Shown: piece by piece, positions 1 through 35,739 of the stretch | Layout of the letters: the number at the start of each line of letters is the position of its first letter | Numbering within the stretch: the stretch's first letter is position 1 | Source: Deltaproteobacteria bacterium | GTDB lineage: Bacteria > Desulfobacterota > Dissulfuribacteria > Dissulfuribacterales > QOAL01 | Length of the DNA stretch: 35,739 bases | Reading direction: 5' to 3' | Assembly: GCA_026986785.1 (NCBI GenBank) | Contig: JALSNW010000026.1 | Span: 1 to 35,739, forward strand | The notes under the pieces: model-generated | What the model saw: only the letters and a program-made list of their open reading frames with translations | What the model was told of the DNA's origin: nothing | Databases searched by the model: none | Translations under genes and position numbers: made by a program

Positions 1-22
1 CCCTCCCAACCCTCCTCTCCCC

Positions 23-67
23 GAAGGCCTTCTGATACCTCCTAGAAGAAGGCCTTCTTTTTTTTTG
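23..67 (+). terminator. Rho-independent terminator of an upstream gene
   Basis: A perfect 11-bp inverted repeat (arms 23-33 and 47-57, containing AAGGCCTT, 13-nt loop) is followed directly by a long T-rich run on the plus strand. This is a textbook intrinsic terminator. It probably ends a plus-strand gene lying left of the window. Confidence 0.8.
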
Positions 68-251
68 TCTTTTTTCAGTGACAAAAAAAGTAGGAAATGT
101 CCTAATTTGACTAAGATACCCAGGCTGCAGGCCCTTGTTGGCCCTTTAGTGTATTCGTCCCAGTAAGTGGTTCGTCCTTTTCATGACCATGACTGTCTCT
201 ATGGATGGAAACAGTGTGCCTTCTCGTTCAGTGAAGAGGGTCTATGGGGTA

Positions 252-305
252 TGCAAAAATTGCACATCCATCAAGTGCAAAAATTGCACATAGCGCAAAA
301 TGTGC
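252..305. repeat. Three tandem TGCA-type palindromes, possible operators
   Basis: The 16-base word tgcaaaaattgcacat occurs identically at 252-267 and 276-291, 24 bp apart. The second copy sits in a perfect palindrome (GTGCAA-AAA-TTGCAC, 275-289). A third, imperfect copy (GCGCA-AAA-TGTGC) lies at 293-305. Repeated dyads of this size resemble binding sites for a dimeric regulator. The regulator is not identified. Confidence 0.5.
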
Positions 306-457
306 ATCTATTGCTGCTCCCCCTGTAAAAACCGTTTCGTGATTTGGATAGAGCATTTTTTGTTGGATTTTTTCTTCGTAAAAACAATAAGTTATTGATA
401 TCCTGCTGCAAGAATGTACTTGCGCTTTCGCTAAGGCATGTTTAATGCATATCTAAA

Positions 458-481
458 GAAACAATAAATCGAAATTGTTTC
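458..481. promoter_or_regulatory. Perfect 8-bp inverted repeat before the exported-protein gene
   Basis: GAAACAAT (458-465) and ATTGTTTC (474-481) form a perfect dyad with an 8-nt spacer. It lies just upstream of the ribosome-binding site at about 495-502 for the gene at 513. It could be an operator or a 5' leader hairpin. No protein is assigned. Confidence 0.35.
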
Positions 482-512
482 AAATCTCTAAGACAGGGAG
501 AGGTTATAAAGC

Positions 513-965
513 ATGATAAAAGAGGCAGTAACTGTACTTGGCCTTATGTTGATTTTACCCACCTTGGTGGATACAGCAATGGCTGGTACAAACTGTACGG
601 GTTATGATGAAAACACAGAAATCATTGTCTCTGGGGTTGTGCTCAAACCATCTGCCTGTGAATTTCGCGGACTCCAATGTTTCACCATGGAATCTCGTTC
701 TAGGGTATTCCATGTAGTTACTGCCCCTACCTGGTTTTTGGAAAGGATCCATCTCAATCTCCTCCCAGGTACTGTGGTCAGGGTCGTTGGTTCCAAGTTT
801 TATAGCCCAGATGGTGCCTTGTATCTCATGGCAAGGGGTCTTAAAAACATTCCCACCGGTAGGAACATCCAATTTAGGGACTCTAAGTGTCGGCCTATCT
901 GGAGTAGGCAGAGTATCAAGAAGTCCTCCTGCATGAAGATCTTTTTTCATGGACAAAGTCTATAG
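513..965 (+). CDS. Small exported protein, possible OB-fold, function unknown
   Basis: This is a 150-residue protein with an N-terminal signal peptide: a hydrophobic stretch at residues 5-20 and a likely cleavage after AMA at about residue 24. A good SD (GGGAGAGG) lies 10 bases before the ATG. The mature part is short and beta-rich in appearance. It contains a segment (GTVVRVVGSKFYSPDG) that looks like an OB-fold strand-turn-strand. The C-terminal part has the pattern IQFRDSKCRPIW, resembling the LRDxxGxPxW endings of small secreted OB-like proteins in Desulfobacterota. Four cysteines (C28, C49, C56, C126) could form disulfides. It ends 25 bp before the next gene, so the two may be co-transcribed. 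Function is unknown. Confidence 0.75.
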   Translation: MIKEAVTVLGLMLILPTLVDTAMAGTNCTGYDENTEIIVSGVVLKPSACEFRGLQCFTMESRSRVFHVVTAPTWFLERIHLNLLPGTVVRVVGSKFYSPDGALYLMARGLKNIPTGRNIQFRDSKCRPIWSRQSIKKSSCMKIFFHGQSL

Positions 966-990
966 GTAATAAAACCAAATTGGTATCTCC

Positions 991-1557
991 TTGGATCTCA
1001 GAACGAAAATCCTTGCAGAGCGGGACAATCTACAAAAGGGACAGATTCGGCAGTGGAGTAGCCAAATACACAAAAATCTGGAATCCTTGCCAGAATATGG
1101 AAGGTCTCTTGCACCATTGTTTTTTGCTTCTTTCAGGAGTGAAGTAGAGACCTTTCCCATCATCAGACGTCGTCTTGTCGAAAACCCACCTGTATTTCTT
1201 CCTAAAACAATAGTGGAAGAGAGGGAACTCCAGATCTTTTCCATCTTCTCCATGGACGAGCTGGCCCCTGGTGCATATGGTATCTTTGAACCGATAGGTG
1301 AGCATTGCAAACCCGTAGACCCCACACGGATAGACCTTATTCTCGTCCCTGGGAGTGTGTTCGACAAAAGAGGGGGAAGATATGGTTATGGAGGGGGTTT
1401 TTACGACAGGTTTCTAAGCAGGAAGGCACCTGGTGCCTTGAGGGTGGGGCTTGCCTTTTCTTTTCAAGTCCTGGATAATATCCCTCTCGAGCCCCATGAC
1501 GAATTGATGGATTATATAGTCACAGAAAAAGGGATCATCGAATGCGGACGGAAATAA
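991..1557 (+). CDS. 5-formyltetrahydrofolate cyclo-ligase
   Basis: This 188-residue cytosolic enzyme converts 5-formyl-THF to 5,10-methenyl-THF using ATP, which salvages folate for one-carbon metabolism. The family signature is clear: VPGxxFDxxGxRxGxGGGxYDRxL at residues 122-145, preceded by the basic N-terminal helix region with the conserved K/R and E residues that bind ATP. Length matches the family (180-200). The start is TTG at 991, because an in-frame stop lies at 970-972 and no ATG precedes the conserved N-terminus; the SD is weak. The gene follows the exported-protein gene by 25 bp and precedes xseB by 49 bp, so a short operon is likely. Confidence 0.9.
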   Translation: MDLRTKILAERDNLQKGQIRQWSSQIHKNLESLPEYGRSLAPLFFASFRSEVETFPIIRRRLVENPPVFLPKTIVEERELQIFSIFSMDELAPGAYGIFEPIGEHCKPVDPTRIDLILVPGSVFDKRGGRYGYGGGFYDRFLSRKAPGALRVGLAFSFQVLDNIPLEPHDELMDYIVTEKGIIECGRK

Positions 1558-1606
1558 GATATATCCAGGTGGTTGCTTGCCTGATCTTGGGAGAGGACCC
1601 TGTTGA

Positions 1607-1843
1607 ATGAAGAAAAACATGAAATTCGATACGGCCATCAGGGAGCTTGAGCGGATAGTAAAGGACCTCGAAAGCCAGGAGATGCCTCTTGAAAAGGCAT
1701 TGGCTGCCTTTGAGCAAGGGGTCAAATTGACAAGACACTGTAACAAGCTATTGGAAGAGGCCGAGCAAAAGGTAGAGCTTCTCACAAGGGATCCAGATAC
1801 AGGCGAGGTGGTAAAGACATCTTGGAATGGGGACGAGGGTTAG
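1607..1843 (+). CDS. xseB: Exodeoxyribonuclease VII small subunit
   Basis: This 78-residue protein is the small subunit of exonuclease VII, which pairs with XseA to degrade single-stranded DNA in the cytosol. The sequence follows the XseB pattern: FDTAIRELERIVKDLESQEMPLEKALAAFEQG, then a helical stretch ending in AEQKVELL. Length is normal for the family. A good SD (GGGAGAGGA) lies about 10 bases upstream of the ATG. The large subunit gene is not in the window. The gene ends 1 bp before the stop codon of the converging minus-strand operon at 1845. Confidence 0.92.
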   Translation: MKKNMKFDTAIRELERIVKDLESQEMPLEKALAAFEQGVKLTRHCNKLLEEAEQKVELLTRDPDTGEVVKTSWNGDEG

Positions 1844-1844
1844 G

Positions 1845-3011
1845 TCAATCCTTGGCCTTTATCCAGATCAACATGGCCAGAAAGACTATAGTGCCAATGG
1901 CAGAGGCCATGAGAAACCAATCCAGATGTTGGTACCAGGCCAATATTACCACGAGATAGATAAAATCACGCCTGGAGAGAAAATCCGCTATCTTTACTAT
2001 TCCAGCCCTATTGGACGATGTGGACACAGAGGTATAAAGGGGACCTGGGGCCTTCTTTTCCCTCATGGTAGACAGGTAGATCATGAGTGCACACAAGAAG
2101 GTGCCCATGACTGCTGTTGACGACAGGAAAAGGGGAAGCAGGGAACCTGTGCGCCTCCACCACTCTATCCCAATTGCAGTGAACACGGCTGCATGGACAA
2201 TATTGTCTCCCCAGAAATCGAGTATGCCCCCAAGCCTGCTCTCCTGGAACTTTATTCTGGCAATCTCGCCATCACAACCATCGACAATGGAGTGGACCAG
2301 GAACAAGACAGCCCCTGTAACTTGCCACAGACCCCTTCCAAGGCTGATGAACCATGCCCCTACCAGCCCGATGAGGATACTGACAAGGGTTACCTGATTC
2401 GGGGTAATAGATGTGTTTACGAGGCGCTTGGATATGGCAAGCGAGATACGCCTTTCAACAAATCTGGACATGAAGCCTTCGGTATCCTTGATCAGAGAAC
2501 GAAAAAGGACCCTTTCCACCTTGCGGATCCTTTCAGGGCCTGAGACATCAAAGACTTGTCCCTGCCCGCAAATGGCCTGGCGTCTCGTCAAAAAGGTGTG
2601 GAGAAAGTCGAGCAGTTTGTTATAGCCGTCGTTTTCAAAGGCCTTCTTGAGCTCAAAGCCGTTGTCTGAGGGTGAAAATACGAAAACCCCTGGTAGCTCG
2701 AGTACCTCATGGTCCTTGATCTCTACCTTCAAGAGCCATTTGAGGCAGTGGATATCCGGCAGATGAGTAGGGTTGCACACTATGCAGCGTTCGAAGCCCT
2801 TGTCCCTGAGCCTTGCAAAATCCGTCAGGAGACAGTCCCTGGTTTCTTCGTATGTAGACAGCCCTTCCTCCTCCGAGACGATGAAGGCCGTCTGACTGAG
2901 CCCTGCCCTTTTAGCATGATGATAAAGTCTCTGGGCAAGGCTGAGCCCTGCGATTTTTTGTCTCAGTGCAGATTCCTGCCCCTTTGCTGGTACGAGTAGG
3001 AGGGATGTCAC
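1845..3011 (-). CDS. CDP-alcohol phosphatidyltransferase with degenerate N-terminal domain
   Basis: This 388-residue integral membrane protein carries the CDP-alcohol phosphotransferase signature DxxDGxxAR...GxxxDxxxD at residues 244-269 (D244, D247, D265 and D269 are visible). Several hydrophobic helices lie at about 210-240, 270-310 and 355-380. The segment before it (KDTEGFMSRFVERRISLAIS...TPNQ) resembles bifunctional inositol-phosphate cytidylyltransferase/di-inositol-phosphate synthases. The first ~150 residues look like a nucleotidyltransferase remnant (AGLSLAQRLYHHAKRAG) but lack the GxGxR/K nucleotide loop. The start is taken as GTG at 3011 because AGAGGGG sits 8 bases upstream; a TTG at 3035 has no SD. 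It is the last gene of a four-gene operon, 43 bp after the dehydrogenase. Headgroup and lipid substrates are unknown. Confidence 0.8.
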   Translation of the reverse strand: MTSLLLVPAKGQESALRQKIAGLSLAQRLYHHAKRAGLSQTAFIVSEEEGLSTYEETRDCLLTDFARLRDKGFERCIVCNPTHLPDIHCLKWLLKVEIKDHEVLELPGVFVFSPSDNGFELKKAFENDGYNKLLDFLHTFLTRRQAICGQGQVFDVSGPERIRKVERVLFRSLIKDTEGFMSRFVERRISLAISKRLVNTSITPNQVTLVSILIGLVGAWFISLGRGLWQVTGAVLFLVHSIVDGCDGEIARIKFQESRLGGILDFWGDNIVHAAVFTAIGIEWWRRTGSLLPLFLSSTAVMGTFLCALMIYLSTMREKKAPGPLYTSVSTSSNRAGIVKIADFLSRRDFIYLVVILAWYQHLDWFLMASAIGTIVFLAMLIWIKAKD

Positions 3012-3054
3012 TTGTATCGCCCCTCTTTTAGGCAAATGCTTTAGCTGCCACTCG

Positions 3055-4089
3055 TCAAGCCCTGTTCCAGTCCTCTATCTTGACAGTACCGCCAGCCTTG
3101 TTGGATTTTCTACAGTGATCGAGGATATTGAAGCAACTCGCTGCTTCTTGGAAGTTTCTGCCGGATATTCTGGGATTGTTCATCTCCTCGAGAAATTCCT
3201 CGATCACGGCGCCATACCAGTCTGGATGATGAGATCCTGCTGAAAGTCCTTGGGAAAAGGTGATCTCTGAAGGACCACCTTCCTCTTCTATCAGAATTCT
3301 ATCATCCAGAACCTTTATCGAGCCCCTGCTTCCTTCTATTTCTATTCGATTGCTTCTCTCCTCCCCTGCCCATGTGAAGAAGAGCCTTGCCTCCAACCTT
3401 TTGGGATAGCAAAGGCGTACATCCGCCGTATCTTCCACCTTTATGTCCTTGAACTTTCTCTTCTCCAGGGTGCATTCAACCGATTCAGGCATGGAACAGG
3501 CCCATTCATTTACGAGATAGAATGCATGCCAGCCGTGATCTACCAGGATGCCACCTCCGGCAATGTCTGGATCGAGGCGCCAGTTCCCACAAGCATCGTC
3601 TTGGACGGCTACGGACGGCTGCGTCCTGATCACCTCATAAGTTATCTGTATGATTTGGCCGATCTGTCCTCCCTTGATGAGGCTGCTGACCTTCTGGAGT
3701 ATGGGAGAATATCGCCAGTTGTGGACAGTCACAACAGTCTTGGCAGAGTTCTTCATCGTCTTGGATATAGCTGTCAGGTCTTTGGCCGAGAGGACCAGTG
3801 GCTTTTCACACAATACGTGTCTGCCCGATGCCAATGCCTTCAATATGAAAGGGGCATGGGCTGCTGGAGGTGTGGATACATCTACAAAGTCGATATCCTC
3901 TCTCTCGAATAGTTCTTGGGCAGAGGAATAGAATCTTGAACCTGGGAGGAGCTTGTTGTTGATGGACCTCCTCTCCTCTTGGTTGTCACATACAGCCTGG
4001 ATGGTGATATTGGGGTTGGCTCTGTATGCAGGTACATGGCCGTTGGCTGCAATATGACCAAAACCTATGATTGCTCCCTTTATTGGCAT
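3055..4089 (-). CDS. Gfo/Idh/MocA family oxidoreductase
   Basis: This 344-residue protein has an N-terminal Rossmann fold (GAIIGFGHIAANGH, residues 5-18). The hallmark CEKP motif at 94-97 holds the catalytic lysine. The C-terminal beta-sheet domain has GGGILVDHGWH at 178-188, carrying the usual Asp/His active-site residues. The family oxidises or reduces hydroxyls of sugars, inositols and related polyols with NAD(P). AGGAAGAG lies a few bases upstream of the ATG. It is the third gene of the operon, 18 bp after the aminotransferase. That order suggests it makes the ketone the aminotransferase uses, or reduces a related intermediate; this is inference. The substrate cannot be read from sequence. 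Confidence 0.85.
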   Translation of the reverse strand: MPIKGAIIGFGHIAANGHVPAYRANPNITIQAVCDNQEERRSINNKLLPGSRFYSSAQELFEREDIDFVDVSTPPAAHAPFILKALASGRHVLCEKPLVLSAKDLTAISKTMKNSAKTVVTVHNWRYSPILQKVSSLIKGGQIGQIIQITYEVIRTQPSVAVQDDACGNWRLDPDIAGGGILVDHGWHAFYLVNEWACSMPESVECTLEKRKFKDIKVEDTADVRLCYPKRLEARLFFTWAGEERSNRIEIEGSRGSIKVLDDRILIEEEGGPSEITFSQGLSAGSHHPDWYGAVIEEFLEEMNNPRISGRNFQEAASCFNILDHCRKSNKAGGTVKIEDWNRA

Positions 4090-4107
4090 ATTCTCTTCCT
4101 GTCCAGA

Positions 4108-5445
4108 TCAAAGTGCCTTTTCTATGACCTTGAGGGCACCAGCCAGGGCCTCTACACCCTGGAGTGCCTCGTCTTCAGATATTATGAGTGGGGGATTTAT
4201 CCTTATGTTGTAGCCATAGCACATGGAGATGAGTCCCCGGTCGAGGCATTCGTGGAACAATCTTCTGGTCAGTTTTTTGTCCAGGGGTTCTTTGCTTTTT
4301 CTATCTGCTACCAATTCCACTCCTATCATCAGGCCTTCTCCCCTCACATCCCCAATTATTCCACAGTGTTCCTGCAATTCCAGGAGCTTATCTTTCAATA
4401 TGGCCCCGACCTTTCTCGAATTCTCTATTAGTTTTTCTTCCCTGATTATCTCGAGTACTGCCCGGCCTGCAGCCGCTGCCATGGGATTGCCTCCATAGCT
4501 CGATGAACTGCCACTTGGATTTCCAAAGGGTTTGGCACTTGCCGCCTCCATGGAGCTTGCGATGGCACTCATTGGGAATCCGCCTCCTATGCCCTTGCCA
4601 AGGGTCATCACATCTGGGACGATCCCATCTCTATCTACTCCCCAGGTCCTTCCAGTGCGTCCAAAGCCTGTTATCATTTCATCTGCAATGAGCAGGGCCT
4701 CGAATTCCCTACACATCTCTTGGACGGCCTTTATATAGCCCTTGGGTGGTACCACGTTGCCAGCCGTGCCCTGTATGGTCTCTACCAATATCCCAGCGAT
4801 ATTGTGGGTGCTCTGTCTCTTCAATCCCTCTCTGAACCATTCCAGGCAGGCAAACCCACATTCTGGATGGCTCAGGCCGAAGCTACATCTGTAGCAGTAG
4901 GCATAAGGACCAGGCAGATAGATGCCAGGCATGATGGGCCCCAGTCCTGCCTTGAAGCTCGTGTCACCAAGGAGCCCCATCACCCCGCCTGTTTTGCCAT
5001 GAAAGCCCCCCCAAAATCCAGCGAACTCGTATTTGTGAGTTACGGATTTTGCAAGTCTCAAGGCGGCCTCTACGGCCTCGGCGCCGCCGGAATACATCTG
5101 GACCGCATCGAGCCCTTCCGGAGTCATGGAGGTGAGAAGCCTTAGGAATTCTACCCTGTTTTCCGAGCAAAAGCTGCCAAAATTGGCACGCGCTATCTGG
5201 TCCGAAAGGGTCTTTACATAATGTGGGTGGGCATGTCCTACGCTGCCTACGCCAATACCTGCGGTGAAATCTATGTATCTATTGCCATCCAGGTCCGTCA
5301 CCCATACACCCTTTGCCTCTTTGACCACCAGTCTTGAAAAAAGGGCTATGGATTGAAGGCCCGGGGCCATGTATCTACTCTCCTTATCGAAGACAGCGCT
5401 GGAAATAGGACCAGGCACTTTGTAGGTGTTGTCAGTTTTTTCCAT
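4108..5445 (-). CDS. Class III PLP-dependent aminotransferase
   Basis: This 445-residue enzyme is of the acetylornithine/4-aminobutyrate aminotransferase fold. Visible are the PLP-phosphate region (YSGGAEAVEAALRLAK, about 118-133), the Asp motif IADEMITGFGRTG with D255, and the PLP lysine K284 in TLGKGIGGG. An insertion carries four cysteines (C184, C187, C196, C200; CxxC-x8-CxxxC), as in a subset of archaeal and bacterial GABA/putrescine-type enzymes, and could bind metal. It probably transfers an amino group to a ketone or aldehyde. The SD AGGAG lies 12 bases before the ATG. It follows the ATP-grasp gene by 21 bp in the same operon. Amino donor and acceptor are unknown. Confidence 0.88.
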   Translation of the reverse strand: MEKTDNTYKVPGPISSAVFDKESRYMAPGLQSIALFSRLVVKEAKGVWVTDLDGNRYIDFTAGIGVGSVGHAHPHYVKTLSDQIARANFGSFCSENRVEFLRLLTSMTPEGLDAVQMYSGGAEAVEAALRLAKSVTHKYEFAGFWGGFHGKTGGVMGLLGDTSFKAGLGPIMPGIYLPGPYAYCYRCSFGLSHPECGFACLEWFREGLKRQSTHNIAGILVETIQGTAGNVVPPKGYIKAVQEMCREFEALLIADEMITGFGRTGRTWGVDRDGIVPDVMTLGKGIGGGFPMSAIASSMEAASAKPFGNPSGSSSSYGGNPMAAAAGRAVLEIIREEKLIENSRKVGAILKDKLLELQEHCGIIGDVRGEGLMIGVELVADRKSKEPLDKKLTRRLFHECLDRGLISMCYGYNIRINPPLIISEDEALQGVEALAGALKVIEKAL

Positions 5446-5466
5446 GTTCAGCAGACACTCCTTTAG

Positions 5467-6360
5467 TCAAACTGAAAGGCTCAAGGTATTCTCAAGCCTT
5501 GTGCCGAGTTGGGAAGCGGCACCAAGGTGTTCTACCAATTTTGTCTTGAGCAGTTGGGCTATGAAACCTGCAGCCTCTTGTCTGAAGAGTGCAAAGCTGG
5601 GCCACGCGTTCACGTCTATGACGAAAATTTCGCCCTCTGCGGTGACTATGGCATCTCCTCCATAGATATCGAGCCCCATCAGGTCCCCTGCCATGATACA
5701 GTTGTCCTCGAGTATGGTAGAGGAGAAAGCATATTCTTTCAGGTCCTGCTCCTTGTGATAGAACCATTTGAACCACCAGGTGTGGCCAGCTTGGCTGTCC
5801 CTGATGCAGTAAAATTTTATGATATCTCCAGGCACGTGTTCCTGTACGAGAACTTTCTTTATGTTACGTGCGGAAAATTTGGCCATTGCCGCGGGAAGAG
5901 AGTCTTTGTCCTCTACGAATATGACATCGTCGTCACAGGTCGCATGATAATCTCCTCTCTTCAACCAGCATTGCCTGGAATCATCCAGTGAGGCAGGCAT
6001 GTTGATCTCATGGAGTTTGCTCTCTGGGAAAAAAGGCTGACCCGAAAGGATCTCCACCATCTTGTCCCTAAAGGTATTTTCCACGGCGTGAACAGTGTTC
6101 ACAAGCACACACCCGTGGTCAAGATTCATCTGTCGTAGTCTTTCCAGATAAGGTGCTTCTTCACACATAAAAAAAATAAGTGCTGGTAATACATCAAGGT
6201 TTGTATGTAGGAATTCTTCAGGTAGGAAGAGCTCCACATCTATCTCTGGAGAGTCAGACAGGAATCTTGCTGTCTGTCTGAGAATGGCCTCGTCATCATA
6301 TTCTCTCCTGGGAGAGTGTGATTTCTCCCTGAATATTCCAAAGACTGGTATCTTTTTCAT
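5467..6360 (-). CDS. ATP-grasp family protein (RimK/inositol-kinase-like), first gene of operon
   Basis: The 297-residue sequence has ATP-grasp traits: a central nucleotide-binding segment (KVLVQEHVPGDIIKFYCI), an acidic metal-binding region (YGGDAIVTAEGEIFVIDVNAWPSF), and the closing acidic/Asn pair D-x-N near residue 260. Family members ligate an amino or carboxylate substrate through an acyl-phosphate, or phosphorylate inositols. The N-terminal part (MKKIPVFGIFREKSHSPRREYDDEAIL) is a pre-ATP-grasp domain. The start ATG has AGGATG about 9 bases upstream. It opens the four-gene operon, so its product may activate or ligate the small molecule later handled by the aminotransferase and dehydrogenase. 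The exact reaction is unknown. Confidence 0.75.
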   Translation of the reverse strand: MKKIPVFGIFREKSHSPRREYDDEAILRQTARFLSDSPEIDVELFLPEEFLHTNLDVLPALIFFMCEEAPYLERLRQMNLDHGCVLVNTVHAVENTFRDKMVEILSGQPFFPESKLHEINMPASLDDSRQCWLKRGDYHATCDDDVIFVEDKDSLPAAMAKFSARNIKKVLVQEHVPGDIIKFYCIRDSQAGHTWWFKWFYHKEQDLKEYAFSSTILEDNCIMAGDLMGLDIYGGDAIVTAEGEIFVIDVNAWPSFALFRQEAAGFIAQLLKTKLVEHLGAASQLGTRLENTLSLSV

Positions 6361-6754
6361 TTGATTACATCCTAAAAAGAGGAATCCCCCAAACCGTTTC
6401 TTTTGAAAAAATCAAATTCTTCTTTATACTATGCCTTAAATAGTTAGAGAAGTATTTTCTGAAAAGCCGATGGGTAGGATGGAGGCGAACCCTTTTGATT
6501 TCAGCAGGTTGTCGGGGTTTCTGTGCTGGCCTCAAGACTTTTGTCCCAGAATCCTTCCGGGGAGATGTCTGAGACGAGTCATGTTTGTATGGCCCCAGAT
6601 TGTAAAATTTTGCACAACAATGAGAACTCCTTTTCTCTTCAGCTGATAAAATATCATGTTTCCCTTATTTTCTTGACTAATTCACTTTTTTGAGGGACAA
6701 TAGGAAAAATTTTTCTTATTGTCTTTTGTTTTCAAAGCGGATCGGGAAAATTTG
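6361..6754. other. Divergent intergenic region
   Basis: This 394-bp AT-rich region separates the minus-strand operon from the plus-strand sigma54 activator gene. No RNA gene is recognised. It contains a candidate sigma70 promoter for the activator gene (6673-6701). A weak minus-strand TATAAA box near 6430 could serve the operon. No sigma54 -24/-12 element was found on either strand. Confidence 0.5.
6673..6701 (+). promoter_or_regulatory. Candidate sigma70 promoter for the sigma54 activator gene
   Basis: TTGACT (6673-6678) and GACAAT (6696-6701) are separated by 17 bp. The -35 is close to consensus and the -10 is weaker. The predicted transcript start near 6708 would leave a leader of about 47 nt before the ATG at 6755. 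There is no experimental support. Confidence 0.35.
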
Positions 6755-7828
6755 ATGGACTTAATCATAGGTAAGAGCCAGCCAATCAAGCAGTTGAAAA
6801 ACCTTATCAGGCAGGTGGCTGATACTGGCTTGAATGTCTTGGTCTGTGGAGAGAGCGGGGTCGGCAAGGAGGTTGTAGCCAGAAGCCTTCACAGACAGTC
6901 TGCCCGGTCGAGCAAGCCCTTCATAAAAGTCAATTGTGCAGCCCTTCCCAGCGAGCTTTTGGAAAGCGAGCTTTTCGGTTATGAGAAAGGGGCGTTTACA
7001 GGGGCTGCAGAGGCAAAACCTGGCAAGTTCGAGCTCGCAAACAAGGGAGCCATCTTTTTGGACGAGATCGGTGACATGTCCATAGCCCTGCAGGCAAAGC
7101 TCTTACAGGTCCTGCAGGATTCCGAATTCTGCCGCGTCGGCGGTATCAAGGATATAAAGGTAGATGTCTGGATAATATGTGCCACCCATCATGACCTTGA
7201 GGTTGATATCCAAAAGGGTAAATTCAGAGAGGACCTCTTTTACCGGATCAACATCATCAAGATAAAGGTGCCTCCACTCAGGGAGAGGAAAGAGGATATT
7301 CCACTCTTGGTAGATCATTTTTTGGAGAAGTACACTGCTGCCCTTAATCGCCGTCCATCGGACATCCACCTGCCTCAGGAACTTTTCGACACCTTTTTCA
7401 AGTATCATTGGCCTGGCAATGTCAGGGAACTCGAGAACTATGTACAAAAGATCTTGGTCCTGGGAGATGCACAGCCTGTCATAGAGGAATTGGAAGCCAG
7501 AAGTATCCAGGGAGTAGATGCTGTCAGGGGCGAAGATCATTGGAATCAGGAGGAGTTCCTGCTCAATTCTGTAATAGGTGGGATAACAAACGACCTGGGG
7601 AATAATTTTCCGTCTTTGAAGGAGATCAAGAAAAAGGCCCAGGCGAAGGTCGAGAAGGTAGTGATAGAAGAGGCCCTCAGAAGGACGGCAGGGAATAAGA
7701 GGGATGCAGCAAAGTTGTTGCAAATCAGCTACAAGGCGATCCTATACAAGATACGTGATTACAAAATAAACATCGAGCCTGAAGAATTTCTCAACAACAG
7801 TATCCGTCTCACCATACCGCGGCACTGA
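6755..7828 (+). CDS. Sigma54-dependent transcriptional activator lacking a sensory domain
   Basis: This 357-residue protein consists only of the AAA+ sigma54-interaction domain and a Fis-type helix-turn-helix. Walker A is GESGVGKE (about residues 32-39), the sigma54-contact loop GAFTGA is at 79-84, Walker B is IFLDEIGD, and the arginine-finger region is REDLFYRIN. The C-terminal HTH is [28 protein letters not shown]. An in-frame stop at 6701-6703 leaves no room for an N-terminal receiver, PAS or GAF domain, so this is a PspF/HrpR-like single-domain activator. The ATG at 6755 begins just before the conserved [11 protein letters not shown]; a TTG at 6719 is possible. The target promoter was not found in the window. 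It would be controlled by an interacting protein or by its own level. Confidence 0.88.
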
Positions 7829-7852
7829 TTCTTTTTGGAAAGGATGGAAAAG

Positions 7853-7925
7853 TTTTTCCCTCGATGAGGAAAAAGATTTGCCATTCCCTTCGAAATAGAT
7901 TCGAAGGCTCGGTTACCTAAGGTAA
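7853..7925 (+). repeat. Series of three inverted repeats between two regulatory genes
   Basis: Three dyads follow one another. The first is TTTTTCC (7853-7859) with GGAAAAA (7868-7874). The second is a perfect CCTTCGAA (7887-7894) with TTCGAAGG (7900-7907). The third is TTACC (7913-7917) with GGTAA (7921-7925). A terminator hairpin comes next. They could be RNA stems of a leader or protein sites. They do not fit a riboswitch I recognise; the conserved c-di-GMP-I core (ACGCAAAGCC) is absent. Confidence 0.45.
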
Positions 7926-7963
7926 AAAGGTCCGGATCCCCTATTGATTTTGGAGCCTTTTTT
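7924..7963 (+). terminator. Intrinsic terminator after the sigma54 activator gene
   Basis: AAAAAGG (7924-7930) pairs with CCTTTTT (7956-7962), extended by TCC/GGA with one bulge, and ends in a run of six T. It lies 96 bp after the activator stop and 39 bp before the next start. It either ends the activator transcript or attenuates entry into the PilZ gene. Confidence 0.55.
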
Positions 7964-8001
7964 GCAATATTTTCAAGGAAAACGATTGAAAGGGCATTCC
8001 C

Positions 8002-9459
8002 ATGCTTGGACAAAAGGGCCATCTAAAAGAGATTGCAGGTAAGGAGCGCAGGAGATTTCCACGGGTACAGGCCCAGATCCCTGTATATTTCAAGACAGGT
8101 GCATCCAAAACCCAGGTTACAGGTATTACCAGAGACGTATCTCCCTATGGCCTCCAGCTCTATACGAAGAAGGCAGACATTAGACCAAATGACAAGATAA
8201 GATTCGTTGCGCCAGAGGGGCAATCACCAGGCCTCTGTCTGGATTTCCAGGGCAGTGTCATCTGGACAGACAGGAAAGAGGATGCCACCCACCTGGGCTT
8301 GGTATTCGACAACAATATGGAAGAGGTCATAAATTATCTGCTCTTATTGGCTTTTTCCGAGGATACCCTCTTGGGGTCGAGTTTTTTTCAGTCATTGCTG
8401 GACAGTCTTCCAGATCCTGCGATCCTACTCGACAATCAGTTAAGGATAAAGGCTATCAGTTCAAATCAGCCCATCCTGCCATGCGATCCCAGTATCTTGG
8501 TGGGAGAGAAGATAGGAGAGGCCCCAACCATCTTGAAACAGTTGGCAAGTCCAGAGTTTGAACCAAGAAAGGCAATGGCGGAATGCCTGTTCAAGCGCCA
8601 TATCATGCATTTTAGTGCCCTGCCCCTCAACATGGGAAGGGATGAAGAGGCAGAGAAACGATATTTCAATGTCTTATTAAAACCAGTATCTGTTGGTCAT
8701 GGGCGGGACATGATCTTCGTACAGATCAGAGACGTCACCATGCTATGTAAGCTCAAGGAAAAGATACGGGAGAGGAACAATGCCCTCTGGAGCCAGTATA
8801 AGTTCATGACCATGGGGCAGATAGTGGACGAGTTGCTCGAAGATCTCATCAGCCCCCTATCCGCCATTGTGGGAAGGCTTGATCTTCTCACCATGAAGAT
8901 GAATAGCGTTTACGAATCTGGTGGAAAGGTTGCAGTGGGGGAGTGGTTGAAGGAGCTTCAGATCATTGATGGACTGGTTGAGCAGATCACTGAATTCTGT
9001 ACTGTAGCGGCCAAGAGGCGCGAGAGAGAAAAACTTGGCTCCATGGTCAAGACCATCTCTTTCAACAAATTGATCGAAGAGACACTTCTGGTATTGAAGC
9101 CCAAGTCGTCATTTCGGGCAGTGAACATCCATCTCAGGTTCAAGACAGACCTGCCAGAGTTCCAGGGGGATTATTTCGATTGGTTGAATGCCTTGATCGC
9201 CTTGTTTCAAACTATCATAAAGGAAATGGATACCCTGTCCCACAAGGAGATGACGGTGATCACCGACGTACAAGAGGACTGGATAATATTGTCTATCTCT
9301 CATAATGCCAGGGCCCTCAAGATACCCCTCGAAAGGGAGATGGGGCTTGGTATCCTAGAGGTCTTAAGAGAAAAATACGGCGTCTCGATCAAGACACACG
9401 GAGACAACGGTAGTCAGACCATAGTTTTCAGGGTAAGAATCCAGGAAGATGTTCGATAA
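8002..9459 (+). CDS. PilZ-PAS protein with degenerate histidine-kinase core
   Basis: This 485-residue cytosolic protein starts with a PilZ c-di-GMP-binding domain: RRRFPR at 16-21 and DVSPYG at 45-50, matching RxxxR and D/NxSxxG. A PAS-like segment follows at about 125-245 (FFQSLLDSLPDPAILLDNQLRI). Next comes a DHp-like helix pair at about 262-335 and an ATPase-like C-terminus. The kinase core looks inactive. Where active kinases have HExNNP, this reads EDLISP, with Glu280 in place of the phosphorylated His. The N-box Asn is missing and the G1-box DNG is HNA (434-436). Only the GLG of the G2 box (448-450) survives. SD AAAGGG precedes the ATG by about 8 bases. It probably works as a c-di-GMP-responsive scaffold or partner-binding regulator, with the receiver protein or the sigma54 activator as possible partners (inference). 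Confidence 0.8.
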   Translation: MLGQKGHLKEIAGKERRRFPRVQAQIPVYFKTGASKTQVTGITRDVSPYGLQLYTKKADIRPNDKIRFVAPEGQSPGLCLDFQGSVIWTDRKEDATHLGLVFDNNMEEVINYLLLLAFSEDTLLGSSFFQSLLDSLPDPAILLDNQLRIKAISSNQPILPCDPSILVGEKIGEAPTILKQLASPEFEPRKAMAECLFKRHIMHFSALPLNMGRDEEAEKRYFNVLLKPVSVGHGRDMIFVQIRDVTMLCKLKEKIRERNNALWSQYKFMTMGQIVDELLEDLISPLSAIVGRLDLLTMKMNSVYESGGKVAVGEWLKELQIIDGLVEQITEFCTVAAKRREREKLGSMVKTISFNKLIEETLLVLKPKSSFRAVNIHLRFKTDLPEFQGDYFDWLNALIALFQTIIKEMDTLSHKEMTVITDVQEDWIILSISHNARALKIPLEREMGLGILEVLREKYGVSIKTHGDNGSQTIVFRVRIQEDVR

Positions 9460-9461
9460 AC

Positions 9462-9830
9462 TCAACCACCCTGGAGATGCCTTTTGACAGAAGCCTTCAA
9501 TTCATCCAAGTTGAACGATTTGACAATGTAATCGTCAGATGCCCAAGATGCCAGGTCCTGCTTGTATTCTGGATAGGCAGAACTGAGGATCACCGGGACA
9601 TTTGGCTTCAGTTGCTTCATCTGTCTGAGGACCTCTATGCCATCCATCCCAGGCATGTTTATATCCAGGATGACCAGATCAGGCTGCTCTGATTCGAAGA
9701 GCTTAAGGGCATCTTCGCCGTTCATGGCAGAGATCACTTGGTAGCCCTCGTCTTCCAACTCTTCTCTATAAAGTAGGTGTATGCTTTCTTCGTCGTCTAC
9801 TACCAGAATTTTTTTCGGGTCACTGCTCAT
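9462..9830 (-). CDS. Single-domain response regulator (CheY-like receiver)
   Basis: The 122-residue protein is a stand-alone receiver domain. Acidic-pocket D12/D13, phosphoacceptor D56 in ILDINMPGMDG, the Ser/Ala switch at S84-A85 and lysine K104 are all present. No output domain follows. A strong SD (AAGGGGGA) lies upstream of the ATG. It follows galT by 13 bp on the same strand and converges with the PilZ-pseudokinase gene, whose stop is 2 bp away. It could be phosphorylated by a kinase elsewhere. Its conserved D56 contrasts with the missing His in its neighbour. Confidence 0.9.
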   Translation of the reverse strand: MSSDPKKILVVDDEESIHLLYREELEDEGYQVISAMNGEDALKLFESEQPDLVILDINMPGMDGIEVLRQMKQLKPNVPVILSSAYPEYKQDLASWASDDYIVKSFNLDELKASVKRHLQGG

Positions 9831-9843
9831 CTAAATCCCCCTT

Positions 9844-10845
9844 TTAATTTGGACTTGAATCCCTCAGAATTCGGGCAGATTCTTCGGGTGGAGTGGTATT
9901 TATGTGGAAGCCTGTGCCCCATTCAAACCCTGCTACTGTATTGACCTTTGGCATTATCTCGATATGCCAATGGAAATGTTCCAGGCCAAAGTCGGTAAGA
10001 GGCGCAGTATGGAGCATGAAATTATAAGGTACCTTGGGAAGCACTGCATCGAGCTTTCTCATTGTCAGGGAGAAGAGGCTGGTAAGGCCTTCTGCCTGGG
10101 AATCATCGAGGGAAACAAACCTGGATTGATGCCTTTTAGGCAGTACCCACATCTCAAATGGAGAGCGGGGAGCAAATGGACATATAGTGATAAATTCCTC
10201 ATTTTCACATACCACCCTGAGATTCTGCTGTCTTTCTTGCCTGATTATATCACAAAAAACGCATCGCTCCTTGTACTCGAAATATTTCAGGCATCCATCC
10301 AGTTCTTCTTGGATGAGCTGTGGAACAATGGGCAGGGCGATCAACTGGGAATGGGAATGTTCCAGCGAGGCCCCGGCTGCCTTTCCGAAGTTCTTGAAAA
10401 CGATGATGTACTTGAATCTCTTGTCCCTGGCCAGATCTATTATCCTGTCTTTATAGGCGAGAAACACGAGCTGAAGCTGCTCCAAAGGCATGCTGGATAT
10501 GGTATCACTATGCTTTGGGGTCTCTATGATGACCTCGTGGGCCCCAATGCCATTCATCTTGTCATAGATTCCCTCACCTCTTTTGTCCAGTTCTCCTTCG
10601 ATCACAAGGGCAGGGTATTTGTTGGGTACGACCCGGAGCTTCCAGCCGGGGCCATTTGGATCATGGTATGATCTTCCGTATGCCAGTACCTCGGGAGGGG
10701 TGGTCTTTTCGTTTCCTGGACAAAGGGGACAGAATCCCCCTTTTGTCTTCTCTTTTTCAATTATGAAATCATAGGGCCTTTTGCCACGTTCCTTGGCTAT
10801 GATAACCCATCGTCCTATTATAGGGTCTCTTCTGAGTTCCGGCAT
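9844..10845 (-). CDS. galT: Galactose-1-phosphate uridylyltransferase (GalT/HIT superfamily)
   Basis: This 333-residue protein catalyses exchange of UMP between UDP-sugar and a hexose 1-phosphate. It has the catalytic HxHxQ motif (GASLEHSHSQL), a zinc site CPLC (about residues 39-42) and a second CVFC further on. The N-terminal MPELRRDPIIGRWVII is typical of bacterial GalT of the delta and archaeal type. The C-terminal HFHWHIEI completes the HIT-like half. In a genome without an obvious Leloir cluster nearby it may act as a UDP/ADP-sugar phosphorylase (inference). It is flanked by dksA-like and receiver genes in a minus-strand run. The SD is weak. Confidence 0.88.
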   Translation of the reverse strand: MPELRRDPIIGRWVIIAKERGKRPYDFIIEKEKTKGGFCPLCPGNEKTTPPEVLAYGRSYHDPNGPGWKLRVVPNKYPALVIEGELDKRGEGIYDKMNGIGAHEVIIETPKHSDTISSMPLEQLQLVFLAYKDRIIDLARDKRFKYIIVFKNFGKAAGASLEHSHSQLIALPIVPQLIQEELDGCLKYFEYKERCVFCDIIRQERQQNLRVVCENEEFITICPFAPRSPFEMWVLPKRHQSRFVSLDDSQAEGLTSLFSLTMRKLDAVLPKVPYNFMLHTAPLTDFGLEHFHWHIEIMPKVNTVAGFEWGTGFHINTTPPEESARILRDSSPN

Positions 10846-10872
10846 TAAGGATAAACTCTAACGGATAGGGAG

Positions 10873-11235
10873 TTAAAGGCCTTTTGCCTTTTCCTCTTCT
10901 TCCTGTTTTGATTTGCATTCTATGCAAAGGGTAGTAACCGGACGGGCCTCGAGGCGCTTGACTCCGATATCTTCACCACACTCTTCACATATGCCATAGG
11001 TGCCTTCATCTATACGCTCAAGGGCCTTTCTGATCTTTTTTATCAACTTCCTTTCTCGGTCTCTTATCCTGAGTTCGAAACTCCTTTCCGATTCGAGAGA
11101 AGCCCGGTCTGTAGGATCTGGAACCTGCCCGTCACTGGCCGTCATCTCTTCCAGTGTCTTGTCTGCCTCTCCCAGGAGATCGGAAAGTTTCTTGTTCAAC
11201 AAAGCCCTGAAGTATTCAAGCTGAGCCTGATCCAT
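10873..11235 (-). CDS. dksA: DksA/TraR-type RNA polymerase-binding zinc-finger protein
   Basis: The 120-residue protein has a coiled-coil N-terminus and the C4 zinc finger CEECGEDIG...CIEC (C-x2-C-x17-C-x2-C) near the C-terminus, with the TraR/DksA signature YGICEECGEDIGVKRLEARP. Such proteins bind the RNA polymerase secondary channel and, with ppGpp, tune rRNA and stress promoters. DP...DRAS in the coiled-coil tip region (VPDPTDRASLE) fits the acidic tip of DksA. A very good SD (AGGAGG) precedes the ATG. It is slightly shorter than E. coli DksA (151), so it is of the short TraR/YocK-like length class. It lies 33 bp after moaC. Confidence 0.88.
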   Translation of the reverse strand: MDQAQLEYFRALLNKKLSDLLGEADKTLEEMTASDGQVPDPTDRASLESERSFELRIRDRERKLIKKIRKALERIDEGTYGICEECGEDIGVKRLEARPVTTLCIECKSKQEEEEKAKGL

Positions 11236-11268
11236 TTGAAGCCTCCTGTATGATTGAAGGGGTCTGTA

Positions 11269-11757
11269 TCATTTCTCATCTCGCCTTTTCCATGTGCCAC
11301 TTTTGCCACCGCTCTTTTCCAAGAGTTTGATATCCGTAATGACAATGCCCTTTTCTATTGCCTTGCACATATCATACACGGTCAATGCAGCTACAGTCAC
11401 GGCAGTCAAGGCCTCCATCTCCACACCTGTCTTGGCAGTAATGGATGCGGTAGCCAGGATTTCCACCCCTGGAAGATCCTTGGAAAGAATGAATTCTATG
11501 GAGACATGCTCGACGGGGAGCGGATGGCAAAGGGGGATCAACTCACCTACCCTTTTTGCCGCCATTATACCGGCAATCCTGGCAGTGGCCAGCACGTCTC
11601 CCTTGGGTATCTTCTTGTCGGTAAGCATCTTGAAGGTATCCTGGTTCAGGATGACCTTCCCAGAGGCCAAGGCCTTTCTGGCTGTGATATTCTTGCCAGA
11701 AACGTCCACCATGGTCGCCTGTCCTTTGCTGTCGAGATGGCTGAATTCCTGAGTCAT
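11269..11757 (-). CDS. moaC: Cyclic pyranopterin monophosphate synthase (MoaC)
   Basis: This 162-residue cytosolic enzyme makes cyclic pyranopterin monophosphate from the MoaA product in molybdenum cofactor synthesis. The signatures are MVDVSGK, the active-site loop LCHPLPVEH, and GVEMEALTAVTVAALTVYDMCKA. Length is normal. The ATG starts 1 bp after the dnaJ stop codon, so expression is probably coupled. moaA is not in the window. The presence of moaC implies molybdo- or tungsto-enzymes in the organism. Confidence 0.95.
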   Translation of the reverse strand: MTQEFSHLDSKGQATMVDVSGKNITARKALASGKVILNQDTFKMLTDKKIPKGDVLATARIAGIMAAKRVGELIPLCHPLPVEHVSIEFILSKDLPGVEILATASITAKTGVEMEALTAVTVAALTVYDMCKAIEKGIVITDIKLLEKSGGKSGTWKRRDEK

Positions 11758-11758
11758 G

Positions 11759-13140
<1,382 letters not shown>

Positions 13141-13183
13141 GATTCCTCCTGGAAAAAAACGTTCAGATTAGCAAATCTATAAA

Positions 13184-13211
13184 TATATAATGTTTATGTG
13201 CCTCTATGCAA
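13184..13211 (-). promoter_or_regulatory. Candidate sigma70 promoter for rpoZ-dnaJ run
   Basis: On the minus strand TTGCAT (13206-13211) and TATATA (13184-13189) are separated by 16 bp, about 45 bp before the rpoZ start. The surrounding DNA is very AT-rich, so the -10 assignment is uncertain by a few bases. Confidence 0.35.
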
Positions 13212-13212
13212 T

Positions 13213-13562
13213 CCTATTATTTAAACTTAGGGTTTCACCATTGAGAAACAACCCCCTGTCATCCAGCAGATTGTTATGATAATTTTTATTAAAAACACCG
13301 AGATATGTCGATCCAGACAGTAACTTGGACGGGTTTGTTATCTTTATCGGTAAGATTGAAAAATGCCCTGACAAAAGGTCTCACCACTCTCCACCACCAG
13401 ATTGGAGGGGGCCTTTTTTGACAACAGATATTGCTCGCCGTCCATGGCTCGCGCCCTTCGGGCACGCTCACATACGTTCCAATCCGCTGTCCTGCACCAG
13501 AAGGTCGAATGGGCAAGGGTGTGTGGAGGTGTGTAACTGCCTGAGAAATGGGGAGAAACGAC
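13213..13562. other. Non-coding stretch with GC-rich structured part, unexplained
   Basis: No supported gene is seen. The left part (to about 13360) is AT-rich. The part from about 13370 to 13560 is GC-rich and hairpin-prone, for example GCCC-TTC-GGGC near 13456-13467, and AAAAGG...CCTTTT bracketing 13374-13416. It could be an uncharacterised RNA or a decayed repeat element. It does not match tmRNA, RNase P, SRP or 6S features that I can recognise. Confidence 0.4.
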
Positions 13563-13591
13563 AAAACCCCGAGGGGCTCTCCCGACGGGGT
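13563..13591 (-). terminator. Intrinsic terminator downstream of tRNA-Asn
   Basis: Read on the minus strand, ACCCCG (13586-13591) pairs with CGGGGT (13566-13571), with further internal G/C pairing, and the hairpin runs into TTTT. It lies 44 bp downstream of the tRNA 3' end and fits as its terminator. Confidence 0.55.
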
Positions 13592-13634
13592 CTCGCGTTA
13601 ACTAAGAACCGCCTTAAGGTGGCGGATTGTAATC

Positions 13635-13710
13635 TGGCTCCCCGGGACGGACTTGAACCGCCAACCTAGTGGTTAACAGCCACCCGCTCTGCCGATTGAG
13701 CTACCGGGGA
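13635..13710 (-). tRNA. tRNA-Asn (anticodon GTT)
   Basis: The minus strand folds into a full 76-nt cloverleaf with encoded CCA. The acceptor stem is TCCCCGG/CCGGGGA, the D-arm GCTC/GAGC, the anticodon stem GGTGG/CCACT with loop CTGTTAA (anticodon GTT, Asn), and the T-arm GGCGG-TTCAAGT-CCGTC. The discriminator is G. A good promoter lies upstream at 13726-13754 and a terminator downstream at 13563-13591. The tRNA is therefore a single-gene transcript. Confidence 0.95.
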
Positions 13711-13725
13711 ATTGGTAACGGCCTA

Positions 13726-13754
13726 TATTTATAGATCGGCGCCCGATTTGTCAA
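13726..13754 (-). promoter_or_regulatory. Sigma70 promoter of tRNA-Asn with palindromic spacer
   Basis: On the minus strand a perfect TTGACA (13749-13754) is separated by 17 bp from TAAATA (13726-13731), 15 bp before the mature tRNA 5' end. The spacer holds a dyad, ATCGG-GCG-CCGAT (13735-13747), which could be a regulator site or chance. Confidence 0.65.
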
Positions 13755-13825
13755 CAGATAAAAGCAAGAAAATTATGAATAGGTATCTATGACCCGCCCA
13801 CTATGTCATCGAGTTAGGCCTTTCG

Positions 13826-14734
13826 TCAATTTTTCTTGATAGCCGATAGTGCCTGGGCTACAGGGCCATAGTCCCCAGGCGGTGCAAATCCTCTTATTCG
13901 AGCTGCGGTTGCCGCCTTGGAACCTGATGGAAGGGCAAGGAGGGCCTTTTGAATCTTCATGGCCAAGTTGTCAGGGAGGCTGTTTGTCGCAGCTACGGGC
14001 CATGCTGGCCACAGCTGTGACGTGCTACAAAGCAATGGAAAATTTGCATGCTCCTGCGGAGATATGATTCTGAAGGCCTTTAGTTGCACCTTTTTCTCCC
14101 TGGCCATGGATTCCAACTGTCCTGTTCTTACAAATCCCACATCCACGGCCCCATTCAATACTGCATATACCACATAATCCTGTCCCTCGAGGGGTTTGAT
14201 TTGGCTGTCCCTTATGATGTTTATGCCCTTTTGAAGGAGATCGTACGCCTGGATGAGAAAGCCACCACATGAGCCAAAGGAGACTATGCCGATGTGTTTG
14301 CCTCGCAATTGGTTGAGGTTTCTCACTGGATTAGTCTTTCTGGTAAAGATCACACCTCCCATGTAGGGGCCGCCCCTGGAATTTATGACAGTGGCAAGGG
14401 CACGAATGCCAAACCTTTTTCTCAGGCTCACATAGAATTTCTGGTTGGCCAAGATGAGGTCGACCTTGTCCGAACCTACATATTCAGGTACCTGGGAAAA
14501 GTTCAATGGCACCAGGACAACCGTTGTCCCAAGCCTTTTGGAAAGATATTGGACCAGGGGGTGCCAGCGTTTCAAGGCAGTCTGATACCCCCTTTTGGCC
14601 AGGACTCCCAGCCTTACCTGTTGCTGGGCATATCCAGGTGTAGCTATGGAGAGACAGGACAGACACAATACAGAAATCAGAACGGCGAGTAGCTGTCTGA
14701 CCCCAAGGCCTATTGGTTCAAGGATATTTTTCAT
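13826..14734 (-). CDS. Periplasmic PhnD-like substrate-binding protein
   Basis: The 302-residue protein has a long signal peptide (hydrophobic residues about 12-32, likely cleavage after GYA). The mature domain is of the phosphate/phosphite/phosphonate-binding family: QVRLGVLAKRGYQTALKRWHPLVQYLSKRLG, the VDLILANQKFYV segment and the second-lobe GKHIGIVSFGSCGGFLIQAYDLL. The same fold forms the sensing part of TtrS-type kinases. No ABC transporter genes are adjacent. Instead it follows the MCP gene closely and cheW lies before that, so it probably presents a ligand to the receptor. The start is uncertain: ATG at 14734 suits the signal peptide, GTG at 14752 is possible, and neither has a well-placed SD. 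Ligand unknown. Confidence 0.82.
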   Translation of the reverse strand: MKNILEPIGLGVRQLLAVLISVLCLSCLSIATPGYAQQQVRLGVLAKRGYQTALKRWHPLVQYLSKRLGTTVVLVPLNFSQVPEYVGSDKVDLILANQKFYVSLRKRFGIRALATVINSRGGPYMGGVIFTRKTNPVRNLNQLRGKHIGIVSFGSCGGFLIQAYDLLQKGINIIRDSQIKPLEGQDYVVYAVLNGAVDVGFVRTGQLESMAREKKVQLKAFRIISPQEHANFPLLCSTSQLWPAWPVAATNSLPDNLAMKIQKALLALPSGSKAATAARIRGFAPPGDYGPVAQALSAIKKN

Positions 14735-14772
14735 AACGATACCATTTGACACCCCTGGGACAGTGTCGCCCT

Positions 14773-17166
14773 CTATACAAAGGATGATACACGGAATTTT
14801 CTCAAGGCCTTTTCAACGTCCTTTGCAGTGGCTGCCAGTTCCTCCATGGCTGCCAAGGCCCTTTCTGCCCCTTTTGCATTCTGGAGAGCAGTATTCGTGA
14901 GCTGTTGCATCAGTTTCTGAAGTGCAGCGCTTCTTTCCCTCTGTTTTGCCGTGCGAATCGTGATCTCACCCGAGTTTTCCACAACCTTTTCAGCGGTCTC
15001 CACTGCAGAACGAGAGGTCAAGGTGCTGGTGTTGGCGGCATTCATTATCTCATCTGTGAGTTTTATCAGGCCATCTATGGCCTCTTCCGCCTTCTTCCGC
15101 CTCTTGGCCTGGAGTTGGGTCATCTCCTTTATGGAACCTGCAAGATTTTCAAGTTCTACAGTGGATTCGATGATGTGATCGACCGAACCTGCCAGTTCTC
15201 CAGAGGAAAGCGAGATGTTCTTGGTGACTTCACTGCCCCTTTCAACTGTTTTCAAGAGATTCTCCAGGGACTCTGCGCTCTTGGAGGCGAGATGCATTCC
15301 ATGCTTCACATTCTCGGTACTTTCCCCGATGAGGTTTTCGATCTCTTTGGTGGATTCCGCGGTCCTGTCGGCCAGTTTTCTGATTTCCTCTGCAACCACG
15401 GCAAAGCCCCTGCCATGTTCACCAGCCCTGGCGGCCTCGATGGCTGCATTGAGGGCCAACAGGTTCGTCTGTTCTGCAATATCAGAGATGAGATATACGA
15501 TCTCCTTCACCTGTTCGGAACTGGAGGCTATGGCGGCCATACCTTCCAGGGTCTGTTGCATGGCCTTGCGGCCTTCGTCTGCACTTTTCAGGGTTTCATC
15601 TGCCTGGGAAGCAGCCTTCTGGGACTCTGATGCCATGTCCTGGAGTTTCTGGGCCATCTCTTTCAGGTTTTCAGCCGTTTTTTCAGCCGCCTCTGCCTGG
15701 GCGACAGCCCTTGCCTGAACCTGTTTGGCTGTGGCGCCCATTTCCACGACGGTATTCGCAGTCTGGATGGCTCCTTCCTTGTTCCTGTTGGAGAATTCAT
15801 TGATCTGCTGAGAGGTCTGGGCCATGTCCTGAATGATCCTGGCGGCGTCCCTGGCGAGTTGGGCCGACGATTCAGCATGAGCTGCAACCTCTGAGGCTGT
15901 CTGTCCCATCAAGGAGATACGTTTTTGTACCTCGTCGGAGTTGGCTGCCTGTCTCTTGGCATTTTCAGTAATGCTGGCAGCAATCTGGTAGATGTTGTCA
16001 CTCGATTGGACGAACTTGGAAGTGGTCTGCATGACACCCTTGAAGGTGTTTTGCAGGCTCTCCAAGAAGGTGTTTACTGCCATGGCCATTTGGCCTATCT
16101 CATCTTTGCTCTTTACCTCGAGGCGGCCGGTGAGATCGAAGTTTTCAGCTGTCTTTCGCATGAGTGCGGCTGTTGCCACTACTGGCCTGATGACATTCCT
16201 GTTCACGAGGAAGGCCAACAGTAGGAGCAACGAGAAGATGGCAGCGTTTCCTATCAGGCCTTGCATAGTCACCTTGGAAAGATTGGCCGTAAGTGTGGCC
16301 TCTGGTTCCATGATTACTGCGGCCCACTTTTCCCTGACCACGTTTGCCTTCTCGGGTATTATGTAAGTCCCACCGACTAACTTCTGATGTTCGGCTGACT
16401 CTGTCTCGAATATGCCGAATTTCGTGTCTCCTGGTTTCCAGTCGGTCAGCACAGTGTTTACCCTGTTGGGATTCTTATGGATGATGATCCTGCCTTTTGC
16501 ATCGATGACAAAGGCGTCCTTCTTGACATCGGTGAACGAGAACAGATTGGCCATTCCAGTAATCCTCGACAGGGCGTTCCAGTCGAGGAAACCTGCAACG
16601 CTGCCCACTACCTTGTTGTTTGCAACAATAGGTGAAACAAGATAGATGTACCATGGAGACCCGGAGGAGCCTTTGAAACCGAAGGGCTTTTTTACAGGTC
16701 CAGCTATCGAGACCATATCAGCCTCCTTTGGCACATCCAGGATCTTCCTGCCAAGCTTTGTGCCAATGGCCTGAGGATTGCTGCAGGCTATCACCTTGCC
16801 TGTCGGGTCGACGACCATGATGTTGTCATAGTATCCATATTGTTTGACCATGCTGCTGAGGAAGGAATCGGTACCGCCTTGGCCTCCTCCAATGTTCACT
16901 GCAAGCTTTATTATGTCCAGATGGGAAAGGGTCCTGATATCGTTGACCCGGCTTTCCATGAAGGTATTGAGATTTTGTGCCAGCGAGCTTGCCTCTGACA
17001 GGAGTTGCCGTTCTCCTTCTTCCTTGAGGCTTATCTGCTGATAAAAATAGATATAGGCCTGTACTCCGAGTGCTATGGCCACGATTACCGAAATGAGTAC
17101 GAAAAGCTGTCGTTGGAGGCTCCATTCCTTTAGACTGCTGCCAATTGAACCACCTTTACGTTTCAT
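14773..17166 (-). CDS. Methyl-accepting chemotaxis protein with double-Cache sensor
   Basis: This 797-residue inner-membrane chemoreceptor has TM1 at about residues 20-42. A periplasmic dCache-type domain at about 45-295 has two repeated segments with the Cache pattern ([19 protein letters not shown] and [18 protein letters not shown]). TM2 is at about 303-322, HAMP at about 323-375, then a long coiled-coil signalling domain. The kinase-contacting tip is at 555-605 ([36 protein letters not shown]). A good SD (GGGAGGT) lies 9 bases before the ATG. It stands between cheW and the PhnD-like binding-protein gene. No CheR-docking pentapeptide is seen; the C-terminus is FRVSSFV. Confidence 0.95.
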
Positions 17167-17221
17167 TTATATAGACCTCCCTGAAATCACATGAATTAAT
17201 TTTTTATAGACCCCTTCGATA

Positions 17222-17722
17222 TCAGGCCTGGGCGCCTATCTCCTCCAGGCCTGGTGAGGGTTGCTCATGGGTTTCCCCAGACTTCAGATATTCCACCATC
17301 AGCCTCACGTCCAGCAATGGCACGGAAGCACCAGTTGAGACAAGGGCATTACAAGATATGAGATCAGCACCGAGATCCTGTGTAGCAGTTTGACCCCTGA
17401 GGTCAAAGGCGTGAATCTCCGTTATCCCCTGGACAGCCTCGATGGTAATTCCTACTACCTCGCTGTTGGATTGAAGCAAGAGGATATTCCTTGGGGTGCG
17501 CTTAGGCGATTTCAATCGTTCACCGCACCACCTGCTTGAAAGGACAGGCACGATCTCACCCCGAACGCTGATGATTCCAGCTACCTTAGGGCTGGAATTA
17601 GGCAGTGGTTCTATGTTTTCCGTCTTGACCACCTCTTTGATGCGGTTCAATTCAACAGCCCAGACACTTTCCCCTGTCTCGAAGACCAAGGCCTTTCCCA
17701 GGATATCTTTGGCTTTATTCAT
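17222..17722 (-). CDS. cheW: CheW-like chemotaxis adaptor
   Basis: The 166-residue protein is a single CheW domain: VFETGESVWAVELNRIKEVVK at the N-terminus, then NSSPKVAGIISVRGEIVPVLSSRW, and ending in a strand pattern with PLLDVRLMVE. It couples receptors to the CheA kinase. It is the first of three genes, 55 bp before the MCP gene, and is likely dedicated to that receptor. No CheA or CheY of the same set is present here. A perfect 9-bp inverted repeat lies upstream at 17764-17791. The SD is weak (GGGAAAA). Confidence 0.9.
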   Translation of the reverse strand: MNKAKDILGKALVFETGESVWAVELNRIKEVVKTENIEPLPNSSPKVAGIISVRGEIVPVLSSRWCGERLKSPKRTPRNILLLQSNSEVVGITIEAVQGITEIHAFDLRGQTATQDLGADLISCNALVSTGASVPLLDVRLMVEYLKSGETHEQPSPGLEEIGAQA

Positions 17723-17763
17723 GGTGGTTTTTTCCCAGTGTCCTTTTACGGATTATGTACAGG

Positions 17764-17791
17764 CTGTTTCCTGGTCGACAAAAGGAAACAG
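17764..17791. repeat. Perfect 9-bp inverted repeat between thpR and cheW
   Basis: CTGTTTCCT (17764-17772) and AGGAAACAG (17783-17791) pair perfectly with a 10-nt loop. It lies in the 112-bp gap between the thpR stop and the cheW start, both on minus. There is no clear T-run on the minus strand after it, so it is either a weak terminator or an operator for cheW. Confidence 0.4.
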
Positions 17792-17834
17792 AATCTCTTT
17801 ATTTCTTTTCGGAAGAGGGATTCAGAACTTGAAA

Positions 17835-18407
17835 CTACAAGTTTGCATATTTGTTGAAATTGTGGGTACTCAGAATCTTGTAGATAGGGCCAGAGGGGGT
17901 GAGTGTGCTCTGATACAACTGGATTTTGTCAATGGTCGAGATCGGTGCGGATATGGTGGATTTCAAAAAGAATTCCAGTTTCTCCTTGGCAGGGACCCTA
18001 CCTTTTATCCTGCCTACGGTGATATGGGGGATGAAAGGCCTTGTCTCTGGTTCAAAACCCTTGTCTGCCAGGTCATTTTCGATAAGGTCTTGGAAGAGCT
18101 GTAATCGCTCGATATCTCCTTTCAGGCCGAGCCAAAGTATTCTTGGACGCTTGAGGTGGGGGAAAATTCCAGGCCGGGCCAATTCCAGATTGAATGGATT
18201 GGTCTGCTTTGTGATGATGTCGAGGCTCTCTGAGACCCGGTCAAGTTGCAATGGAGTCAAATCGCCGAGAAATTTCAGGGTACAATGGATATTGGCAGGC
18301 TTGACCCACTTGACCCTTTTGCCAAGGACCCGCCATTGTTCCATGGCCTTCTGGATGGCATCGTTTGCATCAGGACACAGGTTTATAGCCAGGAAGCTTC
18401 GAACCAT
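17835..18407 (-). CDS. thpR: RNA 2',3'-cyclic phosphodiesterase (LigT family)
   Basis: This 190-residue enzyme of the 2H phosphoesterase superfamily opens 2',3'-cyclic phosphates on RNA. Both catalytic motifs are present: H41-C-T43 in NIHCTLKFLG and H128-I-T130 in FIPHITVGRIKG. The N-terminal MVRSFLAINL is typical. The ATG at 18407 overlaps the last 38 bp of cinA; an upstream TTG at 18446 would add 13 residues but has no family match. Gene order cinA-thpR is common in bacteria. The SD is not obvious, so translational coupling is likely. Confidence 0.9.
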   Translation of the reverse strand: MVRSFLAINLCPDANDAIQKAMEQWRVLGKRVKWVKPANIHCTLKFLGDLTPLQLDRVSESLDIITKQTNPFNLELARPGIFPHLKRPRILWLGLKGDIERLQLFQDLIENDLADKGFEPETRPFIPHITVGRIKGRVPAKEKLEFFLKSTISAPISTIDKIQLYQSTLTPSGPIYKILSTHNFNKYANL

Positions 18408-19644
18408 AGGATAGGTATCTCCTGAGCCAATCGAGGGCTGTTTCAACTGACAACATCCGTATCTCCTTGCGGGAGCCAGGAAAGTGAAATCTGTGAACCA
18501 GATATTCTTCCCTTACTGCCACTGAAATATATACTGTGCCCACAGGCTTTTCATCAGTACCACCCCCAGGGCCGGCAATACCGGTTATGGCGATTCTACA
18601 GTCGGCACCAGAGATGCGTCCGACCCCTTTTGCCATCTCTATGGCTGTTTGACTGCTTACAGCACCGTACTTGGTCAATGTCTCGTCGGATACCCCGAGA
18701 TTCTGTTTCTTGGCCCTGTTGCTATAAGTGACAATGGATCGGTCGAACCATTGGGAGCTGCCTGGGACAGATGTCACAGTTGCCCCCAAGAGTCCGCCTG
18801 TACAGGATTCAGCAGCGGCAAGGACCATATCTCTGTCCTTTAGTATTTCTCCGACCGTGGCCTGGAGACTGCCTTGGCTATCCTCTGCCACGATAAAATC
18901 GTGGAATTTTTCTTCTATGTGAGAGGCAGCAAGCCGGATGATCTCCTTGGCATCTTCCAAGGTTGGCTTGGAGGCGGTGAGACTTACATGAACCTCAGGG
19001 AATACTGGGTAATAGCCGATCTTCAAGGATGGATCTCTGCCCTGAAGAGCTTCCAACTCTATGTTTATATTGGTTTCTGAAATGCCAAAGAGTTTGAATA
19101 TCTTTTGGACGACAAAGGGCCTTTCAGGGTCAAGGCTGTTGAGCATTGGAAGAACCCTTTTTACGACATGGTCCTCCAATTGCTCGGGCACACCAGGCAG
19201 GAAGAACAGATAGACCCCGTTGTAGAATAGCCAGTAACCGGCAGCACAGCCCGTTGGTTCGAGGACAGTGGCGCCCTCGGGAAGCATTGTCAACTTTTGC
19301 TTGAATCTTTCTGATGCACTATGGCCAAAACGCATCTCTGCATTCTTGATCTGTTCGACTACTTGCTGATTCTGAACAAGAGAAAGACCAAGGGCCTCAG
19401 CCACGGCCTCATTCGTTATGTCGTCTGTGGTAGGGCCCAAGCCACCGCTTATGAGAATGAATTGCGAGGATTTGAGCGCCTCTCCAAGACAGGCCTTTAT
19501 GTCCCCAGGTTCGTCTCCGATAACAGTGATCTTTGTTATTCTATGGCCTGCGCTAAAAAGTCTGGAGGCTGCAAAACTGCTGGTGGTGTTTATCACCCTG
19601 CCAGATATGAGTTCGTCCCCAATGGCAATTATCTGTCCAATCAT
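18370..19644 (-). CDS. cinA: CinA/PncC: nicotinamide-nucleotide amidohydrolase
   Basis: This 424-residue two-domain protein has an N-terminal MoCF_biosynth-like (COG1058) domain with IIAIGDELISGRVINTT and SGGLGPTTDD. The C-terminal PncC domain has AESCTGGLLGATVTSVPGSSQWFDRSIVTYSNRAK and ITGIAGPGGGTDEKPVGTVY. It removes the amide of nicotinamide mononucleotide in NAD recycling and may clean ADP-ribose compounds. The start is ATG at 19644, inside an ATGA overlap with the pgpA stop; GGAG lies about 12 bases upstream. Its NAD-related role fits with nadB 2.4 kb away in the same orientation. Confidence 0.94.
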   Translation of the reverse strand: MIGQIIAIGDELISGRVINTTSSFAASRLFSAGHRITKITVIGDEPGDIKACLGEALKSSQFILISGGLGPTTDDITNEAVAEALGLSLVQNQQVVEQIKNAEMRFGHSASERFKQKLTMLPEGATVLEPTGCAAGYWLFYNGVYLFFLPGVPEQLEDHVVKRVLPMLNSLDPERPFVVQKIFKLFGISETNINIELEALQGRDPSLKIGYYPVFPEVHVSLTASKPTLEDAKEIIRLAASHIEEKFHDFIVAEDSQGSLQATVGEILKDRDMVLAAAESCTGGLLGATVTSVPGSSQWFDRSIVTYSNRAKKQNLGVSDETLTKYGAVSSQTAIEMAKGVGRISGADCRIAITGIAGPGGGTDEKPVGTVYISVAVREEYLVHRFHFPGSRKEIRMLSVETALDWLRRYLSYGSKLPGYKPVS

Positions 19645-20102
19645 GAGAAAAAGGAGCTCCCCATTCTCCAAAGAATATTGGCATATATACCCGCCATTAC
19701 ATCATCCATCACAATGCCTATCCCTCCACTGAATACCTCTTCCATATTTTTTACAGGAAAAGGCTTCCATATGTCAAACAGCCTGAAGAGAAAAAAGAGT
19801 AATGCAACAGATAACCAGGATGGCTCTATCGCCCACATGGAAATGGCCATGCCGATGATCTCGTCTATGACTACTACGGCAGGATCTTTTTCCTTCAATG
19901 TACGTTCAGCCACTCCACTTGCCCAAAAGCCTAACAAAGTCAGGAGGACAAGCCCGCAAAAAGATTCAACCGGGCTCAAAAGATCCAGAATCAGTCCAAG
20001 GGGGATCCCTACTGCAGCCCCTGCGGTCCCTGGGGCCTTAGGGAAATATCCAGCCCCGAAGCCAGTGGAGATCCATATTGCAACTTTTTGGGTCTTATCC
20101 AC
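19641..20102 (-). CDS. pgpA: Phosphatidylglycerophosphatase A
   Basis: This 153-residue inner-membrane protein dephosphorylates phosphatidylglycerol phosphate to PG. Family signatures are GAGYFPKAPGTAG, DPAVVVIDEIIGM, FRLFDIWKPFP and GGIGIVMDDVMAGIYANI. Four or so hydrophobic helices are visible. It starts with GTG at 20102, sharing one base with the larC stop (TAGTG), and overlaps cinA by 4 bp (ATGA). Translational coupling is therefore likely in the run TVP38-larC-pgpA-cinA. Confidence 0.95.
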   Translation of the reverse strand: MDKTQKVAIWISTGFGAGYFPKAPGTAGAAVGIPLGLILDLLSPVESFCGLVLLTLLGFWASGVAERTLKEKDPAVVVIDEIIGMAISMWAIEPSWLSVALLFFLFRLFDIWKPFPVKNMEEVFSGGIGIVMDDVMAGIYANILWRMGSSFFS

Positions 20103-21277
20103 TATTCTTTACGGCCTCCTTCAGCCCTTGATACTGTTGAATACACTACTCTCAGAGGGACATCGTATTTTTCTGCGATCTTTTTGCATGAAGTGAATTC
20201 AGGTACTATGTCTCGTCTACCATCTGGACGTTCGATCAATTTGGCCTCTACTGCACCCCAAGGTGTCCCTATGGTTATCGGTTTCCTGGGCAGAATAAGC
20301 CTAGTGGGATGCTCTATCCTCAGTCCTATGGTGGAACTCTCAGTGAAGATACATCTTGCTATCTTTTCCTCGATTTCTGGTGGACAGATGGCAGTGAATT
20401 CGAATGCACTCCTGCTTTTTTTCATCACTACTGGGGTTATCCAGGCATCGAGTGCCCCTCTGGCCATCGTCATGTGGAGGAGATGGGCCAGTTGTTCAGG
20501 AGTGGAGTCATCTATGACTGTCCTCAACTGGGAGATGGTTTCGGTTTTCATCGTCTCATCAAGCCGTTGGCCAGTAACTATCCTGAGTACGTTCGGCCTT
20601 GGTGACAGGTCTTTCGAGCCAGCTCCGTAGCCTGTTTGAAGTATCTTCATCCTTGGCATGGGACCAAAGGCCGAGGTGATCTCTTTTGCGAGTGCCGCCC
20701 CTGTCGGCGTGACCAGTTCTTCGTCCACATCCACATGATAGACAGGGACACCTTTCAACAGCTCCAGCACCGCAGGGGCTGGAAGCGGTAACAATCCGTG
20801 GCTGCATTTCACAAGACCTCGTGACAAGGGCAGTGGGGAGGAAAAGACCTTTTCAATGGAAAGCGCCTGGAGTGCCAGTAAGGTCCCGGTGATGTCTATG
20901 AGGGTGTCTACCGCTCCTATTTCGTGAAAATGTATTTCTGATATGCTACAACCATGGATTTTTGCCTCGGCCTCGCCAATCCTCTTCAGCACTGCCAGAC
21001 TCCTGGCCTTGATGTAGTCTGAAAGAGCAGATGTCTCAACCAGGTGAAGTAGGGCATTCAGCTTTCGTAGCGGCTGGGGATGTCTGGCCTTGATATCGAT
21101 ATGTTGGGCACTGATACCACAGGTGGTCTTGGTCGATACAGCAATATCCACACCTTGGAGCCGCAGGAGATCGGGGATGCCGAGGATGTTTTCCAGATCC
21201 CAGCCAAGATCGAGAAAGGCGGCAAGGAGCATATCGCCGCTTATGCCAGATATGCAGTCTAAAAAGGCAAGTTTCAC
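20102..21277 (-). CDS. larC: Nickel-pincer cofactor biosynthesis protein LarC
   Basis: This 391-residue protein of the DUF111/LarC family inserts nickel into the pyridinium-dithiocarboxylate pincer cofactor in a CTP-dependent step. The signatures are LAFLDCISGISGDMLLAAFLDLG at the start, HFHEIGAVDTLIDITG, VDEELVTPTGAALAKEI and the C-terminal CTP-binding half. It is one uninterrupted frame, unlike the frameshift-split larC1/larC2 of Lactobacillus. The GTG start overlaps the TVP38 stop (GTGA). LarA, LarB and LarE are not in the window, so the client racemase or other enzyme is unknown. Confidence 0.9.
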   Translation of the reverse strand: MKLAFLDCISGISGDMLLAAFLDLGWDLENILGIPDLLRLQGVDIAVSTKTTCGISAQHIDIKARHPQPLRKLNALLHLVETSALSDYIKARSLAVLKRIGEAEAKIHGCSISEIHFHEIGAVDTLIDITGTLLALQALSIEKVFSSPLPLSRGLVKCSHGLLPLPAPAVLELLKGVPVYHVDVDEELVTPTGAALAKEITSAFGPMPRMKILQTGYGAGSKDLSPRPNVLRIVTGQRLDETMKTETISQLRTVIDDSTPEQLAHLLHMTMARGALDAWITPVVMKKSRSAFEFTAICPPEIEEKIARCIFTESSTIGLRIEHPTRLILPRKPITIGTPWGAVEAKLIERPDGRRDIVPEFTSCKKIAEKYDVPLRVVYSTVSRAEGGRKE

Positions 21278-21975
21278 CTTGTGCCCTCCTCACTCCATTT
21301 CTCCACCCAGGAGTAGATCTTGTCCCTGTAATACCATGCTGGTCCGGCTACTGCAGCAGAGAATAGCAACAATATGATAAAGCCCATGAAGTTGCCCTGG
21401 TAGATTTCGGCACCTTGCCAGCTCAACATGAGGGTGCCAGGTATCCGTCCCACAGTGGAAATAAAGACAAAGACCTGCCATGGCATCCTTGTCAACCCGA
21501 GGAGATAGCACAGGAAATCCTTTGGGAAGCCAGGGAACACATAGAGGAAAAAACAGACAAAGATACCTTGATGCTCCAGAAGACCTTCGAATTTCCAATA
21601 GAGCTCGGATCTTTGGAGCCATGGTTGGACAAATCTTCTGAACTGCCTCGATATGAAGAATGCGAGAAATGAACCCAGGCTGAGACCAATGGTGGAATAG
21701 ATGAGCCCAAGCCATTTGCCAAAGAGAAAGCCGCCCAAAAATCCAGTGGCCTCCCCTGGAATGGGTGACAATATAACCTGTAGTACCTGGAGGGCTATGA
21801 AACCCAGAGGGCCAAAAGGTCCCAGGGAGAGAACGAACTGTCTAAGATGTTCTCGTTTCTCCAAAAGATCTTCCAGATAGTGGAGGCCGTCGATGATCTG
21901 GTCTTGAAGGTTGAAAGACAAAAAAACAAGAAAGAGGCCCGCTGCCAATGTGAAAAGTAGTAGGTTTTTTTTCAT
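21274..21975 (-). CDS. TVP38/TMEM64 (DedA-like) membrane protein
   Basis: This 233-residue polytopic protein has about six hydrophobic segments and the SNARE-associated-Golgi (TVP38/TMEM64) pattern: LSPIPGEATGFLGGFLFGKWLG, then FPGFPKDFLCYLLGLTRM with the conserved GxF..P and FPxxPxDxxxY. Related proteins are implicated in lipid scrambling and membrane homeostasis. It overlaps larC by 4 bp and starts the run toward pgpA, cinA and thpR. Its closeness to pgpA hints at a lipid role, but the operon may be only loosely related. Confidence 0.88.
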   Translation of the reverse strand: MKKNLLLFTLAAGLFLVFLSFNLQDQIIDGLHYLEDLLEKREHLRQFVLSLGPFGPLGFIALQVLQVILSPIPGEATGFLGGFLFGKWLGLIYSTIGLSLGSFLAFFISRQFRRFVQPWLQRSELYWKFEGLLEHQGIFVCFFLYVFPGFPKDFLCYLLGLTRMPWQVFVFISTVGRIPGTLMLSWQGAEIYQGNFMGFIILLLFSAAVAGPAWYYRDKIYSWVEKWSEEGTR

Positions 21976-21999
21976 TTGATCAGGGGCTATGAAGGATGC

Positions 22000-23643
22000 T
22001 CAACTGCGGACGAGAAGCGTGTCCCGTCTCCAGTTCCAGTCGTCTTTGTGGGGGAAATCAAGGGTGTAATGGCCTCCCCTGCTCTCCCTTCGCTGTGATG
22101 CCGCACGTATTATCAATTGGGCAGTGAGTGCTATGTTCCTGAGCTCCAGAAAGTCCCTGGTGATAATGTAATCCCAGTAGTGTTGATCTATCTCTTCCAG
22201 AATCGGTTCCAGGCGTTTTTCAGCAAGGGCGAGTCTCTTTGAGCTTCTAACTATACCTACATAATTCCACATCAACCTCCTGATCACATCCCAGTTGTGG
22301 GAGATGAGAACGGCCTCGTCCATGTCCACTGCTCCTCCCGAATCCCACGGAGGGACATAGACCTCCTTGAGGCCCTTGTAATGGTCGAGCCTCTGTCTGA
22401 TCCGCTCAAAGGCCTGTTGTGCCATGACCAGGCCCTCCAACAGGGAGTTGGAGGCAAGCCTGTTGGCACCGTGAAACCCAGTACATGCAGTCTCTCCAAG
22501 GGCAAAAAGTCCTGCCAGGTCTGTCTCTGCCCATATGTTGGTTACCACTCCACCACACATATAGTGAGCCGCAGGAACTACTGGGATGGGCTCGGTGGTT
22601 ATATCTATGCCGAATTTCAGACAGGTCTGGTATATGTTCGGGAAGCGTTGAATGATGAAATCCTTCGGCCTGTGACTGATATCCAGGTAGACACACTCAC
22701 GGCCAGTCTTTTTCAGTTCCGTATCTATAGCCCTGGCCACCACGTCTCTATTGGCAAGCTCCATGTTGACCGGATCGTATTTTTCCATGAACCGTCTGCC
22801 ATTTTCATCGATTAGCCTTGCCCCTTCTCCCCTGAGGGCCTCGGAGATGAGGAAATTTTTGGCCTTGCTGTGATAGAGACAAGTCGGATGGAACTGTACG
22901 AATTCGAGATTCGCTATCCTGGCCCCTGCCCTGTAAGCAATGGCTATCCCATCACCACTGGCCACATCCGGATTGCTGGTGTAGAGATATACCTTGCCTG
23001 CACCTCCAGTGGCCAAAAAGGTGGCCTTTGCAAGGACGGTGTGGATCTTGCCAGTCTTGGAATCGAGCACATAGGCACCAAGACAGCGCTCATCCTTGCT
23101 GCGGTTGATACAGTCTCCGTTACTGTTTGAGGCCGTGGTTTCTTTGTCAGGGCGTTCGAGCTTGCATAGGGTAATCAGATCCACCACCATGAAGTCTTCG
23201 AGGACTTCTATCGACGGATTCTCGATCGCCTTTTCCACGAGCACATGTTCTATCTCCTGGCCAGTGAAATCCCCACTGTGCACTATCCTGCGGCGGCTGT
23301 GCCCGCCCTCTCGCCCTAGCTCGAAACCTTTGCCCTGTTCGTCCCTTGAAAATCTGACCCCCAGGTCGGCGAGTTCATGGATACGCTCAGGTGCCTGGCG
23401 TACGATGGTCTTTACCACGTCTTCGTGACAGAGGCCGTCTCCAGCCACCATGGTGTCGTATTCATGGAGGACGAAGCTGTCGTCTTGGCCCAGCACACAA
23501 GCTATGCCGCCTTGGGCAAGCTTGGTGGAGGTATCGTCCCTGCCCTTTTTGGTGACCACTGTGACATGGCCCAGACCTGCCAATTTCAGTGCAAGACTGA
23601 GCCCGGCTATGCCGCTTCCTACCACAAGAAAATCAGTTTCCAT
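22000..23643 (-). CDS. nadB: L-aspartate oxidase
   Basis: This 547-residue flavoprotein oxidises L-aspartate to iminoaspartate in de novo NAD synthesis. It has the FAD dinucleotide fold VVGSGIAGLSLALKLA (residues 6-21), KLAQGGIACVL, GREGGHSRRRIVHSGD, QFHPTCLY, SEALRGEGARL, and the active-site region PAAHYMCGGVV. The C-terminal helical domain of the succinate-dehydrogenase flavoprotein family is present. Length is normal. It lies 9 bp after thyX and ahead of the TVP38-larC run. nadA and nadC are not in the window. Confidence 0.96.
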   Translation of the reverse strand: METDFLVVGSGIAGLSLALKLAGLGHVTVVTKKGRDDTSTKLAQGGIACVLGQDDSFVLHEYDTMVAGDGLCHEDVVKTIVRQAPERIHELADLGVRFSRDEQGKGFELGREGGHSRRRIVHSGDFTGQEIEHVLVEKAIENPSIEVLEDFMVVDLITLCKLERPDKETTASNSNGDCINRSKDERCLGAYVLDSKTGKIHTVLAKATFLATGGAGKVYLYTSNPDVASGDGIAIAYRAGARIANLEFVQFHPTCLYHSKAKNFLISEALRGEGARLIDENGRRFMEKYDPVNMELANRDVVARAIDTELKKTGRECVYLDISHRPKDFIIQRFPNIYQTCLKFGIDITTEPIPVVPAAHYMCGGVVTNIWAETDLAGLFALGETACTGFHGANRLASNSLLEGLVMAQQAFERIRQRLDHYKGLKEVYVPPWDSGGAVDMDEAVLISHNWDVIRRLMWNYVGIVRSSKRLALAEKRLEPILEEIDQHYWDYIITRDFLELRNIALTAQLIIRAASQRRESRGGHYTLDFPHKDDWNWRRDTLLVRS

Positions 23644-23652
23644 GGCTGTCCA

Positions 23653-24618
23653 TCAGATCTTTATGCCCAATTTCTGAACTATTGGGGAAAATACCCCGGG
23701 AAACCTCTTGGTAAACTCGGGTAACATCATGAGCATGATCTCGCGCATCGACGGATCTGCTGCAGGAGAGGCCCTGAGCCTGAAGATATGCTGCCATTCC
23801 TCCAAGGTGGCGTGGACCATGATCTCTGTCTTGCAAGAATTTGGGAGTACTGTCCTTGCAGCCTGGGGGGAAGAACTTTCCAGGAGCCGGAGATACAGCC
23901 TTTCCGTCTCTTCCATTGCCTGCTTCCACAGCCGGAATTCGGGACTGTCTTCCTGGTAGAAGCACGGCCTTATGAAGGCAACTTCACCACCAAAGCGTTT
24001 TTCTCCGTATCTGCAATACCGCTGGGATTCCTGCAGATACGAGGCTACTCTGTGCCTCACGAGTTCATGGGTGACAGCCCTGTTGACAGTGATATGCACG
24101 AGAAGGCTCCTGTGGGTTACGAGCTGTTCCAGTACCAGGCCATCTACCTCTTCGGGGCTCAATAGCCTGACCTCTATACGTCTTCGTAACTCTCGTTGGG
24201 GAGATGGGATATCCTCATAGAGTACTGGGTAATGTCTTTCTAACTCCCTTTTTATATTGGCCACGATGGCAAGTTCAGGAAATCTTCTGGCCAAGTCCCT
24301 GAAAGAACGGGGATTGCCAGAGATGATATATCTGGTCTCTGATAGCTTGGTGCCCTGGCAAAACCTGGGAATTATGGAAAAAAAGTCACAGAAATCCTTG
24401 GGAGAATCAGAGTAGACATCGAGTACGAAATGTGCCATCTCTATGACGGATTCGTGTCCCCTCTTGATGATACCCTTTATGAACGGGATGGCGCTTTCTG
24501 GTGTGATCTTGTCTTCACTCTTGTAACAGACCCTGCCACAGCGTTCGATCTGTTCCAGTACACGCCCCTGCCTAAAATAGTGATCGAGAATTTCATAAGC
24601 GGGTGGTATTATCCTCAT
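23653..24618 (-). CDS. thyX: Flavin-dependent thymidylate synthase (long form)
   Basis: ThyX makes dTMP from dUMP using FAD and methylene-THF. The signature RHRx7S is at R188-S198 (RHRVASYLQES), followed by QRYCRYG. The N-terminal GHESVIEMAHF is the usual substrate-binding region. At 321 residues it is about 80-100 longer than common ThyX. The extra part lies between residues 65 and 170, including SETRYIISGNPRSFRDL. Family members with this insertion exist, as far as I know. SD AAAGGGGGT precedes the ATG. It stands 24 bp after the GT4-fusion gene's stop. The folate link fits the cyclo-ligase at 991. Confidence 0.92.
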   Translation of the reverse strand: MRIIPPAYEILDHYFRQGRVLEQIERCGRVCYKSEDKITPESAIPFIKGIIKRGHESVIEMAHFVLDVYSDSPKDFCDFFSIIPRFCQGTKLSETRYIISGNPRSFRDLARRFPELAIVANIKRELERHYPVLYEDIPSPQRELRRRIEVRLLSPEEVDGLVLEQLVTHRSLLVHITVNRAVTHELVRHRVASYLQESQRYCRYGEKRFGGEVAFIRPCFYQEDSPEFRLWKQAMEETERLYLRLLESSSPQAARTVLPNSCKTEIMVHATLEEWQHIFRLRASPAADPSMREIMLMMLPEFTKRFPGVFSPIVQKLGIKI

Positions 24619-24642
24619 GGTACCCCCTTTCCAGGTTGTTGG

Positions 24643-26556
24643 CTAATTGATATCTTTCCCCCGTCGTGCATGGTGGATTATCTTCAAACGGCCTTTCCCC
24701 GTGGCCGAACTGGCTTTTGCCGCCTTTTTCCCAAAGGGGATCAGGGGCCTGATCTGCACGATATCGATCCCCAAGTCCTTGCAATATTCCGACAGGTTTT
24801 CATATAGGGATGAGGGGCTGGATAGTACTGCCAGAAAGATTGTTTTGATGCCGTGTCTTTGCACGAGTCGCCTGATGTCCTTTCTGTTGCCAAGTACCTT
24901 TACACCATGAATCTCTTGGCCTTTTTTGGCAGGGTCATCGTCTATGAAACCAACCGGTAGGTAGTCGTGGCCTCTTCTTTTCCTGAGTTCCCTGAGAAAG
25001 AGGTCTCCGCCATCCCCGGCCCCGAATATCAAGATGGGCACGGAATGTCTTTTCTCGGATTGTCTGATGAAGTATTCATTGAACATCCTCATGATGAATC
25101 GGATACCGCTTATGAAAATCAAGGTCAATATGGCATCCAGGAAGAATACGACCCTGGAATAGCCCTCAAATCTATATAGAAATACAAGGACACCTACTAT
25201 CAGAGCAGAGCTGAGTAGTACAGATTTTATGATCTTGAATATGTCGTCGAGGCTGGCAAAACGCCATTGCCCCCGGTATAGGCCAAAAGACCAGAGGCAG
25301 GAGATCTTTACCCCAAGCACCAGGGGCAGGGTTTGTTCAATAAGGCCTTTATTGAAGGGGCTCAGGACCCCGTCGAATTTTAGCAGGTATGCAGAGAAAT
25401 AGCTGATGGTCAACAGAAGGATATCAATGCATACCTGTAGTATCTGACGTTTGTTCAATATGATCCTTACGGCATGTGCAAGTCTGGACCTGGATCTATT
25501 TTCCTGTCCGTATATGTCGCCGTTTAGATAGCTGAGAAAGACGCCAAAGAAGATGGCAATGACAACTGCAATACTGATTATGGCCAGAAGGGCATCTTGT
25601 GAGTGTTTGGCCATGTATATAACGACTGCCGAAACTATTGCAGCCACGAGCATCAATGACAATACCGCCCTTTCTTCAGAAAGCCCCAGAAGCACCAGCC
25701 TGTGGGATGTGTGGTCCCTTCCGCCCTGGGCTATGGAGCGGCCGGATTGGAGCCTGGTAAATGAGACAAGTGCCGTATCGAATATGGGGATTATGAGTAC
25801 TGAGACAGGGACGGCCAGCATGAGGATCATGTTTGAAAAGCTGGCCAGGACATCGCTGTTCATGTTTGCAGATGTGGCCATGGAGTCAGTGCTCACCACG
25901 ACCAACCCGCCAAGGACGAATCCCAGGAACAGGCTCCCACAGTCTCCCATGAATATCTTTGCAGGCTTGAAATTGTAGATCCAGAAACCGAGGCAGGAAC
26001 CTGCCAGCAACAATGCCGGACAAATTATCTCTGAAAGGTTGAAAATATATCCATAGGCAGCAAGGGAGATGGCTGCGACAAGGGTTATACCGGATGAAAG
26101 GCCATCCATGTTGTCGAGGATGTTCAGGGCATTGGCCATGGCCACGAGCCAGAACACCGTAAATCCTATGGAAAGGATTGGAAAGCCAGGGATATGGATC
26201 TTGAAACCAAGTCCCACGATTATGACAATGGTTATGAGCTGGGCTATGAATTTGCCTTGGGGAGAAAATCTCCATATGTCGTCGAACAATCCAATGAGAA
26301 AGAATGCAAGGGAACCAGCCATGAGGAGCCAGAGATCTTCGTCTGGGCCTATCAGTAGCCCAAAGGGCACTGAAAAGGCCAAGAAGATGGCTATACCTCC
26401 ATAAAGGGCTGTGGGTTTACTGTGCCATCTGTCTTCTCGCGGCATGGCCACCAGGCCGAATTTCTTCGCCACCAGCATGACAGCTGGTGTGAGTACTGCA
26501 CTGAGGAAGAAAGAGGTCAGGAAGAATTTTGTATATTCTGCAGGAGCAATGGCCAT
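24643..26556 (-). CDS. Fusion of GT4 phospho-sugar transferase and CapD-N-like domain
   Basis: This 637-residue membrane protein joins two parts. Residues 1-340 are a WecA/MraY-type polyprenyl-phosphate phosphosugar transferase, with the catalytic Asp pair LFDD, NALNILDNMDGLSSG, FMGDCGS and GGRDHTSHRL, and about ten TM helices. Residues 360-637 resemble the N-terminal part of FlaA1/CapD proteins: four TM helices, then a Rossmann fold (ILIFGAGDGG, VGFIDDDPAKKG). It lacks the SDR catalytic domain. The protein may start lipid-linked glycan synthesis and use the Rossmann part for cofactor binding or regulation. It follows the epimerase gene by 1 bp and has no clear SD, so it is probably translationally coupled. 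Confidence 0.85.
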   Translation of the reverse strand: MAIAPAEYTKFFLTSFFLSAVLTPAVMLVAKKFGLVAMPREDRWHSKPTALYGGIAIFLAFSVPFGLLIGPDEDLWLLMAGSLAFFLIGLFDDIWRFSPQGKFIAQLITIVIIVGLGFKIHIPGFPILSIGFTVFWLVAMANALNILDNMDGLSSGITLVAAISLAAYGYIFNLSEIICPALLLAGSCLGFWIYNFKPAKIFMGDCGSLFLGFVLGGLVVVSTDSMATSANMNSDVLASFSNMILMLAVPVSVLIIPIFDTALVSFTRLQSGRSIAQGGRDHTSHRLVLLGLSEERAVLSLMLVAAIVSAVVIYMAKHSQDALLAIISIAVVIAIFFGVFLSYLNGDIYGQENRSRSRLAHAVRIILNKRQILQVCIDILLLTISYFSAYLLKFDGVLSPFNKGLIEQTLPLVLGVKISCLWSFGLYRGQWRFASLDDIFKIIKSVLLSSALIVGVLVFLYRFEGYSRVVFFLDAILTLIFISGIRFIMRMFNEYFIRQSEKRHSVPILIFGAGDGGDLFLRELRKRRGHDYLPVGFIDDDPAKKGQEIHGVKVLGNRKDIRRLVQRHGIKTIFLAVLSSPSSLYENLSEYCKDLGIDIVQIRPLIPFGKKAAKASSATGKGRLKIIHHARRGKDIN

Positions 26557-26557
26557 A

Positions 26558-27526
26558 TCAGGAGGCTTTTGCCCGAAAATATTCTATGGTGTTCTTGAGT
26601 ATCTGGTCCAGGGGTGTCTCTGGGATGAAACCTATGAGGGCCTTTAACTTATCTACGGAAGGTACACGCCTCATCATGTCTTCGAAATCCTTTCCATATG
26701 CCTTGTCATAGGGGATGAAGACTATCTCGGAATTGCTGCCAGACAGTTCTTTTATCTTATGGGCAAGATCTGCAATGGTGATCTCTTCGGTCCCGCCAAT
26801 GTTTACCACCTCTCCTGCCCCTTTTTCACACTTGATCAATCTGTATATGGCCTCAACCACGTCGTCTATGAACGTGAAGGTCCTTGTCTGTTTACCATCT
26901 CCATACACGGTTATGGGGTCATCACGAAGTGCCTGCTGGATGAACCTGGGTACTACCATGCCGTAAAGGCCTGTCTGGCGAGGTCCAATGGTATTGAAGC
27001 ATCTTATTATGACCGTGTCCAGTTTCTTGGTCCTGTGATAGGCCAACGCAGTAAACTCATCGACGAGTTTACTGGCTGCATAGCTCCACCTCATGGTGCT
27101 TGGCGGGCCATAAATGAGGTTGTCGTCCTCTTTCAATGGGGCGTGCATGTGCTTGCCATAGACCTCGGATGTAGAGGCCACGAGGATTTTTTTCCTATAT
27201 CTATTTGCCAGTTTCAAGGCGGTTTCCGTGCCCAGGATGTTGGTCTCTATGGAAGAGAGGGGATTTTCGAGCACATATTTTACACCTACGGCCGCAGCCA
27301 GGTGAACCACACAGTCGCACTCGGAAATGAGCCTGTCCATCACCTTTGTATTCAAGATGGTATTGACGCAATAGTGAAAGCGGGGGTTGCCGTTTAGATG
27401 CGAGATGTTTTCCAAGCTGCCCGTGGAAAGATCATCGATTACAGTGACTTCTTCTCCTTTGGCAATTAAAAGATCACAGAGATGGGAACCTATGAACCCT
27501 GCTCCCCCCGTTACAAGGATTTTCAT
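26558..27526 (-). CDS. NAD-dependent sugar-nucleotide epimerase/dehydratase
   Basis: This 322-residue SDR of the extended class has GGAGFIGSHL at residues 7-16 binding NAD, a catalytic STSE with Ser-Thr at about 118-120, and YAASK with Y149 and K153. The sequence HLAAAVGVKYVLENPLSSIETNILGT and the NTIGPRQTGLYGMVVPRFI segment recall UDP-glucose/GlcNAc 4-epimerases and UDP-glucuronate decarboxylases. The exact sugar cannot be told. A strong SD (GAGAGGAGATAA) precedes the ATG. It is the first gene of a two-gene polysaccharide unit and likely provides the sugar nucleotide for the GT4 fusion gene, 1 bp downstream. Confidence 0.9.
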   Translation of the reverse strand: MKILVTGGAGFIGSHLCDLLIAKGEEVTVIDDLSTGSLENISHLNGNPRFHYCVNTILNTKVMDRLISECDCVVHLAAAVGVKYVLENPLSSIETNILGTETALKLANRYRKKILVASTSEVYGKHMHAPLKEDDNLIYGPPSTMRWSYAASKLVDEFTALAYHRTKKLDTVIIRCFNTIGPRQTGLYGMVVPRFIQQALRDDPITVYGDGKQTRTFTFIDDVVEAIYRLIKCEKGAGEVVNIGGTEEITIADLAHKIKELSGSNSEIVFIPYDKAYGKDFEDMMRRVPSVDKLKALIGFIPETPLDQILKNTIEYFRAKAS

Positions 27527-27660
27527 TTATCTCCTCTCGATACCTTAAGTTAGAACTTATCTATTCAATATAGCAGTAAAAAGCAAGCCAATATTGGAGC
27601 ATGGTATAAGATCGATTCTGGAATTTTGCCTATCCATCTTATTTAAACCAGATAGGTTTT

Positions 27661-27783
27661 TCAATCAACCTGTATGATTTGTGGCTTTACTCCAAAGGCC
27701 TCAAGGACAAGCCTGTCCGTATCTTTTCCCAGTATACCTGCATCTCCTATCTGGAGATCAATTCTTCCTTTAACATACAGCAA
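27661..27783 (-). CDS. Possible 40-residue small ORF overlapping the radical SAM gene end
   Basis: Read from TTG at 27783 in the frame shifted from the radical SAM gene, a 40-residue peptide (ending GDAGILGKDTDRLVLEAF, then GVKPQIIQVD) runs to a stop at 27661. Codon choice (GAG GCC, AAG, ATA, CTT GTC) looks like that of neighbours. No ATG and only a weak SD exist, so it may instead be untranslated, or part of a frame that continued from the upstream gene. Function unknown. Confidence 0.25.
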   Translation of the reverse strand: MLYVKGRIDLQIGDAGILGKDTDRLVLEAFGVKPQIIQVD

Positions 27784-28778
27784 GCGATTTTTCTTACAGG
27801 ATTGCCTTCCTTGTCGTATTCGATATTGCCAGGGTGAAAAATCCTATTCATTACACAGCCCTCGGGTATCTTGAGCTCAAAGAGTTCCGTTTCTGTCAAG
27901 GGAGGCCTCTTTTCCAAGAGGTCGTCCCTGATTTCATAGGCATGAAGGGGATAGTCTTCACAAAGGGGGCAGGTATATACTCTACCATTGGGGAAGACGA
28001 AGTAATTCTCGGCCACGAGTCCCGCGCATGAAAAGCTTTCCTCTGCCTCCAGAAATACCTTGGGATAAGTACAATACATGCCAAGTTCTGCTGCATGCAA
28101 GGCTGTTTCTGGGACTATCTCCATCCATTCTTCGTACCTGAGCTGTAGGTCCGTCTCGTTTCTCTTGGCCGGGTTGCCCCTTATGCCTATGACCTGAATA
28201 AAAAATCTCGATACCCCAAGCCTTTTCAAGATTGGTGGCATATTGGGCAGATCTTTGATGTTGGCCCTGCTTGCCGTGAAGATACTGCTGATGGTAAAAC
28301 CCCTTGAGACAGCCTCTTTCATGCCCTTTATGCAGGTATCGTAACAACCCTGTCCACGAATGGCATCGTTTACTTCCTTGGTGGAACCATCGAGACTGAA
28401 ACTGAAATAGTCGACCTCCAGGGGACTTACCCGGTCCAGGATGTCATTGAACAAATAGCCATTCGTATCCACGGTTATGGATGCATAACCAAGGCCCTTG
28501 GCATCCCTGATGGCCTGAGAGAGGTCTGGATGAAGGGTGGGCTCTCCTCCGAGAAATATAACGTTGGTATCTGAGACAGACTTGAAGGTGCTGGGTTGGC
28601 CAGAAAGGGAAAATAGTCTGAGCCATTTTTTAATCGTAGCGATGTCCAAGGTCTTGGTTCCATGCTGTTCAGGGTTGATGTAGCAGTGGCGACACCTGAG
28701 ATTGCAGGCAGTCAAGATGTGAAAAAAGAGATTCCTGGAATGTGGCTTGAACTCAACTGTACGCTTGACAATGTCCAT
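27747..28778 (-). CDS. Radical SAM protein with possible SPASM-like C-terminus
   Basis: The 343-residue protein has the radical SAM cluster motif C25xxxC29xxC32 (ACNLRCRHCYI) and the SAM-binding GGEPTLHP. A C-terminal part with several cysteines (FSCAGL, VYTCPLCEDYP, GCVMN, CCMLKEE) could hold auxiliary iron-sulfur clusters as in SPASM proteins. Such enzymes modify peptides, cofactors or sulfatases. The start is ATG at 28778, with AGGAA 7 bases upstream; a TTG at 28796 is less likely. It is the third gene after the cysteine-rich protein and the deaminase, 21 bp after the latter. Substrate unknown. Confidence 0.83.
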   Translation of the reverse strand: MDIVKRTVEFKPHSRNLFFHILTACNLRCRHCYINPEQHGTKTLDIATIKKWLRLFSLSGQPSTFKSVSDTNVIFLGGEPTLHPDLSQAIRDAKGLGYASITVDTNGYLFNDILDRVSPLEVDYFSFSLDGSTKEVNDAIRGQGCYDTCIKGMKEAVSRGFTISSIFTASRANIKDLPNMPPILKRLGVSRFFIQVIGIRGNPAKRNETDLQLRYEEWMEIVPETALHAAELGMYCTYPKVFLEAEESFSCAGLVAENYFVFPNGRVYTCPLCEDYPLHAYEIRDDLLEKRPPLTETELFELKIPEGCVMNRIFHPGNIEYDKEGNPVRKIACCMLKEELISR

Positions 28779-28799
28779 GATATGTTCCTGTGACAAAAA

Positions 28800-29351
28800 C
28801 TATTTCTGTGACAATGTGTAGGATTCGAGCAGTGTACCTTTGAGATATGTGTTGTCAGGCCTCGAAAAGAATTCCTTGAACAGTTCAAGGCTTTCTGCCC
28901 TGAGCACATTGCCCTTGATCCTGGTGGCAAAGTCCTGGTAAAGGTGTGCAGGCTCACCTTCACGGTGAAAGTGGGCTCCATGTGAAAAAGGCTTGGTAAA
29001 ATCTATTCCAGTCGCACCTCCCATGATATCTTCATATGCAAAGACGATCCTGTGGGCGCCATTTATTATCAATGCCCCAAGGCACATGAGACAGGGTTCA
29101 AGGGTGGTGTATGCAGTAAATGTACCACCTGGTCTGCCTCTATCGATCCAGTCTTTCAAGGCGCGGATCTCTGCATGGTCGAGTTCATTCTCCTCATCCT
29201 TGCCCGTGTTGATCCTGTCCCCTGTGCCAACGATCCTATCTTGGCAGACCAAAATACAACCAACGGGAAACTCGCCCTTTTTCATGGCCCTTCTGGCACC
29301 CTCCAAGGCCTTTCCCATCCAGAATATGTCCGTTTTCCCAATATCATTCAT
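28800..29351 (-). CDS. CMP/dCMP-type zinc nucleoside deaminase
   Basis: This 183-residue enzyme of the cytidine deaminase superfamily has the zinc site H59-A-E61 and P86-C87-x2-C90. The conserved segment MKKGEFPVGCILVCQDRIVGTG aligns with guanine deaminase/TadA-type proteins, but the C-terminal half (HREGEPAHLYQDFATR) is unlike TadA. Probable substrates are a purine or pyrimidine base or nucleoside. It overlaps the upstream cysteine-rich gene by 8 bp and precedes the radical SAM gene, so the three likely act together. Not assigned a symbol. Confidence 0.82.
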   Translation of the reverse strand: MNDIGKTDIFWMGKALEGARRAMKKGEFPVGCILVCQDRIVGTGDRINTGKDEENELDHAEIRALKDWIDRGRPGGTFTAYTTLEPCLMCLGALIINGAHRIVFAYEDIMGGATGIDFTKPFSHGAHFHREGEPAHLYQDFATRIKGNVLRAESLELFKEFFSRPDNTYLKGTLLESYTLSQK

Positions 29352-29883
29352 GTCTAATAAGCCAGCCCTTTAGATATTCTTCGAGAACGAAGGCAGTGTC
29401 TGTTTCTGCCTGCATGGCCTTTTGGACCTCCATGATGCCTTTTCCGGAGACAGAGGCATAGAGTCGTTTGCAGATAAAGTTTACGCATATCACATGCCTT
29501 GCCTCCAATAAACAGCCCCTTGGGCCGAGAAACCAGCAACCCGTTGGATCCCAGGGTTTTCGAGGAAGGTTCACGCCAAGGAGAAGGTTTACCAAGAGGG
29601 TTACGACATCGAACTTGTTTTCTATGCCTTGGCCGCAGCAGCTTCCTCCATCTTGAAGTGCACATCTCGTGCACTCCTCTACCACTCCATATTCCTTCAT
29701 TGTCCGCCATGTTTCTCGGATCTTTTCTCGGTAGTCGTTCAATAGGCGTGATATCGTGGGGTCGTTTTTCATCTCATTACCCAGGCTGTCGAAGATAAAT
29801 GTGGCCCAGGAAAGTTTTTCCTCCATATCGTGCCCAGGTCCAACAGGCATGTCTATGATTTTTTTTTCGGATTGGAATGGCAT
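29344..29883 (-). CDS. Cysteine-rich protein, possible metal-binding, unknown function
   Basis: The protein of about 179 residues has clustered cysteines: CTRCALQDGGSCCGQG, then GCWFLGPRGCLLEARHVICVNFIC, giving CxxC, CC and CxxxxC spacings. These resemble the YkgJ-like putative zinc/iron-chelating family. The first third is helical and lacks cysteine. The start is unclear: ATG at 29883 and TTG at 29898 both lack a good SD. The stop overlaps the deaminase start by 8 bp, so they are an operon with the radical SAM gene. An iron-sulfur or metal-handling role is possible but not shown. Confidence 0.7.
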   Translation of the reverse strand: MPFQSEKKIIDMPVGPGHDMEEKLSWATFIFDSLGNEMKNDPTISRLLNDYREKIRETWRTMKEYGVVEECTRCALQDGGSCCGQGIENKFDVVTLLVNLLLGVNLPRKPWDPTGCWFLGPRGCLLEARHVICVNFICKRLYASVSGKGIMEVQKAMQAETDTAFVLEEYLKGWLIRHE

Positions 29884-29935
29884 GTGTTTGTTGTTCAATT
29901 CGTGGATTTTTTCTCAGATATAGGGCAAAGCCTTA

Positions 29936-29965
29936 TTGATCAAGACAAGTACAAGCTGATATGTT
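29936..29965 (+). promoter_or_regulatory. Candidate promoter upstream of purM
   Basis: TTGATC (29936-29941) and TATGTT (29960-29965) are separated by 18 bp, about 140 bp before the purM start. Both boxes are imperfect. The hairpin at 30009-30048 would be in the 5' leader. Confidence 0.25.
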
Positions 29966-30008
29966 AAAATTAATTCTACCAAGGATTAAGAAAAACCATG
30001 AATATTCT

Positions 30009-30048
30009 ACCTGAAACCCCTTGGTCTTGCATGAGAGAGGTCTCAGGT
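30009..30048 (+). repeat. Long imperfect hairpin in the purM leader
   Basis: ACCTGAAACCCCT (30009-30021) pairs with AGAGGTCTCAGGT (30036-30048): 11 of 13 positions match, with two mismatches, and the loop is 14 nt. No T-run follows, so it is not a plain terminator. It could be an RNA control element or an operator for purine genes. Confidence 0.4.
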
Positions 30049-30104
30049 GGTCATTTTATACCGTTTACCTTTAAAAGTAAGTATTTTTATCAGGAGTATG
30101 CAGG

Positions 30105-31166
30105 GTGAAACAGGAATCTCTTTATGCCAAGGCGGGAGTGGACATTGACAAGGCAAACAGGCTTGTGGATCGTATAAAGTCTATAGTATCGGCTACTTAT
30201 ACCAAGGGTGTGATTACCGAGATCGGCGGCTTTGCCGGGCTTTTCGCCCTTGATCATGACAATTACGAGGCCCCTGTTCTCGTGTCTTCGACAGATGGGG
30301 TGGGTACCAAATTGAAAATAGCCTTCCTGACCGGTCGGCACGATACAGTGGGGATAGATCTGGTGGCCATGTGCGTAAACGATGTGGTGGTGACTGGCGC
30401 ACAGCCCCTATTTTTCTTGGATTATTTTGCAACGGGCGAACTTAGCGAGGAGGTGGCCGCCTCTGTCATTCAAGGTATTGCCGAGGGATGCAGCCAGGCA
30501 GGGTGCGCGCTTATTGGCGGCGAAACCGCTGAGATGCCTGGTATGTATCAGGACGACGAATATGATCTGGCTGGCTTTTCTGTTGGGGTCGTCGACAGGG
30601 CCAAGATCATAGACGGTTCAGAGATAGGGGTGGGTCATGAGATCATAGGTGTAAATTCTAGTGGGCTACACAGCAATGGTTTCTCCCTGGTGAGAAAGAT
30701 CTTTTTCGAGGACATGGGGCTCAAACCCGATGACAGGCTCAGCGAGATCTCTGGACGTAGCCTTGGAGAAGAGCTCCTCGTGCCCACCAGGATCTATGTC
30801 AAGACAGTTCTCAATCTCATAAGATCGTTCAAGATAGATGGGATTGTCCACATCACTGGCGGTGGATTCCAAGACAATATTCCACGAGTGCTTCCCCGCT
30901 CTTGTAAGGCAGTCATCAACAAGGGTACCTGGTATGTGCCGCCTATTTTCAAGGCCATAAAGAAGGCAGGAGATGTACCAGAAGAGGAGATGCTTCGCAC
31001 CTTCAATTGTGGTATAGGGCTTATCCTCATAGCGCCTGCCTCGAGGAGTCAGGATATCCTTTTGCAGCTCAAGGCCCTTGGGGAAGAGGCCTTTGTCATT
31101 GGCAGCATCGAGAAGCAGACCGCAGGAGAACCCATGGTGGAATTCAGAGGAGAGTCCATCTTTTGA
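30105..31166 (+). CDS. purM: Phosphoribosylformylglycinamidine cyclo-ligase (AIR synthetase)
   Basis: This 353-residue enzyme closes FGAM to AIR using ATP in purine synthesis. It has SYAKAGVDIDKAN-like YAKAGVDIDKANRLVDRIK at the start, the DGVGTKLKIA and ATP-grasp-like GGETAEMPGMY motifs, VNSSGLHSNGFSLVRKI and HITGGGFQDNIPRVLP. The GTG start is favoured by AGGAG 8 bases upstream; a nearby ATG at 30098 is out of frame. The stop overlaps the TTG of the DUF523 gene. No purine riboswitch was recognised in the leader. Confidence 0.96.
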   Translation: MKQESLYAKAGVDIDKANRLVDRIKSIVSATYTKGVITEIGGFAGLFALDHDNYEAPVLVSSTDGVGTKLKIAFLTGRHDTVGIDLVAMCVNDVVVTGAQPLFFLDYFATGELSEEVAASVIQGIAEGCSQAGCALIGGETAEMPGMYQDDEYDLAGFSVGVVDRAKIIDGSEIGVGHEIIGVNSSGLHSNGFSLVRKIFFEDMGLKPDDRLSEISGRSLGEELLVPTRIYVKTVLNLIRSFKIDGIVHITGGGFQDNIPRVLPRSCKAVINKGTWYVPPIFKAIKKAGDVPEEEMLRTFNCGIGLILIAPASRSQDILLQLKALGEEAFVIGSIEKQTAGEPMVEFRGESIF

Positions 31167-31564
31167 TCTTGGTGAGTAGTTGTCTCTTAGGTACTTCTTG
31201 CCGTTATGATGGCAGGAGTTGGCCCTGTCGAGAGGTGTTGAAGCTGTCGAGATCGAGCTCGTTTGTGCCTGTCTGTCCCGAGCAGCTCGGTGGGCTGTCA
31301 ACACCTAGACCGCCTGCCAGGATTGTTGGAGGAGACGGATTCGACGTCCTTGCTGGACGTGCAAAGGTCATAAGGCGTGAAGACGGAGTCGACGTTACCG
31401 AAGCTTTTGTCAGAGGTGCCAAGGAGTGCCTCAAGCTAGTGGAGATCTTTGGTCTTGAAAAGGCACTTTTGAAGGCCAAGAGTCCTTCTTGTGGCTTGAT
31501 GCGCCCTGTTGGGGTGACTGCTGCAGCCTTGTTGCTATCAGGGGTGGAGATCAGGGAGTTTTAG
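31163..31564 (+). CDS. DUF523 protein, short form
   Basis: This 133-residue protein has the DUF523 signatures: ILVSSCLLGTSCRYDGRS near the start, FVPVCPEQLGGLSTPRPPARI in the middle and KSPSCGLMRPVGVTAAALL near the end. The four to five conserved cysteines may bind a metal cluster. It is shorter than usual (~150) because the YDGTFSG-like loop after SPSCG is missing. The TTG start overlaps the purM stop (TTGA) with GAGGAGAG 8 bases upstream; GTG at 31172 is possible. It converges with the IHF-like gene and overlaps its end by 4 bp. Confidence 0.85.
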   Translation: MILVSSCLLGTSCRYDGRSWPCREVLKLSRSSSFVPVCPEQLGGLSTPRPPARIVGGDGFDVLAGRAKVIRREDGVDVTEAFVRGAKECLKLVEIFGLEKALLKAKSPSCGLMRPVGVTAAALLLSGVEIREF

Positions 31565-31860
31565 TTCCCAGCCTTTGCCATGACCCTTTCTTTCAGGTCC
31601 TTTCCGACCTTGAAAAATGGCAATTTCTTGGGTTTCACCTTGATTTTCTCTCCAGTTTTTGGGTTTCTGCCAGTATAGGCCTTGTATTCCCTGATGCTGA
31701 AACTTCCAAAGCCCCTGATCTCGATACCTTCTCCCCTTACCAAGGCCTCTGTCATGTCATTGAAGATGGAATTTACTATGAATTCACTCAGCTGGCGCTG
31801 GATATTCATTTTTTTTGCCAAGGCGTCTATCAGGCTGGATTTGTTCACAAGTTCCTCCAT
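31561..31860 (-). CDS. HU/IHF family DNA-binding protein (IHF-beta-like)
   Basis: The 99-residue nucleoid protein carries the HU/IHF fold. MEELVNKSSLIDALAKKMN begins the helical part. GIEIRGFGSFSIREYKAYTGRNPKTGEKIKV contains the GFGSF turn and the RNPKTGE DNA-bending arm. The C-terminal PFFKVGKDLKERV is usual. It bends DNA and would support sigma54 activators such as the one at 6755 (inference). A strong promoter lies upstream at 31895-31922. It stops 4 bp inside the DUF523 gene, which converges with it. Confidence 0.93.
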   Translation of the reverse strand: MEELVNKSSLIDALAKKMNIQRQLSEFIVNSIFNDMTEALVRGEGIEIRGFGSFSIREYKAYTGRNPKTGEKIKVKPKKLPFFKVGKDLKERVMAKAGN

Positions 31861-31894
31861 TCAAAAAATCTCTTTATTACCAGGATGTTGCTAT

Positions 31895-31922
31895 TAAATA
31901 CGAGAGTGTTTATATCTGTCAA
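31895..31922 (-). promoter_or_regulatory. Sigma70 promoter for the IHF-like gene
   Basis: On the minus strand a perfect TTGACA (31917-31922) is separated by 16 bp from TATTTA (31895-31900). The expected transcript start is about 28 bp before the ATG. It lies in the 117-bp gap shared with the diverging ftsY gene. Confidence 0.6.
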
Positions 31923-31977
31923 GGAACTTTTGGCATATTTAGTTAAAAAAATCACACAGCCCATGTAGGATAACACT

Positions 31978-33063
31978 ATGAAAGAGTGGATAAAAAAAGT
32001 GGCAGGGTTTCAGGATCTGCCCGATTCGGGACAAGAGGGCCAGGACGATTCCCAGGGCCAAGACGATCAGGCTCAGGAGGAATTTGAGGCCATGGCACAA
32101 GAGGATTCCCAAGGTGAGACGGTTCGTGAGGATGACGAGGAAAAGGATAGATTTTTAGACAGGCTCAAGAAGAAGATGTCCCGGTCCCGGAAGGGATTCG
32201 TGCATCAGATCGATGAGCTGTTGCTTGGCAAGAGGCAGATAGATCCAGAGCTCTTGGACGAGTTGGAAGAACTACTGGTAATGGCTGACATGGGGGTGAG
32301 TACCGTTCAGGAGATCCTGGATGACTTGCGCCTTCAAGTCGAGAGACAACAACTGAGCAATCCCGAGGCCCTGCGTCAAAAGTTGAAAGAGGCCATAGAG
32401 GATCTGTTCAACAAGGCAGACAAAGAAGCAGGTAATATCACATGGCAACCAGTGCCCTTTGTGATACTCGTTGTGGGGGTAAATGGAGTTGGAAAGACAA
32501 CGACCATAGCGAAATTGGCCTTTCAGTTGAAAGAACAAGGGAAAAAGGTGCTGCTTGTTGCAGCAGATACCTTCAGGGCCGCAGCAGTGGAGCAGTTGGA
32601 GGTATGGGGAAAGAAGATAGGGGTGCCTGTGATCAGCCACAAATCCGGCTCGGACCCTTCTGCTGTCGCCTATGACGGCATCGAGGCCGCACTGGCCCGG
32701 GGGATGGATGTTGTCATAGTGGATACGGCAGGTCGCCTTCATACCCAGGTCAATCTCATGGAGGAACTAAAAAAGATAAAGAGGGTCATGGGCAGGAAGA
32801 TGGAAGGGGCCCCTCACGAGGTCTTTCTGGTGCTAGATGCCACCACGGGCCAGAATGCTGTCAGCCAGGCAAGGATGTTTTGCGAGGCAACAGATGTCAC
32901 GGGTATATGTCTGACAAAACTCGATGGGACAGCAAAGGGTGGCATTGTCACGAGCATAGTCCATCAGATGAAGTTGCCCATAAGATACATAGGTATTGGA
33001 GAGAGGATGGAGGACCTCCGTCCCTTCGACTCGAAAGAGTTTGTAGAGGCCCTTTTTGATTGA
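31978..33063 (+). CDS. ftsY: Signal recognition particle receptor FtsY
   Basis: This 361-residue GTPase docks SRP-ribosome complexes to the membrane. An acidic, Gln/Asp-rich A domain spans about residues 12-56, followed by an N domain and a G domain. The G1 loop is GVNGVGKTTT (167-176). The family motifs AADTFRAAAVEQL, VIVDTAGRLHTQ, TKLDGTAKGG and GIGERMEDLRPF are present. SD AGGAT lies 8 bases before the ATG. It diverges from the IHF-like gene and converges with gltX, 23 bp apart. Confidence 0.97.
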   Translation: MKEWIKKVAGFQDLPDSGQEGQDDSQGQDDQAQEEFEAMAQEDSQGETVREDDEEKDRFLDRLKKKMSRSRKGFVHQIDELLLGKRQIDPELLDELEELLVMADMGVSTVQEILDDLRLQVERQQLSNPEALRQKLKEAIEDLFNKADKEAGNITWQPVPFVILVVGVNGVGKTTTIAKLAFQLKEQGKKVLLVAADTFRAAAVEQLEVWGKKIGVPVISHKSGSDPSAVAYDGIEAALARGMDVVIVDTAGRLHTQVNLMEELKKIKRVMGRKMEGAPHEVFLVLDATTGQNAVSQARMFCEATDVTGICLTKLDGTAKGGIVTSIVHQMKLPIRYIGIGERMEDLRPFDSKEFVEALFD

Positions 33064-33086
33064 TTACAGGCTGCAGAGTGGGGCTT

Positions 33087-34571
33087 TCAGACCTTCTCAA
33101 AGAGTTCCGGTGTCCTTTTGAGCCTTGTTATTACCCGTTTCTTCCCTATGGCCACCATTACGTCAAAGATACCAGGGCCTTTGAGTTGCCCGGTCAGTAC
33201 CGTTCTCATGCCATTTATGATTATGCCAGCCTTGGTATCCTTGTCTTCGGCAAATCTTCTCACCGCTGCCTCTGTGGTCTCCAATGTCCAAGGCTCCACT
33301 GCCTCTAACTCTTGCCCCAGGGCGGGGAGCAATTCCTTGAGTTCTGGGCGTTTGAGCACGTTTTTCTTGAGTGCCTTGGGCACGATTTCGAAGTCGTCTG
33401 CAAAGTAGGCCCTTCCAAGGGTGGCGAAGTCCTTGAGGGTGTGGAATCTTGTCCTGATCAAATCAAGGGTATCCAGGAACCATTGCCTCTTTTCTCCTTC
33501 GTACGCATCATCCCACAGACCTTGCTCCTTGAAGTCTTCCTTTATCATCTCGGCAATTTCTTCTATGGGCAAGGTGCGGAGATAGTGGGCGTTGATATTG
33601 ATGGCCTTTGGATCGGTGAAGAATTTTGGATCTCCCTTTCGATAGTTGAAGATAGAGTTCGACTTGTTGATGCGCTCAAGGGAAAATGCCTGGATCAACT
33701 CTTCCTTGGAAAAGATTTCCTGATCAGTGCCAGGGTTCCAGCCCAAGAGCACCAGGAAATTGACCAGTGCCCACGGGATGAAACCCATCTGCCTGTACCA
33801 CTGGACGGAAACCACCTCTCCGTGGGTCCTCTTGGAGATCTTACGTTTTTGAAGGTCCAGGGTCAGGGGCATGTGGGCAAAGACCGGTGTCTTGGCCCCG
33901 AGCGCTTCATAGAGGAGTATCTGCCTGATGGTATTGCTCATGTGGTCCTGGCCCCTGATGATATGGGTGATCCTGTCCCTGATGTCGTCGACGACATTGC
34001 AGAGCAGATACAGGGGCCTGCCATTGGATCGGACAATGACAAAGTCTTCTATTTCGCTGTAATCTTTCTCGATTCGTCCCAGTACCTTGTCGTCATAGCC
34101 TATCTTTCCCTGTCTTTCAGGGACCTTGAAGCGAACAACATAGGGGAGGCCTTCGGCCTCTTTTTTTGCTATCTCTTCTGGTGTCAGGTTTCTACAGGTG
34201 CCATCATATTTGATGTCTCGTTTTTCCTTGAGGGCCTGTTTCCTTTTGGTTTCCAGTTCTTCTTTTGTGCAAAAGCACTTGTATGCCTTCCCCTCATCGA
34301 GGAGCCTGTTGGCCACTTTTTTGTGTTCCTCGGCAAATTCACTCTGAAAATAAGGACCTTCATCCCAATCGATGCCAAGCCAGGTCAATCCGTCTATGAT
34401 CCCCTGGATAGATTCCTGGGTGGAGCGTTCTACATCGGTATCTTCTATTCTCAATATAAATTTGCCCTTGTGCTTTCTTGCATAGAGCCAGTTGAAAATG
34501 GCTGTCCTAGCCCCTCCTATGTGTAGATATCCTGTGGGGCTTGGCGGAAATCTAACTATAACCTCTGACAT
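33087..34571 (-). CDS. gltX: Glutamyl-tRNA synthetase
   Basis: This 494-residue class I synthetase has the HIGH motif as HIGG in PSPTGYLHIGGART (residues 11-24) and the KMSKR signature as KISKR in RKISKRTHGE. The GluRS zinc-like segment with CFCTKEELE and the C-terminal anticodon-binding helices are present. Length is normal. SD AAGGAT precedes the ATG. It lies 66 bp after the glnS stop and in the same direction, so glnS-gltX may be co-transcribed. Having both genes suggests Gln-tRNA is charged directly by GlnRS (inference). Confidence 0.97.
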   Translation of the reverse strand: MSEVIVRFPPSPTGYLHIGGARTAIFNWLYARKHKGKFILRIEDTDVERSTQESIQGIIDGLTWLGIDWDEGPYFQSEFAEEHKKVANRLLDEGKAYKCFCTKEELETKRKQALKEKRDIKYDGTCRNLTPEEIAKKEAEGLPYVVRFKVPERQGKIGYDDKVLGRIEKDYSEIEDFVIVRSNGRPLYLLCNVVDDIRDRITHIIRGQDHMSNTIRQILLYEALGAKTPVFAHMPLTLDLQKRKISKRTHGEVVSVQWYRQMGFIPWALVNFLVLLGWNPGTDQEIFSKEELIQAFSLERINKSNSIFNYRKGDPKFFTDPKAININAHYLRTLPIEEIAEMIKEDFKEQGLWDDAYEGEKRQWFLDTLDLIRTRFHTLKDFATLGRAYFADDFEIVPKALKKNVLKRPELKELLPALGQELEAVEPWTLETTEAAVRRFAEDKDTKAGIIINGMRTVLTGQLKGPGIFDVMVAIGKKRVITRLKRTPELFEKV

Positions 34572-34637
34572 GGTATCCTTTTTATCCTCGTCTTTTCTCG
34601 TAGTGTTTGTATGAATGGTTTTGATGCTCCAGGAAGG

Positions 34638-35739
34638 TCAGTGTTTTCTGTTCTTCTTCTTTTCTTCCTGCTTGAATTTCTTTTCTATCTTGGCCCAGGT
34701 ATCCCTGAGGGTTACAGTCCTGTTGAAGACCGGATTCCCCGGGCTGGAATCTTTGGAATCGGCACAGAAATAACCGATGCGTTCAAATTGATAGACCTGT
34801 CCAGGCTTGGCCTCCCTGAGGGATGGCTCCAACATACAGCCTTTTAGTATCTCCAGGGAGTTTGGATTGACAAAGTCCAGGTAGCTCTTCCCCTCCTGGG
34901 CGGCCTTGTCTGGATAGGGATGGTCGAATAGGCGGTCGTAGAGGCGGATCTCGGCCTCAAAGGCATGGCGACAGCTGACCCAATGTATGGTACCTTTGAC
35001 CTTTCGTCCATCTGGTGCATTGCCACCTTTTGTAGCAGGGTCATAGGTGCATCTGAGTTCGATTATCTCTCCAGTCCTTTCGTCCTTGATCACCCCGGTG
35101 CACTTGATGAAATAGGCATAACGGAGTCTTACTTCACGACCAGGTGAAAGCCTGAAGAACTTCTTGGGGGGGGCTTCCATGAAATCCGTACGTTCGATGA
35201 ATATCTCCCTGGAAAAAGGTACCATCCTAGTGCCATAAGAGGGATCTTCCGGGTTGTTTATTGCCTCCAATTCTTCTTCTTGGCCTTCGGGGTAGTTTTC
35301 TATGACCACCTTCAAGGGATTCAGTACACCCATGACCCTTGGTGCCGTCTTGTTGAGTTCTTCCCTCACGCAATGTTCCAAGAGGGCTACGTCCACCACG
35401 CTTTCTTTTTTGGCCACACCTATGCGTTCGCAGAAATTGCGGATGCCTGCTGGGGGCAATCCTCTCCTCCTCATGCCCGAAATCGTGGGCATCCTGGGGT
35501 CGTCCCATCCAGAGACTACACCCTCTTCCACCAGCCGTATCAGCTTCCTCTTGCTGAGTATGGTATAGGTGAGGTTGAGTCTGGCGAATTCTATCTGCTG
35601 AGGGTGGCATTCTACCTCCAGGACGTCCAGGAACCAGTCATAGAGGGGGCGGTGATCTTCAAACTCCAGGGAACATAGGGAATGGGTGATGCCTTCGATG
35701 GAATCGGACAGGCAATGGGCAAAGTCATACATGGGATAT
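34638..35739 (-). CDS. glnS: Glutaminyl-tRNA synthetase, 5' end cut by window
   Basis: The visible 366 or so residues are the C-terminal two-thirds of GlnRS. They begin in the Rossmann active-site region ([20 protein letters not shown]) and continue with [18 protein letters not shown] and the beta-barrel anticodon-binding domains (RFFRLSPG-type and [26 protein letters not shown]). The N-terminal HIGH region lies beyond the window's right edge. The frame stays open to position 35739. It ends in a Lys-rich tail ([14 protein letters not shown]), 66 bp before gltX. Confidence 0.95.

Follow-up and report, generated by a model that had tools for sequence, protein, structure and literature searches.

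A conserved bacterial operon and a candidate pathway towards a phosphodiester-linked amino-inositol headgroup

The side-by-side arrangement of genes for an ATP-grasp protein, an aminotransferase, a dehydrogenase and a CDP-alcohol phosphotransferase in a bacterium of the Desulfobacterota raises the question of which product such a set would form. The window considered here is the whole stretch of 35,739 nucleotides (contig JALSNW010000026.1) that carries these genes. The favoured answer, to which an even chance is given, is that the operon provides amination, phosphorylation and transfer steps towards a phosphodiester-linked amino-inositol headgroup.

Operon layout and partner genes

The four reading frames are all intact and form a tight operon on the minus strand. 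The gene for the ATP-grasp protein (5467..6360; 297 aa) is the first, followed by those for the class III PLP aminotransferase AT3 (4108..5445; 445 aa), the Gfo/Idh/MocA dehydrogenase GFO (3055..4089; 344 aa) and the CDP-alcohol phosphotransferase CDPOH (1845..3035; 396 aa from the TTG at 3035). The intergenic gaps are 21, 18 and 19 bp when CDPOH is counted from this TTG, while the last amounts to 43 bp if the start is the GTG at 3011, the start site of its relatives; with the latter start, the gaps of 18-43 bp given in the first-pass annotation hold. The four minus-strand families named there are likewise borne out, by Pfam for AT3, GFO and CDPOH and by an AlphaFold2 fold for the ATP-grasp protein. 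A divergent sigma-54 activator (6719-7828, plus strand) was rejected as a part of the system, as it does not adjoin the operon in congeners; matches to the sigma-54 -24/-12 elements in the window are about as frequent as chance predicts (20 found vs 18.8 expected).

The gene set is seen again within the window's family, elsewhere in the Desulfobacterota and in no fewer than seven further phyla. The pairwise distances of the module proteins are correlated across 29 loci (r 0.77-0.90, exceeding all 999 permutations). Owing to this recurrence across phyla and to the correlated distances, the four-gene set is not a product of chance, and the earlier view of one operon whose families are kept together stands. 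GFO was undetected near the ATP-grasp gene in 8 of the 21 loci of other Desulfobacterota.

The operon covers only half of a larger pathway, the remaining genes of which lie elsewhere in the genome. In four relatives from the window's family and in most of the distant matches, the module genes are joined to those for a MobA/LicC-like nucleotidyltransferase (NTPT) and an HAD phosphatase, in whose motif I the usual second Asp is missing; the HAD-NTPT pair lies directly upstream of the ATP-grasp gene in G007, G010, G013 and G015, and nearer relatives have an hpnA-hpnL-hpnM-HAD-NTPT operon. Furthermore, the operon closes with the gene for myo-inositol-1-phosphate synthase (MIPS) in L178, L139 (Methylomirabilota), L141, L143 (Elusimicrobia) and L188 (Bacteroidota), the complete order in L178 being HpnL-HAD-NTPT-ATP-grasp-AT3-GFO-CDPOH-MIPS. 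Across the phylum, MIPS is present in 26 of 29 ATP-grasp-positive vs 191 of 366 negative genomes (p 6e-5); it was not found in G291, in which the module is present. In the window genome (G000), MIPS is unlinked to the operon (contig C22; NCBIfam mycothiol_INO1 453 bits against a cut-off of 638, PF01658 over its cut-off), whereas NTPT (E 7e-78) and an HAD gene cut by the contig end occur together on contig C47 (L254).

The individual proteins

AT3, the proposed inosose aminotransferase, matches PF00202 with 324 bits, and its copies in ATP-grasp-bearing relatives are 54-89% identical, the next-best class III proteins reaching 40% at most. The class III family also includes racemases and lyases, which weighs against this proposal. 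GFO, the proposed myo-inositol dehydrogenase, is supported by PF01408/PF22725 and by conserved EKP and DHGWH motifs; its best NCBIfam match is the inositol 2-dehydrogenase TIGR04380 (80 bits vs a cut-off of 355), and no specific inositol family of NCBIfam lies above cut-off for either GFO or AT3.

CDPOH (PF01066, 44.5 bits) comprises a degenerate cytidylyltransferase-like domain (residues 9-180) and a membrane catalytic domain (188-396), its model having a six-TM-like architecture. The catalytic motif DGCDGEIAR...GGILDFWGD is intact and carries the CDP-alcohol superfamily pattern DxxDGxxAR...GxxxDxxxD (DGCDGEIARIKFQESRLGGILDFWGD at residue 252). The closest relatives are AF2299 (Z 27.9) and IPCT/DIPPS (Z 25.9) of Archaeoglobus (4mnd, 4o6m), in which a cytidylyltransferase-like domain is similarly fused to a CDP-AP membrane domain and the donor is a CDP-linked small alcohol; these donors are CDP-glycerol and CDP-inositol. 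In contrast to these proteins, the N-domain of CDPOH lacks the GxGxR and PKPL motifs of an intact fused cytidylyltransferase, despite its alignment with the NTPT family (P 2.8e-6); this activity probably resides in a separate protein, and the pathway adds oxidation, amination and ATP-grasp steps. A plain DIP-synthase reading was rejected, as CDPOH falls far below the IPCT/DIPPS family cut-off (NF041135, 102.9 bits vs 580).

The ATP-grasp protein, proposed to be an ITPK-like inositol or inosamine kinase, lies under every Pfam cut-off (RimK, PF08443, 12.9 vs 21 bits), while its AlphaFold2 model (pLDDT 91, pTM 0.88) has an ATP-grasp fold. An alternative, rather unlikely but with a real claim, is that it acts as a ligase that attaches an amino acid or another carboxylate as an acyl group to an amine (or a hydroxyl), the MIPS product passing straight to the nucleotidyltransferase. 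Whole-length comparisons lean this way, ligases (PsnB, RimK, LysX) equalling or outranking ITPK and PPIP5K (profile values of 4e-7 for PsnB and 3e-5 for RimK vs 4e-4 for ITPK), and RimK is the better fold match (Z 21.4 vs about 19 for ITPK/PPIP5K and 18.9 for human ITPK1). Nevertheless, Z lies at 19-21 for RimK, LysX, CPS, Ddl, PPIP5K and ITPK alike, and the fold match thus cannot arbitrate between kinase and ligase. The motifs point elsewhere: K182, Y184, D236, D249, N251, W253, P254 and S255 are invariant in all 87 homologues, the KxY motif (KFY) resembles that of ITPK where RimK-type ligases have Arg (PsnB DVRVY, RimK DIRCF), KRGDxH replaces the glycine-rich ATP loop, and a profile of the catalytic half ranks ITPKs first, above the ligases. 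Moreover, Bacteroidales without the aminotransferase keep the ATP-grasp, NTPT and HAD genes, and no amine would be there to acylate.

In maize ITPK1 (ZmITPK1), Lys198 and Tyr200 coordinate the inositol 5-phosphate (PMC7614388), and K182 and Y184 appear to match these residues, as judged from the sequence motif. Apart from the KxY, the ITPK/PPIP5K kinases share the fold and the IDxNxxPS motif with the window protein, which differs from them in being bacterial, in its probably unphosphorylated substrate and in lying under the ITPK cut-off (PF05770; 4 of 19 ATP-grasp members match, best E 0.0034). Of the two activities initially considered, phosphorylation is therefore the one favoured by the invariant KxY and the catalytic-half profile, and ligation less so.

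Proposed pathway

We infer the substrates, the order of the steps and the acceptor as follows. MIPS would form inositol-1-phosphate and the HAD phosphatase would release free myo-inositol, of which GFO would oxidise one hydroxyl to give an inosose for transamination to an inosamine by AT3. The ATP-grasp protein, as an ITPK-like kinase, would then phosphorylate the inosamine, and NTPT with CTP would yield CDP-inosamine, from which CDPOH may move phospho-inosamine to a membrane acceptor alcohol, the likeliest being a lipid, either diacylglycerol or a hopanoid polyol; HpnL/HpnM-type proteins may subsequently move the headgroup lipid. Streptidine biosynthesis starts from myo-inositol and leads via scyllo-inosose and scyllo-inosamine to inosamine phosphate. 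The proposed logic would parallel this start, followed by a Kennedy-type activation. Aminocyclitol routes of this kind have MIPS, a phosphatase, an inositol dehydrogenase, an aminotransferase and a kinase in common with it, but draw on other transamination and phosphorylation families and lead to an antibiotic, with no CDP activation.

The chemistry envisaged by the first-pass annotation was thus largely right: the polyol or inositol-like substrate is supported by the MIPS genes ending operons in other phyla, oxidation plus amination forms part of the reading, final transfer by the membrane CDP-alcohol phosphotransferase agrees with the evidence, and none of the known pathways corresponds to the full set of four genes. 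It left out that the HAD, NTPT and MIPS partners of the operon lie elsewhere, as well as the degenerate cytidylyltransferase domain of CDPOH, the strong hopanoid link and the match to a putative Bacteroidetes inositol-lipid core.

This core, the module minus AT3 and GFO, corresponds to a putative alternative cluster for inositol lipids in Bacteroides vulgatus, which makes PI-DHC and for which PI lipids were proposed as the cluster's product (Heaver et al. 2022, PMC9246714). MIPS, a MobA/LicC-like NTP transferase, a CDP-alcohol phosphotransferase and an HAD hydrolase occur together there, and the window genome also has MIPS (unlinked), the NTP transferase and the HAD hydrolase. A homologous ATP-grasp gene is found in the related Phocaeicola loci L181 and L192; it goes unmentioned in PMC9246714, and the gene set suggests that a kinase was overlooked in the putative gut Bacteroidales clusters. 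Such clusters, the function of which is likewise putative, lack GFO and AT3, and their CDPOH belongs to another subfamily (no pseudo-cytidylyltransferase N-domain, a long insertion and different motif spacing). A core without AT3/GFO in a PI-lipid cluster is what would be expected if the ATP-grasp protein acts as a kinase and the amine is introduced by AT3/GFO. It counts against this reading that, if Bacteroidales make plain PI alone, a phosphate would be removed and re-added for no evident reason. Further points against it are the loci with no GFO detected, the lack of a MIPS match in G291 and the atypical HAD motif I.

Taken broadly, the module probably represents a widespread bacterial pathway, not described before, from inositol through amino-inositol phosphate to a membrane lipid, often in makers of sterol-like hopanoids. 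Conserved in at least eight phyla, it predicts an amino-inositol phosphodiester lipid class of which no report was found; a literature search for inosamine phospholipids and inositol-bearing bacteriohopanepolyols yielded nothing relevant.

Lipid, hopanoid or soluble acceptor

The trafficking-gene context favours a lipid acceptor, while the closest solved relatives of CDPOH favour a soluble one. With the same chemistry, the acceptor could be a hopanoid polyol (bacteriohopanetetrol or a relative), with a phospho-(amino)inositol hopanoid as the product; this is plausible though on balance unlikely. HpnH occurs in 24 of 29 ATP-grasp-positive vs 46 of 366 negative Desulfobacterota genomes (p 1e-15 by Fisher's test, which ignores phylogeny) and in 12 of 13 module-bearing non-Bacteroidota genomes of other phyla. 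Partner genes are co-operonic with hpnA/hpnL/hpnM and adjoin hpnG in the window's family, the module lies next to HpnH, IspH and HpnN in G071 (L087), and the window genome itself carries SHC and HpnH. However, common outer-membrane lipid traffic or common ancestry may account for the co-occurrence, the core is present in Bacteroidales that have no hopanoid genes, and neither SHC nor HpnH was found in four genomes with AT3 and the ATP-grasp gene (G302, G391, G434 with L148, and G441 with L188), two of which are MAGs of unknown completeness. It is a speculative proposal that the operon of hopanoid producers would form a new lipid class, a hopanoid polyol with phosphodiester-linked amino-inositol, via a bacterial, ITPK-like inositol kinase of the ATP-grasp type, which would act in gut Bacteroidales inositol-lipid clusters as well.

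An improbable alternative is a soluble phosphodiester solute, for which CDPOH would link CDP-(amino)inositol with an inositol phosphate or a soluble alcohol, much as di-myo-inositol phosphate (DIP) is made, the HAD protein stripping the remaining phosphate. AF2299 and DIPPS, the nearest to CDPOH in sequence and fold, do not act on lipids (PMC4634129), which makes a soluble product possible; the six-TM-like model and the standard MIPS + IPCT/DIPPS operons in the same order (L065-L067) point the same way. Linkage of the module to HpnL, HpnM, HpnN, TolC and MlaA-like genes indicates envelope lipids instead, and G013 and G015 have, besides the module, a separate full-length IPCT/DIPPS-like protein adjoining MIPS, so that the module would be unneeded for DIP.

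It is highly improbable that AT3 is HpnO and that the operon serves ordinary aminohopanoid synthesis (35-aminobacteriohopanetriol formation): HpnO is a class III aminotransferase hard to distinguish from others (PMC12583986) and the window genome carries hopanoid genes, but hpnO mostly lies outside hpn clusters (PMC12583986), HpnO needs no CDP-alcohol step, and AT3, set apart by distribution and gene context, accompanies GFO, ATP-grasp and NTPT beyond the hopanoid producers, in genomes with no SHC or HpnH found. The module resembles hpn clusters in its class III aminotransferase and in the operons shared with hpnA, hpnL and hpnM in the window's family; unlike them, it is also found without hopanoid genes. 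For the neighbours of these three genes, the roles of which in hopanoid biology are unknown (PMC12583986), the gene set provides candidate functions.

Gene content and inheritance of the operon

The four minus-strand genes reported in the first-pass annotation are real and form intact open reading frames, encoding an ATP-grasp protein (5467-6360), a class III aminotransferase (AT3; 4108-5445), a Gfo/Idh/MocA dehydrogenase (GFO; 3055-4089) and a CDP-alcohol phosphotransferase (CDPOH; 1845-3035). The last three are named by Pfam/NCBIfam; the first lies below every Pfam/NCBIfam cut-off, and its AlphaFold2 model (pLDDT 91, pTM 0.88) has the ATP-grasp fold. Intergenic gaps are 21, 18 and 19 bp, the last becoming the previously given 43 bp if CDPOH starts at GTG 3011, as relatives suggest.

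The ATP-grasp gene is present in 14 of 60 relatives (13 from the window's family, one from a different family). These 14 genomes are also the ones with AT3 orthologues (≥54% identity), beyond which class III proteins fall to 40%. Across the Desulfobacterota sample, it was found in 29/395 genomes; within 9 kb of it, 21 loci from other families of the phylum hold AT3 (19), a MobA/LicC-like nucleotidyltransferase (NTPT; 20), a HAD phosphatase (20), CDPOH (17) and GFO (13). A GTDB genome scan gave at least 590 places that encode the ATP-grasp family, of which 80 were kept; AT3, GFO, NTPT and CDPOH are present in each of 13 loci from Alphaproteobacteria, Methylomirabilota, Nitrospirota, Elusimicrobia, Rokubacteria, Acidobacteria and Verrucomicrobia. 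The distances between homologues of one protein follow those of the others (pairwise r 0.77-0.90; 0/999 permutations as high), as expected of a unit inherited together, with a contribution from host relatedness.

Judged by conservation, the divergent sigma-54 activator and xseB are outside the unit. The activator, which lacks a receiver domain (6719-7828, plus), and the PilZ-domain protein after it (8002-9459, plus) lie upstream, and no such pair is found beside the operon in congeners. The gene at 1607-1843 (plus), which by eye looks like xseB for the small subunit of exodeoxyribonuclease VII, converges on the CDPOH end with a 1-bp gap and, along with a 5-FTHF cyclo-ligase gene (991-1557), flanks the operon in several relatives.

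Inositol as likely substrate and the transferase

In four family relatives (G007, G010, G013, G015) the order is hpnA-hpnL-hpnM-HAD-NTPT-ATP-grasp, followed by AT3-GFO-CDPOH as far as each contig extends, while hpnA-hpnL-hpnM-HAD-NTPT is a separate operon in nearer relatives (L256-L260); in the window genome, contig C47 (L254) has at its edge the end of this operon, with incomplete HAD plus NTPT. Motif I of the HAD family, DxGGTLD, has Gly at the usual second Asp, making phosphatase activity less certain than in canonical HADs. Myo-inositol-1-phosphate synthase (MIPS), on contig C22 of the window genome, closes the Methylomirabilota locus L178 (HpnL-HAD-NTPT-ATP-grasp-AT3-GFO-CDPOH-MIPS) and is also inside the cluster in L143, L141, L139 and L188. 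Furthermore, it occurs in 26/29 ATP-grasp-positive versus 191/366 negative Desulfobacterota genomes (p 6e-5); such linkage and enrichment make inositol the likely substrate.

CDPOH retains an intact catalytic motif. Its residues 9-180 form a cytidylyltransferase-like domain in which the GxGxR and PKPL motifs are gone; this domain matches the separate NTPT family by profile (P 2.8e-6) and resembles IspD in the model fold (Z about 14). The whole model is close to AF2299 (Z 27.9) and IPCT/DIPPS (Z 25.9), which use CDP-linked small alcohols as donors and do not process lipids (PMC4634129); this likeness makes a CDP-headgroup the likely donor, a lipid being one possible acceptor. Standard operons that combine MIPS with a bifunctional IPCT/DIPPS, and probably serve to make di-myo-inositol phosphate, are found in the same order or phylum (L065, L066, L067, L227); G013 and G015 have an IPCT/DIPPS-type protein in addition to the window-type module. 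The partner of CDPOH in L093, L094, L096, L097 and L099 is a radical SAM protein of the B12-binding type, about 443 aa long, which comes nearest to BchE/HpnJ-like models at scores below cut-offs.

In the leading reading, the product of the operon is an inosamine phosphodiester headgroup; the odds for this scheme as a whole are about even, and confidence in the inositol connection alone is higher. The chemistry guessed earlier (oxidation and amination of a polyol or inositol-like compound, ATP-dependent ligation or phosphorylation, then transfer) was good. Beyond what the window's sequence alone could reveal, the pathway has more genes, has a wider distribution and lies nearer to a putative cluster already in the literature.

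Kinase and ligase readings of the ATP-grasp protein

A ligase role draws on full-length profiles, led by PsnB and RimK, and on fold comparison (RimK Z 21.4, LysX/ArgX 20.9, PPIP5K2 19.1, ITPK1 18.9); full-length comparisons cannot separate ligases from kinases. The motifs hint at a kinase, the favoured reading. A strand motif (I/V)K(F/Y)Y with invariant Lys is present in 87/87 homologues, where PsnB has DVRVY and RimK DIRCF, and KRGDxH replaces the ligases' glycine-rich loop. With the catalytic half alone, inositol phosphate kinases rank first (AtITPK4 1.4e-4, human ITPK1 8e-4), ahead of PsnB (4e-3) and RimK (0.013), and AtITPK4 has FKFYV and DLNYLPSF opposite IKFYG and DLNDWPSF. Maize ITPK1 coordinates the inositol 5-phosphate by Lys198 and Tyr200 (PMC7614388), which, from residue spacing, would correspond to KxY of the motif. 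A kinase would account for HAD and ATP-grasp going together: HAD would remove a phosphate, the ring would be modified and ATP-grasp would put a phosphate back. Bacteroidales without AT3 show no clear reason for such a swap.

The Bacteroides cluster and the hopanoid link

For Bacteroides/Prevotella, Heaver et al. (2022; PMC9246714) describe an alternative cluster, itself unproven, that comprises NTP transferase BVU_RS13095, CDP-alcohol phosphotransferase BVU_RS13105, HAD BVU_RS13115 and MIPS. PI-DHC is made by B. vulgatus, and nowhere does that paper use the term ATP-grasp. In Phocaeicola loci L181 and L192, NTPT and CDPOH directly enclose the ATP-grasp gene, and an HpnL-like gene separates CDPOH from HAD, so that BVU_RS13100 and 13110 are probably these two genes. 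Since AT3 and GFO join only two (L148, L188) of 60 listed Bacteroides-type loci, mostly labelled Bacteroidota, the window operon amounts to the Bacteroidetes core with an added oxidation-amination pair and a CDPOH of a different subfamily. Bacteroidales-like clusters labelled Lachnospiraceae and Clostridium (L158, L171) possibly reflect binning contamination.

Within the phylum, HpnH is found in 24/29 genomes that have the ATP-grasp and in 46/366 that lack it (p 1e-15). Among the matches listed from other phyla, it is found in 12/13 non-Bacteroidota versus 0/9 Bacteroidota- or Clostridium-labelled genomes. The window genome has both SHC and HpnH; HpnA, HpnL and HpnM are operon partners of the module, with HpnG and MlaA-like genes divergent. 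Genomes G302, G391, G434 (L148) and G441 (L188) hold ATP-grasp and AT3 with neither SHC nor HpnH found, which argues against an obligatory link. The association may reflect a hopanoid acceptor, a common transport route or merely common lineages. In the window genome, HpnH (contig C52, L220) accompanies DUF116, LytB/IspH and family 2 glycosyltransferase genes. Further, hopanoid operons (HpnL-TolC-HpnN-HpnM) without ATP-grasp (L212, L213, L221, L223) contain a different CDP-alcohol phosphotransferase subfamily near HpnM, with the motif DGxDGEVARL...FGHYLDI.
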